From NCBI RefSeq assembly GCF_003340495.1, contig NZ_QASA01000001.1:4030001-4094000 (forward strand): a stretch of 64,000 bases of DNA. The letters are read 5' to 3'. Each line of letters opens with the position of its first letter. Position 1 is the first letter of the stretch. This stretch comes from Adhaeribacter pallidiroseus. GTDB lineage: Bacteria > Bacteroidota > Bacteroidia > Cytophagales > Hymenobacteraceae. Below are positions 1-64,000 of the stretch, in pieces. The notes under the pieces are model-generated. The model was given only the letters and a program-made list of their open reading frames with translations. It had not been told where the DNA came from and made no database searches. The position numbers were made by a program, and so were the translations under genes.

Positions 1-468
1 TCATACCCCCAAAAAAGCCGCATTGCTCCTTTGGTATACCTATCCGGGAAAGAAAACCTGCACGGCATTTTACTCGAATTTGGTAATAACAATTTTCAGG
101 TGCCGCCCTTGTTTTATTTGGGCCGGATGGCGGCCGAAGCCGGACCATTTATTACGGACCGTAAGAAAATATGGCAAAAATATAAAACCGGAACGCCGCT
201 GCCCGCTGACTTTGTAATGGTGTATAGTCTAAACCACGAAAAACCTTTAAAAGCCTTACAAGCTGAAATAAAACCGGCTTACGCGCCTAATTACGTAGTA
301 GTTGTGGGCCAAGATGATTTAAACAAACGTTTGCAACGCCTCCGACAACTTTATTCGCAAATCAAACTGGAGCAAACAATAGCACCTTCGCGCTACGACC
401 AGGTAAGACATTGGTTAAGCCCATGGGAACATTCAGCCGAACAAGTACGCATTTATCAGGTAAAATAG
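1..468 (+). CDS. C-terminal part of a membrane glycosyltransferase-like protein (partial)
   Basis: The frame is open from the first base of the window to the TAG at 466-468, so this is the 3' end of a gene that begins to the left. About 155 residues are visible. They are soluble in character, without membrane spans, and include a PPLFYLGR stretch and a basic, Leu/Arg-rich helix. This resembles the extracytoplasmic tail of PMT/ArnT-type (GT39) glycosyltransferases, which use polyprenyl-phosphate sugars, but the catalytic part is outside the window and the call is an inference. The convergent neighbour is a GtrA-family gene, which often accompanies such transferases; this supports the guess. 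It could also be an unrelated conserved protein. Confidence 0.5.
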   Translation, partial: SYPQKSRIAPLVYLSGKENLHGILLEFGNNNFQVPPLFYLGRMAAEAGPFITDRKKIWQKYKTGTPLPADFVMVYSLNHEKPLKALQAEIKPAYAPNYVVVVGQDDLNKRLQRLRQLYSQIKLEQTIAPSRYDQVRHWLSPWEHSAEQVRIYQVK

Positions 469-476
469 CCCGGCGT

Positions 477-872
477 TTACCGCGTAAAGGTGAACAGATA
501 ATTAAAAAAGAAATTCCAGAAAAACACCAGTACCATCGCGCAAAACTTTGCGACGTAAAAGTTAAGTTTAAATTTTACAGTAAGCAGGTATACAAGCAGG
601 TTGTTCAGAATTAATCCGACCAACGCGATGAGTAGAAATTTAGAAAACTGAACGGCAATGCCCGGATCTACGCTCCGGAAAGTCCACAGTCGGTTTAGAA
701 GGTAGTTGTTGGTGCAGGCAATGGCAAAACCGGAGCTGTTGGCCAGATATTTATTCCAGCGCAGCTTTTCTCTTGTCAGGTAGGTTATACCGAAATCGAG
801 CAATAAACCCGAAAAACCCACCAGCACAAACTTTAAAAATTTAAAAAACCAGGCTGTTGGGTTAGTAAACAT
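477..872 (-). CDS. GtrA family membrane protein
   Basis: A 131-residue protein with four hydrophobic segments (roughly residues 11-33, 43-62, 75-97 and 103-127), the usual size and topology of GtrA proteins. Family-type motifs are visible: NNYLLNRLWTF after the second segment and FFNYLFTF at the C-terminus. GtrA members are thought to move undecaprenyl-phosphate-linked sugars across the inner membrane for cell-surface glycosylation. It ends 9 bases from the end of the convergent partial gene at 1-468, which looks like a polyprenyl-sugar-using transferase, so the two may serve one surface-glycan pathway. The substrate is not evident. Confidence 0.85.
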   Translation of the reverse strand: MFTNPTAWFFKFLKFVLVGFSGLLLDFGITYLTREKLRWNKYLANSSGFAIACTNNYLLNRLWTFRSVDPGIAVQFSKFLLIALVGLILNNLLVYLLTVKFKLNFYVAKFCAMVLVFFWNFFFNYLFTFTR

Positions 873-1084
873 CTAAGAATACGTAATAGTGAAACGGGTT
901 CCGTAACATGTAAGCAGCAACTGAAAATGGCCGCATTGGATTTGTCTGAAAACTCGCCAATAACTGAATTACCGCACTACCTGCCCACAGAAACTCTACC
1001 TACCGCTAACCCCCTACAGCTTCCGGCAGGTCGCAGATTATAGAAAATTTAAAAAAATATACTCAAACAAAACGGATACAAACC

Positions 1085-1119
1085 AAAAGCCCAGCTGCTT
1101 TTATAACAACGGGGCTTTT
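1085..1119 (-). terminator. rho-independent terminator after the alcohol dehydrogenase
   Basis: An 8-bp stem (AAAAGCCC at 1085-1092 with GGGCTTTT at 1112-1119) lies 35 bases beyond the stop codon of the minus-strand dehydrogenase. Read on the minus strand, the stem ends in TTTT. The loop is long (19 bases), so strength is uncertain. Confidence 0.6.
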
Positions 1120-1153
1120 AATTTTTGAATAGATTAGTGCTAAGTGTTTTTGC

Positions 1154-2197
1154 TTACAAAGTAGCCATATCAATAACAAACCGGTATTTTACGTCGCTGC
1201 GGAGCATGCGTTCGTAAGCTTCGTTAATCTGGGCCATCGGAATTACTTCCACATCCGACATAATGTTGTTTTCGGCGCAGTAATCCAGCATTTCCTGTGT
1301 TTCGGGTATGCCACCAATCATGGAACCTACTAACCGCTTGCGACGAGAAATTAAACTAAAGCCTGCCACCGGAGCAGGCTCGGGCGGCGCTCCTACCAAA
1401 ATCATGGTGCCATCGCGGCGCAGTAAGCTTAAGTATAAGTTTAAATCGTGGGGTGCCGAAACCGTATCCAGAATAAAATCAAAATAATTAGTATATTCTT
1501 TCAGATGCTCCGGATTGCGGGTAACGGCAAATTTATGCGCGCCTAACTCTTTGGCATCGGCTTCTTTGCTAGGCGAAGTACTGAGTACCGTAACTTCGGC
1601 GCCCATAGAAGCGCCCAATTTTACGGCCATGTGGCCTAAGCCACCTAGTCCTACCACGCCTAATTTATGCCCTGCGCCTACTTTCCATTGCCGCAACGGC
1701 GAATAAGTAGTAATACCCGCGCATAACAAAGGCGCTACTCGCGATAAGTCTAATTTTTCGGATACTTTTAAAGTGTAATTTTCATCCACTACAATCTGGT
1801 TGGAGTAACCGCCGTAGGTTGGGGTTTTTCGATCCATTTCCAAGCCATTATAGGTGCTGGCCGTGTGCACTTCGCAGTATTGCTCCAAGCCTTCTTTACA
1901 GCTATGGCAGGTACGGCAAGAATCTACAAAACAACCCACACCGGCTAAATCACCTTCTTTAAACTTGGTTACCTGACTGCCCACTTTACTAATGCGGCCT
2001 ACTATTTCGTGGCCCGGTACCATGGGGTAAATAGAACCGCCCCACTCATTGCGTACCTGATGAACATCAGAGTGGCAAACACCACAGTATAATATACTAA
2101 TTAACACATCGTGTTCCCCTACTTCCCGGCGTTCAAAGCTAAACGGGCCCAGCGGCTCCGTCGCATCTTGTACAGCGTATCCTTTTGTTGGCATCAT
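1154..2197 (-). CDS. NADP-type zinc-dependent alcohol dehydrogenase (CAD/YahK-like)
   Basis: A 347-residue medium-chain dehydrogenase that reversibly oxidises alcohols to aldehydes in the cytoplasm. Catalytic zinc ligands are visible as Cys41, His63 (PGHE) and Cys159; the structural zinc site is Cys94, Cys97, Cys100 and Cys108. The Rossmann motif GLGGLG is at residues 183-188. The second strand ends in STSPSK instead of an acidic residue, which in this family favours NADPH over NADH, as in cinnamyl-alcohol dehydrogenase and YahK. The two first codons are both ATG; either could start. It stands alone between non-related genes and has its own terminator. The physiological substrate cannot be read from the sequence. 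Confidence 0.92.
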   Translation of the reverse strand: MMPTKGYAVQDATEPLGPFSFERREVGEHDVLISILYCGVCHSDVHQVRNEWGGSIYPMVPGHEIVGRISKVGSQVTKFKEGDLAGVGCFVDSCRTCHSCKEGLEQYCEVHTASTYNGLEMDRKTPTYGGYSNQIVVDENYTLKVSEKLDLSRVAPLLCAGITTYSPLRQWKVGAGHKLGVVGLGGLGHMAVKLGASMGAEVTVLSTSPSKEADAKELGAHKFAVTRNPEHLKEYTNYFDFILDTVSAPHDLNLYLSLLRRDGTMILVGAPPEPAPVAGFSLISRRKRLVGSMIGGIPETQEMLDYCAENNIMSDVEVIPMAQINEAYERMLRSDVKYRFVIDMATL

Positions 2198-2434
2198 AGT
2201 TTTAGAAATTAAAAAATCAAAGGTTGTTTAGTTTGATTACCTGACTAAAACGGGTAAGTAAGCGGGAAGTTGCCCAAAATTGGACCTCCTCGAAGTTACA
2301 GTAATCTTCGTAACCGCTAGGCGAAGTAAACTTTCTATAACGCAACGAAATAATTCCTTTTAAAAACTATTTTGCAGCAGCTAAAACTCACCCGGTAACT
2401 TTTGAGTAAGCATATCCAAAATTTTAAATTTTTC

Positions 2435-3040
2435 TTACTTAGTAGCAGGAGCTTGTTTCGGCGGATTAATCATGATGTGGGCATTATGCTTGCCAGGATC
2501 CATTATCCAAGGCAGACCGGGGCCATCTGGCTTCAACGGCAAACCAGTGCTTTCGGCAGTGGCAAACGGAATATACACCACCGAACGGACGTAACCGTTT
2601 TTTACTTCGCCAGTAGCTTTGTCAAAATCAGTGTCTTCAGCTGAAAAAGAAAATAAAGTAGTCGGGTTCTTCGGCATTTTTAGCTTACCCGTTTTTGCTT
2701 CTTGTTCGCGGGTATCGTAAATTTCCTGCCCCGATTTGCCGGCTTTCCGAAGCTCCCGGCCACGCGCCATAAATGGTTCTAAATCTTTGTGGTAACACGA
2801 GGCATTAAAGCCTTTTTGCTTAGGGTCGTCGCCTAAACAGATTAATTCGTTGGTTCCTTTACGCAATAAAGTTAGCGTGCCATCGCCGGTATAACCGTAC
2901 ACGGCGGCACCGGCTCGCTTATCGGCGGGCGCCGCCAAAACCGCGGCTTTAATCTGGATTTCGGGGGTAGGTACCGTAGTTTGCGCCACGCTCACCAAAA
3001 CGGGCGTAGCTGTTAGTAAAAAAGTGAGTAGTTGTTTCAT
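2435..3040 (-). CDS. conserved secreted protein of unknown function
   Basis: A 201-residue protein that begins with a clear signal peptide (Lys-containing start, hydrophobic residues 4-18, Ala-Gln cleavage region near 19-20), so it is exported to the periplasm or beyond. The mature part contains two cysteines (in ELICLGDD and SCYHKDLE), a charged helical segment around residues 90-120, and a Pro-rich C-terminus. I do not recognise a named domain. It is a single gene with no operon partner, flanked by 237 bp and 445 bp of non-coding sequence. Confidence 0.75.
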   Translation of the reverse strand: MKQLLTFLLTATPVLVSVAQTTVPTPEIQIKAAVLAAPADKRAGAAVYGYTGDGTLTLLRKGTNELICLGDDPKQKGFNASCYHKDLEPFMARGRELRKAGKSGQEIYDTREQEAKTGKLKMPKNPTTLFSFSAEDTDFDKATGEVKNGYVRSVVYIPFATAESTGLPLKPDGPGLPWIMDPGKHNAHIMINPPKQAPATK

Positions 3041-3485
3041 AGAGCTGTTTATTACAAAATGTTTTTACTTCTAACCGCAGGTTAATAGAGCCGGGTAACT
3101 AAGGTAATCAATTACCTAAAGCTTAAAAATTAAAAACCATATTTATTGTATTTGCCCTGTTCTGGCGCTTATTCCTGCTTTTTTTAAATTTTATAAGCCA
3201 AGGCAACCATTATTCTTGATTTTAACCTTATAACTCCCGTTTTCCAGGCTTTTTATTTAATCGCTTGGCGGACGCATTTACTTCAATTAAATCTACTGGG
3301 TCGTTCAAAGGACTGGTATCTAAATTAGTGGCGCGGTTTAGTTCTTCTGGGCAGCGTCAAAAATACCAGATTTTTGCGTTATGGAGCAGCGAATTAAAGT
3401 TTTAAAAGTAAAATACAAACAGGTACTTTCAGCAACCAGCATGGTGTAAGCAGAACTTGTTGGTTAGCCAACCTTCATTGGCTAA
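3041..3485. other. 445-bp intergenic region with a short coding-like remnant
   Basis: There is no complete gene here. On the minus strand, 3228-3356 is open for about 42 codons without a start codon, bounded upstream by an in-frame TGA. Its residue composition (for example DPVDLIEVNASAKRLNKK) looks like real protein, so it may be the tail of a decayed gene. The rest is AT-rich. A 9-bp inverted repeat lies at 3463-3486. Confidence 0.35.
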
Positions 3486-3486
3486 C
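3463..3486 (-). terminator. hairpin at the end of the small phosphatase gene
   Basis: A perfect 9-bp inverted repeat (GTTAGCCAA at 3463-3471 and TTGGCTAAC at 3478-3486) with a 6-base loop reaches into the stop codon of the minus-strand phosphatase. No U-tract follows, so it is only a possible terminator. Confidence 0.35.
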
Positions 3487-3803
3487 TACAGATATGGCTG
3501 CAAGCAAACGCGTAAGTGTTCTATTAGTTCCGCATCCTGGTATTGGTACTCATCCGGTATATCCAGCACAATAATCTGTTTGTTGTTTAGTGCAACCGGA
3601 AACTTTTCGCGCAGGCGCTGCCGGTGTTTTTTCTCCATCACAAAAATAATATCAACCCACAAAATAAGCTTTTCGGTTACCCGAACCCGGACATTATTTT
3701 CTGTTTCTGCGGATCGGGCCGTTATAGTCGGATGATTTTGAAATAAGGCCTCGGCCGTGGGGCTTCGCCCTTGATTGCGGCTGCACACAAAAAGTATTTG
3801 CAA
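3486..3803 (-). CDS. small low-molecular-weight phosphotyrosine phosphatase-like protein
   Basis: A 105-residue protein whose N-terminus holds the P-loop of low-molecular-weight protein tyrosine phosphatases: Cys7 and Arg13 in the CX5R form CSRNQGRS. A later DIPDEY segment sits where the family carries the Asp general acid. It is shorter than classical members (about 150 residues) and matches the compact predicted tyrosine phosphatase group. The likely reaction is hydrolysis of phosphotyrosine or a similar phosphoester in the cytoplasm. It precedes the peptidase-like gene at 3824-4714 by 20 bases in coordinate terms, and both are on the minus strand, so the two may be co-transcribed. Confidence 0.8.
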   Translation of the reverse strand: MQILFVCSRNQGRSPTAEALFQNHPTITARSAETENNVRVRVTEKLILWVDIIFVMEKKHRQRLREKFPVALNNKQIIVLDIPDEYQYQDAELIEHLRVCLQPYL

Positions 3804-3823
3804 AATTTAAAATTTTTAAATCT

Positions 3824-4714
3824 TCACTTTTCCAGCAGGTAGCCACTCTTTTTTAAAAAAGCAGCGTAATCTTTAATGTTCAGGATGTCGGCCATGGCTT
3901 TTTTCTTATCCGGCGTTTTATCAAAATACGCTTTGCAGATCTGGTAACCCAGCCAATACCCTAAATCCTTGGGTCGTTGGTCTTTACCGCTTACCCCGTA
4001 CAGCCAATCTTGGTTGTTAAAACCCTGCATGGCGTGGGCAAACTCTTTCCGCAGTTCGGCAGCGTGCGCATTGCCGTAAGTATAAGCGCTGGCATTTATA
4101 TTCCTTCCCGAAATTAATTCGCCCACAAAATCGGCGCTGCCTTCCAAGATAGATTGTTCGAGCAAAGTAGTTTCGCGAGGCGGAAAGGTTTGCTGAAAAT
4201 AAATCAGTTCGTGTGCCACAATTGCCGGGATGCCACTAGGATTACTTTGCATTTCGGCCCCGATAATTAAACCGTTTTTACTGGAAGTTCCTCCGGAATT
4301 AGCAGTACCAATCACAAAATAAACCGGCGGAAAAGTAGCAGCCGGATACCATTCTTTCAGCTTTTGAAAAGCTACGCGGCACTCTTTTTCTTTCAATGCA
4401 ATTTTAAATGTATTTTCCCGCACTTTCTGGTATTCTTTCCGATGCTTTTTTACCGTTTGGTATAATTTATCGGCACTCTCGATGCGGTTCGCCATAAAAT
4501 CTTTTACGCCTTGGCTGCCTTTATCAAGGTAGTATTTTTGAAACGGATTTTGTAAAGTATCTTGCAAAAAAAGGTCAAAAGCTTGCCAAAAATAACAAAT
4601 GTCTTGGGTGACGAATTTGGCTTGACTTGGATCCGTTGGGAATTTGGTAGTCTGCCCGAAAGATTGCGTTACGCAAAGAAACCCGAAAACCAAACCGGTA
4701 AGTTTGTGCCACAT
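3824..4714 (-). CDS. secreted putative Zn-peptidase-like protein with altered HExxH motif
   Basis: A 296-residue protein with a signal peptide (residues 1 to about 20, ending SFGQ). The central part resembles the putative Zn-dependent peptidases annotated as DUF2268: a VAHELIYFQQ helix followed about 20 residues later by EGSADFVGELISG, the expected position of the third zinc ligand. The motif reads H-E-L-I-Y, so the second histidine of HExxH is Tyr (codon TAT; one base from CAT His). The rest of the protein is intact and full length. It may be a catalytically dead relative, or the zinc may be bound differently. The phosphatase gene lies immediately downstream on the same strand. Confidence 0.75.
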   Translation of the reverse strand: MWHKLTGLVFGFLCVTQSFGQTTKFPTDPSQAKFVTQDICYFWQAFDLFLQDTLQNPFQKYYLDKGSQGVKDFMANRIESADKLYQTVKKHRKEYQKVRENTFKIALKEKECRVAFQKLKEWYPAATFPPVYFVIGTANSGGTSSKNGLIIGAEMQSNPSGIPAIVAHELIYFQQTFPPRETTLLEQSILEGSADFVGELISGRNINASAYTYGNAHAAELRKEFAHAMQGFNNQDWLYGVSGKDQRPKDLGYWLGYQICKAYFDKTPDKKKAMADILNIKDYAAFLKKSGYLLEK

Positions 4715-4849
4715 ACCAATAGAATTTAGAAAATAGACGCTGATGATGAAGTAATAGTTATAGCTCTAACTTACTACATAATGGTTTATATTTTCAAATC
4801 GGATTTTAAAGTTTTATTGCTGATTTTTTTTAATTTTTTACATTGCTAG

Positions 4850-5179
4850 CTAATCCACCATAAAAACGGTAGCCCCAGCCGTAGAAGCAATTTGGTGTGC
4901 CTCAGTATTATCGCCGACTACAAACGTTTCTCCTGCCTGCACGGTAATAGCGCGATCATTGGTAAAGGTTATTTCTAGCTGACCCGCCAATACCAATACT
5001 ATTTGCCCCCGGTGGTTCCAATGGTTGGCCTGGTAATCGGCGAGGTATTGCACCAACCGCACCCGGATATTGCCTAATTCCCAGATTTTACTCATAGCGG
5101 TACCCGTTAAACCCGGCACTTCCACTACTTCCACCTCGTCCCAGTTAATCAGGTGAAACGGAATATTCTCTATCTTCAT
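4850..5179 (-). CDS. cupin fold protein (DHCW-type)
   Basis: A 109-residue single-domain protein with the spacing of a small beta-barrel cupin. The first cupin motif is recognisable around HWNHRGQIVLVLAGQ and a second part as ETFVVGDNTEAHQI, with His residues that could bind a metal. It resembles the small DHCW-motif cupins. No catalytic activity can be assigned; small cupins of this type often sense or isomerise small ligands. It lies 69 bases downstream of the MFS transporter gene on the same strand and may be co-transcribed with it. Confidence 0.8.
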   Translation of the reverse strand: MKIENIPFHLINWDEVEVVEVPGLTGTAMSKIWELGNIRVRLVQYLADYQANHWNHRGQIVLVLAGQLEITFTNDRAITVQAGETFVVGDNTEAHQIASTAGATVFMVD

Positions 5180-5247
5180 ACAATTAAGGATTGGCGGAAA
5201 AAGAAAAAAATTTAAAAAATCATGGTAATGGTCTATTTATTTGATCA

Positions 5248-6447
5248 CTACAAACCGATTACCGGGGATTTAGCAAACCGCAGGTGCACCAGTAAAGCCA
5301 AAATGGAGAAAACCAAACCAATTGCAACTACACCCGGCCACTGCCAAACATGCCAGACTTGACTAGCGATAAAGGTACCCGAAGCCCCACCTAAAAAGTA
5401 AGTAACCATGTAAACCGTATTTAGCCGGTTACGGGCTTCGGGTTGCAGCGAAAAAATAAGCGTTTGGTTAGAAATATGCGTCGCCTGCACGCCTAAATCC
5501 AGTAAAATAACGCCTGCTACTAAGCCCAGGTAGCTACTGCCCGAAATACCAAATACCAGGTACGAAAAAATAACTAACCCAATACTATACGTAGTTACTT
5601 GCCGCGAATTGCCTTTATCGCTGATGCGCCCCATGAAAGAAGCTCCCAAAGCGCCAAAAGCACCTACCAGGCCAAAGGCACCGGCTACATCGCTGCCGGC
5701 ATTAAAAGGCGGCTCGCGTAACAGAAAGGTTAAGGTAGTCCAGAAGGCGGCAAAGCTGGCAAAGCACAAAGCACCCCGTATTGCTGCCATCCGCAACAAA
5801 GGTTCGTCGCGGATTAAAGTGACCAGCGATTGCATTAAGGTTTTGTAATTGCCTTTATAATCCGGATATACTTCGGGCAGTAAAAAGTAAAGTAAAATCC
5901 AAAGTAAAAACATAACTACCGCGGCCATAATAAACATCGCCCGCCACCCCAGATGTGCGCCCACAAAACCGCTAATGGTCCGGGATAATAAAATACCAAT
6001 CAATAAACCACTCATGACAAAACCGACGGTGCGTCCCCGCTCTTCGGGCCGGGCCAGGTGCGCGGCCATAGGTACTAATAACTGAGGAGTAACCGAGGTA
6101 GCCCCGATTAAAAAACTAGCCATCATTAAAAAACCAACATTCGGAGAAAAGGCGCATAGCAGTAAAGCCCCGATAATCATCGCGAAGTTCCCCATTATCA
6201 ACTTCTTGCGTTTCAGCATATCGCCCAACGGAATTATGAACAACATGCCTACGGCGTAGCCTACTTGCGTAAGCATAGAAATACTGCCGGCTTTTGCCTG
6301 GGTAATCCGGAAGGTGCGGGCAATTTCGTCGAGTAAAGGTTGGTTGTAATATAAATTAGCTACCACTAAGCCCGTCGCAATCGCCATTACCCACAGGTTC
6401 AGCTTGGTTAAAGGAGGAGGCGCTAAAGTGGCCGTATTTTCTGTCAT
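5248..6447 (-). CDS. MFS transporter (drug/sugar exporter-like)
   Basis: A 399-residue integral membrane protein with about twelve hydrophobic segments, the standard Major Facilitator Superfamily size. The loop between segments 2 and 3 carries PLGDMLKRKK, the family motif with conserved Gly-Asp and basic residues. A matching GRISDKGNSR loop follows the central linker. The pattern is closest to DHA1-type exporters such as YnfM/YgaY relatives, which export small molecules by proton antiport across the inner membrane. The substrate is unknown. It is followed by the cupin gene, which may belong to the same transcript. Confidence 0.9.
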   Translation of the reverse strand: MTENTATLAPPPLTKLNLWVMAIATGLVVANLYYNQPLLDEIARTFRITQAKAGSISMLTQVGYAVGMLFIIPLGDMLKRKKLIMGNFAMIIGALLLCAFSPNVGFLMMASFLIGATSVTPQLLVPMAAHLARPEERGRTVGFVMSGLLIGILLSRTISGFVGAHLGWRAMFIMAAVVMFLLWILLYFLLPEVYPDYKGNYKTLMQSLVTLIRDEPLLRMAAIRGALCFASFAAFWTTLTFLLREPPFNAGSDVAGAFGLVGAFGALGASFMGRISDKGNSRQVTTYSIGLVIFSYLVFGISGSSYLGLVAGVILLDLGVQATHISNQTLIFSLQPEARNRLNTVYMVTYFLGGASGTFIASQVWHVWQWPGVVAIGLVFSILALLVHLRFAKSPVIGL

Positions 6448-6764
6448 GGCGGGTTGGGGTTAGCAGCTAGGTAAAAGAAGAGTCGGTATTGGTTTTCTTT
6501 ACCTGCGCAAACATTTCTGTTACTGCTAATAAGATAAATAGTTCGGCAGCCGTTGTCTGATTCTTGGTTAAGGGGAGGCAGTAACTGCTTTAAGGCTTGC
6601 TAGAAATATAAAAATTTAAAAATTTTCGCATTTAAGCTTTAAAGAGGGGTTTGATTTCGTTCTTTCTAGACAAGGTGAGCCAAGAGTAATTTACAATTTC
6701 AGGCTCATTATATGCGCACCAGGTTAATTAAAAACCCGTTGGGGAGCAACGGGTTTTATAAGTT
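6448..6764. other. 317-bp intergenic region
   Basis: This stretch separates two minus-strand genes. It holds the terminator of the DinB-like gene (6731-6757) and presumably the promoter of the MFS gene, although I find no clear TAnnTTTG element. An A/T motif of the AAATTTAAAAA type, seen repeatedly between genes in the first 16 kb, is at about 6606. Confidence 0.5.
6731..6757 (-). terminator. rho-independent terminator after the DinB-like gene
   Basis: A perfect 10-bp stem (AAAACCCGTT at 6731-6740, AACGGGTTTT at 6748-6757) with a 7-base loop lies 8 bases past the stop codon. On the minus strand it ends in a U-tract. Confidence 0.85.
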
Positions 6765-7313
6765 TTAAAATAATTTTTCGCCGGGAGGGGTTACTCCTTT
6801 CAAACGCAGGTAAACCGTAGCCTGGCCGCGGTGGTGGGTTTGGTGCTCAAACGCTTTTTCAAAAGCCAGCCCCCGGTTTAAATCCTGGTTAAATACTTTT
6901 ACATTTTCCGCTAATTGGGCATCGGTAGCTTTGTGTATAGCCGCAATCACAAAATCGTAGCTTTCCAGTACTACTTTACTTAGGCTAGCTTTTGTTTTAA
7001 ACTCCTCCATTTTTTCTAAATTTTTGCCCTGGTAAGGATTGGTGGCGCCGGAAGCGGAAGCGGCAAAATTAAAATTAGCGTTAGCCAAATGTAACATTTG
7101 CTCCGCGAAACTGCGGATTTCGGGAGTGGGTTTAAAACTAAGCCCCGCCTCCGGCATGGCATCCAGATACTCTTTTGTAAAAGCTTTGGCCCGTTGCCAG
7201 TCCGCAATCATCTGCGCTTTAGCCGGTGGGGTGGCGCCTATAGAAGTTAAGCTGGTAATGGTTAAGGCTACCCCCAGCAATAACAGGTTTAAAAGCAAAG
7301 TAGTTTTTTTCAT
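6765..7313 (-). CDS. exported DinB-like four-helix protein
   Basis: A 182-residue protein with a signal peptide (residues 1 to about 28, hydrophobic LLLNLLLLGVALTI). The mature region follows the DinB/YfiT four-helix pattern: an early helix with QMLHLANANF and a C-terminal helix with HQTHHRGQ. Together these place His residues as the usual three-histidine metal site. Most DinB proteins are cytoplasmic and many act as metal-dependent thiol transferases or are of unknown role, so an exported version is somewhat unusual. It is a single gene with its own terminator. Specific function unknown. Confidence 0.82.
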   Translation of the reverse strand: MKKTTLLLNLLLLGVALTITSLTSIGATPPAKAQMIADWQRAKAFTKEYLDAMPEAGLSFKPTPEIRSFAEQMLHLANANFNFAASASGATNPYQGKNLEKMEEFKTKASLSKVVLESYDFVIAAIHKATDAQLAENVKVFNQDLNRGLAFEKAFEHQTHHRGQATVYLRLKGVTPPGEKLF

Positions 7314-7461
7314 AAAGGTAATTTTAGAAGATGAAACAATAGAACAGCAGGCCTAATGTAACAAAAATTTAAAACGTCCCCAGAATTAAAATTTAAAAAT
7401 TAGCTTTACTACACTTTAAAAAGAATATGCTTTAAAATTTAAAAATTCTGGTTCTTTCCCC

Positions 7462-8151
7462 TTAAAATTTTTCCATATCTGGAAATAAAGGCAAATACGA
7501 ATTCTTAATTCCCTGATTGGCAGCGTGCACTGTTATCGCCACACAACGGGCTTGTTCGTTCATTTCAAAAGCAATGCCGGCCGCGGCATCGTCGTAGATA
7601 GTTACTTTGGCAGCGTTTTGTGGTGAGGTGTAAGCGGCCACTTTCACTATTTCGGGAAATGATTTTTGAATGCTTGCTACATCGGAATTAACGTGAACAG
7701 AATCAATGGTAAGAAAATAAGGAGAAGTTATTCGTATTTGATCTACCCGGCTCGCCTCATCGGGTCCGCCCATGTTGGTTTTAAAATAAATAGTAGTTTG
7801 GTGCCGGGCCGCCTTAGGCACGGTTGTATCTGGTTTCGAAAACCAAGTTGCCAGCGCTTTGCCCATGGCCGCATCGCTGCTATCGGGTTTTCCTAAACGA
7901 GCGGTTACCACCTCGGCTTTTTCCTGCAAGGCCGTTAAACCAATGCTTTTGCCCGGTACAATTAAGCGGTTCGGCGTTACTCCAATCGGGTTTGTAGCTG
8001 TACGCGGGGCTGGTTCCGCTGAAACGGAATCTTCGACTTTTAAAGGGAGCCTGGTTTGGTTATCTTGTTTAGAGGAGCAGCACCAGAAGCTAAATATTAA
8101 AGCCATTAGCCCAACCTTCCTTTTATTGTTGCCAAAAATCATATACATCAA
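7462..8151 (-). CDS. putative lipoprotein of unknown function
   Basis: A 229-residue protein. The N-terminus has basic residues (NNKRK) followed by a hydrophobic stretch ending in FSFWCCSS, a plausible lipobox, so the mature protein would be lipid-anchored. An ATG at the fourth codon would give a more typical start than the first. The mature domain has beta-rich character with alternating hydrophobic residues and includes a charged linker after the anchor. I recognise no named domain. It is transcribed alone, flanked by short AT-rich gaps. Confidence 0.65.
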   Translation of the reverse strand: MMYMIFGNNKRKVGLMALIFSFWCCSSKQDNQTRLPLKVEDSVSAEPAPRTATNPIGVTPNRLIVPGKSIGLTALQEKAEVVTARLGKPDSSDAAMGKALATWFSKPDTTVPKAARHQTTIYFKTNMGGPDEASRVDQIRITSPYFLTIDSVHVNSDVASIQKSFPEIVKVAAYTSPQNAAKVTIYDDAAAGIAFEMNEQARCVAITVHAANQGIKNSYLPLFPDMEKF

Positions 8152-8387
8152 AGTTCGAGAAAAAATAAAAAAGGTATTACAGCCAGGAATGGGTTATTAG
8201 CACCTCGCCAGTTCTTATTTAATGCGTTAGCACCTTTACTACCAATTTACGAGTTCGGTTTATAGCTACGGACCAAGCTGGATTTTAAAGATCTAGCTTA
8301 CTTGTACTTTGGTTCCGTAGAATGAGCGCGTCTACTGATAAAAAGATAATGACCAGGTAATTTCCCGTCATAAAACTGTAATAAACT

Positions 8388-9164
8388 TTATTCTGCCTGC
8401 ACATTTCTCCGGACAAATGCAGCAGCTAATTTCCGGGGAATAAACCGGGAGGTATTGGCCAATAGCCAGTTGCGGGTACCATGAATAGCTACCGTTTTGC
8501 CAGCCATTAAAGCTTGGTAGCCGTAGGCAGCCACTTCCGCGGAGCTTGCCAACTTTTTACCTTTAAATAACTTAGATTCTTCTAAAGCGGCGGCTTGCAA
8601 AAATCCCGATTCCGTAGGCCCCGGGCATAAAGCCGTTACCGTTACGCCGGTTCCCTGCAATTCATTAGCAATAGCTTCCGAAAACGATAAAACGTAGGCT
8701 TTGGTCGCGAAATAAACCGCCATTAAAGGCCCCGCCTGAAAAGCAGCGGTAGAGGCAACGTTTAAGATCCGGCCACTGCGGCGCTGCACCATCTGCTGCG
8801 TAAATACTTTGGTAAAATGCGTGAGCGCCATAATATTTAAATTTATCATCTGCTCTTCCTTGGCCCAATCAGTTTCCACAAAGAAACCAAAATCACCAAA
8901 GCCCGCATTGTTTACCAGGTATTCCACAGTAATGTTTTCAGCCTGTAAACGGGCCTGAATTTTTGAAACGGCTTGGGGTTGACCTAAATCCTGCGCCAGC
9001 ACCAGTACCTGCACGTTATAAGCGGACCGTATTTCGTCAGCGAGTTGATTTAGCTTCGCTTCGCTACGAGCTACTAACACCAGATTATGTTGGTGCCGGG
9101 CAAATTGCTTGGCTAGTTCGTAGCCTATGCCGCCGGAAGCCCCGGTAATTAAAGCCGTTTTCAT
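8388..9164 (-). CDS. SDR family oxidoreductase
   Basis: A 258-residue classical short-chain dehydrogenase/reductase. Visible landmarks are the cofactor motif TGASGGIG (residues 7-14), NNAG (85-88), catalytic Ser138, and Tyr151 with Lys155 in YFATK. An Arg after the second strand (ARSEAKL) points to NADP(H). Such enzymes reduce carbonyls or oxidise hydroxyls in the cytoplasm; this sub-type is commonly annotated as DltE/YqjQ-like with an unknown substrate. It lies 65 bases downstream of the aldehyde dehydrogenase gene on the same strand and could be co-transcribed with it. Confidence 0.9.
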   Translation of the reverse strand: MKTALITGASGGIGYELAKQFARHQHNLVLVARSEAKLNQLADEIRSAYNVQVLVLAQDLGQPQAVSKIQARLQAENITVEYLVNNAGFGDFGFFVETDWAKEEQMINLNIMALTHFTKVFTQQMVQRRSGRILNVASTAAFQAGPLMAVYFATKAYVLSFSEAIANELQGTGVTVTALCPGPTESGFLQAAALEESKLFKGKKLASSAEVAAYGYQALMAGKTVAIHGTRNWLLANTSRFIPRKLAAAFVRRNVQAE

Positions 9165-9229
9165 GTAGATAATCGCTTTGGATTTAAAAAATTTAATAAT
9201 GGAACTAAATAATCATTGGCATTTCACTA

Positions 9230-10801
9230 TTAGAAATCAAATTTAATTCCTTGGGCTAACGGTAATTCCCGGCTAAAGTTAATGGTATTGGTTTGGCGGC
9301 GCATGTACACTTTCCAGGCATCCGAACCTGATTCACGTCCGCCGCCGGTTTCTTTTTCGCCGCCAAAAGCCCCGCCGATTTCCGCCCCGGAAGTGCCGAT
9401 ATTTACGTTGGCAATGCCGCAATCGGATCCCCAGGCTGACAAAAAAGTTTCGGTTTGCCCTAAATGGTTTGAAAAAATGGCGGAAGATAAGCCTTGGCGT
9501 ACCCCGTTTTGCAAAGCAATTGCCTTTTCTACATCGCCGGTATATTTTATTAAATACAGGATGGGCGCAAACGTTTCTTCCTGCACCGTATGATAGGTAT
9601 TTTCTGCTTCCACGAGGGCAGGAGTTACGTAAGTGCCGGTTTCGTAACTTTCGCCTACTAAAACTTCGCCACCCGTTAATAGAGTACCGCCTTCCTGCTG
9701 CACTTTTTCCAAAGCTTTCTGAAAACTGCTTACCGCGTCTTGGTCAATTAACGGGCCCACCAGAACCGTGTCGCTTAACGGATTACCAATGGGTAAATTC
9801 GGATATATTTTTAAAAGGCGTTCTTTTACCTCGTTATAAATAGCTTCATGAATAATCAGGCGCCTGGTAGATGTACAACGTTGGCCGCAGGTGCCCACGG
9901 CGCCAAAAACGACGGCGCGTAAAGCCATGTCCAGATGAGCGTGTTCGGTTAAAATAATGGCATTATTCCCCCCTAATTCCAGTAAAGCCCGGCCTAAACG
10001 AGCGCCAACCGCCGCACCCACTTTTTTGCCCATGCGCGTAGAACCCGTAGCCGACACCAGAGGAACCCGGGCATCAGCCGCCATTAAAGCCCCTATTTCA
10101 GCATCGCCAATAATTAAATTAAAAATTCCTTCGGGTAAATCATTCGCAAGTAATACTTCTTTTAAAATATGCTGGCAGGCAATAGCCGTTAAAGGTGTTT
10201 TCTCCGATGGTTTCCAGATACATACATCGCCGCATACGGCCGCCAGCATGGCATTCCAGCTCCAAACCGCCACCGGAAAATTAAAAGCCGAAATAACCCC
10301 GACGATGCCTAAAGCATGATATTGCTCGTACATGCGGTGGCCCGGCCGTTCGGAGTGCATGGTAAAACCGTGCAACTGGCGGGATAAGCCTACCGCAAAG
10401 TCGCAGATATCAATCATTTCCTGTACTTCGCCTAAACCTTCCTGGTAAATTTTCCCCATTTCGTACGATACCAGTTTGCCTAAAACGTCTTTGTACAGGC
10501 GTAGCTTATTACCGTATTGCCGTACAATGTCGCCGCGTTTAGGAGCCGGCACCTGGCGCCACTGTTCAAAGGCAAGTTGGGCAGTTTTTACTACTTGTTC
10601 GTAGTCTTCCGGCGTAGCCAGATTTACGCTGGCAATAGCCTGCCCATCTACGGGCGAGTAAATAGTTTTAAAATGTTTATTACCAGCGCCTCCCCAAGTC
10701 AACCCGGTACTGTAAGCCGGATTAGAATCTTTAATTCCCAAACGGGTTTTTATTTCTGCTACAACTGCCTGTTGCGGATTTGCATCGATGGCTTGTTTCA
10801 T
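9230..10801 (-). CDS. aldehyde dehydrogenase, ALDH7 (aminoadipate-semialdehyde) type
   Basis: A 523-residue NAD(P)-dependent aldehyde dehydrogenase. The catalytic nucleophile is Cys309 in GQRCTSTRR, the general base Glu275 in LELGGN, and the oxyanion residue Asn174 in FNFP. The overall sequence (MYEQYHALGIVGV, EKETGGGRESGSD, MRRQTNTINFS) is that of the ALDH7/antiquitin group, which oxidises L-2-aminoadipate 6-semialdehyde in lysine degradation; members also handle betaine and lipid aldehydes. No other lysine-catabolism gene is adjacent, so the pathway role is inferred from the family alone. An SDR gene follows on the same strand. Confidence 0.9.
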   Translation of the reverse strand: MKQAIDANPQQAVVAEIKTRLGIKDSNPAYSTGLTWGGAGNKHFKTIYSPVDGQAIASVNLATPEDYEQVVKTAQLAFEQWRQVPAPKRGDIVRQYGNKLRLYKDVLGKLVSYEMGKIYQEGLGEVQEMIDICDFAVGLSRQLHGFTMHSERPGHRMYEQYHALGIVGVISAFNFPVAVWSWNAMLAAVCGDVCIWKPSEKTPLTAIACQHILKEVLLANDLPEGIFNLIIGDAEIGALMAADARVPLVSATGSTRMGKKVGAAVGARLGRALLELGGNNAIILTEHAHLDMALRAVVFGAVGTCGQRCTSTRRLIIHEAIYNEVKERLLKIYPNLPIGNPLSDTVLVGPLIDQDAVSSFQKALEKVQQEGGTLLTGGEVLVGESYETGTYVTPALVEAENTYHTVQEETFAPILYLIKYTGDVEKAIALQNGVRQGLSSAIFSNHLGQTETFLSAWGSDCGIANVNIGTSGAEIGGAFGGEKETGGGRESGSDAWKVYMRRQTNTINFSRELPLAQGIKFDF

Positions 10802-10883
10802 AATGCCTGTTTTATAGTAAAATTTAAAAAAATACCGGCCTTCAACTAAAAAGGTTTACTTGTACCGCTTGTATTTAAAATAA

Positions 10884-10913
10884 AAAAGCCGCTGCTGATT
10901 AGCAACGGCTTTT
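10884..10913 (-). terminator. rho-independent terminator after degP
   Basis: A 12-bp stem with one G-U pair (10884-10895 with 10902-10913, loop of six) is 19 bases beyond the degP stop codon and continues on the minus strand into TTTTTT. Confidence 0.85.
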
Positions 10914-10932
10914 GGTGTTATAAGAAGTTTAA

Positions 10933-12453
10933 TTATCTACGCCCAATCGGATAAAAGGCCCGGCGACCATCCGGATAGGTACCTTCTACCAGTACTCCCG
11001 ATTCATCTTCGGCACTTTTTAACAAACGCTCTACATCCTGCGGTTTTTCTACTTTTGATTTATCAATCCGGGTAATGATAAAACCATCTACCATGCCGGT
11101 TTGCTTAAATTCGCTGGACTTTACGTTGCTGATTTTAGCGCCTCCTTCTAAACCTAATTTAGTCATTTCGGCTTTGCTTAGCGGCTCAAATTTGGCTCCA
11201 CCATAGTTCACTGCTTTAGCTAATTCGCGTTTTACTACGTTGGTATCGCCCATCCGATTCCGTAAAGTAACGGTAGCATTTTTGGTATCGTTATCGCGAA
11301 GGTAAGTTACTTTTACTTTATCGCCCGGACGGTAACGGGCTACTTGTTCCTGCACGGCAGCGCTGGTATTTACGTTCACACCGTTAATTTGCGTAATAAC
11401 ATCGCCTTTTTCCAGACCAGCTTCTTCAGCAGCACTATTGGCCGAAAAATCGTTGATGTAAATACCATTCAAAGTATTTATTTTTTTATCGGCAGCTAAC
11501 TTGGCATCAACTTCCCGCATGGAAATACCCAGGAAAGCCCGTTGTACTTCGCCGAACTTGAGTAAATCATCAATTACTTTGCTTACAATCGAAGACGGTA
11601 CCGCAAAAGAATAACCCGCGAAAGAACCAGTCTGGGTAGCAATGGCGGTGTTAATACCAATTAAATCACCGTTTAAATTTACCAATGCCCCACCACTGTT
11701 ACCCGGGTTCACGGCCGCATCAGTTTGTATAAAAGACTCTACGCCTAAGTTATTGCCGTTGGCATCTACGTTTTGCACGATACCTACATTGCGGCCTTTG
11801 GCACTGATAATACCCGCTGTAACGGTAGAGTTCAGGTTTAAGGGATTACCTACGGCCAACACCCACTCGCCTACCCGTACGTTATCGGAGTTACCGTAAC
11901 GCACCGTTGGTAACTTATCGGCATTTACTTTTAACAAAGCTAAATCGGTGCTGGGGTCAGCGCCAATTAAGGTCGCCGAAAGTTCGCGTTTATCGTCCAG
12001 TACTACTTTAATCTTGTCGGCTTTATCAATAACGTGGTTGTTGGTTATAATGTAGCCGTTAGAAGCTATAATTACCCCGGAACCGGAACCTACGGAAGGC
12101 CCCTGACGACGGTGATAACCTTCGAAATCATCGCCAAAGAAATCCCGGAAAAAAGGATCAATGTCCTGACGCTTGGAATTATTCTGGGCTAACTCGGTAC
12201 CATACTCGGTCATCACGTGCACAACGGCCGGAGTTACCGCTTCCGCGGCAGTTACAAAGTTTAAACCTTCCGGTACTTTAACCTCACTATCGCGCATTAG
12301 GCTGGAGTAACGGAAGTTACGGGAAGGCTGTTCCTGCTGCACCTGCACTACTGGTTCATCATCTTCCAAGAGTTTGTAACCACCAATGGCCATGCTTCCG
12401 CCCATTACCGCAGAAAGTACTAAGCCGAACATAAATTGTCTTGGTTTCATCAC
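10933..12453 (-). CDS. degP: HtrA/DegP-family periplasmic serine protease
   Basis: A 506-residue trypsin-fold protease with chaperone function against misfolded envelope proteins. An N-terminal hydrophobic segment (residues 7-24) acts as signal or membrane anchor. The catalytic triad is His140 (TNNHVID), Asp170 (STDLALL) and Ser253 (NPGNSGGAL). Two PDZ domains follow (about residues 285-385 and 405-500); the first has the binding loop region AFLGI and the second ends the protein. The LA-type regulatory loop contains FFRDFFGDD. It is transcribed alone with a terminator. An Hsp20 gene lies upstream, so this region carries two protein-quality functions, though separately terminated. Confidence 0.93.
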   Translation of the reverse strand: MMKPRQFMFGLVLSAVMGGSMAIGGYKLLEDDEPVVQVQQEQPSRNFRYSSLMRDSEVKVPEGLNFVTAAEAVTPAVVHVMTEYGTELAQNNSKRQDIDPFFRDFFGDDFEGYHRRQGPSVGSGSGVIIASNGYIITNNHVIDKADKIKVVLDDKRELSATLIGADPSTDLALLKVNADKLPTVRYGNSDNVRVGEWVLAVGNPLNLNSTVTAGIISAKGRNVGIVQNVDANGNNLGVESFIQTDAAVNPGNSGGALVNLNGDLIGINTAIATQTGSFAGYSFAVPSSIVSKVIDDLLKFGEVQRAFLGISMREVDAKLAADKKINTLNGIYINDFSANSAAEEAGLEKGDVITQINGVNVNTSAAVQEQVARYRPGDKVKVTYLRDNDTKNATVTLRNRMGDTNVVKRELAKAVNYGGAKFEPLSKAEMTKLGLEGGAKISNVKSSEFKQTGMVDGFIITRIDKSKVEKPQDVERLLKSAEDESGVLVEGTYPDGRRAFYPIGRR

Positions 12454-12596
12454 TTTATATTTAAAAATATTTTATTTTTTGTATTTCTCTCAATCTTACT
12501 AATTAAACATACAACGCACAAGTATTTGGCTTATTGTAGTTTATTCTGTACGTAAATTTGCAAAAGAGATTGCTTTAATTCATAACAATCTGGAAT

Positions 12597-12628
12597 AAAA
12601 AAAGGCACCGTACAGCGCGCCTTTTTTT
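12597..12628 (-). terminator. rho-independent terminator after hsp20
   Basis: A GC core (GGCAC with GCGCC, one G-U pair) is extended by A/T runs on both sides, 597-608 and 617-628 within this kilobase. On the minus strand it lies about 30 bases past the Hsp20 stop and ends in seven T. Confidence 0.85.
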
Positions 12629-12658
12629 TAAAATTTTTACTTTAATCCTACCCAATCC

Positions 12659-13102
12659 TTACTTAATCTGGATCTGGTGTTTTTTCACCTTCTGTTCGTC
12701 TTTAGGTACTACTACGTGTAAAATACCATTCGCAAACTGCGCATCAATTTGCGCTGGATTTACATTATCGGGCAAGTAGAAGGCTCTGCTGAAAGAACCA
12801 TATTGCGTTTCGAGCAAATGGTATTTTTTATTTGCGTTTTCTTCTTCTTTGTTGAATTTACGTTCGCCCGCAATCGTTAATTTACCTTCCTGAAAATCGA
12901 TGCTAATGTCTTCTTTGCCTAAACCGGGCAAGGATACCTGAAACTCGTATTGATTTTCTGTTTCAAAAGCGTCTACACTCGGCGTAAAATCAGCTAATTG
13001 CCGGCGGTTGTTTACTGTTTCGTTGAAAAAACGATCTAACATGGTGCTGAAAGTTTGCGGCATTTTATCAGTTAAATGGCCGTTATACCGTGTGATGGTC
13101 AT
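12659..13102 (-). CDS. Hsp20 / alpha-crystallin family small heat shock protein
   Basis: A 147-residue small heat-shock chaperone that holds unfolding proteins without ATP in the cytoplasm. The alpha-crystallin domain covers about residues 40-140 and ends with the conserved NGILHVVVPK strand; the short N-terminal arm contains FNETVNNRR. A C-terminal IQI motif (residues 144-146) matches the I-x-I/V tail that mediates oligomer assembly. Unlike most genes here, it is preceded by a good Shine-Dalgarno sequence (13112-13116), suggesting strong translation under stress. It has its own terminator. Confidence 0.93.
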   Translation of the reverse strand: MTITRYNGHLTDKMPQTFSTMLDRFFNETVNNRRQLADFTPSVDAFETENQYEFQVSLPGLGKEDISIDFQEGKLTIAGERKFNKEEENANKKYHLLETQYGSFSRAFYLPDNVNPAQIDAQFANGILHVVVPKDEQKVKKHQIQIK

Positions 13103-13111
13103 TGTTTAAAT

Positions 13112-13116
13112 CTCCT
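13112..13116 (-). promoter_or_regulatory. strong ribosome binding site of hsp20
   Basis: On the minus strand AGGAG sits nine bases before the ATG at 13102. Shine-Dalgarno sequences are otherwise nearly absent in this window, as is usual for Bacteroidota, so this one stands out. Confidence 0.6.
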
Positions 13117-13309
13117 ATTATTTATGTTTTTAAGTTTTATTTTGCTGTTGATATATTGTTTATAGTAAATTTTATACCAACCCTAAAAACCAATCAAAAA
13201 AAAGACTTAATGACATTTAATTAACAATAATGCGTAATAAAGCCTGACAACATGTCTAAATTTTTAAAAATAACTGTTTTTTTCTACTTAAAAAGGCATC
13301 CGTGTATGT

Positions 13310-14097
13310 TTAATCTTGTTGCTCAGGCGTTGGAATGCGTGCGAAAGGTTTTTTACCTTGGAAAAAAGTATAACGTAATTCTACGCCCCATATAGGAGTA
13401 ATGCTATTTTGGTTTTCACCGGCAACGTTTAAGGGTTCTGCTCATCCCACTTATCCGGCAATTTGGTGTAATCAGTTTGCTTGGTGAAAAAGGAGTAAGC
13501 ACCAAGTGCGGATTAGGTTGTAAAGCAATTTCAATCCGCAAACGGGAACGATCAATACCTCTTGCAGCGTAGGGTTTGCTTGCAGTAAAATCAGTATACA
13601 AAAATAATTCGTAACCTGACCGGAGTCGAACGGTAAACGAGTTAATTTTAAAAGGTTTATCCAAATCCAGATGAGGACGTATGCGACCCACAGAAAAAGC
13701 ATTAGAGTATTGCAGATAATCTACCATTACTCGTTTGATTATTTGTAAGCCAGCTAAAAACTAGAATGCCGCATCTACACATCGGTAAAATAAAGTTTCC
13801 GGCCGGGCTCCTGACTAAACATTTGCGAACCACCCAAGCCCCACGTCGCCGTAAATACATGCTCGTACCCCAACCGGAACTGGATTCGTTTTAACTGATC
13901 ATTCAGTAAGTAGGCATTTAGGCCTTTATAATTGGGGTTGGTAGGAAAGCGGTATTGATGCCGGAAGTATAAAAAGCTGGTGTTTTAAAAACGTATTCGG
14001 CTTGTATCTCGGGCCAGAGTTCTAGCGCTAGAAGTTGTTTTTGCTGAGCTAAACTAGGCAAATAGCTCCTGAAAATAAAAAAATTAAAAAAAAGTAA
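13310..14097 (-). pseudogene. decayed DUF2490-like outer-membrane beta-barrel gene
   Basis: No single frame is open, but translating the minus strand piecewise gives one continuous protein. It begins with a Leu/Phe-rich signal-like segment ending in SLAQ, then ELWPEIQAEYVFK, then after a frameshift FRHQYRF, GLNAYLLNDQLKRIQFRLGYEH, then two in-frame TAG codons (13775-13777 and 13754-13756), a further shift into RVMVDYLQYSNAF and RSGYELFLYTDF, another shift at the T-run near 13483, TKLPDKWDE, and finally ITPIWGVELRYTFF with a TAA at 13310-13312. The order and motifs match the DUF2490 family of putative beta-barrel proteins (about 230-260 residues). No start codon is left. At least five lesions make it a true pseudogene, even if some one-base losses were sequence errors. 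Confidence 0.75.
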
Positions 14098-14198
14098 CTG
14101 TCTTTACTGGTAAATTACGAACCAACCACATACGGCCAATTCAACATTTATGCAAATAGCCAAACGCATGCACCTACTCAGTGTTTTACTTTTAATAG

Positions 14199-15389
14199 TT
14201 AGTTACCTAATTCGCTTAAAGCTAGCCAGGCCATTAAACCGATACCGGTTTCCAGGGCCGTTTCGTCTACGTCGAAAGTAGGCGTATGCACCGAGGAGGT
14301 AATGCCGCGTTCTTCGTTGCGGGTGCCTAAGCGATAAAAACAGGCATCAATCTGCTGTGTGTAGTAAGCAAAATCTTCGGCGGCCATCCACAAATCCAGA
14401 TCCACTACATTTTCTTTACCCAAATAACTTTCCGCGGCCAAGCGCATTTTTTTAGTTAAGCTGGGTGAGTTTTCTAAGTACGGGTAACCTCGCCGAATTT
14501 CAAAATCGCAGGAACCTCCCATAGCTTCCGCTAGCTGTTCGGCCATTTTTTTCATTTTCACGTGCGCTTCGGCCCGCCATTTCTCGTCCATAGTCCGGAA
14601 CGTGCCTTCTACTTTTACTTCGTTCGGAATAATGTTGGTAGCCCCATTGGCAATAACTTTACCAAACGATAGTACCGTTGGCGTTTTAGGACTGGCTACC
14701 CGGCTTACAATTTGCTGTAGAGCCACAATCAGGTGGGCCGTAATTAGTACCGGATCGATATTCATTTCGGGCATAGCTCCGTGGCCACCTTTGCCGGTAA
14801 CCGTAATGTATAACTCGTCGGCGCTGGCCATGTACATGCCCGAACGTACTCCCACTTTACCAGCCGGCAGTTGCGGAAACACATGTTGCCCGAATATTGC
14901 GGCGGGTGCTGGGTTTTGCAGCACACCTTCTTTAATCATGAGAGAAGCTCCACCCGGAATCAATTCTTCGCCCGGTTGAAAAATAAGTTTAATTGTTCCT
15001 TCAAACTGATCCCGCAATTGGCTTAAGATGCGGGCAGTACCTAACAAAGACGAAGTATGCACATCGTGGCCGCAAGCGTGCATTACGCCTTCATTCTTCG
15101 ATTTATAAGGCACTTCGTTTTGTTCGGTAATAGGTAATGCGTCCATATCGCCACGCAACGCCACCACTTTCTTGTCCGGGTTTCTACCTTGAATCAGAGC
15201 AGTAACACCGGTTTCGGCCATAGCAATAGGCTCCAAACCAAAAGAATTTAACTTATCGGTAACAAAAGCTGCCGTTTGATATTCCTGAAAAGAAAGTTCA
15301 GGATTGGCGTGCAAATGCTGACGAACTTGCACGATTTCGGGAGCAAATTCCCGGGCTAACTTTTGTATGGTGTCTTTCAGATCAGACAT
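14199..15389 (-). CDS. M20-family amidohydrolase/carboxypeptidase
   Basis: A 396-residue metallo-hydrolase of the M20D amidohydrolase group (hippurate hydrolase, IAA-amino acid hydrolase, N-acetyl-diaminopimelate deacetylase relatives). Metal-binding residues are visible in HACGHDVH (Cys106, His108) and FQPGEE, with a later EDFAYY and the C-terminal HTPTFDVDE. The middle region (about 185-300) is the dimerisation lid domain. It cleaves N-acyl or amide bonds of amino acids in the cytoplasm. No signal peptide. It is isolated between a pseudogene and the SPOR lipoprotein operon, so its substrate is open. Confidence 0.9.
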   Translation of the reverse strand: MSDLKDTIQKLAREFAPEIVQVRQHLHANPELSFQEYQTAAFVTDKLNSFGLEPIAMAETGVTALIQGRNPDKKVVALRGDMDALPITEQNEVPYKSKNEGVMHACGHDVHTSSLLGTARILSQLRDQFEGTIKLIFQPGEELIPGGASLMIKEGVLQNPAPAAIFGQHVFPQLPAGKVGVRSGMYMASADELYITVTGKGGHGAMPEMNIDPVLITAHLIVALQQIVSRVASPKTPTVLSFGKVIANGATNIIPNEVKVEGTFRTMDEKWRAEAHVKMKKMAEQLAEAMGGSCDFEIRRGYPYLENSPSLTKKMRLAAESYLGKENVVDLDLWMAAEDFAYYTQQIDACFYRLGTRNEERGITSSVHTPTFDVDETALETGIGLMAWLALSELGN

Positions 15390-15552
15390 GGTGATAATTT
15401 AAAAGTTAAGAGTTAAAAGTGGCAAGCAAAATTAACTAGACTGGAACACATGATCATTAAAGCCCTTAATTGCGTGTTCCCAAAATAGAAAAAAATTTAA
15501 AAAATTAGCTTCTGGTTCCCGAACAACTAAAAACTAACAACTAGTAACTAAA

Positions 15553-16071
15553 CTACCGGTTCACGTTAATTTGGTCCGTAACAATTAAAGCATTGGGCGT
15601 AATATCCCGGATGCGGGAAAGCACTTGCTGGGCTTCGAGCCGGGTCAGATAATCACCTACTTTCAGCCGGAAGGTGGGTTGGCGGTATTGCAGGTAATCG
15701 CGTTCATCCGGTATTCGCTCAATAATAGCCCGGCGCATGTCCATCGCCGTTTTCCGTTCGGTTCCGGTGTAGGCCAGAATGCGGTAACCCGATGCGTACT
15801 TTATGGCCTTATTCGCATTAGCCATGGTATCGAGCAAGGCCAGGACCCGGTTGTTTACGTGGTTAGTAGGCGTTACTAAAACTGTTGGTTCCGCAGTAGG
15901 TTTAGTATTGCCAGCAGGCTCAGTTGGAGGCGCAGGAAATTTAGGCCTATAAACGCTAAAATCTTCTGCTTTAGCTACGGTTCCCGAATTAGATGACGTT
16001 CCAGGTGTTCTCGCACAGGAAATAAGCACCAAAAACAAAAAACTTAGTTCTTTAAATCTGATTATTCTCAT
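15553..16071 (-). CDS. SPOR-domain lipoprotein
   Basis: A 172-residue protein with a lipoprotein signal (hydrophobic residues 9-18, lipobox LISC with Cys19), a Pro/Thr-rich linker to about residue 70, and a C-terminal domain beginning GYRILAYTGTER and ending TPNALIV that has the two-repeat pattern of SPOR domains, which bind denuded septal peptidoglycan. It is thus likely outer-membrane or periplasm anchored and linked to cell-wall turnover. Its first 20 bases overlap the end of deoC, so it is the last gene of a secA-deoC-lipoprotein transcript. Confidence 0.75.
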   Translation of the reverse strand: MRIIRFKELSFLFLVLISCARTPGTSSNSGTVAKAEDFSVYRPKFPAPPTEPAGNTKPTAEPTVLVTPTNHVNNRVLALLDTMANANKAIKYASGYRILAYTGTERKTAMDMRRAIIERIPDERDYLQYRQPTFRLKVGDYLTRLEAQQVLSRIRDITPNALIVTDQINVNR

Positions 16072-16741
16072 GCTTGATAAGTTGTACTCCCGCCGAAGTA
16101 CCTAAACGGTCGGCACCCGCTTGAATTAATTCTTTGGCAAAAGCAAGATCCCGGATGCCACCCGAAGCTTTAATCCGCACCCGTTCGGGTAAGTTTTGCC
16201 GCATTAATAGTACGTCTTCTACAGTAGCTCCATGCGGAGCAAAACCCGTGGAAGTTTTTACAAAATCAGCTTCGGCTTGGGCGCATATCGCGCACGCATC
16301 TATAATTTCCTCTTCCGATAATAAAGCCGTTTCGATAATAACTTTTACCAGCCCCCCTCGCAAGTGGCAAAGAGTAGCTAATTCCCCAATTTCGTTTTCG
16401 ACATCGGCCAACTTACCCGTTTTAAAAGCAGCTAAGTTCCAAACTACATCTATTTCGGTAGCTCCCGTACTTAATGCTTTGTGCGCCTCAAAAAATTTAA
16501 CTTCGGCGGTTTGGTAACCAAAAGGAAAACCAATAACCGTAGCAATTTTAACCGGACTTTCTCCCAAAATACTGGAAGCAATTTTTACATAACACGGCGG
16601 TACACAAACCGCCGCAAATTGGTGTTCCAGAGCTTCGGCGCACAACTGCCGGATCATACGCTCGTCGGCATCGGGCCGCAGAAGCGTATGATCGATGTAG
16701 CTGGCAATGGTGGAATTGGCGGTATTTGATTTAGTCTTCAA
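16052..16741 (-). CDS. deoC: deoxyribose-phosphate aldolase
   Basis: A 229-residue class I aldolase that splits 2-deoxyribose 5-phosphate into glyceraldehyde 3-phosphate and acetaldehyde, a step of deoxynucleoside salvage. The Schiff-base lysine is Lys162 in FVKTSTGF; Lys191 in IKASGGIR and Asp98 in TEIDVV complete the active site. The length is the usual one for short bacterial DeoC. Its start overlaps the 3' end of secA by 11 bases and its end overlaps the lipoprotein gene by 20, so it is tightly coupled to both. Confidence 0.95.
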   Translation of the reverse strand: MKTKSNTANSTIASYIDHTLLRPDADERMIRQLCAEALEHQFAAVCVPPCYVKIASSILGESPVKIATVIGFPFGYQTAEVKFFEAHKALSTGATEIDVVWNLAAFKTGKLADVENEIGELATLCHLRGGLVKVIIETALLSEEEIIDACAICAQAEADFVKTSTGFAPHGATVEDVLLMRQNLPERVRIKASGGIRDLAFAKELIQAGADRLGTSAGVQLIKHENNQI

Positions 16742-19700
16742 TGATTACACAGCGATGGTTGAGCACATCCTGTTCAACGCTTTTATATTTCACATCGCGT
16801 ACTACCCGGCCATCGTTGTACTGCACACTTACTTTATCGTTGCGGCCGGCTACTTTATGCGAACGCACCGGCACTGCTTTTACGGCAGCTTGGGCTTCAG
16901 CGGCTTCTTCCACTGCCGGTCCTTCCAGTACTGAATGCACTTCTTCTTTCTGTATTTTTAGCGCGGGAGCTTTAGCCGGCTTTGGTGGCCGGGCTTCCTG
17001 TACTTCTTCGGATCTCTGGACCGGAATATCGGCTTTAAACAAGAAGGAAACGGTTTCTTCGTTTACCTTACCAATCATCCGCTTAAATAATTCAAACGAT
17101 TCAAATTTGTAAATCAACAACGGGTCTTTTTGCTCGTAAACGGCATTTTGCACCGATTGCTTTAAATCGTCCATCTCGCGCAAATGCTGGGTCCAGGCCT
17201 GATCGATGGTGGTTAGCGTAATAGCTTTTTCCATTTCCTTGATCAGTTCGCGGGATTGGGTATTATAGGCTTTTTCCAGATTGGTCATGGCCGTAATCTG
17301 CTTGCGACCATCGGAGAAGGGTACCGCAATGGTTTCGATCATGGCGCGGTTCTGATAAATATCCGTGATAATCGGCAAGGAATGCTCCGCGATAACTTTG
17401 TTTTTATCCAGGTAAAAAGTTAATGCTTCGTTATACAACTTTTCGGTTAGTTCAGCCTCTGAAGAGCTGGCTAATTCAGCTGCAGTAATGGTGGTATCAA
17501 AGCCAAATACCCGGATAATATTTAAAGTAAAGTCATCAAAATCGTTGCTAGCTTTGTGACCAGTCACCATATCTTCGCTCAGATCATAAATCATGTTCCA
17601 GATATCCAACTCCAGACGTTCGCCATAAAGAGCGTTGCGGCGACGGCGATACACCACTTCCCGCTGCGCGTTCATCACGTCGTCGTATTCCAGTAAGCGT
17701 TTCCGGATACCGAAATTGTTTTCTTCTACTTTCTTCTGCGCCCGCTCAATAGAATTAGAAATCATGGAGTGCTGAATGACTTCGCCTTCTTCTAAACCTA
17801 AACGGTCCATGAGTTTAGCAATCCGCTCGGAACCAAATAAACGCATGAGGCTATCATCCAAACTCACAAAGAACTGCGAAGAACCCGGGTCACCTTGCCG
17901 GCCGGAACGACCGCGTAACTGCCGGTCAACGCGACGGGATTCGTGCCGCTCGGTACCAATAATGGCTAAGCCACCGGCTTGTTTTGATTCCGGCGTTAGT
18001 TTAATATCGGTTCCCCGGCCCGCCATGTTGGTAGCAATGGTTACGGTGCTGGGTTTACCGGCTTCCGCTACGATTTCTGCCTCTTTCTGGTGCAGCTTCG
18101 CGTTAAGTACCTGATGCGGAATTTTCCGGATTTGCAGCATGCGGCTTACTAATTCGGAAATCTCCACAGAAGTAGTACCCACCAAAACCGGCCGGCCAGC
18201 CGCGGTTAATTCCTGAATCTCTTCGGCTACCGCGTTAAATTTCTCGCGTACGGTTTTGTATACTTTATCGTGGCGATCTTCGCGAACAACTTGTCTGTTA
18301 GTTGGAATGGTTACTACATCCAGTTTATAAATTTCCCAGAATTCGCCAGCTTCCGTTTCGGCCGTACCGGTCATACCGCAAAGTTTATGGTACATCCGGA
18401 AATAATTTTGCAGGGTAACGGTAGCGTAAGTTTGCGTGGCATCTTCAACGCGCACGTTTTCTTTGGCTTCAATGGCCTGGTGCAAGCCATCAGAATACCG
18501 CCGGCCTTCCATAATCCGGCCGGTTTGCTCATCTACAATTTTTACTTTGCGATCTTCGGTAACAATGTATTCTACATCTTTTTCGAATAGGGTATAAGCT
18601 TTTAGTAACTGGTTAATGGTATGAACCCGCTGCGATTTCTCGGCAAAATCATTCATTAACTTTTCCTTGCGGTGCAACCGTTCCTCGTCCGCAACAGATT
18701 TATCGTTTTCAATAGTTGCTAACTCCGAACCAATATCCGGCAGAATGAAAAAATTAGGATCTTCGCCCTGACCGGTAATCATATCAATCCCTTTTTCGGT
18801 CAGCTCAATGTTATTGTTTTTTTCGTCGATGGTAAAATAAAGCGGCTCATCGGCTTGGGGCATTTGGCGGGCATTATCCTGCAGGAAAAAGTTTTCGGTT
18901 TTTTGCAGCGCAGCCCGGATACCGGTTTCCCCTAAAAATTTAATTAAGGGTTTGTTTTTAGGTAAGCCCCGGTAAGCCCGGAACAAAGATAGTCCGCCTT
19001 CTTTTTCGTTGCCTTCTTTCAGCATTCGTTTGGCTTCTACCAAGTAATTACCTACTACTTTCTTTTGCGCATCTACCAGCATGGCAATACGCGGCTTTAG
19101 TTCGTAAAACTCGTGCTCATCACCCCGCGGCACCGGACCCGAAATAATTAAAGGCGTACGAGCATCGTCAATCAGTACCGAGTCCACCTCATCCACCATG
19201 GCAAAATGGTGTTTGCGTTGTACCAACTCATCGGGGTTGCGCGCCATGTTATCGCGCAGGTAGTCAAAGCCAAATTCGTTGTTGGTGCCGTAAGTTATAT
19301 CCGCCTGGTAAGCCCGTCGCCGGTTATCGGTATTAGGCTGGTGCTTATCAATACAATCAATGGTAAGGCCGTGGAATTCAAACAAGGGGGCCATCCATTC
19401 GGAGTCCCGTTTGGCCAGGTAATCGTTTACCGTAACTACGTGCACGCCACGTTTTGCCAAAGCATTCAGGAAAGCCGGTAAGGTAGCTACCAAGGTTTTA
19501 CCTTCGCCGGTTCCCATTTCGGCAATTTTGCCTTGGTGCAGCACAATACCCCCGATTAACTGCACATCGTAGTGCAGCATATCCCAGGTAATTTCGTTAC
19601 CGGCAGCCAGCCATTTATTTGCCCAGATTGCTTTATCCCCTTCCAGGCGCACGTTGGGTTTCCGAGCCGCTATACTGCGGTCTAAGTCGGTGGCAGTTAC

Positions 19701-20099
19701 TACTAATTGGTTATTATCTTTAAACCGGCGGGCGGTTTCTTTTACAATAGCAAAGGCCTGGGGTAATACCTCCATTAATACTAACTCCAGTTGCTTATTC
19801 CGATCTTTTTCTAAAGTATCGATTTCGGAGAAAATATTTTCCTTCTGCATAATGTCCAGATCGGGTTCATTGTTGATCCGTTGGTGCAAAGCCGCAATCT
19901 GGGCATCAATTTCTTTCAGGCGCTCATCAATAACAGATTTTACCGCCTGCGTTCTCTGGCGGAGCTCATCATCCGAAACCCCAGCTAACCGCGCGTACTC
20001 TTCATTAATTTGCCCCACGTACGGGGTTATTTCTTTAATATCTCGTTCGGATTTGGTGCCGAATATTTTAGCAACCGTTTTTCCAATAAAATCGAACAT
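16731..20099 (-). CDS. secA: preprotein translocase ATPase subunit SecA
   Basis: A 1122-residue motor ATPase that drives secretory proteins through SecYEG. The Walker A motif is GEGKTLVA, Walker B/DEAD region is MVDEVDSVLIDDARTPL, and motif VI region is QLRGRSGRQGD; ATNMAGRGTDI marks the second nucleotide-binding fold. It is longer than E. coli SecA (about 900 residues), which is usual in Bacteroidota because of insertions in the first nucleotide-binding and preprotein-binding region. The C-terminus ends KSVEQDVLNHRCVIIED and lacks the CXCX8C(H/C) zinc motif used for SecB binding. deoC and a SPOR lipoprotein follow with overlaps. Confidence 0.98.
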   Translation of the reverse strand: MFDFIGKTVAKIFGTKSERDIKEITPYVGQINEEYARLAGVSDDELRQRTQAVKSVIDERLKEIDAQIAALHQRINNEPDLDIMQKENIFSEIDTLEKDRNKQLELVLMEVLPQAFAIVKETARRFKDNNQLVVTATDLDRSIAARKPNVRLEGDKAIWANKWLAAGNEITWDMLHYDVQLIGGIVLHQGKIAEMGTGEGKTLVATLPAFLNALAKRGVHVVTVNDYLAKRDSEWMAPLFEFHGLTIDCIDKHQPNTDNRRRAYQADITYGTNNEFGFDYLRDNMARNPDELVQRKHHFAMVDEVDSVLIDDARTPLIISGPVPRGDEHEFYELKPRIAMLVDAQKKVVGNYLVEAKRMLKEGNEKEGGLSLFRAYRGLPKNKPLIKFLGETGIRAALQKTENFFLQDNARQMPQADEPLYFTIDEKNNNIELTEKGIDMITGQGEDPNFFILPDIGSELATIENDKSVADEERLHRKEKLMNDFAEKSQRVHTINQLLKAYTLFEKDVEYIVTEDRKVKIVDEQTGRIMEGRRYSDGLHQAIEAKENVRVEDATQTYATVTLQNYFRMYHKLCGMTGTAETEAGEFWEIYKLDVVTIPTNRQVVREDRHDKVYKTVREKFNAVAEEIQELTAAGRPVLVGTTSVEISELVSRMLQIRKIPHQVLNAKLHQKEAEIVAEAGKPSTVTIATNMAGRGTDIKLTPESKQAGGLAIIGTERHESRRVDRQLRGRSGRQGDPGSSQFFVSLDDSLMRLFGSERIAKLMDRLGLEEGEVIQHSMISNSIERAQKKVEENNFGIRKRLLEYDDVMNAQREVVYRRRRNALYGERLELDIWNMIYDLSEDMVTGHKASNDFDDFTLNIIRVFGFDTTITAAELASSSEAELTEKLYNEALTFYLDKNKVIAEHSLPIITDIYQNRAMIETIAVPFSDGRKQITAMTNLEKAYNTQSRELIKEMEKAITLTTIDQAWTQHLREMDDLKQSVQNAVYEQKDPLLIYKFESFELFKRMIGKVNEETVSFLFKADIPVQRSEEVQEARPPKPAKAPALKIQKEEVHSVLEGPAVEEAAEAQAAVKAVPVRSHKVAGRNDKVSVQYNDGRVVRDVKYKSVEQDVLNHRCVIIED

Positions 20100-20132
20100 C
20101 GCTTGTCGTTAAAAATTAAAATAGATGTAAGT

Positions 20133-20140
20133 CAAAATTA
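20133..20140 (-). promoter_or_regulatory. possible -7 element of the secA promoter
   Basis: TAATTTTG on the minus strand agrees with TAnnTTTG of Bacteroidota primary sigma factor promoters. It lies 34 bases before the secA start codon. The -33 box is poor, which lowers confidence. Confidence 0.35.
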
Positions 20141-20495
20141 CAGGGTTTTTCGGAAATATCGGTATAAAGTGGGTTAAAACAATCCGGATTAACCACCGCC
20201 TGATTACCAATATTTAAGATTACCTTGGGTTAATAACAAAAAATTCGCCTAAATAATTTAGGTACTGCAACTATTACGAATGGTTTTTCAAATGAAACTT
20301 GATTTTTTTAAATTCCGAATGTAAAAGAGAAGAAAATCTACCTTTAAACGTTTTCTGAGCTGCTTTAAATATTATTTTTTAAAAATTAACAGAATTCTGC
20401 CACAGCAAGGCAGCAGCTTACAGCTAATTCAAACTACCTGCTTTTTACCTGACTATTCGTCAGAGTTTACTGGTAAAACATTCCCATTTTTTAAA

Positions 20496-20542
20496 AAGTA
20501 AAAACCTGAACTGGTTTATGTTTCCCGCTCAGGTTTTTACTT
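20496..20542 (-). terminator. terminator after ppx
   Basis: A perfect 14-bp inverted repeat (20496-20509 with 20529-20542) with a 19-base loop, 23 bases past the ppx stop codon. The stem ends in a run with TTTTTAC rather than a clean U-tract. Confidence 0.75.
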
Positions 20543-20564
20543 TGGTTAGATGAAATTTTAAAAA

Positions 20565-21509
20565 CTATTCCATAACTAGTTTTAATTGCTCACTTAACAA
20601 ACCTTCTTTTAAGGCGTAAGACGATACCCGGATTTTGTTTAATTCGTAGTTTTCCAGCACAAAGTCGATTAAAATTGTGGCTACCACAATCATATCTACC
20701 CGCATTTCCATCATACCCGGTATGGCTAATCGCTCGGAGCGGGTTTTCTTTAAGATATCATCGTAGATTTCGTAAAAATCAGATAAGGTTAAATCGGCTT
20801 CGGTACACGGATCACAGGTACGATCCAGTCCTTTCCGGCGCACATCAATATCGCAGAGGGTATCGAAAGTACCCGAAGAGCCGATTAATACGCAAGGTTT
20901 GTAACGCGCTACCGCTGCGGTTAAAGGTTGCAGTTCTTTTTCTAAAAAGTCCATTTCGGCTTCGGCATCGGCGGCCGAAATAGGATCGGTGATAAAAAAT
21001 TTATCCATCAGGCGTTGCGCCCCAATTTCAAAACTTTGTTTCCAGTGAATGGCTTCTTCGTCGCAGATGATACACTCCACGCTACCGCCCCCAATATCTA
21101 TAATCAGGCTGCATTCTGAGCCAATTTCCAGGGCAGATTTAACGCCGTAATAGATCAGTTCCGCTTCGCGATCACCCGAAATAACTTCTACCTCAATGCC
21201 AATTTGATCGCGGATGGCCCGCACCAGTTTCGTACCATTGGCCGCATTCCGGACCGCACTAGTCGCTACTGCTTTTACCTCTTCCACTTGGTGTTTTTCT
21301 ATTTCGGTTTTAAAATTAGCCAGCGTTTGCAAGGCTCTTTCTACCGCATCTGGGGCAATAGATCCCCGGCTAATGCCATCCTGCCCGAGTTTAACGGGTT
21401 CTTTTAACTTCACCAAAGAAACAGGTTCTCCTGCCGGATTTATTTCCGAGATTAACAAATGAAAGGTGTTGGTCCCCATATCAATCAGGGCGAGGCGGCG
21501 AGTTTTCAT
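20565..21509 (-). CDS. Ppx/GppA-family phosphatase
   Basis: A 314-residue member of the exopolyphosphatase / pppGpp phosphohydrolase family (ASKHA ATPase fold), which degrades polyphosphate or the alarmone pppGpp in the cytoplasm. The phosphate-1 loop is IDMGTNTFHLLI at residues 9-20 and the phosphate-2 loop IDIGGGSVE. It is the short form without the C-terminal HD domain, so polyphosphatase and guanosine phosphatase roles cannot be separated by sequence. It overlaps the upstream methyltransferase gene by 4 bases and shares its transcript. Confidence 0.9.
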   Translation of the reverse strand: MKTRRLALIDMGTNTFHLLISEINPAGEPVSLVKLKEPVKLGQDGISRGSIAPDAVERALQTLANFKTEIEKHQVEEVKAVATSAVRNAANGTKLVRAIRDQIGIEVEVISGDREAELIYYGVKSALEIGSECSLIIDIGGGSVECIICDEEAIHWKQSFEIGAQRLMDKFFITDPISAADAEAEMDFLEKELQPLTAAVARYKPCVLIGSSGTFDTLCDIDVRRKGLDRTCDPCTEADLTLSDFYEIYDDILKKTRSERLAIPGMMEMRVDMIVVATILIDFVLENYELNKIRVSSYALKEGLLSEQLKLVME

Positions 21510-22420
21510 TTAGTTTCTATTTTGTTGTACAAAACGGTGCTAAAGCGGTAAAAGGTTCCCAAAGGCAATTTACGCTGGCCTTGGTCCTGCAGGTAAATTT
21601 CACCCACTTCCTGCTGCGCTTTAGCGTGTTGCTGAAAATTTTGGTTGATTAGATTTTCCAGAATCATTCCGGAAAACCCTAAGGAATACAAATTAATTAA
21701 AAATAAGTTGTCGTGGGGATCTAATAATTGGGCACCTAATTTAATCAGTTCATTTAGTTCATCTTCCAGTTGCCATTTTTCGCCGTTGGGTCCGCGTCCG
21801 TAGGCGGGTGGGTCCAGAATTAAGCCCTGGTAAACATTGCCGCGCTTTACTTCGCGCCGCACAAACTTCATAGCATCTTCCACGATCCACCGGATTTGGT
21901 TTAAACTGCTGGCTTCCATGTTTTCGCGGGCCCAGTAATTAACCTGCTTCACCGAATCCAGGTGCGTAACATCGGCGCCGGCCGCTTTCGCGGCTAAGGA
22001 AGCAGCCCCGGTATACGCAAATAAATTTAAAATTTTGGGAGGTTTCGTGTTTAACTGCCGGGTAGCCTCGTAAATAAATTTCCAGTTAGGATCCTGCTCC
22101 GGAAATAAACCCACGTGCTTAAACGACGATAAACCGAGCCGGAACCGCAATTTCATGGCCTGGTACTCGTATTGGATAAACCATTGCTGCGCCATGCCTT
22201 TCCGCAGTTGCCATTGGCCTTTCTCGGAGCTGCCTTTTTCCCGTTTAAAAATAGCTTGTGCCCGCTTATCCCACTCTGCCTGCGCTAAATTTTTATCCCA
22301 AATAGCCTGGGGTTCTGGTCGCGCCAGGTAATAATCTCCGAAACGCTCCAGCTTTTCAAAATCTCCAGAATCTATTAGCTCGTAATCGGGCCAATTTATA
22401 GTTGTTAAAAAAGAATACAT
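21506..22420 (-). CDS. SAM-dependent methyltransferase, RlmI-like
   Basis: A 304-residue class I methyltransferase. The SAM-binding motif is LNLFAYTGAASLAAKAAGA, followed by an acidic LDSVKQ after strand 2 and the motif IV DPPAYGRGPNG. This pattern is that of the RlmI/RlmK group of 23S rRNA cytosine methyltransferases, but the N-terminal PUA domain of RlmI is not obvious, so the target base is uncertain. It is the first gene of a two-gene transcript with the Ppx/GppA phosphatase (4-base overlap). Confidence 0.85.
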   Translation of the reverse strand: MYSFLTTINWPDYELIDSGDFEKLERFGDYYLARPEPQAIWDKNLAQAEWDKRAQAIFKREKGSSEKGQWQLRKGMAQQWFIQYEYQAMKLRFRLGLSSFKHVGLFPEQDPNWKFIYEATRQLNTKPPKILNLFAYTGAASLAAKAAGADVTHLDSVKQVNYWARENMEASSLNQIRWIVEDAMKFVRREVKRGNVYQGLILDPPAYGRGPNGEKWQLEDELNELIKLGAQLLDPHDNLFLINLYSLGFSGMILENLINQNFQQHAKAQQEVGEIYLQDQGQRKLPLGTFYRFSTVLYNKIETK

Positions 22421-22461
22421 GCTTGTAAATAAGTACTATTTTTTTAGTTAGCGTTAACCGG

Positions 22462-22494
22462 CAAAATTAATTTTTTAAAATTTTGCGAAGCCAA
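22462..22494 (-). promoter_or_regulatory. possible promoter of the methyltransferase-ppx transcript
   Basis: On the minus strand TTG is followed, after 22 bases, by TAATTTTG (22462-22469), a match to the TTTG / TAnnTTTG promoter pattern with slightly long spacing. It lies about 40 bases before the methyltransferase start and inside a small AT palindrome. Confidence 0.35.
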
Positions 22495-22676
22495 GTAGCT
22501 TTGATGGTAAGTAGTCTAAACAATACGCGGCTTCAAAACAAAGCTACCAAACCTGGCGGTACTTAGTAATAACCTGCTAGAAAACACTAAATTCATTATA
22601 ATTTTCACGAATTCTTAATTGTATTACCATTCCTCATGGGAAAAGAATAAACTTGTACTTTCATTTTTTATAAACC

Positions 22677-23453
22677 ATGAACGTAACTTTTTATAAATAC
22701 CAAGGCACCGGTAATGATTTTATCATGATCGATAATCGGGAATTATTTTTTGATGCGGACAATTACGCCCTGATTGCCAAGCTATGTGAACGCCGGATGG
22801 GTATTGGCGCCGATGGTTTAATTTTACTTCAAAATAGAGAAGGTTACGACTTTGAAATGGTTTACTACAACGCCGATGGCCGCCCTGGCTCCATGTGCGG
22901 TAACGGGGGCCGTTGTACGGTACAATTTGCCCGGCAATTAAATGTAATCCAGGAAAAAGCTTTTTTCCTGGCCGCCGATGGCGATCATTATGCGACCATC
23001 GATAGCCAAGGTCAGGTTTCTTTAAAAATGAATGATGTAGTACAAGTAGAAACAGGTACGGATTACTATTTTCTGAACACCGGCTCGCCGCATTATGTAC
23101 AGTTTGTCGATGCCTTGGATCAATTTAATGTTTTTGCGGAAGGTAAGCTCATCCGGTACAACGATCGTTTTAAAGCCGAAGGCACGAATGTAAATTTTGC
23201 GCAATTACAACCAGAGCCGCAACTGTTTGTGCGTACCTACGAACGCGGCGTGGAAGACGAAACTTTTTCGTGCGGCACTGGCGTAACAGCTACGGCTCTG
23301 GCGGCCAGTTATCAGGGAGCAACCAGTCCGGTGTCTATTCGTACCTTGGGGGGCAATTTGCAGGTTGCTTTTGAAGCTACAGCTACTGGGTTTACTAATA
23401 TTTACCTGATTGGCCCGGCCCAGTACGTTTTTACCGGCACTATTACCGTGTAG
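22677..23453 (+). CDS. dapF: diaminopimelate epimerase
   Basis: A 258-residue epimerase that converts LL- to meso-diaminopimelate for peptidoglycan and lysine synthesis. The two catalytic cysteines are Cys74 in MCGNGGRC and Cys199 in FSCGTGVTA. The start motif FYKYQGTGNDF and the full length agree with the family. It is the first gene of the plus-strand block and is followed after 16 bases by a GNAT acetyltransferase gene, so the two are probably co-transcribed. Confidence 0.97.
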   Translation: MNVTFYKYQGTGNDFIMIDNRELFFDADNYALIAKLCERRMGIGADGLILLQNREGYDFEMVYYNADGRPGSMCGNGGRCTVQFARQLNVIQEKAFFLAADGDHYATIDSQGQVSLKMNDVVQVETGTDYYFLNTGSPHYVQFVDALDQFNVFAEGKLIRYNDRFKAEGTNVNFAQLQPEPQLFVRTYERGVEDETFSCGTGVTATALAASYQGATSPVSIRTLGGNLQVAFEATATGFTNIYLIGPAQYVFTGTITV

Positions 23454-23469
23454 TAAACAAACTGCCACT

Positions 23470-23991
23470 ATGTTTTTAAAAAACGAACGTATTTACTTGC
23501 GGGCTTTAGAACCAAGCGATCTCGATTTTTTATATACCTTAGAAAATGACACTTCTATTTGGTTAGTGAGCAATACCACTACTCCTTACGCCCAGCATGT
23601 ATTACAAAGTTATTTAGAGCAGGCAGCAGCCGATATTTATACTACGAAACAACTTCGTTTACTCATTTGTACGCAGCAACACCAGGCTGTTGGTGCTATC
23701 GATTTGTTCGATTTTGATCCCAAGCACCAACGAGCCGGGATCGGGATTGTTATTGCTGTTGCATTCCAGCAGCAAGGTTACGCCACAGAAGCCTTACAAC
23801 TCCTGCTGCACTATTGCCAAGAACAACTCTTGCTCCATCAGGTTTACTGCTCGGTTATCAGTAGTAACCAACCGAGTTTACAGTTGTTTAAACAAGCTGG
23901 CTTTCAAGCAATAGGTACTCGCCACGCTTGGATGAAGACCGCCGCCGGCTGGCTGGATCTGGTCGAATTTCAAAAAATTTTAAACAATTAA
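23470..23991 (+). CDS. GNAT family N-acetyltransferase (RimJ/RimL-like)
   Basis: A 173-residue acetyltransferase beginning at the ATG at 23470; the open frame extends further upstream into dapF, but the family-typical start FLKNERIYLRALEPSDLD follows this ATG. The acetyl-CoA region is visible as RAGIGIVIAVAFQQQGYATEAL, with the later SNQPSLQLFKQAGF typical of the RimJ/RimL branch. Such proteins acetylate protein N-termini or small amines; the target here is unknown. It follows dapF by 16 bases and ends before a 469-bp gap. Confidence 0.88.
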   Translation: MFLKNERIYLRALEPSDLDFLYTLENDTSIWLVSNTTTPYAQHVLQSYLEQAAADIYTTKQLRLLICTQQHQAVGAIDLFDFDPKHQRAGIGIVIAVAFQQQGYATEALQLLLHYCQEQLLLHQVYCSVISSNQPSLQLFKQAGFQAIGTRHAWMKTAAGWLDLVEFQKILNN

Positions 23992-24460
23992 ATTTATTTT
24001 ATTTAAAATCCTAAAATTTAATTTTTTAACTTCTATAAAAAGTAGCTTTTCCTAAGTTTATCACCTTGCTTGTTTGCGTTTATATACCCCATCCTAAATT
24101 TTTAACAAAGTATTTTATTATCTAATCTGATTTTAAATAGATTAGATTTGGCTTTACCCCACCTTATCTTATTTTATTACTACTTTACCAGTTCTCTACA
24201 ACTTATTAATTTGTATTATTCCGGGTAACTTGTATACTAAAATTTAATTCTGTTTAGCAGTAATACGGATTTAAGGTTAAGTCTTTTTACGTAAAAAGGC
24301 AATTAATAATGCAAAATTTCGATATATGCAATATCTTTTTAAAAAATCTTGCGTATTGTGGTTATGTAAGCAAAACCCTTATTGCTGATTAGCTTTCGTT
24401 GAAAATTTCTTAATAAATTTCAAATTTATTTAAATGACAAAATAAGTGCACGTTACCTCT
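23992..24460. other. 469-bp AT-rich region upstream of the sugar cluster
   Basis: No coding potential is visible. It contains a 9-bp inverted repeat (24120-24128 with 24139-24147) with a 10-base spacer and no following U-tract, and a short palindrome TTTTTACGTAAAAA near 24284. Either could be a regulatory site. The promoter of the three-gene sugar cluster should be here; TAGCTTTC at 24390-24397 is one base off the -7 consensus, without a good -33 box. Confidence 0.45.
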
Positions 24461-25684
24461 ATGCTAAAATCTGACCTGAACAGCTCTTTAACTCCTGAAG
24501 CAACAACCCAAGCCCTCGATCTTCAATCCAGTGCACCAAATGCATCCGATACACTGGATAACTTTATTCAAGCAATGCCCGCTATTGTTTGTTTATCGCA
24601 TTTACGCTGGGACTTTGTGTATCAGCGGCCCCAACATTTGCTTTCGCGCTTTGCCAAGCACAGCCGGTTATTCTTTTTTGAAGAACCTTATTTTTACGAT
24701 GGCGCGCAGCCCCGTTTGGATATAAGCCTCCGCGACCCGAACGTACATATTGTGGTAGCCCATTTACCGCATGGTTTAACCCCGCAAGAATCTGACGCTA
24801 TTCAGATTGAATTAGTAAACAATTTTATTAAAGAGCAGCACCTGAACGATTATGTAGCCTGGTATTACACGCCTATGGCACTGGAAGTATACGGCCATTT
24901 GCAACCGGCTTTAACCGTGTACGATTGCATGGACGAGCTTTCGGCTTTTAAAGGTGCTTCGCCGCGTTTACGCGAGTTAGAAGCCGAATTATTTAAAAAA
25001 GCCGACTTGGTATTTACCGGCGGCCATAGCATTTATGAATCAAAGCGCACCCAACATTCGGATGTATACGCTTTCCCGAGTAGCATCGACAAAGCCCATT
25101 TTGCTCAGGCACGTACTGGCTTAACGGAACCAGAAGATCAGAAGAATATACCGCATCCTCGCTTTGGGTTTTACGGCGTGGTAGACGAGCGCTTCGATAT
25201 TGAGTTATTACGCGAAGTAGCCGCTCAACGTCCGGAATGGCATTGGGTAATAATTGGCCCGGTAGTAAAAATAGATCCGGCTACATTACCCCACGCCGAC
25301 AACATTCATTACCTGGGCGGTAAAGATTACAAAGACCTCCCGCTGTACTTAAGTTCGTGGGATGTAGCCACTATGCCTTTTGCTATAAACGAATCTACTA
25401 AATATATAAGCCCCACTAAAACCCCGGAATATTTAGCTGGCAGCAAACCGGTTGTTTCTACTCCTATTCGGGATGTTGTTCGTCCTTACGGCGATCAGCA
25501 ATTAGTGCATATTGCATCTACTGCATCGGAGTTTGTGAACGCTTTAGAAAAAGCGCTATTGCAACGAAACGATCAGGAATGGTTGGCGCAAGTGGATGCT
25601 TTTTTAGCCAACATTTCCTGGGACCATACCTGGCAAAACATGGTAAGTCTTATGTATATTGCCTTAACTCAAAAATCAAAGTAA
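24461..25684 (+). CDS. glycosyltransferase, GT1/GT4-like
   Basis: A 407-residue protein (ATG at 24461; a GTG 15 bases upstream is also in frame). After a 30-residue Ser/Asn-rich lead it has SHLRWDFVYQRPQHLLSRFAK, typical of a group of GT-B glycosyltransferases, a second Rossmann half with FGFYGVVDERFDIELL, and the donor-binding part ESTKYISPTKTPEYLAGSKPVVSTP. Members transfer hexoses to surface glycans or lipids. Since UDP-galactopyranose mutase is the next gene, UDP-galactofuranose is a plausible donor, by inference. It is the first gene of the sugar cluster. Confidence 0.85.
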   Translation: MLKSDLNSSLTPEATTQALDLQSSAPNASDTLDNFIQAMPAIVCLSHLRWDFVYQRPQHLLSRFAKHSRLFFFEEPYFYDGAQPRLDISLRDPNVHIVVAHLPHGLTPQESDAIQIELVNNFIKEQHLNDYVAWYYTPMALEVYGHLQPALTVYDCMDELSAFKGASPRLRELEAELFKKADLVFTGGHSIYESKRTQHSDVYAFPSSIDKAHFAQARTGLTEPEDQKNIPHPRFGFYGVVDERFDIELLREVAAQRPEWHWVIIGPVVKIDPATLPHADNIHYLGGKDYKDLPLYLSSWDVATMPFAINESTKYISPTKTPEYLAGSKPVVSTPIRDVVRPYGDQQLVHIASTASEFVNALEKALLQRNDQEWLAQVDAFLANISWDHTWQNMVSLMYIALTQKSK

Positions 25685-25739
25685 GCTCCTTGCTTATAAC
25701 CTAAATAAATAAACGTTAAACTATTAAATTATAAATCAT

Positions 25740-26933
25740 ATGTTCGACTATCTTATTGTTGGAGCTGGCTTTGCCGGAAGTGTATTGGCCGAACGCCTTG
25801 CTACCCGTTCTAATAAAAAAATATTAATTATCGATAAAAGACCGCATATTGCCGGTAATGCATTCGATCATTATAACGAAGAAGGTATCCTGGTTCATAA
25901 ATACGGCCCACACATTTTCCACACAAACTCTAAAGATGTTTTTGATTATCTATCGCAATTTACCGAGTGGCGTTCGTACGAACACCGGGTATTAGCTAGT
26001 GTAGATGGTCAGTTAGTACCTATTCCGATTAACCTGGATACTATTAATAAATTGTATGGTTTAAATCTTACTTCTTTTGAACTCGAAGATTGGTTTGAGT
26101 CCGTAGCCGAGCAAGTACCCGTAGTGCGCACTTCCGAAGATGTAGTAGTAAGCAAAGTAGGTCGCGAATTATACGAAAAATTCTTCCGGAACTATACCCG
26201 CAAACAATGGGGTATGGACCCATCAGAATTAGATAAATCGGTAACTTCCCGGGTACCTACCCGCACCAACCGCGATAATCGGTATTTTACGGATATGTAT
26301 CAGGCTATGCCGGCCAATGGGTTCACGTCTATGTTCGAAAAAATGCTGGCTCACCCGAACATTAAGGTAATGCTGAATACGGATTATAAAGAAATCATTG
26401 ATGTAATTCCGTTTAAAGAAATGATTTTTACCGGACCGGTTGATGAGTACTTCGACTATAAATTTGGTAAACTGCCTTATCGTTCGCTCGACTTTAAACA
26501 CGAAACGTTAAATACCGAGACTTTCCTGCCAACTGCGGTAGTAAATTATCCGAACGAACACGCGTATACCCGTATTACGGAGTTTAAGTATTTAACTGGC
26601 CAGAAGCACCCCAAAACCAGCGTGGTATACGAATATCCGCAAGCTGATGGCGATCCGTACTACCCCGTACCGCGCCCAGAAAATGCTGAATTGTATAATA
26701 AATACAAGAAGTTAGCCGATCAAACACCTAATGTTCATTTTGTAGGCCGTTTAGCTACTTATAAATACTACAACATGGACCAGGTGGTAGCCCAGGCGCT
26801 AACACTATACAAGAAGTTAACCGAGAAAACAGAAGAAGATAAATCTATTGCAGAAATTGAGAAGATCGTTATTAAAGGTAAGTCTTTAAACGGATCTACT
26901 ATCAAAATCTCCAGTAAAAATGGCGATCATTGA
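25740..26933 (+). CDS. glf: UDP-galactopyranose mutase
   Basis: A 397-residue flavoenzyme that interconverts UDP-galactopyranose and UDP-galactofuranose. The FAD-binding motif IVGAGFAGSVLAERLA is at the N-terminus; the family signatures GPHIFHT, RKQWGMDPSELD and GRLATYKYYNMDQV are all present. It is slightly longer than E. coli Glf (about 367) by a C-terminal Lys/Ser-rich tail. Its last 14 bases overlap the start of the GH1-RmlD fusion gene, and it follows the glycosyltransferase gene by 55 bases, so the three form an operon for a galactofuranose-containing product. Confidence 0.96.
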   Translation: MFDYLIVGAGFAGSVLAERLATRSNKKILIIDKRPHIAGNAFDHYNEEGILVHKYGPHIFHTNSKDVFDYLSQFTEWRSYEHRVLASVDGQLVPIPINLDTINKLYGLNLTSFELEDWFESVAEQVPVVRTSEDVVVSKVGRELYEKFFRNYTRKQWGMDPSELDKSVTSRVPTRTNRDNRYFTDMYQAMPANGFTSMFEKMLAHPNIKVMLNTDYKEIIDVIPFKEMIFTGPVDEYFDYKFGKLPYRSLDFKHETLNTETFLPTAVVNYPNEHAYTRITEFKYLTGQKHPKTSVVYEYPQADGDPYYPVPRPENAELYNKYKKLADQTPNVHFVGRLATYKYYNMDQVVAQALTLYKKLTEKTEEDKSIAEIEKIVIKGKSLNGSTIKISSKNGDH

Positions 26934-29169
26934 TTTATGGGGCGGAGTTGAATGTAGTTGTAACCGGGTAGGAGAACAGTTCTTCGACCAGTTAAGCAGA
27001 AACGGTCATCTGAATCGGATTTCGGATCTGGACCTATTTGCCTCACTTGGAATTAAAAAATTACGCTATCCGGTACTTTGGGAGCAAGTCGCTCCTCAAA
27101 GTCTGGATCGGCCAGATTGGTTATGGCCGGATGAACGGTTACAACGTTTGCAGGAATTGCAAATTGAACCTATCGTGGGATTGGTACATCACGGCAGTGG
27201 TCCGGCCTACACCAGTTTAACCAGTAATAATTTTGCCCCTTTACTAGCCCAATATGCCGGCCTGGTAGCCGAACGCTACCCGTGGGTAAATTACTACACA
27301 CCCGTTAACGAACCACTTACCACGGCTCGTTTTAGCGGCCTTTACGGACTCTGGTACCCGCACGGTACTTCTGATCAGGATTTTGTACGGGCCTTACTCA
27401 ACCAGTTAAAAGGCACTAGACTAGCCATGCTGGCTATCCGACAGATAAACCCTAATGCTCAGTTAGTCCAAACCGAAGATTTAGGTGAAACGCATAGCAC
27501 CCATTCATTAGCTTACCAAGCTGCCTTCGAGAACGAACGCAGGTGGTTAAGCTATGATTTGCTATGTGGTAAGGTTACTCCGGAACATAATCTATATAAA
27601 TATTTAAAAAAATCGGGAGCAACTACCGAAGAATTACTGGAGTTTGTTGCATCTCCTTTGCCTCCGGATATTTTTGGTATTAACCATTATGTAACTAGTG
27701 AGCGGTACTTAGACGAGCATTTGTCCTTGTTTCCGTTGCATAGCCATGGCAGTAACGGGAAACATAAATACGCCGATGTGGAAGCAGTACGGGTTAAAGG
27801 TGTAGAACGTGCCGGGGTAAAAAGTTTGTTGCAGGAAGTCTGGCAACGCTACCAATCCCCCATTGCCATTACCGAAGCTCATTTATGCTGTACCCGCGAA
27901 GAACAAATGCGGTGGTTCATGGAAGTTTGGGAAGCAGCTACCGATTTAAAAAAAGCAGGTGTAAATTGCTTAGCTGTCACGGCCTGGGCTTTAATTGGCT
28001 CTTACGACTGGAATTCGCTGCTCACCCGGAGTAATGGCTTTTACGAAAGCGGCATATTTGATTTACGCATTGGTGATAAACCCTGGCCTACTGCTTTGGT
28101 GCCCATGCTGCAAAGTTTAAGTAGTACAGGGAATTACCAACACGATGTTTTAAAACATAAAGGTTGGTGGGACCGGGAAGAACGCTATGCCTACTATCAC
28201 GGTGAAAAGTACATTGCAAAACCAACCCACAAACCTATTCTGGACAAGAACCAACGGCCAATCCTCATTACCGGAGCTACTGGTACCCTGGGTAAAGCCT
28301 TTGGCAGAATATGTCAGGATCGTGGTTTGTCTTATGTTTTACTAAACCGCAAACAACTCGACATTACTAATCAGGCATCAGTAGAAGCCGCTATTATGCA
28401 ACATAACCCGTGGGCCGTTATAAATACAGCGGGTTATGTGCGGGTTGATGAAGCTGAAAAAGCACCGGAAGTATGCTACCGTGAAAATACAGCAGGTGCT
28501 ATTCTTTTAGCCGAAGCATGTAAGACGGCTGGTATTCAATTTTTAACTTTTTCTTCGGATTTAGTTTTTGATGGCGAGAAAGACGAACCTTACACCGAGG
28601 AAGATATCCCTAATCCACGGAACGTGTATGGGCGAAGTAAAGCCTTAGCCGAAAAGGAAATTTTTAAAATTTTACCAGAATCTCTGATTATCCGGACAAG
28701 CGCGTTTTTTAGTAGCTGGGATCGGTACAATTTTGTATATTTTGCCTTAAAATCTTTTCTGCAAGGTTTACCATTTGCAGCCGTTAATAATGTAAAAATT
28801 ACAGCTACCTACGTACCGGATTTGGTGCATACTTCCCTGAATTTGTTGATTGATCAGGCAAATGGCATTTGGCATGTAACGAACCAAGGATCTTATACCT
28901 GGGCAGAGTTAGCTCGATTAGTAGCGAATGTGGCCTTATTAAAAAATGTGGAGATAAAAGATCAACCGATAAGCTCTTTCCAGCTTCCGGCATACCGTCC
29001 TAAGAATTCTGTTCTGCAAAGTTCTAAAATCCGGTTAATGCCTACCATAGAAGATGCTTTGCACCGGTGTATACCGGCATTAATGCAGGAATTACTAAAA
29101 CATACCAAAACTTTAAAACCGGATTTGATAGACTCCGAAGAAAACCTGAGTAGAAAACTTAGTGGTTAA
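26920..29169 (+). CDS. fusion of GH1-type glycosidase and RmlD-type sugar reductase
   Basis: A 749-residue two-domain protein. Residues 1 to about 400 follow a glycoside hydrolase family 1 fold: acid/base Glu131 in TPVNEP and nucleophile Glu319 in AITEAH (the usual ITENG is changed after the Glu). Residues about 446-725 form an NAD(P)-binding domain of the dTDP-4-dehydrorhamnose reductase type: GATGTLG at 452-458, Ser546 in FSSDLVFDG, and Tyr570 with Lys574 in YGRSK. Both active sites look intact. It overlaps glf by 14 bases. The pairing of a glycan-cleaving domain with a deoxysugar reductase is unusual; a joint role in making or editing a galactofuranose/deoxysugar glycan is inference. No signal peptide is present. 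Confidence 0.9.
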   Translation: MAIIDLWGGVECSCNRVGEQFFDQLSRNGHLNRISDLDLFASLGIKKLRYPVLWEQVAPQSLDRPDWLWPDERLQRLQELQIEPIVGLVHHGSGPAYTSLTSNNFAPLLAQYAGLVAERYPWVNYYTPVNEPLTTARFSGLYGLWYPHGTSDQDFVRALLNQLKGTRLAMLAIRQINPNAQLVQTEDLGETHSTHSLAYQAAFENERRWLSYDLLCGKVTPEHNLYKYLKKSGATTEELLEFVASPLPPDIFGINHYVTSERYLDEHLSLFPLHSHGSNGKHKYADVEAVRVKGVERAGVKSLLQEVWQRYQSPIAITEAHLCCTREEQMRWFMEVWEAATDLKKAGVNCLAVTAWALIGSYDWNSLLTRSNGFYESGIFDLRIGDKPWPTALVPMLQSLSSTGNYQHDVLKHKGWWDREERYAYYHGEKYIAKPTHKPILDKNQRPILITGATGTLGKAFGRICQDRGLSYVLLNRKQLDITNQASVEAAIMQHNPWAVINTAGYVRVDEAEKAPEVCYRENTAGAILLAEACKTAGIQFLTFSSDLVFDGEKDEPYTEEDIPNPRNVYGRSKALAEKEIFKILPESLIIRTSAFFSSWDRYNFVYFALKSFLQGLPFAAVNNVKITATYVPDLVHTSLNLLIDQANGIWHVTNQGSYTWAELARLVANVALLKNVEIKDQPISSFQLPAYRPKNSVLQSSKIRLMPTIEDALHRCIPALMQELLKHTKTLKPDLIDSEENLSRKLSG

Positions 29170-29190
29170 AAGCAAAAAATTTTAAATGAA

Positions 29191-29223
29191 AGGCTATTCC
29201 TATTAAGGATAGCCTTTTTTGTT
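29191..29223 (+). terminator. terminator of the sugar cluster
   Basis: A 9-bp stem with one bulged T (AGGCTAT-CC with GGATAGCCT) and a 6-base loop, followed by TTTTTT, 22 bases after the fusion gene. Confidence 0.85.
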
Positions 29224-29251
29224 TAAGTATAACGGAAAGCTAATACCTTTG
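29218..29251 (+). promoter_or_regulatory. probable promoter of the Ldh-family gene
   Basis: TTTG at 29218-29221 is followed after 22 bases by TACCTTTG at 29244-29251, matching the Bacteroidota -33/-7 pattern. The -33 box overlaps the U-tract of the preceding terminator. The start codon lies 74 bases downstream of the -7 box. Confidence 0.5.
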
Positions 29252-29324
29252 CTTTGCTTTATTTACTTAATAGCTATAAATATAACGGAAGTTAAGTTGT
29301 TTATAGTTGCCTGAAATCAAACAC

Positions 29325-30389
29325 ATGATGTATTCGTACCAACACCTTTTTGCCTTTACGAAAGCAATTTTTAAAAATATCGGGTGCCCCGAAGAAGAAG
29401 CTGAATTAGCGACTGAAGTATTACTTTCCGCTGATTTAAGGGGCATTGACTCGCATGGAGTTGCCCGTTTAATTGGCTACGTACGGCTTTGGGAAAGTAA
29501 CCGTATAAATGCCACCCCGCGTGTACAAATTACCCACGAAACGCCCAGTACCGCTGTAATTGATGGTGATAGTGGCCTGGGTTTGGTAGTAGCCCCTAAA
29601 GCAATGGACGTTGCCATCCAAAAGGCGCAGGTAGCTGGTACAGGTTGGGTTTCGGTTAAAAATTCTAATCATTTTGGCATTGCTGGTTATCATGCCATGA
29701 AAGCATTACCGCACGATATGATTGGCATAGCTATGACCAATGCCAGCCCTTTAGTTGCTCCCACCAATTCTTTAGAACGCTTATTAGGCACTAACCCTAT
29801 TGCAGTAGCTATTCCGGCCAAAGAGCAACCTGCCTTTGTAGCCGATTTTGCCACTACAACGGCCGCCAATGGTAAGTTAGAAATATTGCAACGTAAAAAC
29901 CAAGAAGCTCCTATTGGCTGGATACAAGATGCTCAGGGTAATAACTCGACAAACCCAAATGAATTAAAAGCTGGAGGAGCCCTGATTCCCTTAGGCGGAG
30001 ATACTGGTAGTCATAAAGGTTACTGTTTAGGCGCTGTAGTAGATATATTTTCGGCGGTGTTATCAGGGGCAAACTATGGCCCTTGGGTACCTCCTTTCGT
30101 TAGTTTTTTACCATTGGCCACTAATCTGGTCGGCGATGGAATTGGTCATTTCTTTGGCGCTATGCGGATTGATGCCTTTCGGTCAGCGGATGAATTTAAA
30201 CTGCACATGGATAACTGGATTACTACTTTCCGTAATTCTAAAGCAAAATCTACTGGCTCACCGGTTTTGATCCCAGGTGATCCGGAGAGAGTCACTTCAG
30301 AGATACGTTTGCAAGAAGGTATTCCTTTGTTAGAACCCGTAGTAAAAGACTTACAAACTTTAGCCGAACGTTTTTCCTTGCGTTTCTAA
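29325..30389 (+). CDS. Ldh family (malate/L-lactate type) oxidoreductase
   Basis: A 354-residue NAD(P)-dependent 2-hydroxyacid dehydrogenase of the Ldh_2/YiaK/AllD family, which is unrelated to classical lactate dehydrogenase. Family landmarks: DLRGIDSHGVARL near residue 45 (catalytic His), VKNSNHFGIAGYHA, the GTNPIAVAIPA nucleotide-binding stretch, and DTGSHKGYCLGAVVDI. I chose the ATG at 29325 (a second ATG follows directly); a TTG 18 bases upstream is in frame but is less likely. The substrate could be malate, lactate, ureidoglycolate or a sugar acid. It stands alone, with its own promoter and a shared terminator. Confidence 0.9.
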   Translation: MMYSYQHLFAFTKAIFKNIGCPEEEAELATEVLLSADLRGIDSHGVARLIGYVRLWESNRINATPRVQITHETPSTAVIDGDSGLGLVVAPKAMDVAIQKAQVAGTGWVSVKNSNHFGIAGYHAMKALPHDMIGIAMTNASPLVAPTNSLERLLGTNPIAVAIPAKEQPAFVADFATTTAANGKLEILQRKNQEAPIGWIQDAQGNNSTNPNELKAGGALIPLGGDTGSHKGYCLGAVVDIFSAVLSGANYGPWVPPFVSFLPLATNLVGDGIGHFFGAMRIDAFRSADEFKLHMDNWITTFRNSKAKSTGSPVLIPGDPERVTSEIRLQEGIPLLEPVVKDLQTLAERFSLRF

Positions 30390-30396
30390 CCAAAAC

Positions 30397-30428
30397 AAAA
30401 AAGCTCTTCTTTTACAGGAGAGCTTTTT
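30397..30428. terminator. bidirectional terminator
   Basis: A 10-bp stem (AAAAAGCTCT with AGAGCTTTTT) sits between the convergent Ldh-family and L,D-transpeptidase genes, with a U-run in both directions, so it can end both transcripts. Confidence 0.85.
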
Positions 30429-30440
30429 AAAATTTAAGAC

Positions 30441-31268
30441 TTAAATAATCGTGTTTCCAGATTGCGTATAATAAGCTAAAGCTGTTTCCGCATCCAGATA
30501 ATCCGAATTATACTCTTTCTTATCTGCATGAATAAAAAGACAAGTTTTACCTTTTACTTCATCAATTATTTCGGAATAATTTTCCATGGGCAAAGCAGGA
30601 CACCCCTGGCTACGACCTAAACGTCCGTGTTGGGCAATAAATGCATCGCTTACGTAATCGGCTCCGTGCATTACCACACAACGTTCCAGCGCATTAGTAT
30701 TAAAATCTTTATCCATCCCCACCAGCTTCAACGATTTACCATGCTTACCTTGGTAAATATTTTGGGTTACGTAAAAGCCTAAACTACTTTTTTCGGAGCT
30801 AATGGTATTATCAAACTCTTCGGCTAAGTTAGCGCCAGAGTTTTTACCGTGAGCCACTAAAGAATTATAAACTACTTTTTTGGAAGCTAAATCAATTACC
30901 CACAAACGTTTCTCGGTAGATGCCTTATTAAAATCAACAATGGTCAACAATTTTTTATCGGATAGCTGGCCTTGTGCTTTTAGATTAAGATAACCCAATA
31001 GAGCTTCGTTAAAAACGTTTAATGATAAACCGGTTTGCTCTAAACCAATCTCTTCGTAGATTTTGTATACATCCACCTGAAAGGCAGCAAACCGGATCGC
31101 TTCTGAAGTAGCCGCCGATAAATGCGTTTTTTCCGTTTTACTGTCGTTACTACCGGCTGGTAGCGAAAAATGCGCAAAGAAAAAAGGTGCCAAAAAAGGG
31201 ATAATGCGCCTAATCCGACGATTACCTTTCTTTACTTTCCGGATAATACCTTTATTTTCCTGTACCAT
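30441..31268 (-). CDS. murein L,D-transpeptidase catalytic domain protein
   Basis: A 275-residue protein with a basic N-terminus (KVKKGNRRIRR) followed by a hydrophobic stretch (IPFLAPFFFAHFSL), acting as signal or anchor. The catalytic part carries CVVMHGADYVS and GRSQGCPALP, giving the His and nucleophilic Cys of the YkuD-like family found in Bacteroidota. Such enzymes form 3-3 crosslinks in peptidoglycan or attach proteins to it, in the periplasm. It is a single gene ending at the bidirectional terminator; an FtsB-like division gene lies upstream behind its own terminator. Confidence 0.88.
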   Translation of the reverse strand: MVQENKGIIRKVKKGNRRIRRIIPFLAPFFFAHFSLPAGSNDSKTEKTHLSAATSEAIRFAAFQVDVYKIYEEIGLEQTGLSLNVFNEALLGYLNLKAQGQLSDKKLLTIVDFNKASTEKRLWVIDLASKKVVYNSLVAHGKNSGANLAEEFDNTISSEKSSLGFYVTQNIYQGKHGKSLKLVGMDKDFNTNALERCVVMHGADYVSDAFIAQHGRLGRSQGCPALPMENYSEIIDEVKGKTCLFIHADKKEYNSDYLDAETALAYYTQSGNTII

Positions 31269-31596
31269 TTCTTTATCTATTTACTAGAGAAAATTAGTTC
31301 TTACCAATAGTATTAAACTTTATATACGTTTTCAAACGATTAAGTCCTGTAACGTTGTTACTATTGAGTTGTACAATTCAAATATTGTAAGTTCTAAACG
31401 ACATTTTCCCCCGCAAAGTTCAAGTATTCATATCTGACACCTTGGTCTAGAGTAGCTTCATAGCAGTAAAAAGCCTAAATGGCAAGCGCTGCTCAACAAA
31501 ACATTCATTTCAATTTTTTAAATTTATTGTTTTCTATGTCTATAAAACAACAAAAAAAGCTCTGGTACAAACAGAGCTTTTTTTTAATTTAAAAAA
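31269..31596. other. 328-bp intergenic region
   Basis: It separates two minus-strand genes and contains the FtsB-gene terminator (31552-31584). The remaining 280 bases are AT-rich, presumably with the transpeptidase promoter; I see no clear promoter match and no small gene. Confidence 0.5.
31552..31584 (-). terminator. terminator after the FtsB-like gene
   Basis: A perfect 13-bp stem (31552-31564 with 31572-31584) and a 7-base loop, ending in seven T on the minus strand, 13 bases past the stop codon. Confidence 0.9.
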
Positions 31597-31902
31597 TTAT
31601 TTCTTTTCAGGTTTCTTCTTTACCAAAATAAAGACTTCTTCCGTAGGCCGTTTCATATAATATTTTTCCCGGGCGTATTTTTCTAATAGTTCCGGGTTGC
31701 TCATCAGTTCGGTACGATCTTTCTGAACTTCGGCTATTTTTTGAACGTAGTATTCTTTATCTGTTTCTAAATCATTCAGTTTTTTGCTCATCTGGTATTG
31801 CGTTACAAAATCATTGGCGTCGAAAAAAACCATCCAAATCAGAAAAGTAACTGTTGATATAAAATAAAAACTTCTGATAAATCGAGGCAACCGTATCCGC
31901 AT
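31597..31902 (-). CDS. FtsB/DivIC-like septum formation initiator
   Basis: A 101-residue bitopic membrane protein: a short basic N-terminus (RIRLPRFIR), one membrane span at about residues 11-28, a coiled coil with heptad-like spacing at about 35-70, and a conserved end NPELLEKYAREKYYMKRPTEEVF. This is the FtsB/DivIC pattern; the protein joins FtsL and FtsQ/DivIB in the divisome. It lies downstream of eno, as ftsB does in E. coli, but a strong terminator separates the two here. Confidence 0.88.
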   Translation of the reverse strand: MRIRLPRFIRSFYFISTVTFLIWMVFFDANDFVTQYQMSKKLNDLETDKEYYVQKIAEVQKDRTELMSNPELLEKYAREKYYMKRPTEEVFILVKKKPEKK

Positions 31903-31916
31903 ACACCAAATATATT

Positions 31917-31956
31917 AAAAAAAACAGGACGGCAAAACTAAATATTTACCGTCCTG
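31917..31956 (-). terminator. terminator after eno
   Basis: An 8-bp GC-rich stem (CAGGACGG at 31925-31932 with CCGTCCTG at 31949-31956) is followed on the minus strand by eight T, 20 bases past the enolase stop. The FtsB-like gene must therefore have its own promoter or depend on readthrough. Confidence 0.88.
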
Positions 31957-31976
31957 CTCATCTAAATTTTAAAAAA

Positions 31977-34437
<2,461 letters not shown>

Positions 34438-34460
34438 AAATCTAGATTTTTGCAAAAATA

Positions 34461-34490
34461 AAAAAGGGATATGATTAAATCATATCCCTT
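34461..34490 (-). terminator. terminator of the S10/spc/alpha ribosomal cluster
   Basis: An 11-bp stem (34464-34474 with 34480-34490) with a 5-base loop is 33 bases past rplQ and continues on the minus strand into TTTTT. It ends the long ribosomal transcript before carA. Confidence 0.88.
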
Positions 34491-34522
34491 CTAGTATATC
34501 TTAACTATAAACAATCACTTAT

Positions 34523-35050
34523 TTAAACTTCTTCGTTAGTTGAATTTAAAGTTTCTAAATTATCAGCAGACACCGAAGGTTCAGCAGAACTCTGTGAAGA
34601 ACTAACTGCGGGGCTATCTTTCTTTTTACCACCTCTTCTTCTCGTTCTGGTTCTGGACTCTGTAGCACTTGCACTAGCACCTAGCATAGCGTCATTGTAA
34701 TCAACTAGTTCTATAATGCACATGTCAGCGTTATCTCCCAAACGGTTTCCAGTTTTCAAAATACGAGTATATCCTCCGGGCCGATTAGCGATTTTGCCAG
34801 AAATTTGGTCAAAAAGCTCTTTCAAAGATTCCTTATTTTGCAAATAAGAAAATATTGTTCTTCTAGAATGCGTAGTATCACTTTTAGATTTAGTTAAAAG
34901 AGGTTCTACGTATTTTCGCAACGCTTTTGCTTTAGCAACGGTGGTAGTAACGCGTTTGTGCAAGATTAGTGATGATGCCATATTAGACAACATCGACTTA
35001 CGATGAGCGGATGTTCTGCCTAAATGATTTATTTTTTTACCGTGTCTCAT
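34523..35050 (-). CDS. rplQ: 50S ribosomal protein L17 with C-terminal extension
   Basis: A 175-residue L17. The first 120 residues are the family core ([35 protein letters not shown]). The remaining 50 or so residues form a Ser/Thr/Glu-rich tail with an Arg-rich patch ([12 protein letters not shown]) not found in E. coli L17 (127 residues). L17 binds domain III of 23S rRNA near the exit tunnel. It is the last gene of the ribosomal cluster, 5 bases after rpoA, and is followed by a terminator. Confidence 0.97.
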
Positions 35051-35055
35051 TTTTA

Positions 35056-36045
35056 TTAATCTTCATCTAATTTGTATTTGGACAGATCCATTCCAAAATT
35101 CAATCCTTTTTCTTCTACCAGGTTTTCCAATTCCGTAAGAGATTTCTTTCCAAAATTCCTAAATTTCATCATATCCTGCATATCAAGCTGCACTAAATCG
35201 CCCAGAGTTTTAATATCAGCTGCTTTTAAGCAATTATAAGCTCGAACTGAAAGATCCATATCATGCAAAGGCGTTTTTAAAACCTTGCGCATGTGCAACA
35301 TTTCTTCATCTACAGCTTCTTCCTCCTCGGGCTTTGCCGTTTCAAAAGTCATAGTATTGTCAGAGAACAACATAAAATGTTGAATCAAAATATGAGCGGC
35401 ACCTTTTAAAGCTTCCTCCGGGTGAATGGAACCATCCGTTTGAATATCTATGGAAAGCTTCTCATAATCCGTTTTTTGTTCAACCCGGGTATTTTCAATG
35501 CTATACTTTACATTCTTAATAGGTGTAAAAATGGCATCAATAGCTATTTGCCCAAAAACTTGTTCATTTGGTTTATTCTCATCTGCTGGAACATACCCAC
35601 GACCTTTCTGAAGAGTTAATTCAATTTCAAAATTAACGGAAGGTTCCAGATGGCAAATTACTAGATCCGGATTTAGAACCTGAAAACCATTAGTAAATCT
35701 ATTAATATCTCCAGCCTGGAAGGTATTCTTATTTGAAATGGTAACGGTAATTTTGTCTTCAGTAGCTTCGTTCACTTTTTTGAATCGCACCATTTTCAAA
35801 TTGAGGATAATTTCGGAAATATCCTCCAATACTCCTTCGATAGTTGAAAACTCATGCAAAACCCCAGGGATCCGAATAGCTGTAATAGCATAACCTTCTA
35901 ATGAAGACAATAATATTCTTCTTAGAGCATTACCTATAGTTACACCGTATCCTTTTTCCAAAGGTTTAAATTCAAATTGACCATGAAAGTCGTCAGCTTT
36001 TTCCATGACAACCTTTTCTGGCATTTGAAAGGCTAATATTGACAT
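35056..36045 (-). CDS. rpoA: RNA polymerase subunit alpha
   Basis: A 329-residue alpha subunit. The N-terminal domain (about 1-235) dimerises and seats beta and beta-prime; [18 protein letters not shown] is the conserved assembly motif. After an acidic linker ([10 protein letters not shown]) the C-terminal domain holds [15 protein letters not shown] and [12 protein letters not shown], which contact UP elements and activators. It sits between rpsD and rplQ as in the classical alpha operon. Confidence 0.98.
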
Positions 36046-36086
36046 ATATTGTAATATTATAGTTATGATTAATTAAGTTCGAAAGC

Positions 36087-36692
36087 TTATTTAGAATAAA
36101 GCTCAACGATTAATTGTTCTTGAATTTTTTCTGGTATCTGATCCCTCTCTGGTTCAGATACAAATTTACCTACCATCTCTTTGCCATCCCACTCAAGCCA
36201 GTTAAATTGACGAGCATTACGGGCACTTAAACTAGTGGTGATTGCCTCTAAAGACTTAGATTTTTCACGTACTCCAATAGTTTGACCTGGTTTTAAGCTG
36301 TAGGAAACTATATTTACAAGCTCACCGTCAACTAAAATGTGCTTGTGCAAAACTAATTGACGTGCTGCTCTTCGGGATGGAGCTATTCCTAAACGGTATA
36401 CAGTATTATCTAACCTTGCTTCTAACAAACGAAGTAAGTTTTCCCCGGTTATACCTCCTTTACGATGTGCCTTATCAAACAAGTTTGCAAATTGCTTTTC
36501 TAATACTCCGTAAAGGTATTTTGCCTTCTGTTTCTCCATTAACTGAACCGCATATTCAGATTGCTTTTTTCTGCGACCTCTACCGTGCATACCTGGAGGG
36601 TAAGCTTTCTTTTGCAAAGCTTTACTTGCCCCAAATATAGGTTCATTAAATCTTCTTGAAATTTTGGTCTTTGGACCAGTGTATCTTGCCAT
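36087..36692 (-). CDS. rpsD: 30S ribosomal protein S4
   Basis: A 201-residue S4 that nucleates 16S rRNA 5' domain assembly and helps in decoding fidelity. The N-terminus [15 protein letters not shown] and the S4 RNA-binding domain ([19 protein letters not shown]) are clear. It has no zinc-binding cysteines. In other bacteria S4 represses the alpha operon; no leader structure can be assigned here. It lies between rpsK and rpoA. Confidence 0.98.
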
Positions 36693-36738
36693 TTTATTAA
36701 TTAGTCAGGAAAATAAGTTCGTCAATTATTCTAACTTA

Positions 36739-37131
36739 TTAAACTCTTCTTCTTTTAGGTGGTCTACAACCATTATGCGGAAGAGGAGTTACGTCTTTGA
36801 TAGTTGTAACTTCAATTCCTGCACCTTGCACTGTTCTGATGGCAGATTCTCTACCTGCCCCAGGACCTTTTACAAAAACTTCCGCTTTGCGCATTCCTAG
36901 CTCATGTGCTACTCTAGCACAATCAGAAGCAGCCATCTGAGCGGCATATGGAGTATTCTTTTTAGAACCTTTAAATCCCATTTTACCAGCAGAAGCCCAA
37001 GAAATAACTTGCCCGTTGTTATTTGTAATTGAAATTATAATGTTGTTAAAAGATGCTTTGATGTGTACTTGTCCCATTGACTCTACAACAACTACACGTT
37101 TCTTAGCTTTATCTTTTCTTTTTTGAGCCAT
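36739..37131 (-). CDS. rpsK: 30S ribosomal protein S11
   Basis: A 130-residue S11, located on the platform of the small subunit near the E site. Core motifs [31 protein letters not shown] and the conserved end [15 protein letters not shown] are all present. The N-terminal Lys-rich lead ([11 protein letters not shown]) is typical. It follows rpsM by 10 bases and precedes rpsD by 46. Confidence 0.98.
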
Positions 37132-37141
37132 ATCAAATTAA

Positions 37142-37519
37142 TTATTTAGTAGCCTTTTTCTTATTAGCAACTGTTTTCCGTTTCCCCTTACGAGTACGTG
37201 AATTATTTTTTGTCCTCTGACCTCTCACAGGCAAGCCTTTTCTATGTCGAAGACCTCTGTAAGATCCAATATCCATTAACCTTTTTATATGCAACTGCAC
37301 TTCGGATCTTAATACACCTTCAGTCTTATGCTCAGTTGCAATAACGTTACGAATGGCTCCAGCTTCTTCTTCTGTCCATTCACTTACTTTTTTATCCCAG
37401 CCTACACCAGCTTTGTTTAGTATTGATTGGGATGCTCTACGACCTATTCCATAAATATAGGTAAGTGAAATCTCCCCTCTCTTTTTATCTGGAATATCTA
37501 CTCCTGCTATTCTAGCCAT
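37142..37519 (-). CDS. rpsM: 30S ribosomal protein S13
   Basis: A 125-residue S13 of the small-subunit head, contacting the P-site tRNA and the L5/L31 bridges. [25 protein letters not shown] opens the protein and the basic tail [18 protein letters not shown] closes it, as in other bacteria. It is the first gene of the alpha part, 14 bases after rpmJ. Confidence 0.98.
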
Positions 37520-37533
37520 ATAAAATAATTATC

Positions 37534-37650
37534 TTATCCTTGTCTTTGTTTATACCGTGGATTTTTCTTGTTAATTACATAAAGCTTACCTTTTCGGCGA
37601 ATTATTTTGCAATCAACGCTTCTCTTTTTAACAGATGCCTTAACTTTCAT
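37534..37650 (-). CDS. rpmJ: 50S ribosomal protein L36 (zinc-free form)
   Basis: A 38-residue gene read directly from the sequence. It begins [11 protein letters not shown] and ends NPRYKQRQG, the L36 pattern. Of the usual zinc ligands only Cys14 remains: position 11 is Ser, 27 is Asn and 33 is Tyr, so this is the C-minus form that does not need zinc, as is usual in Bacteroidota. It lies between infA (4 bases upstream) and rpsM. Confidence 0.95.
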
Positions 37651-37654
37651 TTTT

Positions 37655-37873
37655 TTATTTGTATCTATAAACTATTCTTCCTTTAGAAAGATCATATGGC
37701 GACATCTCAATTTTCACTTTATCACCTGGCAAGATTTTGATATAATGCATCCTCATTTTACCGGAAATATGAGAAATAACTTGGTGTCCATTTTCTAATT
37801 CTACTCTAAACATTGCGTTAGACAATGCTTCAACTATTGTCCCATCTTGTTCGATAGAAGACTGTTTAGCCAT
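37655..37873 (-). CDS. infA: translation initiation factor IF-1
   Basis: A 72-residue OB-fold protein that occupies the A site during initiation. The sequence ([42 protein letters not shown]) is standard over its full length. It lies between map and rpmJ with gaps of 6 and 4 bases, the usual spc/alpha junction. Confidence 0.98.
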
Positions 37874-37879
37874 AAATTA

Positions 37880-38647
37880 TTATTCTTCCTGATCTATATA
37901 CTTAAAAGTGGTTAATATTTCTGCTTGATCTTTTCTAACTACAACAGTATGTTCGAAATGTGCAGAAGGCTTATTATCTTTGGTTCTAATAGTCCAACCA
38001 TCACTTTCTTGAAAAATATTTTTACTACCTAAATTAACCATAGGTTCAATTGCCAATACAAGCCCTTCTTGTAATTTAATGCCAGAACCTCTTCTTCCAT
38101 AATTTGGAACTTCAGGAGCCTCATGCAAGTTTTTGCCTATACCATGTCCAACTAACTCCCGAACAACCGAAAATTTTTTACTTTCTACATATTCTTGAAT
38201 AGCGGAACTAACATCTCCTAATCGGTATCCTGCAATTGCCTTATCTATTCCAAAATACAACGACTCTTTAGTTGTATTTAGTAGCTCTTTGACTTCAGGT
38301 TGAACAAAACCTACTGCATGCGTGTAAGCAGAATCTGTATGAAAGCCTTTGTACAATACTCCACAATCGATAGAAACAATATCTCCCGATTTTAGTTCAT
38401 AATCACTTGGAAGCCCATGTACTACAACGGAGTTAACAGAAATACATAAACTATATTTGTAACCATTGTAACCTTTAAAAGAAGGAAAAGCACTATGATC
38501 TTTGATAAACGTTTCTGCCTGAAGATCAAGGAACTTTGTAGATACTCCTTCTTTAATATTTTTAAAAACCTCTCCATGAGTTTTACCTAAAATATCGGCT
38601 CCCTCACGTAATAAGTTAATTTCTTCCTCTGTTTTATAATAAATCAT
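37880..38647 (-). CDS. map: methionine aminopeptidase type I
   Basis: A 255-residue metallopeptidase that removes the initiator methionine from nascent proteins. The five metal ligands are recognisable: two Asp in VSIDCGVLYKGFHTDSAYT, His in GHGIGKNLHEAPEVPN, Glu in LAIEPMV and Glu in SAHFEHTVVV. No N-terminal extension, so it is type I. It follows secY with one base between them, as in many ribosomal clusters. Confidence 0.97.
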   Translation of the reverse strand: MIYYKTEEEINLLREGADILGKTHGEVFKNIKEGVSTKFLDLQAETFIKDHSAFPSFKGYNGYKYSLCISVNSVVVHGLPSDYELKSGDIVSIDCGVLYKGFHTDSAYTHAVGFVQPEVKELLNTTKESLYFGIDKAIAGYRLGDVSSAIQEYVESKKFSVVRELVGHGIGKNLHEAPEVPNYGRRGSGIKLQEGLVLAIEPMVNLGSKNIFQESDGWTIRTKDNKPSAHFEHTVVVRKDQAEILTTFKYIDQEE

Positions 38648-38648
38648 T

Positions 38649-39965
38649 TTAGGAAGCCAAAGCGATATTTTGAGACCGGCCTTTAAGTTTTCCGGACTTC
38701 ATCATACCATCATAGTGGCGCATAAGTAAATAACTTTCGATCTGATTAAGTGTATCAAGAACTACTCCCACTAATATGATCAAAGAGGTACCCCCAAAAA
38801 AAGCCGAAAACTCGCGAGTTACTCCGAATAACAAAGCAATTGAAGGAAATATAGCAATAAGAGCTAAGAATAATGCACCAGGCAGAGTAATTCGATCAAG
38901 AATATCTCCTATGTATTCAGATGTAGCGATTCCCGGTTTTACACCAGGTATGAAACCTCCACTTCTCTTTAAATCATTAGAAATTTGGTCAGGATTGACA
39001 CTTATTGCTGTATAAAAATAGGTAAATACAAGAATTAGAAATCCAAATAAAGCATTATACTGCCAACTTGTATAATCGGAGAAAGTAGTTCCAATATAGG
39101 ATGCAGTTTCACTAGTATCACGCCAAATAGAAGATATTAATGCGGGTATAAACATCAAAGATTGTGCAAATATAATTGGCATAACACCAGCAGCATTAAC
39201 TTTTAATGGTATAAATTGCCGTTGACCACTATATTGAGTTGATCCTCCTACTTGCTTTGCGTATTGAACAGGTATTCTACGTACGGCTTGAGTTAACATA
39301 ACTACAGCCATAACAACAAAGTATAGAACTACTAATTCTAAAATAAAAATCAAAATTCCATTCAATCTTTTAGATAAAAGCTCTTGTAGTATAGCACTGG
39401 GTAACCTTGAAACGATACCAATCATAATCAGCATAGAAATTCCATTTCCAATACCCTTATCAGTAATCTTTTCACCTATCCACATACAAAACATAGTTCC
39501 TGCAGTGAGTATAATAATTGAGGATACTGTGAAGGTTATATTACTAACAGCAATAGCTTCAGCATTAATTGTAGCGATAAAACCTATAGATTGAGCAGCT
39601 GTAATAACAATTGTTAAAACTCTTGTGTATTGATTAATCTTCTTTCTACCCGATTCCCCTTCTTTTTGAAGTTTTTGAAAATAAGGTACAGCAATAGTAA
39701 GTAATTGTAAAACTATAGATGCTGATATGTAGGGCATTATACCCAATGCAAATATAGAAGCATTGCTGAATGCACCCCCAAGTAAAGTGTCCAATAAGCC
39801 AAATATTCCTTGTGAGTTAGATTGTAGCTTAGAAGAATCAATACCTGGTAAAACAACGTAAGAACCTAAACGGAAAATAGCAATAAAACCTAAGGTATTT
39901 AAAATTCTAGTCCTTAGGTCTTCTATTGCAAATATATTCTTAACTGTTGCGATAAACTTTTTCAT
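38649..39965 (-). CDS. secY: preprotein translocase subunit SecY
   Basis: A 438-residue inner-membrane channel protein with ten hydrophobic spans, the partner of the SecA encoded at 16731-20099. Typical parts are FIAIFRLGSYVVLPGID (span 1), GIMPYISASIVLQLL (span 2), the cytoplasmic loop ending RRIPVQYAKQVGG, and the loop region FIPGVKPGIATSEYI. It lies between rplO and map. Confidence 0.98.
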   Translation of the reverse strand: MKKFIATVKNIFAIEDLRTRILNTLGFIAIFRLGSYVVLPGIDSSKLQSNSQGIFGLLDTLLGGAFSNASIFALGIMPYISASIVLQLLTIAVPYFQKLQKEGESGRKKINQYTRVLTIVITAAQSIGFIATINAEAIAVSNITFTVSSIIILTAGTMFCMWIGEKITDKGIGNGISMLIMIGIVSRLPSAILQELLSKRLNGILIFILELVVLYFVVMAVVMLTQAVRRIPVQYAKQVGGSTQYSGQRQFIPLKVNAAGVMPIIFAQSLMFIPALISSIWRDTSETASYIGTTFSDYTSWQYNALFGFLILVFTYFYTAISVNPDQISNDLKRSGGFIPGVKPGIATSEYIGDILDRITLPGALFLALIAIFPSIALLFGVTREFSAFFGGTSLIILVGVVLDTLNQIESYLLMRHYDGMMKSGKLKGRSQNIALAS

Positions 39966-39970
39966 AAAAA

Positions 39971-40417
39971 TTAGATGAGTACTATTTTACCCCCAGCTTT
40001 TTCTATTAGTTCAGATGCAGATTTAGAAAATGCGTGAGCGTGTATCTCAACAGCACTATTTATTTCTCCTCTTCCCAGTATTTTAACTTTATCATTTTTA
40101 GAGACAAGCCCATGTGATTGCAAAAAAACTAAATCTACAATAGTTGTATTCTGATTAACAACTAAGGCTGAAATAACATCTAAGTTTATAGGAGCAAACT
40201 CTAATCTATTAAAATTTTTAAACCCAAATTTAGGTACACGTCTCTGTAAAGGCATTTGTCCACCTTCAAAACCTAATTTACTTGAATAACCTGAACGTGA
40301 CTTAGCTCCCTTATGCCCACGTGTAGAGGTACCTCCACGACCAGAACCAGTACCTCTACCAATTCGTTTCCTATCTTTAACTGAACCAGGTGCAGGTTGT
40401 AATAAGCTTAAATTCAT
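39971..40417 (-). CDS. rplO: 50S ribosomal protein L15
   Basis: A 148-residue L15, a late assembly protein of the large subunit. The Gly/Arg-rich N-terminal arm (KDRKRIGRGTGSGRGGTSTRGHKG) reaches into rRNA; the globular part ends AGGKIVLI. It follows rpmD with a gap of 2 bases and precedes secY by 5. Confidence 0.98.
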   Translation of the reverse strand: MNLSLLQPAPGSVKDRKRIGRGTGSGRGGTSTRGHKGAKSRSGYSSKLGFEGGQMPLQRRVPKFGFKNFNRLEFAPINLDVISALVVNQNTTIVDLVFLQSHGLVSKNDKVKILGRGEINSAVEIHAHAFSKSASELIEKAGGKIVLI

Positions 40418-40419
40418 TG

Positions 40420-40599
40420 CTATAATTCTTTAACTTCTACTAAATGATGAACTTTACGTAGCATTCCCGCAATTTGTGGAGTACTTTCCACAAGAACAGA
40501 TTTACTTATTTTACCTAAACCTAAAGCCTGTATAGTAAGCTTTTGATTTTTAGGACTATCTATTATACTTTTAACTTGAGTAATTTTTATTTGAGACAT
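40420..40599 (-). CDS. rpmD: 50S ribosomal protein L30
   Basis: A 59-residue gene found by reading the gap between rpsE and rplO. It starts MSQIKITQVKSIID and contains KNQKLTIQALGLGKI and GMLRKVHHLVEV, the standard L30 pattern. Position and size are as expected in the spc operon. Confidence 0.95.
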   Translation of the reverse strand: MSQIKITQVKSIIDSPKNQKLTIQALGLGKISKSVLVESTPQIAGMLRKVHHLVEVKEL

Positions 40600-40604
40600 A
40601 GCTA

Positions 40605-41123
40605 TTATCCATTAAAAACTTTAGATAGATTAACACCTCTCTGTTGAGCTACTGCTAACGGATCACGCATTCTCGATAACGCATCAAATGTAGCTTTAAC
40701 TACGTTATGTGGATTTGAGGAACCTTTAGACTTGGCCAATACATCCTTTATTCCTGCACTTTCAAAAACAGCACGCATTGCACCACCCGCAATCACACCT
40801 GTACCCGCAGCAGCGGGTTTTACCAATACAAATCCTCCAGAAAATTTACCTTCAATGGCATGTGGAACGGTATGGTGGTAAACTGGAACTTTAACTAAGT
40901 TTTTCTTAGCATCATCTATTCCCTTAGCAATAGCATCAGTAACTTCATTAGCTTTTCCTAAACCATAACCTACTACGCCATTTCCATCACCAACCACTAC
41001 TATTGCCGAAAAACTAAACCTACGACCTCCTTTCACTACCTTAGCTACCCGTTTAATTGCAACTACTTTTTCTTTAAGGTCTATTTCACTAGCTCTTACT
41101 ACTCTTAGATTATTCTTTGACAT
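40605..41123 (-). CDS. rpsE: 30S ribosomal protein S5
   Basis: A 172-residue S5, which lines the mRNA entry channel and affects fidelity. The N-terminal dsRNA-binding-like domain has [24 protein letters not shown]; the C-terminal domain has [19 protein letters not shown] and [18 protein letters not shown]. The spectinomycin-related loop region around VVKGGRR looks unmodified. It sits between rplR and rpmD. Confidence 0.98.
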
Positions 41124-41126
41124 ATA

Positions 41127-41477
41127 TTAAAATTTAAGGCCACCTTCACGGGCACCTTCAGCTAATGATTTAACTCTACCGTGATACAAGTACCCAGATC
41201 TATCAAAAACAATTTCTGTAATTCCGATTTCTTGTGCTTTGCTTGCTAAAGTTTTTCCAACTTGTGATGATACCTCAACTTTAGATCCATTACTAGACTC
41301 CAAAGAAGATGAAGAAACTGAAATAAGTGTTCTTCCTTCCAAGTCATTAATGAGCTGAGCGTAAATAGCTTTGTTACTTCTAAATACAGATAAACGGGGT
41401 TTATTGGCTGTACCAGAAATCTTTGTTCGGATACTTCTTCTTATCCGTAATCTTCTTTCAGACTTTTGAATTGACAT
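41127..41477 (-). CDS. rplR: 50S ribosomal protein L18
   Basis: A 116-residue L18 that binds 5S rRNA with L5. The basic start [19 protein letters not shown], the [18 protein letters not shown] strand and the end [26 protein letters not shown] are all family-typical. It follows rplF by 9 bases and precedes rpsE by 3. Confidence 0.98.
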
Positions 41478-41486
41478 GGTTATACT

Positions 41487-42041
41487 TTATTTAGATGCTG
41501 TTTTACCAGCTTTTCTTCTAACTACTTCACCAACAAACCGAATACCTTTACCTTTATATGGCTCCACCTTGCGCAAAGATCTGATTTTTGCTGCTACTTG
41601 ACCAATTAATTGTTTGTCAATGCTCTCCAATATTATAACAGGAGCTTTACCTTTTTCATTAACAGCACTAGCTGTAACCTCACTGGGTAAAGCAAGAAAA
41701 ATATTATGAGAATAACCTAAAGATAATTCAAGAGTATTATTAGCAGCAGTAGCTTTGTACCCCACGCCAACTAATTCTAATTGTTCTTTGTAACCATTAC
41801 TAACTCCAACTACCATGTTGTTGATAAGAGACCTATAAAGTCCATGCATGGCTTTATGACGCTTTTGTTCTGTTGGTCTTTCAATTAATATTTGGCCATC
41901 AACCTTTGATAATTTTATATCCCGATCTACTTGAGTTTGAAGAGTACCTTTAGGTCCCTTTACTTGAACAAGATTATCTGAATTTAGCGTAACTTCAACG
42001 TTTGATGGTAGTGTGATGGGTAATTTACCTATACGTGACAT
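41487..42041 (-). CDS. rplF: 50S ribosomal protein L6
   Basis: A 184-residue L6 made of two similar domains, located near the sarcin-ricin loop and the factor-binding site. MSRIGKLPITLPSNVEV opens the protein; the second domain carries the conserved PYKGKGIRFVGEVVRRKAGK end. It lies between rpsH and rplR. Confidence 0.98.
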   Translation of the reverse strand: MSRIGKLPITLPSNVEVTLNSDNLVQVKGPKGTLQTQVDRDIKLSKVDGQILIERPTEQKRHKAMHGLYRSLINNMVVGVSNGYKEQLELVGVGYKATAANNTLELSLGYSHNIFLALPSEVTASAVNEKGKAPVIILESIDKQLIGQVAAKIRSLRKVEPYKGKGIRFVGEVVRRKAGKTASK

Positions 42042-42052
42042 GATTTAAACCG

Positions 42053-42451
42053 TTAATAAACGAAACACAATACTTCTCCACCAACATTAAGCCCTTTAGC
42101 TTCTTTCTCCGTCATTACACCTTTAGATGTAGATAAAATTGCCACACCTAAACCGTTTAATACACGTGGAAGATTTTCAAAATGGACATACTTCCGTAAA
42201 CCTGGCTTACTAATTCTTTCTAGGTTTACAATAGCAGATTGCTTCGTTGATGGATTATACTTAAGTGCAATCTTTATCGTACCTTGTACAATTGAATCAT
42301 CAAACCGATAACTCTGAATATAGCCCTTTTCATGCAATACTCGAGTTATTTCCTTTTTTATTTTGCTAGATGGAATTTCAACTATGCGGTGATTTGCTTT
42401 AATTGCATTTCGCAAGCGAGTTAAAAAATCTGCTATAGGGTCTGTATTCAT
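42053..42451 (-). CDS. rpsH: 30S ribosomal protein S8
   Basis: A 132-residue S8 that binds the central domain of 16S rRNA. DPIADFLTRLRNAIKA at the start and LNGLGVAILSTSKGVMTEKEAKGLNVGGEVLCFVY at the end are conserved. In E. coli S8 is the spc operon repressor. The 68-bp gap before it, the largest in this part of the cluster, holds a TAnnTTTG element, so rpsH may also be transcribed from an internal promoter. Confidence 0.97.
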   Translation of the reverse strand: MNTDPIADFLTRLRNAIKANHRIVEIPSSKIKKEITRVLHEKGYIQSYRFDDSIVQGTIKIALKYNPSTKQSAIVNLERISKPGLRKYVHFENLPRVLNGLGVAILSTSKGVMTEKEAKGLNVGGEVLCFVY

Positions 42452-42489
42452 TAGGAATAAAAAATTTTAAAGCTCATTTTTTAGAGCCG

Positions 42490-42497
42490 CAAAGATA
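42490..42497 (-). promoter_or_regulatory. possible internal promoter before rpsH
   Basis: TATCTTTG on the minus strand fits the -7 consensus exactly and is 38 bases before the rpsH start; the -33 region is only a T-run. The adjacent short GCTC/GAGC hairpin may be part of the same control region. Confidence 0.35.
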
Positions 42498-42519
42498 CTA
42501 TAAATAATATTAAAAAAAA

Positions 42520-42789
42520 TTACCAGCTTGATTTAGTTACACCCGGAATTTTACCCGCTGAGGCTAACTCTCTAAACACAACTCTAGATATACCAAACTT
42601 TCTAATATATCCTCTTGGTCTACCTGATAATTTGCAACGATTATGCAAACGTACTGGAGAAGCATTCCGAGGTAATTTGTCTAGTGCTTCATAATTTCCA
42701 GCTGCTTTAAGTTCTTTTCTTTTAGCAGCATATTTTTCAACAGCCTTTTGTTTTTTAAGTTCGCGGGCTTTTACTGATTCTTTCGCCAT
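42520..42789 (-). CDS. rpsN: 30S ribosomal protein S14 (zinc-free form)
   Basis: An 89-residue S14, the long C-minus form without the CXXC zinc motifs: only one Cys is present, in [21 protein letters not shown]. The Lys/Ala-rich N-terminal half and the end IPGVTKSSW are typical. S14 completes the small-subunit head. It lies between rplE and rpsH. Confidence 0.97.
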
Positions 42790-42793
42790 TGTA

Positions 42794-43348
42794 TTACTTC
42801 TTTAAATTCTGAAAAGGCATTCCAAATGCTTTAAGCAATTCATAACTTTCCTCATCATTTTGCGCAGTAGTTACAAATGTTATATCCATTCCTGATATTG
42901 CTTTGATCTTATCAATACTAATCTCAGGAAAAATGATTTGCTCTTTAACACCCAAGGTATAGTTTCCACGACCATCAAATCCTTTATCGTTTATACCTCG
43001 AAAATCACGTACACGTGGTAATGCTATTGTTAAAAGACGATCCATAAATTCATACATCTGGTCCCCTCTTAAAGTAACACGTGCACCAATTGGCATACCT
43101 TCACGTAGCTTAAAGTTGGATACAGAATTTTTTGCTTTTGTAGCTACTGCTTTCTGACCAGTAATTGTTGTTAACTCATCAACCCCAATATCAACCAATT
43201 TCTTGTCAGCTACAGCATTACCAATACCTTTATTAATACAAATTTTAGTTATGCGCGGAACCTGCATAATGCTCTTGTACTGAAACTTTTCTTTCAGTGA
43301 AGACATTATTTCCTTTTGATACTTTTCCTTTAATCTTGCAGTTGCCAT
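42794..43348 (-). CDS. rplE: 50S ribosomal protein L5
   Basis: A 184-residue L5 that binds 5S rRNA and forms the bridge to S13. [20 protein letters not shown]-type loop [19 protein letters not shown] and [14 protein letters not shown] are conserved. It follows rplX with one base between and precedes rpsN by 4. Confidence 0.98.
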
Positions 43349-43349
43349 A

Positions 43350-43682
43350 TTAAACTAGTTCTCCAGATTTCTTTGAATAACGCTGCAATTTTCCCTCAGC
43401 GTTTGTCTTTTTGCCAGTTCTTACTACCTGACTTCCCTCCACCAACATTACATTGCTTGCGTGAATTGGGGCTTCCTTCTGAGTAATGCCACCATTTGGA
43501 GTTTTTGCTGTTGGTTTGTTGTGCTTTGTTACCATGTTTAAACCTTCAACAATAACCTTATTACTTTTTGTCAGGACAGACACAATTCTTCCAGCTTTGC
43601 CTTTTTCGTTTCCAGCAATCACCTTAACAGTATCTCCTGTTTTCACATGGATTTTATGTGATTTTTCTAATGTTTGCTTCAT
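43350..43682 (-). CDS. rplX: 50S ribosomal protein L24
   Basis: A 110-residue L24, an assembly initiator at the exit-tunnel rim. The KOW motif is visible as [22 protein letters not shown], followed by [13 protein letters not shown] and a C-terminal zone with [20 protein letters not shown]. It lies between rplN and rplE. Confidence 0.98.
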
Positions 43683-43684
43683 AA

Positions 43685-44053
43685 CTATAAAACTTCAGGT
43701 GCTAGCGACACTATTTTCATAAACTGTTTTTCTCTTAACTCACGTGCTACTGGACCAAAAATGCGTGTTCCTCTTGGCTCGTCATTATTGTTAAGCAAAA
43801 CAGCAGCATTATCATCAAAACGTATGTATGAACCGTCTTTTCGACGAATCTCTTTTTTCGTTCTAACTATAACGGCTTTAGAAACAGAACCTTTTTTTAC
43901 ATTACCAGAACTAAGTGCCGATTTTACCGTTACAATTATTTTATCTCCAATAGAAGCATATTTTTTACCGGTTCCGCCTAAAACGCGAATGCAAAGTACT
44001 TCTTTTGCACCGCTATTATCTGCTACCGATAATCTTGATTCTTGCTGTATCAT
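43685..44053 (-). CDS. rplN: 50S ribosomal protein L14
   Basis: A 122-residue L14 at the subunit interface. [40 protein letters not shown] and [16 protein letters not shown] are almost identical to the family consensus. It follows rpsQ by 3 bases. Confidence 0.98.
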
Positions 44054-44056
44054 ACT

Positions 44057-44314
44057 TTATTTAGCTCTTTCAATTATTTCTACTAAACGCCAATTTTTGG
44101 TTTTACTTAATGGTCGCGTTTCCATGATTCGAACAGTATCGCCAACTCCACATTCGTTCTTCTCATCGTGAGCAGTAAATTTAGTAGACTTAGAAACAAA
44201 TTTTCCATAAATAGGATGCTTCATTTTGCTTTCTACAACTACTGTGACAGATTTGTTCATTTTATTTGATACAACTCTACCTGTTTTTTCTTTTCTTAAA
44301 TTTCTTGCTTCCAT
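44057..44314 (-). CDS. rpsQ: 30S ribosomal protein S17
   Basis: An 85-residue OB-fold protein binding the 5' domain of 16S r[23 protein letters not shown] and the conserved [20 protein letters not shown] and [14 protein letters not shown] stretches are present. It lies between rpmC and rplN. Confidence 0.98.
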
Positions 44315-44321
44315 TCTATTA

Positions 44322-44528
44322 TTATAATTGAGAGCTTGGATTTAATTCTTTAGCACGTAATTCTGTTTTAAGTTTAGCAATAATCTTACGTGATTCCTTT
44401 ATTTTTAAAGGGTTTTCTAATGGAGAAATAGAATGAGCAAACCGCAAGTTTTGGCTATTTGTTTTTTCTGTAGCTAAGCGCTCTTTTAACTCAACTAATG
44501 TGAGCGCTTTTATTTCGGAATATTTCAT
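44322..44528 (-). CDS. rpmC: 50S ribosomal protein L29
   Basis: A 68-residue, two-helix protein at the tunnel exit near the SRP and trigger factor docking site. The consensus pieces are [46 protein letters not shown]. It follows rplP by 2 bases and precedes rpsQ by 7. Confidence 0.97.
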
Positions 44529-44530
44529 GA

Positions 44531-44953
44531 TTATCTTTCAATGTAATCTCTACGTACAACAAATTTAGTTTTTACTGGCAATTTTTGAGCTGCTAATCTT
44601 AAAGATTCTTGCGCGGTAGCTAGATCGACACCATCCGATTCGAATAAGATTGTGCCGGGCTTTATAACCGCAACCCAATATTCTGGAGAACCTTTACCTT
44701 TACCCATTCGAACTTCAGCTGGTTTTTTTGTAATGGGCTTGTCAGGAAATATTCGGATCCAAACCTGACCTTCTCTTTTCATCGCCCGGGTCATTGCAAT
44801 ACGTGCAGCTTCAATTTGGCGACTAGTAATCCAGGATGCTTCTAACGATTTTATCGCAAAAGAACCAAAGGAAATAGTGCTGCCTTTATAAGCAAGCCCC
44901 GTAACCCGGCCTTTATGCATTTTTCTATATACGGTCCTTTTTGGCTGTAACAT
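44531..44953 (-). CDS. rplP: 50S ribosomal protein L16
   Basis: A 140-residue L16, which helps position the A-site t[22 protein letters not shown], the [23 protein letters not shown] core and the loop [18 protein letters not shown] are conserved. It lies 31 bases after rpsC, one of the longer gaps in this run. Confidence 0.98.
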
Positions 44954-44984
44954 AATAACTTTTTATTATTAGCAATTACTTAAA

Positions 44985-45839
44985 TTAACGACGGCTACCA
45001 GTTGAGCCACTTTTATTTGAGCCACCTCTATTACTAGGCCCTCTAGCACCACGATCTCCACCTCGGTTTTCTCCACGATCATTCCGGTCGTTTCTACCCC
45101 GACTATTACGATCACCTCCTCTTTCATTTCGATCATTACCACGTTCATTTCTTGGTAAATTAGTAGGAGCGTTTGCTGGCTTTACTGGTTCTTGATTTGG
45201 AGAAAGATCTTTTTTACCAAATACCTCACCCCTAAATATCCATACTTTGATGCCTAGTTTGCCATAAACAGTTTGTGCTTCAGATAATGCATAATCAATA
45301 TCAGCACGCAATGTATGTAAAGGAGTTCGGCCTTCTTTGTAATGCTCTGTACGAGCCATTTCAGCACCACCTAATCGGCCAGAAACTTGTATTTTAACTC
45401 CTTCTGCACCTACACGGATTGCGGAAGCAATTGCCTGCTTCATTGCTCTACGAAAAGATATTCTTGCTTGTAATTGCTGAGCTACAGATTCACCAACTAA
45501 TTTAGCGTCTAACTCAGGTCTTTTTATTTCAAAAATGTTAATTTGAACATCCTTATTAGTGATCTTCTTTAACTCTTCTTTAATTTTATCAACTTCCTGA
45601 CCACCTTTACCAATTACAACACCTGGTCGAGCTGTATTAATGGTTATAGTAATTCTCTTAAGGGTTCTTTCCAAAACGATCTTGGAAATTCCGCCTTTTG
45701 GAATACGCGCTAGTATATATTTTCTTATTTTTTCATCCTCGATAAGTTTTTCAGCAAAATCTTTACCGCCATACCAGTTGGAATCCCATCCTTTTATGAC
45801 ACCTAGTCTAAAACCTACCGGATTAACTTTTTGTCCCAT
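44985..45839 (-). CDS. rpsC: 30S ribosomal protein S3 with RGG/ND-rich C-terminal tail
   Basis: A 284-residue S3. The normal core (about 1-215) contains the KH domain ([18 protein letters not shown]) and [31 protein letters not shown]; it forms the mRNA entry helicase with S4 and S5. From about residue 225 there is an unusual disordered tail rich in Arg, Gly, Asn and Asp, with repeated NDRNERGG-like units, and no such tail in E. coli S3 (233 residues). Such tails may bind RNA; this is inference. Confidence 0.97.
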
Positions 45840-45846
45840 TTCTAAA

Positions 45847-46236
45847 CTATTTGGCTTTATCAGATTTTTTTGAAATATGTATCAATTCTTCTTCAGAAAT
45901 GCTATCCACTATTAATGTGACATGGTTAGAACGCTTTCTTATTCTATGACCACGACCTTGTGGAGCTGGTCTTAACCTTTTAAGCATTTTCCCCTCATCC
46001 ACAAAGATTTTTTTGATGACTAAGTTTGCATCCTCTATGCGAACCTCTTCATTTTTTTGTTGCCAATTAGATAAAGCAGATAAAAGAAGCTTTTCAATTT
46101 TATCTGCTCCTGCATTTGCTTCAAATTTTAACAAACTCAAAGCTTTGTTAACACTCTTTCCTCGTACTAAGTTCGCAACTAATCGCATTTTCCGAGGTGA
46201 GGTTGGAACATTTTTCAATTTAGCTATAGCTTCCAT
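45847..46236 (-). CDS. rplV: 50S ribosomal protein L22
   Basis: A 129-residue L22, whose long beta hairpin lines the exit tunnel and influences macrolide sensitivity. [19 protein letters not shown] and [19 protein letters not shown] are conserved; the hairpin tip shows no deletion. A short Lys-rich tail follows. It lies between rpsS and rpsC. Confidence 0.98.
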
Positions 46237-46238
46237 GA

Positions 46239-46517
46239 TTATCTTTTACCTTTATCTTTCTTAGCAACGTGACCTCGAAAATTACGAGTAGGTGCAAATT
46301 CGCCTAATTTATGTCCTACCATATTTTCAGTTACGTAAACAGGAATAAATTTATTTCCATTATGTACCGCAAATGTATGCCCAACAAAATCAGGTGAAAT
46401 CATGGAACGCCGTGACCAGGTTTTTATAACAGCCTTTTTGCCTGAACCATCCATCGCAGTTACTTTATTCTCGAGCCGGAAGTCAATATAAGGCCCTTTT
46501 TTTAATGATCTTCCCAT
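46239..46517 (-). CDS. rpsS: 30S ribosomal protein S19
   Basis: A 92-residue S19 of the small-subunit head. [42 protein letters not shown] and [15 protein letters not shown] match the family consensus through the full length. It follows rplB by 2 bases and precedes rplV by 2. Confidence 0.98.
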
Positions 46518-46519
46518 TA

Positions 46520-47344
46520 CTATTTTTTACCTCTATTAACAATCAGATTTTCTGAATATTTATTTTTATTACGTGTTTTTCTTCCCTTAGCGTATAAACC
46601 TTTCCGAGAACGCGGATGACCTCCTGAAGACTTTCCTTCACCACCGCCCATTGGGTGGTCTACTGGATTCATAGCAACACCGCGCACTCTAGGGCGAATA
46701 CCTAACCATCTGCTTCGGCCAGCTTTCCCTAAATTTTCATTCATATGATCTGCATTCGAAACTGTACCAACTGTTGCAACACAATTGACTAATACCATAC
46801 GCATCTCACCTGACGGTAGCTTTAAAGTAGCATACTTACTTTCACGAGCTACTAACTGGGCATAAGTACCTGCGCTTCTTGCTAAAGTACCACCATTACC
46901 TGGCATGAGTTCGATATTATGTACAATTGTACCCAGTGGAATATCTGTTAATGGTAAGCAATTACCAACTTCTGGGGCTACGCCTGGTCCTGATATTACT
47001 GTACTGCCTACCTTTAAACCAGCTGGGGCTAATATATAACTTTTATCACCATCAGCGTAGTAAAGCAAAGCAATACGAGCTGTACGATTTGGGTCATACT
47101 CAATGGATTTTACGGTTGCAGGTACACCATATTTATTTCTTTTAAAATCTATTAACCGGTACTGTTTTTTGTGACCACCGCCTATGTAGCGCATTGTCAT
47201 TTTACCGGAATCGTTTCTACCACCAGATTTTGATATTGGTGCCAACAAAGATTTTTCGGGAGTTGAAGAAGTTATTTCTTCAAACTCCGGCGCTATTCTG
47301 AATCTTTGACCTGGAGTTGTTGGTCTTAATTTTTTTAAAGCCAT
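46520..47344 (-). CDS. rplB: 50S ribosomal protein L2
   Basis: A 274-residue L2, required for subunit joining and peptidyl transferase function. [37 protein letters not shown] and the catalytic-site loop [21 protein letters not shown], with the key His, are all present. It lies between rplW and rpsS. Confidence 0.98.
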
Positions 47345-47354
47345 TTTATGTTAA

Positions 47355-47642
47355 TTAAATGCTGCTATAGAAATCAATTACATCACCTTCTTTCACAGTA
47401 ACAATTGCTTTTTTTACAGTTGGCTTTCGCCCTGAAACTACACCAGCTTTGGTATTTTTCGTCTTTAATTTACCTTGAATTCGCATAGTAGCCACTTTTT
47501 CAACTGTTACACCATAGAGCTTTTCAATATGCTTTTTGATTTCTACTTTATTTGCGCTTTTACCTACTTCGAATGCATATTTACCTTTTTCATTCAAAGC
47601 CGTCATCTTCTCTGTTACAAGAGGTCTTTTTAAGATTTCCAT
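47355..47642 (-). CDS. rplW: 50S ribosomal protein L23
   Basis: A 95-residue L23 at the tunnel exit, the docking site for trigger factor and SRP. ILKRPLVTEKMTALNEKGKYAFEV and VKKAIVTVKEGDVIDFY are family-typical. It follows rplD by 2 bases and precedes rplB by 10. Confidence 0.98.
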   Translation of the reverse strand: MEILKRPLVTEKMTALNEKGKYAFEVGKSANKVEIKKHIEKLYGVTVEKVATMRIQGKLKTKNTKAGVVSGRKPTVKKAIVTVKEGDVIDFYSSI

Positions 47643-47644
47643 TT

Positions 47645-48274
47645 CTATCTTTTATAGATTTGTTCTAGTACACTTACTGTATCCTCTGTTAAAAGTAATT
47701 GATCTGTATTTAATAGATCGTAAGTAGTTAAACTTGCAGCTGTAGATACTTTAACTTGTGATAAATTACGGCTAGATAAAAAAACATTCTCGTTAGCCTC
47801 TGAAGTAACAACTAATGTTTTTTTTCCTGGCAATGGTAAATTAGATAATATAGATTTAAATTCCTTTGTCTTTGGCTGTGCCATACTAATTGGTTCCACT
47901 AAAGCAATCTTTTTATCTCTCATTAAAGTAGATAAAGCAGATAATCTTGCTAAGGACTTAACCTTTTTATTCAATTTAAAAGAATAATCCCGTGGTCTAG
48001 GACCAAAAACTCTACCACCACCAATAAAAACGGGTGACTTCATAGAACCAGCACGAGCTCCACCAGTGCCTTTTTGCTTTTTCAGCTTCTTAGTTGTACC
48101 AGAAACTTCATTGCGCTCTTTTGATTTATGTGTACCTTGCCGTTTGTTAGCCAGGTACTGTTTTACATCAAGATACATGACATGGTTATTCGGTTCAATT
48201 CCAAATATTTCATCTGAAAGAGTTACCTTTCTGCCGGTATCTTGTCCATTAATATTTAATACAGAAAGTTCCAT
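47645..48274 (-). CDS. rplD: 50S ribosomal protein L4
   Basis: A 209-residue L4. GTHKSKERNEVSGTTKKLKKQKGTGGARAGS is the extended loop that reaches the exit tunnel, and FGPRPRDYSFKLNKKVK is the conserved second part. In enteric bacteria L4 represses the S10 operon by attenuation in its leader; here rplC, the gene before it, has its own leader with a hairpin. Confidence 0.98.
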   Translation of the reverse strand: MELSVLNINGQDTGRKVTLSDEIFGIEPNNHVMYLDVKQYLANKRQGTHKSKERNEVSGTTKKLKKQKGTGGARAGSMKSPVFIGGGRVFGPRPRDYSFKLNKKVKSLARLSALSTLMRDKKIALVEPISMAQPKTKEFKSILSNLPLPGKKTLVVTSEANENVFLSSRNLSQVKVSTAASLTTYDLLNTDQLLLTEDTVSVLEQIYKR

Positions 48275-48275
48275 T

Positions 48276-48893
48276 TTATTTCTCTAATACAACAAATGAA
48301 TTTTTGGCACCTGGAACAGAGCCACTAACCAAAATTAAATTCTTTTCAGCTAAAATGCGCATAACACGCAAATTTTGAATTTTAACACGATTGTTGCCCA
48401 TACGGCCAGCCATTCGCATTCCTTTAAAAACTCTTGAGGGCCAAGAGCAAGCACCAATTGAACCTGGGTGCCTAGCACGGTTATGCTGGCCATGGGTTTG
48501 GCCACCAACACCGCTAAAATTATATCTTTTCACTACTCCTTGAAAACCTTTACCTTTAGATGTACCTACAACATCTAAAAATTCACCTTCTTCAAAGAGA
48601 TCAACACCTATAGTATCTCCTAATTTAAAACTTTCATCTTCTGTTCTAAATTCAACGAGTTTAGACTTAGCAGATGCATTTGCTTTTTTAAAGTGACCAC
48701 CTAATGCTAGTGATACTTTCTTTTCTTTTACGTCGCCAAACCCTAATTGGACAGCTTGGTAACCATCCACTTCTACTGTTTTAACCTGTGTAACAACACA
48801 GGGACCTGCCTGAATCAATGTAACAGCTACACTTTTTCCTTCAGGAGTGAAGAGGCTTGTCATTCCGATTTTTTTACCGATAATTCCAGGCAT
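48276..48893 (-). CDS. rplC: 50S ribosomal protein L3
   Basis: A 205-residue L3 that nucleates 23S rRNA assembly. [19 protein letters not shown] at the start and [38 protein letters not shown] in the central loop are conserved; the loop nears the peptidyl transferase centre. It begins a new transcript: a terminator and a promoter separate it from rpsJ, which normally precedes it directly. Confidence 0.98.
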
Positions 48894-48921
48894 TCTATTC
48901 TCTAATTAATTTAAAATAAAT

Positions 48922-48940
48922 CCTTAACCTTTCGTTAAGG
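48922..48940 (-). promoter_or_regulatory. hairpin at the 5' end of the rplC leader
   Basis: A perfect 7-bp inverted repeat (CCTTAAC with GTTAAGG, five-base GAAAG loop on the minus strand) lies just downstream of the predicted -7 box and would start within a few bases of the transcript's 5' end. It may be a ribosomal-protein leader element or a 5' stabiliser. Confidence 0.5.
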
Positions 48941-48945
48941 GAGTG

Positions 48946-48978
48946 CAAAGATAATAAATTTAATTTTCAATTTACAAA
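48946..48978 (-). promoter_or_regulatory. probable promoter of the rplC (S10/spc/alpha) transcript
   Basis: On the minus strand TTTG is followed after 21 bases by TATCTTTG (48946-48953), an exact -7 match. It lies between the rpsJ terminator and rplC, 53 bases before the start codon. Confidence 0.65.
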
Positions 48979-49000
48979 CTTTATCTTGCAAATAATTAAC

Positions 49001-49055
49001 AACATACATAAAAAAAGAACCAGAAAAATACTCTGGTTCTTTTTTTATGTATGTT
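49001..49055 (-). terminator. strong terminator after rpsJ (24-bp perfect stem)
   Basis: Positions 49001-49024 and 49032-49055 are exact reverse complements with a 7-base loop. The GC core GAACCAGA/TCTGGTTC is followed by seven T inside the stem on the minus strand. It begins 8 bases past the rpsJ stop codon and separates the str operon from the S10 cluster. Confidence 0.88.
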
Positions 49056-49062
49056 AAGTTCG

Positions 49063-49368
49063 TCATACTTTTATCTCTACATCTACCCCACTTGGTAATT
49101 CTAATTTCATCAACGCATCTACCGTTTTGGAACTTGTTGAATAAATATCTACCAAACGCTTATAGGTACACAATTGAAATTGCTCTCTTGCTTTTTTATT
49201 TACATGTGGAGATCTTAACACAGTAAATTTATCCTTTTCTGTTGGTAACGGAATAGGTCCACTTACAATTGCACCAGTCGCTTTAACTGCCTTCACAATT
49301 TTCTCCGAAGACTTATCAACCAAGTTGTGATCGTAAGATTTTAATTTTATTCTTATTTTCTGATTCAT
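49063..49368 (-). CDS. rpsJ: 30S ribosomal protein S10
   Basis: A 101-residue S10 of the small-subunit head, also the NusE antitermination partner of NusG and Nus[40 protein letters not shown] and [15 protein letters not shown] are standard. It follows fusA by 11 bases without a tuf gene between them, and is followed by a strong terminator rather than by rplC directly. Confidence 0.98.
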
Positions 49369-49379
49369 CTTATTTACAA

Positions 49380-51479
49380 CTATTTACCTGTTCCTTTAGT
49401 CTTTGCAACAATGGCCTCTGCAAGGTTTTGCGGCACTTGTTCATAATGTGAAAATGTTAAGTTTGCTGTTGCTCTTCCTGATGTAAGAGTTCTTAAATCG
49501 GTAACATATCCAAATAATTCGGACAATGGCACATCGGCTTTCACCACCTGTGAACCAGCTTTAGTATCCATCCCTTTCATTAATCCCCTTCTACGATTTA
49601 AATCTCCAGTCACAGGACCGGTATATTCATCTGGGGTAATTACTTCTAAAGCCATAATTGGTTCTAACAATTTAGGAGCACATTTACGTGCTGCTTCTTT
49701 AAAACCCTGGCGAGCAGCTAATTCAAAAGAAAGCGCATCAGAATCAACTTCATGGTAAGAACCATGAAATAAGCGTACTTTCATTGCTTCTATTGGGAAG
49801 CCTGCTAATACACCATCTTTCATCGCTTCTTCAAAACCTTTTTGTATGGCAGGTATAAATTCTTTAGGAATAACCCCACCTACAATGGCATTAACAAATT
49901 CTAACCCAGCTTTATCGTCTGTTCTCGGGCCAATTTCAAATACAATATCTCCGAATTTACCTCTACCACCAGATTGCTTTTTATAAGTTTCCCGGTGTTC
50001 AACATTCTTGGTTATGGTTTCTTTGTAAGCTACTTGAGGTGCTCCTTGGTTGATCTCTACCTTAAACTCACGCTTTAGTCGATCCATAATGATCTCTAAA
50101 TGGAGCTCGCCCATTCCACGTAAGATTGTTTGGCCAGTTTCCTGATCTGTATGCACTTGCAAAGTTGGATCTTCTTCAACTAATTTACCAATAGCCATGC
50201 CCATTTTATCTGCATCGGCTTGGGTTTTAGGTTCAATTGCGTAACCAATTACCGGTTCTGGAAAATCCATAGCCTCCAGTACAATTTTGGCATCTTGAGC
50301 GCACAAAGTATCACCAGTTTTAATATCTTTAAAACCTACTACTGCCCCAATATCACCAGCTCCTAAACGTTCAATAGCATTTTGTTTATTAGCGTGCATC
50401 TGGAAAATACGCGAAATCCGTTCCTTGTTATTAGATCGGGTATTATATACGTATGAACCAGATTCCAATACTCCTGAATAAGCACGTATAAAGCATAATC
50501 TGCCTACATAAGGATCAGTTGCAATCTTAAAAGCTAAAGCAGCAAACGGTTCTTTTTCATCTGGTTTACGAGCAACTTCATTCCCTGTGTCAGGATCTGT
50601 TCCTTTGATACTTTCTTTGTCTAAAGGAGATGGACATAAAGCCATTACATAATCCAGCATAGTTTGTACTCCTTTATTTTTAAAAGAAGAACCACATAAC
50701 ATAGGCACAATAGCCATATCAATAGTCGCTTTTCGCAGAGCAGCTATAATTTCATCCTCGGTAATAGATTCTGGATCATCAAAGTACTTTTCCATCAAAG
50801 ATTCATCGTATTCAGCAACTGCTTCCAACAATTTTTCTCTGTATTCAGTTGCTTCATCCAACATATCCTCTGGAATAGGAACTTCTTTGAAAGTCATTCC
50901 TTTATCATGCTCATTCCATTCAATTCCCCGGAAGTTTACCAAATCAACTACACCACGAAAATTATCTTCAGCTCCTATTGGTAATTGTAGTGCTACAGCA
51001 TTGCTTCCTAACATCTCTCTAACTTGTCGACATACAGCCAGGAAGTCAGCACCAGAACGGTCCATCTTATTTACGAAACCTATGCGAGCTACATTATAAT
51101 TATTAGCTAAACGCCAATTAGTTTCGGATTGTGGTTCCACTCCATCAACAGCACTGAATAAGAAAACTAATCCATCCAGTACACGCAATGAACGATTTAC
51201 TTCAACAGTAAAATCTACGTGACCTGGTGTATCGATAATATTAATATGATATTTATCACCTCTATATTCCCAACCTACTGTTGTAGCAGCAGAAGTAATA
51301 GTAATACCTCTTTCCTGCTCCTGCTCCATCCAGTCCATAGTTGCTGCTCCATCATGAACTTCACCTATTTTATGACTTACGCCAGAGTAGTAAAGAATAC
51401 GTTCAGTTGTTGTAGTCTTGCCAGCATCAATATGTGCCGCAATCCCTATATTTCTTGTATATTTTAAATCGCGAGCCAT
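49380..51479 (-). CDS. fusA: elongation factor G
   Basis: A 699-residue translocase GTPase. The P-loop [14 protein letters not shown], the DTPGHVDF switch II and the NKMD base-recognition motif are present, followed by domains II-V with the conserved [10 protein letters not shown] and tip-loop region of domain IV. It drives tRNA-mRNA movement on the ribosome. It is in the str operon after rpsG (2-base gap), before rpsJ. Confidence 0.98.
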
Positions 51480-51481
51480 TT

Positions 51482-51949
51482 TTAAAATCTAAAATGTGAG
51501 AAGGCTTTATTTGCTTCTGCCATCCGGTGAGTATCATCTTTTTTCTTAACAGCGGCACCCTCTCCTTTAGCTGCAGCAATGATTTCTCCGGCTAATTTAT
51601 CTGTCATTGTTTTTTCACCGCGCTTTCTAGCATATAAAATCATCCACTTAATACCTAAGGATATCTTTCTATCTGGTCTTACTTCCGTTGGAACTTGAAA
51701 TGTAGCACCTCCAACCCGGCGGCTTTTTACTTCTACACTTGGCATTATGTTGTTTAACGCTTTCTTCCAAGTTTCTAAACCGTTCTCTTTCGTCCTCCGC
51801 TCAATTACTTCACAAGCATCATAGAAAATATTGTACGCTATGCTTTTCTTACCATCATACATGAGGTAATTAACAAAACGCGTTACTAATGTTTCTTTGT
51901 ATTTTGGATCTGGAAGGAGAATTCTATTTTTAGGCTTTGCTTTTCTCAT
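51482..51949 (-). CDS. rpsG: 30S ribosomal protein S7
   Basis: A 155-residue S7 that starts head assembly. [33 protein letters not shown] and [19 protein letters not shown] are conserved. In E. coli S7 represses the str operon; no equivalent leader is obvious here. It lies between rpsL (15-base gap) and fusA. Confidence 0.98.
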
Positions 51950-51964
51950 CTTATTAAAACAGTA

Positions 51965-52387
51965 TTATTTTTTCTTCTTAGCTGGTGCTCCTTTTCCAGC
52001 CGCTGCAGCTTGACCTGGTTTAGGTCTTTTAGCACCATATTTAGATCTTCTTTGTAATCTTCCGTTAACTCCAGCCGTGTCTAAAGCACCACGAATAATG
52101 TGATAACGCACTCCCGGCAAATCTTTCACTCTACCTCCCCGGATTAATACTATTGAGTGTTCTTGCAAATTATGTCCTTCCCCAGGAATATATGCATTTA
52201 CCTCCTTTCCGTTAGTTAACCGAACCCTAGCAACTTTTCTCATAGCAGAGTTTGGTTTTTTAGGAGTGGTTGTATAAACACGAGTACACACACCTCTTCT
52301 TTGCGGGCATGAATCTAAGGCAGGAGACTTTGATTTGGTTGTTAACTTTTCTCTACCCTTTCTTACTAATTGCTGTATAGTAGGCAT
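51965..52387 (-). CDS. rpsL: 30S ribosomal protein S12
   Basis: A 140-residue S12 of the decoding centre. The [14 protein letters not shown] and [11 protein letters not shown] loops carry the lysines that are changed in streptomycin-resistant mutants; both are wild type here. The C-terminal tail is extended with Ala/Gly/Lys (PAKKKK). It is the first gene of the str operon and has a nearly perfect Bacteroidota promoter. Confidence 0.98.
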
Positions 52388-52856
52388 TTAATAATGTTTT
52401 ATATAAACTATTCTTCTTCCAAAAATGGTTTGCAAAGGTATATAAATTACTTTGCATTATCAAAAAAATTAATAAAGTAATTATGAATCACTTAATAGAT
52501 TTTTGGCTTTTTTAAATTAGAAATTTTCTTCTTTTTATTTATAATTGCTGATTATCCTAACTTTTAAATTTGCCATATATATCTTTTTTTACTTGCTTCA
52601 TACTAGTGTGCAGCAGCAAATTCAAATAGTCAGGTTATGTTATAAGCTTAAAAACTTCATTTCATGTTTTACTAATAAATGCTTCCTCAACGATCATATA
52701 TCTTTTAAATGTCACAATAATAGGATGTTCCAGCCTTGTGAATACTATTTTATACTTATCTTATTCATCATTTTTTAAATTTTACAAAATAAGAAATATG
52801 TATAAAGCAAAAAGCCCAGTTAAACAAAACTGGGCTTTTTGCTTTATACATATTTC
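52388..52856. other. 469-bp intergenic region between rpsL and the rpoC transcript end
   Basis: It holds the rpsL promoter (52433-52468) on one side and the 30-bp terminator stem (52791-52858) on the other. The 300 bases between are AT-rich with no gene I can support; a 77-codon plus-strand frame there has no coding features. Confidence 0.6.
52433..52468 (-). promoter_or_regulatory. promoter of the str operon
   Basis: On the minus strand a -33 TTTG within a T-run is followed, after exactly 20 bases, by TACCTTTG (52433-52440). This matches the Bacteroidota consensus in both boxes and spacing. The predicted leader to the rpsL start codon is about 40 bases. Confidence 0.75.
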
Positions 52857-52858
52857 TT
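52791..52858 (-). terminator. terminator after DUF3467 gene (30-bp perfect stem)
   Basis: Positions 52791-52820 and 52829-52858 are exact reverse complements with an 8-base loop. The core AAAAAGCCCAGT/ACTGGGCTTTTT makes a classical terminator; the stem extends outward into the stop codon of the DUF3467 gene. It ends the rpoBC transcript. Confidence 0.9.
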
Positions 52859-53182
52859 AAGCCTCTCCTATATTGTTTCCAAAGTTCATTGGAAAACTAG
52901 GCTCCTCTTGAGTTTGCTTTATAGTACCAAAAGCATTTTCAAATCTTTGAATGTTATCCGATAAAGCCACTAAAAAACGTTTAGCATGCTCTGGTGTTAT
53001 AACTATCCTGGACTTTACTTTAGCCTTTGGTATTCCTGGCATCAAGCGTATAAAATCAATTACAAATTCACTACTCGAGTGAGCAATCATAGCTAAATTA
53101 GCATATTCACCTTCAGCAATTTCTTCAGAAAGTTCTATATTAATTTGATTCTGATCACTCTTTGATACTTCTTTTGCCATCA

Positions 53183-53183
<1 letters not shown>
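52857..53183 (-). CDS. DUF3467 family protein
   Basis: A 108-residue protein of the DUF3467 family, which is commonly found directly after rpoC in Bacteroidota. Conserved parts are EGEYANLAMIAHSSSEFVIDFIRLMPG and SRIVITPEHAKRFLVALSDNI. Its function is unknown; position suggests a link to transcription but this is inference. Its start codon overlaps the rpoC stop (TAATG), so translation is coupled. The second ATG, one codon later, is an equally good start. Confidence 0.9.
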
Positions 53184-57498
<4,315 letters not shown>

Positions 57499-57541
57499 TC
57501 AGATTTGAAAATTATACAATTTGTCTGTTTAAAACACAACG

Positions 57542-57581
57542 AAAGCAGGACCAGAAACATTTCATTTCTGGTCTTCGCTTT
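57542..57581 (-). terminator. hairpin between rpoB and rpoC
   Basis: A 9-bp perfect core (GACCAGAAA with TTTCTGGTC) extended to about 16 bp with one bulge, 565-581 pairing with 542-557. On the minus strand it is followed only by CGTTGTGTTTT, a weak U-tract, so it may attenuate or be a processing site rather than a full terminator. Confidence 0.5.
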
Positions 57582-57591
57582 TTTATTTGTG

Positions 57592-60500
57592 TTAATCTAA
57601 GGTAATTTCCAGTGCCAAGCCTCTTAATTCATGAATCAATACGTTAAAGGACTCAGGGATATTTGGTTTAGGTAGTACGTCGCCTTTTACAATAGCTTCG
57701 TAAGCCTTTGCTCTACCTATTACATCATCTGATTTTACTGTCAGGATTTCTTGCAAAACATGTGATGCACCAAAGGCTTCTAGAGCCCAAACCTCCATCT
57801 CGCCAAAACGCTGACCACCAAATTGAGCTTTACCACCCAAAGGTTGTTGTGTAATCAAAGAGTATGGGCCGATAGAACGGGCGTGCATTTTGTCATCAAC
57901 TAAGTGACCTAATTTCAGCATATAAATTACTCCAACAGTAACAGGTTGATCAAACTTATCTCCGGATAAACCATCGTATAAGTAAGTACGGCCGTACCGA
58001 GGAACACCTGCTTCCCTTAATTCAGCCGAAACTTGTTCTTCCGATGCGCCATCAAAAATAGGTGTAGCATACTTTTTACCTAATTTCAAACCAGCCCATC
58101 CTAATACGGTCTCGTAAATCTGGCCAATGTTCATCCGCGAAGGTACCCCTAATGGATTTAGAACAATATCCATTGGCGTTCCATCTTCTAGAAATGGCAT
58201 ATCTTCTTCCCGAACAATACGAGCGACAACTCCCTTATTACCGTGACGACCAGCCATTTTATCCCCTACTTTCAATTTACGTTTCTTAGCAATGTAAACT
58301 TTGGCTAGTTGTACGATACCAGCTGGTAACTCATCGCCAACCTCTAGTGTAAAGCGCTCCCGCTTAAATCTAGCTGATATATTGTTACGACGTTTGTTAT
58401 AATTTTTAACCAACTCTATAACCATATTGTTTACGCGGTCATCAGCTGTCCAGTTTTCTAAGATTAAATCTTTAAACAAGTTAACTTCTTCTGGTACAGC
58501 ATAATTACTTTCGTCCTTATATGGGTTTTTGTCTGGGAATAAGTTTTCAGCAATATTCTTGCGGGAGAACTTTATACCTTTCGACATAATTTCATCCCCG
58601 AATTTATGCTTGATACCATTAGTTGTCTGGCCATCCAGTAGTTGTGTTAACTTGTCAACCATTATATTTTTAACAGCTTTCAATTCACTGTTATAATGTG
58701 ATTTCAAGTCTTCTACTTCTTTTTTAGACTTAGCCCGCAGGTTTTTATCTTTCTTAGGACGAGAGAATAACTTAGTTTCAATAACTACACCATTTAGTGA
58801 TGGTGGTGCTTTCAGAGATGCGTCTTTCACATCACCGGCTTTATCCCCAAAAATTGCTCTTAATAGCTTTTCTTCGGGGGTGGGATCAGTTTCTCCTTTT
58901 GGCGTTATTTTACCTATTAAAATATCACCTTCTTTTACTTCAGCACCCCGACGAATAATACCATTTTCATCTAAGTTACGTACTGCTTCTTCGCTTACAT
59001 TCGGAATTTCAGAAGTTAGTTCTTCTTCTCCTCTTTTAGTCTCGCGAACTTCTAATTCAAATTCTTCAATGTGAATAGAAGTAAAGACATCATCACGTAC
59101 TACTTTCTCTGAAATAACAATAGCATCCTCAAAGTTATAACCTTGCCAAGGCATGAAAGCTACTTGTAGATTGCGTCCTAAAGCTAATTCGCCATCGTTC
59201 GTTGCATACCCTTCACATAAAGCTTGACCTTTAGAAACAACATCACCTCTATGCACTATTGGCGTTAGATTAATACAAGTATCTTGATTAGTTCTTCTGA
59301 ACTTTATCAGATCATATGTTACATACTCAGCGTCGAAACTTACCAATTTATCATCTTCGCTTAAGTCATATTTAACTACTACTTTATTTGCATCGACAAA
59401 CTCTACAACTCCTGGACCTTCCGCAATAATTAAAGCTCGAGAGTCAATTGCAGCCCGACCTTCTAAGCCTGTACCCACTATAGGAGCTTGTGGTTTTAAC
59501 AATGGTACTGCTTGGCGTTGCATGTTGGAACCCATCAAAGCCCGGTTTGCATCATCGTGTTCCAAAAAAGGAATTAAAGATGCCGCCACCGACACAATTT
59601 GGTTGGGTGCTACATCCATGTAAGTATAAGTAGCTGGCTCTGTAACTGGGAAGTCACCTTCAAATCGTCCTTTAACTCTATCCGATAAGAAATTACCTCC
59701 CTCATCAATCACGGCATTTGCCTGTGCAATGTGATGTGTATCCTCTTCTTCTGCTGTTAAGTAAACAACACCAGTTTCAACTTCTACTTTCCCTTCTGTT
59801 ACTTTCCGGTACGGAGTTTCAATGAAGCCCATATTATTCACTCGGGCATGCACGCACAAAGATGATATTAACCCGATATTTGGACCTTCTGGTGTTTCAA
59901 TAGTACACAAGCGTCCATAATGCGTATAATGTACGTCACGCACTTCAAAGCCTGCTCTTTCTCTAGAAAGACCTCCAGGCCCTAAGGCAGACACCCGGCG
60001 TTTATGAGTTATCTCAGCTAATGGATTAGTCTGGTCCATAAATTGGGATAACTGGTTAGTTCCGAAGAAAGAGTTGATAACGGAAGAAAGAGTACGAGCA
60101 TTAATTAGATCTACAGGTTTAAATTCTTCATTATCCCGTACGTTCATCCGCTCTTTAATAGTACGAGCCATACGTGCTAATCCAACTCCAAACTGAGCAT
60201 ATAACTGTTCACCAACTGTACGAACCCGGCGATTACTTAAGTGGTCAATATCATCTACTACAGCTTTAGAATTGATTAAGCCAATCAGGTATTTTACTAT
60301 AAGAACAATGTCCTCATTGGTTAATACTTTGGCATCCCAGTTATTATCTAATCCTAGTTTTTTATTAATTCTGTAACGCCCAACATCACCTAAATCATAA
60401 CGTTTATCCGAAAAGAATAATTTTTGAATTATATCGCGGGCAGTTTCTACATCAGGCGCTTCTGTATTCCGTAATTGGCGATAGATCTGCTCTACAGCTT

Positions 60501-61464
60501 CTTGCTCGGAGTTTGAATTATCTTTTTGTAAAGTATTATAAATAATAGTATAATCCGCGATATTCACGTTTTCGCGGTGCAAGATGATAGACTTCGCACC
60601 TGAATCCAATATAGTATCTATATCTTCTTCCGCTAAAGTAGAATCACGCTCCAACAATACTTCATTACGATCAATAGAAACTACTTCACCAGTGTCCTCA
60701 TCCACAAAATCTTCTGTCCAAGTACGTAACACCCGCGCCGCTAACTTACGGCCAACAGCTTTCTTCATAGTTTTTTTATCAGCCGGAACTTCTTCTGATA
60801 ATCCAAATAAATCCAGAATATCTTTATCTGTTCCATAACCAATAGCACGCAACAATGTTGTTACCGGAAATTTTTTCTTCCGGTCGATGTAAGCGTACAT
60901 GACATTATTAACGTCGGTAGCAAATTCAATCCAAGAACCTTTAAAAGGAATAATTCGGGCTGAATAAAGTTTAGTACCGTTTGTGTGTTTACTCTGCGCA
61001 AAGAATACCCCTGGCGAACGGTGTAATTGAGAAACAATCACACGTTCAGCTCCATTAATCACAAACGATCCTTTTTCCGTCATGTAAGGAATGTTTCCTA
61101 AGAAAACTTCCTGTTCAATAGTCTCGAAATCTTCATTATCTTCGTCATTACAAATCAGCCGAAGTTTTGCTTTTAAAGGAACAGAATAGGTTAAGCCCCG
61201 ATCAATACATTCATCTACTGAATATTTCGGTGGATCAACATGGTAATCAATAAATTCCAGAACAAAGTTTTCCCGAGAATCAGAAATAGGAAAGTTCTCG
61301 GCAAATACTTTAAACAATCCTTCATCCGTCCGATTTTCGGCGGGTGTTTCTAACTGAAAAAAGTCGCGAAAAGATTGTAGCTGAACATCGAGAAAATCCG
61401 GGTAATCAATTACTGGGGTAATCGAAGCGAAATTAATTCGCTCATTCATTTTATGTTTAGCCAA
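57592..61464 (-). CDS. rpoB: RNA polymerase subunit beta
   Basis: A 1290-residue beta subunit. The rifampicin-binding cluster ([17 protein letters not shown] and SALGPGGL) is wild type at the Asp, His and Ser positions that give resistance when mutated. [12 protein letters not shown] and the C-terminal [16 protein letters not shown], which joins beta-prime, are conserved. Tandem hairpins lie between it and rplL, and another hairpin before rpoC, so polymerase and ribosomal protein output may be set separately. Confidence 0.98.
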
Positions 61465-61498
61465 AACTTTGAAATTTAAAGTTTAAAAACTTATTTTA

Positions 61499-61519
61499 AA
61501 AAATTTCCTAAAGGAAATT
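61499..61519 (-). terminator. second hairpin before rpoB
   Basis: A 7-bp stem (AATTTCC with GGAAATT) and a TTTA-type tetraloop, followed on the minus strand by a T-run. With the hairpin at 61564-61587 it makes a tandem between rplL and rpoB. Confidence 0.5.
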
Positions 61520-61563
61520 CAAAGGTCTGAGCCCAATAAAGTTTTTGGGGTACAAACAGGAAA

Positions 61564-61587
61564 AGACCTGGCTAAATTGCCAGGTCT
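61564..61587 (-). terminator. attenuator-like hairpin between rplL and rpoB
   Basis: A perfect 9-bp stem (AGACCTGGC with GCCAGGTCT) and 6-base loop, 36 bases past the rplL stop codon, followed by TTTT only. In E. coli the same gap holds a partial terminator that lowers rpoBC transcription relative to rplL; this could serve the same purpose. Confidence 0.65.
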
Positions 61588-61622
61588 ACTTATTGGTAGA
61601 AGATTGTAAGGCGTAAGTTTAA

Positions 61623-62006
61623 TTACTTAACCTCCACTTCAGCGCCAGCTTCTTCTAATGCTTTTTTCAGAGATTCTGCTTCATCTTTGGCCACCCCTTC
61701 TTTCAATGCTTTTGGAGCAGCATCAACTAATTCTTTTGCTTCTTTCAGACCTAAGCCAGTCAATTCTTTTACTAACTTAACTACTGCTAGTTTAGAAGCA
61801 CCAGCACTTTTAAGTACTACATCAAAAGCCGTTTTTTCTTCAACTACAGGAGCATCTGATCCACCAGCAGCACCGCCGGCTACCATCACTGGAGCTGCAG
61901 CTGCCGGCTCAATGCCGTATTCATCCTTCAGGATTGTAGCTAGTTCATTTACCTCTTTTACAGTTAAATTTACTAACTGCTCAGCGAATGCTTTTAAATC
62001 TGCCAT
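61623..62006 (-). CDS. rplL: 50S ribosomal protein L7/L12
   Basis: A 127-residue stalk protein that recruits elongation factors. The N-terminal dimerisation part ([21 protein letters not shown]), an Ala/Gly-rich hinge (about residues 35-52) and the C-terminal factor-binding domain ([42 protein letters not shown]) are clear. It follows rplJ by 39 bases; a hairpin follows. Confidence 0.98.
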
Positions 62007-62045
62007 TTTTTATTAAAAATTAAAAGTTATTTATTTATTGTTTAA

Positions 62046-62588
62046 TTATTCTTTTTCAGATAACGTTTTCAGGATGCCCGCAAGCTTATTACCTCCACCT
62101 TGCAGTGCAGATATAACATTTTTAGCTGGTGATTGTAACAGACCAACAATTTCGCCGATCAAATCTTGCTTCGACTTAATTGTGTTCAGTACTTCTAAAT
62201 TTTCAGCACCAACAAATACATCACTGTCTATGTAAGCTCCTTTAAAAGCAGGTTTAGCTTCCACTCCTTTACCATAAGCTTCAGCTTTATAAAACGCTTT
62301 TAAAAGTTTAGCTGGAGCACTGCCTGACTCTTTTGAGAACAATACACCTGATTGCCCTTTTAATGCAGTATCCATAGCAGATGTATTGGCACTTAATGTA
62401 TCTAAAGCTTTCCGGATTAAAGTATTTTTATATACTTTATACTCCATACCCTTATCAAAACACAACCTGCGGAACCTGTTTATACTAGCAACGCTAAGCC
62501 CAGCTGCGTCTGTGATGTAAAAGAATTGGTGTGTAGCAAACTTATCTGCTAATTCGTTAACTATCGCTTGTTTTTCTTTCCTTGTCAT
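62046..62588 (-). CDS. rplJ: 50S ribosomal protein L10
   Basis: A 180-residue L10, the stalk base that holds L7/L12 dimers and, in other bacteria, represses the rplJL mRNA. MTRKEKQAIVNELADKF at the start, KGMEYKVYKNTLIRKAL in the globular domain and the helical C-terminal part are visible. It lies between rplA (4-base gap) and rplL. Confidence 0.97.
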   Translation of the reverse strand: MTRKEKQAIVNELADKFATHQFFYITDAAGLSVASINRFRRLCFDKGMEYKVYKNTLIRKALDTLSANTSAMDTALKGQSGVLFSKESGSAPAKLLKAFYKAEAYGKGVEAKPAFKGAYIDSDVFVGAENLEVLNTIKSKQDLIGEIVGLLQSPAKNVISALQGGGNKLAGILKTLSEKE

Positions 62589-62592
62589 TCTC

Positions 62593-63291
62593 TTATTTTG
62601 CTGAAGTTAAACTTGGATCTACTGGAACTGCCGGACTCATTGTGCTTGACAATGTAATACTTCTAATATAAGTTCCTTTGGCAGATGAAGGTTTTAACCG
62701 ATTTAATGTGGAAATTACTTCTGAAGCGTTCTCCGCTAACTTATCCGGTGAAAAAGAAACTTTTCCAATGCTTGTGTGGATGATACCAGTTTTATCCACT
62801 TTAAAGTCGATTTTACCAGCTTTCACTTCCTTCACTGCTCTTGCTACATCGGGAGTAACCGTACCCGATTTAGGATTTGGCATTAAATTACGAGGTCCCA
62901 AAATTCGGCCTAAACGACCAACTTTCGCCATAACAGAAGGCATTGTGATAATTACATCTACATCCGTCCAACCTTTTTCAATTTTTTGGATATATTCATC
63001 CAAACCAACATAATCGGCACCCGCATCTTTGGCTTCCTGTTCTTTATCTGGTGTGCATAAAACTAGCACCCGAACAGTTTTTCCTGTACCGTGTGGCAAT
63101 GTAGCAATACCACGAACCATTTGGTCTGCTTTACGTGGATCTACGCCTAATCGTACATCGATATCAACTGAAGCATCAAACTTAGTGAAAGTAATTTCTT
63201 TTACTACTTCTGCTGCATCAATCAAAGAATATTCTTTATTCAGGTCTACTTTAGCTAAAGCAGCTTTCCTGTTTTTAGTGTTTTTTGCCAT
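62593..63291 (-). CDS. rplA: 50S ribosomal protein L1
   Basis: A 232-residue L1 of the mobile stalk at the E site, often the autorepressor of the rplKA m[50 protein letters not shown] and [19 protein letters not shown] are conserved. It follows rplK by 12 bases. Confidence 0.98.
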
Positions 63292-63303
63292 TACTATCTA
63301 ATA

Positions 63304-63747
63304 TTATTCGCTCCAGGGCGCTTTACCTGTAACTGTAATACCCATGCTACGTGCAGTACCTGCTACTAACTTCATAGCAGATTCCACTTTAAATGCATTT
63401 AAATCGGGCATTTTAGTTTCCGCAATTGTTCTTACCTGATCCCAAGTTACCGAACCAACTTTATTACGATTTGGTTCTTTGGAGCCACTTTTGATTTTAG
63501 CAGCATCTAATAATAAAACAGGAGATGGTGGAGTTTTAATAACAAAGTCGAATGACTTATCGGTGTAGATTGTAATCAACACTGGACAAATTTGGCCGGC
63601 TTTATCTTGGGTTCTAGCATTAAACTGCTTACAGAATTCCATAATATTTAAGCCTTTTGAGCCAAGAGCAGGTCCAATCGGTGGCGAAGGATTCGCGGCA
63701 CCTCCCTTTACCTGAAGTTTCAGGTAACCTTTTATTTCTTTTGCCAT
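63304..63747 (-). CDS. rplK: 50S ribosomal protein L11
   Basis: A 147-residue L11 at the base of the GTPase-associated centre, needed for RelA activation and the thiostrepton target. The N-terminal [22 protein letters not shown] and the C-terminal [30 protein letters not shown] are standard. It lies 97 bases after nusG. Confidence 0.98.
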
Positions 63748-63843
63748 TTTTTTTATTTAACTGTAGCCGTTAGCTTCCAGCTTATTTAGTTTTTTGCTCT
63801 AATTTTAAAATTCAACACGTGAGAGCTACCAGTGTTAATTATC

Positions 63844-64000
63844 TTAAGACTCTTTTTCTACCTGCATGTAGTTCAGCTCAACCGGTGTATTTCTACCAAA
63901 TATTTTTACCATAACGTTGAGTTTTTTTCTTTCTTCAAATACCTCTTCTACAGTGCCGGCGAAACCGTTAAATGGTCCATCCATTACTTTAACTGTTTCC
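63844..64000 (-). CDS. nusG: transcription antitermination protein NusG (C-terminal part, cut by window)
   Basis: The last 51 codons of a minus-strand gene that continues beyond the right edge. They form the KOW domain of NusG ([39 protein letters not shown]) and end at TAA 63844-63846. NusG links RNA polymerase to Rho or to the ribosome via S10. It precedes rplK as in the usual secE-nusG-rplKAJL order. Confidence 0.95.

Follow-up and report, generated by a model that had tools for sequence, protein, structure and literature searches.

A GH1-RmlD fusion gene in a putative galactofuranose cassette of Adhaeribacter pallidiroseus

Introduction

The UDP-galactopyranose mutase (Glf) of Deinococcus radiodurans is known from the structures 3hdq (which we take to be the D. 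radiodurans enzyme), 3hdy, 3he3 and 3mj4. Solved structures also exist for dTDP-4-dehydrorhamnose reductases of the RmlD type (3sc6, 1vl0, 4wpg, 1kbz) and for a GH2 beta-D-galactofuranosidase (9j6n, 9j6m). For Alphaproteobacteria, PMC6599016 gives the EcfG regulon motif as GGAAC-N17-20-GTT. Here we analysed a stretch of 64,000 nucleotides from Adhaeribacter pallidiroseus (contig NZ_QASA01000001.1, positions 4,030,001 to 4,094,000; hereafter the window), in which a glycosyltransferase (GT) gene and glf are followed by a gene for a fused GH1-RmlD protein. In the literature searched, including that on Deinococcus and galactofuranose, no description or characterisation of the fusion or of the cassette was found.

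Results

Open reading frames were checked and searched with Pfam and NCBIfam profiles, and GT, glf and the GH1-RmlD gene were all found within positions 24461-29169 of the window (Table 1). A GTG at 24446 is a possible alternative start of the GT gene. The first-pass annotation had described one protein of 749 residues that joins a GH1-type to an RmlD-type domain, overlaps glf by 14 bases and follows a glycosyltransferase, and all of this was confirmed by the gene calls and by Pfam. Both domains were predicted with confidence (mean pLDDT 90.6, pTM 0.90), and Foldseek with the structural model gave matches to RmlD and to GH1 enzymes. Judged by eye, the N-terminus is the first barrel strand, no signal peptide was recognised and the protein would be cytoplasmic, as had been proposed. 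The hairpin 3' of the fusion gene is terminator-like as a consensus match only, the region holding 3 such sites against 5.4 expected from shuffles.

Table 1. Coordinates of the features of the locus, counted from the first letter of the window.
Feature	Position	Strand	Details
GT-B (GT4-like) glycosyltransferase	24461..25684	+	407 aa; PF13692, 33.9 bits
glf, UDP-galactopyranose mutase, Deinococcus radiodurans type	25740..26933	+	397 aa; TIGR00031
GH1-RmlD two-domain protein	26920..29169	+	749 aa, internal stop absent; Pfam, predicted structure
GH1-type (beta/alpha)8 domain	26920..28191 (residues ~1-424)	+	Pfam, Foldseek, conservation, alignment to solved GH1
GH1 catalytic residues	acid/base E131 27310-27312; nucleophile E319 27874-27876	+	
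RmlD-type SDR domain	28255..29106 (residues ~446-729)	+	PF04321; closest solved chains are dTDP-4-dehydrorhamnose reductases
RmlD-domain motifs	GATGTLG 28273-28293; S545/S546; Y570 28627-28629; K574 28639-28641	+	
Terminator-like hairpin 3' of fusion gene	29188..29218	+	12 pairs, then T-rich tail

Membership of family GH1 was supported by Pfam at residues 35-370 (49.3 bits, cut-off 22.6). The annotated active-site residues of both domains are present and intact, with E131 in the NEP motif and E319 in the ITEAH motif. Among 65 different GH1 sequences gathered (a set with many close relatives, from which the interrupted genes in L054 and L091 were excluded), E319 was conserved in all and E131 in 64, and this conservation is not due to chance. 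ITEAH had been regarded as an altered motif peculiar to this protein; it proved to be the TE-x-H form general to the family, with His at position 321 in 62/65. The pocket differs from that of standard beta-glucosidases. Position 363, equivalent to the sugar-binding Glu before the last Trp of standard GH1 enzymes (presumably E405, binding O4 and O6), was Asp in 55, Gly in 7, Glu in 2 and Asn in 1 of the 65 sequences. At the position of the Gln that closes the first barrel strand, which we take to be Q20, N15 was placed by eye; the position is variable (N in 38/65), and four of the five printed alignments start past this strand and the fifth is apparently out of register there. Compared with GH1 beta-glucosidases the clade has its own invariant residues (E11, R16, H91, R137 and H148), which makes it of use to enzymologists seeking a new specificity. 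On the best reading, the GH1 domain would be intact and would work in the cytosol as a retaining enzyme, either a glycosidase or a transglycosidase, on a galactose-type sugar.

The RmlD domain was detected by Pfam at residues 448-707 (RmlD_sub_bind, PF04321) with 206.3 bits against a cut-off of 27, and the RmlD equivalog TIGR01214 was narrowly missed (207.4 bits vs 224.05). GATGTLG lies at residues 452-458 and the triad consists of S546, Y570 and K574. The genome has a second, stand-alone RmlD-type gene at 5783014 (Pfam 219 bits vs 209 for the fusion). At 6 of 46 loci, GH1 members beside GT and glf had no full RmlD domain by Pfam or tblastn (in L023 and L024 by tblastn only); in three of the six the tail was read by eye as an RmlD remnant, BLAST being not significant and Pfam finding none. 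RmlD has thus been lost or has decayed in several lineages and is therefore not essential to the cassette core. The domain might even be non-enzymatic, a structural or NADP-sensing part comparable to MAT2B, the RmlD homologue that is a subunit of methionine adenosyltransferase. MAT2B was among the structure and sequence matches, the possible shrunken remnants would fit such a role, and four members from different lineages have lost the triad and kept the domain. However, Ser/Thr-Tyr-Lys was kept in 55 of the 59 RmlD domains gathered and reductases were by far the closest matches, so that this role is possible but doubtful.

The product of glf passed the UDP-galactopyranose mutase equivalog TIGR00031 (407.9 bits vs 303.75) and matched 3hdq with 641 bits, other mutases reaching at most 298. 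The predicted fold of the GT matched GT-B enzymes such as the retaining MshA. The equivalog of the teichuronic acid protein TuaH was missed by a wide margin (NF047676, 71.2 bits against a cut-off of 550). Among 150 genomes of the own family, GT was found in 120, glf in 119 and the two together in 118. As a fusion or as split genes, the GH1-RmlD pair was present in 65 of the 150, always with GT and in 64 cases with glf, which bears out the tie to these two genes that had been suggested. GT and glf were even found as a single ORF in seven fetched plasmid loci from five genera (Gloeothece, Azospirillum brasilense, Sphingomonas, Sphingobium and Sinorhizobium). The core and constant part of the cassette is GT with glf. 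At E 1e-30, glf was missing from Roseisolibacter (G297) and from a Gemmatimonadetes MAG (G298), although both have GT and fusion; a further two genomes, G299 and G300, had only a 38-39% mutase. GH1 genes with neither GT nor glf nearby were also seen (3/14, 3/12 and 8/20 loci).

Homologues of the fusion, with 42-56% identity, were found in eight phyla, and a unique fusion was therefore rejected. Its distribution is patchy, since a match over both domains was found in 3/148 genomes of the phylum sample, the window's genome counted, and a GH1-RmlD gene (E 1e-80) in 2/190 genomes of the alphaproteobacterial class sample, one of them the centre genome. Separate GH1 and RmlD genes occurred in 19 own-family genomes and were still neighbours in 17 of these. 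In 11 of the 19 an in-frame stop between the domains is followed by an ATG within a few codons, and in the other 8 the domains lie in a different frame or farther apart. The two parts are kept apart by an MFS transporter gene in L088 and L089. By the tree, the splitting in this clade is secondary. The fusion is old, neither unique nor recent, and was taken apart secondarily in one clade; that it is necessary was rejected on account of the split, decayed and RmlD-less members.

These results bear on the earlier proposal of a bifunctional enzyme, in which RmlD would make a deoxysugar donor and GH1 trim or transfer the glycan; the fusion would then serve for channelling. Both active sites look intact in the window's protein, the arrangement of the domains is predicted with confidence, many phyla have retained the ancient fusion, and the split genes have mostly stayed adjacent. 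Against this, a whole clade has the domains as separate ORFs, even with a transporter gene in between, the triad is broken in 4/59 domains, RmlD is at most a remnant in six GH1 members beside GT and glf, and a search among rml partners for an rmlA-like gene alone gave one solely near the GT-glf pair of D. ficus. We consider a bifunctional enzyme unlikely. The first-pass annotation had let its two-step idea depend on related genomes not having the domains as separate genes with a stop between them, and on the fusion not being a widespread, characterised enzyme. The genes are separate in the 19 split genomes, with a stop between the domains in 11; as to the latter, the enzyme is widespread, and its characterisation was not found in the literature searched. 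On both counts the observations go largely against the idea. Of the idea itself the fusion, the intact sites and the tie to glf and GT stand, but a need for one polypeptide in two consecutive steps is not supported. A galactofuranose donor would come from the separate mutase instead of the fusion. The suggested search for the same architecture, with a count of co-occurrence with glf and GT, gave the eight phyla and the 64-65 of 65 genomes above.

The genes next to other copies were also compared. In 26 loci from genome contigs and plasmids the fetched stretch held galK in 7, galT in 4 and GH2 in 7, and Pfam agreed for five galK, two galT and five GH2 proteins (one GH2 from L101). In Labilithrix (L021) GT, glf, GH2, galT, galK and GH1/RmlD follow each other on one strand. 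In the 20 fetched Bacteroidota loci galK, galT and galM were not found and GH2 in one only; likewise galK, galT, galM and GH2 are absent from the window's cassette, with GH2 and galK homologues elsewhere in the genome. In Azospirillum and Skermanella GT-glf is followed by a very distant GH1-like gene and then an MsbA-like exporter gene. Two cassette GH2 proteins matched the solved beta-D-galactofuranosidase 2 with scores of 232 and 254 bits, which greatly exceed those of ordinary GH2 enzymes and are below those of 7xyr and 7sf2; the closest solved relative, 7xyr, is labelled a beta-glucuronidase. Some copies have galM, galK, galT, GH2, a porin and transporters of the sugar or MFS type in their vicinity, which might suggest an operon for galactoside utilisation, with import, cleavage by GH1 and GH2 and the Leloir pathway, from which Glf and GT would branch off. 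However, the catabolic genes are the variable part of the cassette and GT and Glf the constant one. GT and glf occur with no GH1-RmlD match at E 1e-90 in 54/150 family genomes, and the fetched D. radiodurans stretch has no GH1-RmlD gene. A utilisation operon is thus very unlikely.

Additionally, we scanned for stress-type motifs upstream. A loose EcfG-type motif preceded GT at 14/20 alphaproteobacterial loci compared with 16/141 other leader genes, a result limited to alphaproteobacterial copies, the window's copy lying outside the test. In comparison to random windows the motif was found in 9/20 regions vs 3.1%, and its strict form in 4/20 vs 0.7%, in a scan that also covered the first 30 bases of the gene. 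The difference was much weaker against the upstream regions of other leader genes (5/19 vs 8/97, p 0.04; strict form 2/19 vs 1/97, p 0.07); this comparison took in every annotated cassette leader gene at 11 loci. When only the gene that opens each GT unit was considered, a choice made after the results of the random-window scan, the counts were 8/12 vs 8/97, and 4/12 vs 1/97 for the strict form, with L019, L022 and one start (L054) outside the control table. On newly fetched loci the motif was found again in 6/8 vs 8/44 (p 0.003), in the loose form only (0 strict). In this repeat L115 was scored at the first gene of its operon, and neither count includes four more cassette leaders, of which two have the motif; the eight loci include three similar Sinorhizobium and two Mesorhizobium, and counted by genus (by hand) 3/5 had the motif. 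The alphaproteobacterial cassette appears to belong to the general stress response and to be switched on by it. What we take to be the radiation/desiccation-response motif was used as scan target as well, and was not found before the Deinococcus genes (best matches with 6-8 mismatches in six regions, within the background of 6-10).

The stress-type motifs would also suit a GH1 that is a transglycosylase rather than a hydrolase and builds a galactosyl glycolipid or glycoside. SFR2, the galactolipid galactosyltransferase of plants, offers the analogy. The GH1 domain is cytosolic as judged by eye, is conserved with a biosynthetic GT and a mutase, and its very distant relative in Azospirillum and Skermanella precedes the MsbA-like exporter. 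In contrast, GH2, galK, galT and galM near some copies point to release and re-use of free galactose, and an SFR2-like role appears unlikely.

Discussion

We consider the chances about even that the locus is a cassette for UDP-galactofuranose of a conserved type, one of its copies, in which RmlD has an accessory role. In this cassette Glf would, as its family strongly suggests, convert UDP-galactopyranose to UDP-galactofuranose. The GT, a predicted user of UDP-galactofuranose, would transfer galactofuranose to an acceptor, perhaps a small molecule or lipid because the cassette core has neither polymerase nor flippase. GH1, as a retaining beta-glycosidase or transglycosidase, may then act on a galactoside or galactofuranoside and either feed galactose into the pathway or recycle it, and the GH2 of other copies may do likewise. 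Most tentatively, the RmlD domain, intact here, could be an accessory NAD(P)H-dependent reductase. Taken as a whole, the cassette probably makes and recycles galactofuranose, a rare sugar, and is old and scattered over many phyla.

Some observations run against the cassette reading. From the retaining fold of the GT, alpha-galactofuranose would be expected as the product from UDP-galactofuranose, whereas GH1 and GH2 act on beta-linkages. There are glf-less genomes with GT and fusion, and GH1 genes away from GT and glf. The gal genes are absent in the fetched Bacteroidota loci, and the nearest GH2 structure carries a beta-glucuronidase label.

A more specific possibility is a dedicated and widely shared stress pathway for the synthesis and turnover of a galactofuranose conjugate, with GH1 as a galactofuranosidase or trans-galactofuranosylase, which we regard as decidedly unlikely. 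If true, the conjugate would be a glycolipid or protective solute in hosts that endure drying and radiation. We know of no furanosidase in family GH1, and this would be the first.

When the locus is compared with the described systems, the fused RmlD domain resembles the solved reductases 3sc6, 1vl0, 4wpg and 1kbz in its SDR motif and triad, with 28-31% identity to 1vl0, 3sc6 and 4wpg and TM-scores of 0.87-0.92 by target length. Unlike them, it is joined to GH1 and scores below the equivalog cut-off. The GH1 domain shares with GH1 beta-glucosidases the fold, the NEP and TE motifs, the Asn and Tyr of NxY and both Trp of the W...W region, but does not reach their equivalog TIGR03356 (57.4 bits, cut-off 478.5). 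The GH2 found with some copies elsewhere is closely related to the GH2 beta-D-galactofuranosidase (9j6n, 9j6m), although 7xyr and 7sf2 match it better; a counterpart is not encoded beside the window's copy. Sites preceding the alphaproteobacterial GT resemble the EcfG motif given in PMC6599016.

A further likeness is to D. radiodurans. Its mutase gene is 72.8% identical to glf, from which mutase activity on UDP-galactopyranose would be expected here too. The same GT lies directly upstream of the D. radiodurans mutase gene. Unlike the window's cassette, the fetched D. radiodurans stretch has no GH1-RmlD gene. The structurally solved D. radiodurans mutase is part of a pair or cassette of genes that is portable and occurs in Deinococcus, a cyanobacterium, rhizobia, Azospirillum, Bacteroidota and others, and its partner genes suggest testable roles for galactofuranose in bacteria for which the literature searched described none.

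Gene content and predicted fold

The glycosyltransferase (GT), UDP-galactopyranose mutase (glf) and GH1-RmlD genes are consecutive, and glf overlaps the GH1-RmlD gene by 14 bases. The first-pass annotation had read the third gene as a GH1 domain joined to an RmlD domain in a single 749-residue protein; this was confirmed by Pfam and NCBIfam, and every residue it had named was found. The AlphaFold2 model of the fusion protein (alignment of 23 sequences) was confident, with a mean pLDDT of 90.6 and a pTM of 0.90, and its two parts matched RmlD enzymes and GH1 enzymes in Foldseek. Every part of this three-gene cassette is a member of a known family. Elsewhere in the window, carA showed an apparent frameshift: its frame stops at 33493, and the C-terminal part that should follow is read in another frame (33335-33562). 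This may be an assembly error.

Features in the window and the basis of their assignment
Feature	Position	Strand	Basis
GT, GT4-like glycosyltransferase	24461-25684	+	Pfam/NCBIfam
glf, UDP-galactopyranose mutase	25740-26933	+	Pfam/NCBIfam, above equivalog cut-off
GH1 + RmlD two-domain protein, 749 residues	26920-29169	+	Pfam/NCBIfam
carA, carbamoyl-phosphate synthase small subunit	33335-34455	-	Named by eye

Conservation of the active sites

Conservation was determined in 65 different GH1 sequences, many of them close relatives. The nucleophile Glu was kept in all of them; the acid/base Glu was missing from one, a diverged second copy, and kept in the other 64. Thirteen further residues were invariant (E11, R16, H90, H91, R137, H148, D187, R207, R208, Y257, R262, W356 and W364). 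The position at which ordinary GH1 enzymes have the Glu that binds the outer sugar hydroxyls was variable. Judged by these residues, the GH1 barrel seems to be a retaining enzyme that is intact and has a pocket of its own. The Ser/Thr-Tyr-Lys triad was kept in 55 of 59 RmlD domains and lost in four from different lineages (fetched loci L101, L025, L051 and L022). In some genomes of the own family, Hymenobacteraceae, there is an additional GH1-RmlD copy that has diverged, has a longer linker and lies away from GT and glf (L090, L091, L092, L093); in L090 the acid/base Glu is replaced by Lys (NKP), and in L091 a stop interrupts the gene.

Fusion, fission and loss of the RmlD domain

Separate domain genes with a stop between them in related genomes, which the first-pass annotation had set against its reading of the fusion, were indeed seen. 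Of the 19 own-family genomes in which the genes are separate, 11 have a single in-frame stop followed by an ATG within a few codons, with all three stop codons represented. In the other eight the genes are in different frames (5) or further apart (1), or an MFS transporter gene lies between RmlD and GH1 (2; L088, L089). In a tree of the 65 GH1 sequences, built with a quick method and excluding two interrupted genes, the 19 formed one supported clade nested within the fused members, so by parsimony on these sequences the split in the family is secondary. An alphaproteobacterial MAG (L019) is also split and was placed apart from these 19.

A full RmlD domain was absent in six members adjoining GT and glf. 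Three of them (L023, L024, L052) have an ORF without any RmlD domain, and three (L053, L055, L056) end instead in a tail some 130-150 residues long. By eye, the tails seem to contain remnants of the start and end of RmlD; they gave no significant RmlD match by BLAST and none by Pfam.

Distribution and association with GT and glf

A scan of species genomes yielded 14 loci, from Chloroflexota, Planctomycetota, Bacteroidota, Gemmatimonadota, Pseudomonadota and Myxococcota, with 11 single-ORF fusions (two with a broken reductase triad), one split and two GH1 only. Of 72,556 plasmid records, 651 matched the fusion protein and 19 carry at least 80% of it, adding a cyanobacterium and Deinococcus to the host range; 14 of these 19 are annotated, alone or for part of the stretch, as "family 1 glycosylhydrolase". 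GH1-RmlD, fused or split, was present in 65 of 150 own-family genomes, as a full-length gene in 3 of 148 genomes of the phylum sample, and in 2 of 190 of the alphaproteobacterial sample. GH1-RmlD is therefore old, broad and patchy in distribution.

Of the 150 own-family genomes, 120 have GT and 119 have glf; 118 have the two together. The association with these two genes pointed out from the window was borne out, as the 65 genomes bearing GH1-RmlD had GT in 65 and glf in 64 (Fisher p = 3e-9 and 4e-8, respectively, uncorrected for kinship). In three neighbourhood sets, which include some short loci and two Deinococcus plasmids with glf further off, GT was near the GH1 gene in 10/14, 9/12 and 12/20 loci, glf in 8/14, 7/12 and 11/20, and neither in 3/14, 3/12 and 8/20, the last eight being second or displaced copies. 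Counting against the association, at E 1e-30 glf was absent from two of eight genomes queried, with only a distant glf in two more; it was absent from one of five plasmid records queried. The cassette is real and conserved.

Wider gene clusters

Among 26 genome-contig or plasmid loci, the recurrent neighbours were galactokinase in 7, galactose-1-phosphate uridylyltransferase in 4 and GH2 in 7, with Pfam support for five galK, two galT and five GH2 proteins, one of these from L101; in 20 Bacteroidota loci no galK or galT was found, and GH2 in one. Aldose 1-epimerase follows the fusion in Flaviaesturariibacter and is near a copy in Azospirillum thermophilum, and the order in Labilithrix is GT, glf, GH2, galT, galK, GH1-RmlD. 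Chance alone would be an unlikely cause of these recurrent galactose genes, because the clustered loci span several phyla. Against solved chains, two cassette-associated GH2 proteins had 7xyr (labelled beta-glucuronidase) and 7sf2 as top matches, followed by beta-D-galactofuranosidase 2 (232 and 254 bits); the next chains reached 107 and 94 bits. Elsewhere in the A. pallidiroseus genome, outside the cassette, lie galK and a GH2 homologue (44%). A second GH1-like gene (~30% identical) adjoins the fusion in L014 (10125-11330), L016 (8239-9477) and L017 (5265-6416), and one of this type is also at 837440 in the A. pallidiroseus genome.

Downstream of GT-glf in Azospirillum and Skermanella come a gene with very distant similarity to GH1 and an exporter resembling MsbA. 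At loci L106, L110, L111, L118 and L022 the GT-glf pair is accompanied by a gene resembling beta-glucosidases, though very diverged, and by an ABC exporter related to MsbA; for L118 this was assigned from annotation and position only. Such an arrangement is possibly a sister cassette having an export step. In Aureimonas and Sinorhizobium (L115, L119), GT alone or GT-glf shares an operon with glycosyltransferase genes that are very large.

Possible stress control

Some plasmid neighbours look like stress genes (catalases, ferritin-like, KGG, PRC-barrel). The motif of the EcfG general stress regulon, known from Alphaproteobacteria, is given for Sphingomonas as GGAAC-N17-20-GTT in PMC6599016. We searched GGAAC-N16-20-GTT at most 300 bases from the start, in one scan also 30 bases into the gene. 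In the first set the motif preceded 8/12 first genes of the GT unit vs 8/97 other leader genes, a restriction defined after an initial look at the data; with all cassette leader genes it was only 5/19 vs 8/97. A fresh set gave 6/8 vs 8/44, with near relatives among the eight and none with the strict motif, and both sets pooled gave 14/20 vs 16/141. These counts lend fair, not final, support to a putative EcfG-type stress control of the cassette, in Alphaproteobacteria only. A Deinococcus radiation motif was not found upstream of the Deinococcus genes. Loose EcfG-type motifs also precede five other genes in the Mesorhizobium plasmid stretch L053, possibly an island of general-stress genes.

Proposed working and comparison with known systems

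We observed the gene content, predicted fold, intact residues and co-occurrence of the cassette; the steps of its working are proposed with different strength. Glf very probably makes UDP-galactofuranose. The GT would probably use it, because GT and Glf occur repeatedly as a fusion, encoded by a single uninterrupted ORF in Gloeothece, Azospirillum brasilense, Sphingomonas hankookensis, Sphingobium and three Sinorhizobium loci. In the cytosol, the GH1 domain might cut or transfer a sugar of the galactose type; galM, galK and galT, adjacent in some copies only, might bring galactose into UDP-galactose or return it there. The role of the RmlD domain is the weakest part of the proposal. A difficulty arises from the GT, whose predicted fold matches retaining GT-B enzymes: a retaining GT on UDP-galactofuranose would give an alpha-linked product, whereas GH1 and GH2 handle beta links. 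The glycosidases may thus not act on the GT product and may act instead on an incoming galactoside or another linkage.

No description of the cassette was found in the literature searched, and the new points are the combination of families, its distribution and the possible stress control. The best solved match of Glf was the D. radiodurans mutase, with 641 bits vs at most 298 for others and 72.8% identity. Unlike the window, the fetched D. radiodurans stretch has no GH1-RmlD gene, but the same GT lies directly upstream of its mutase, as in the window.
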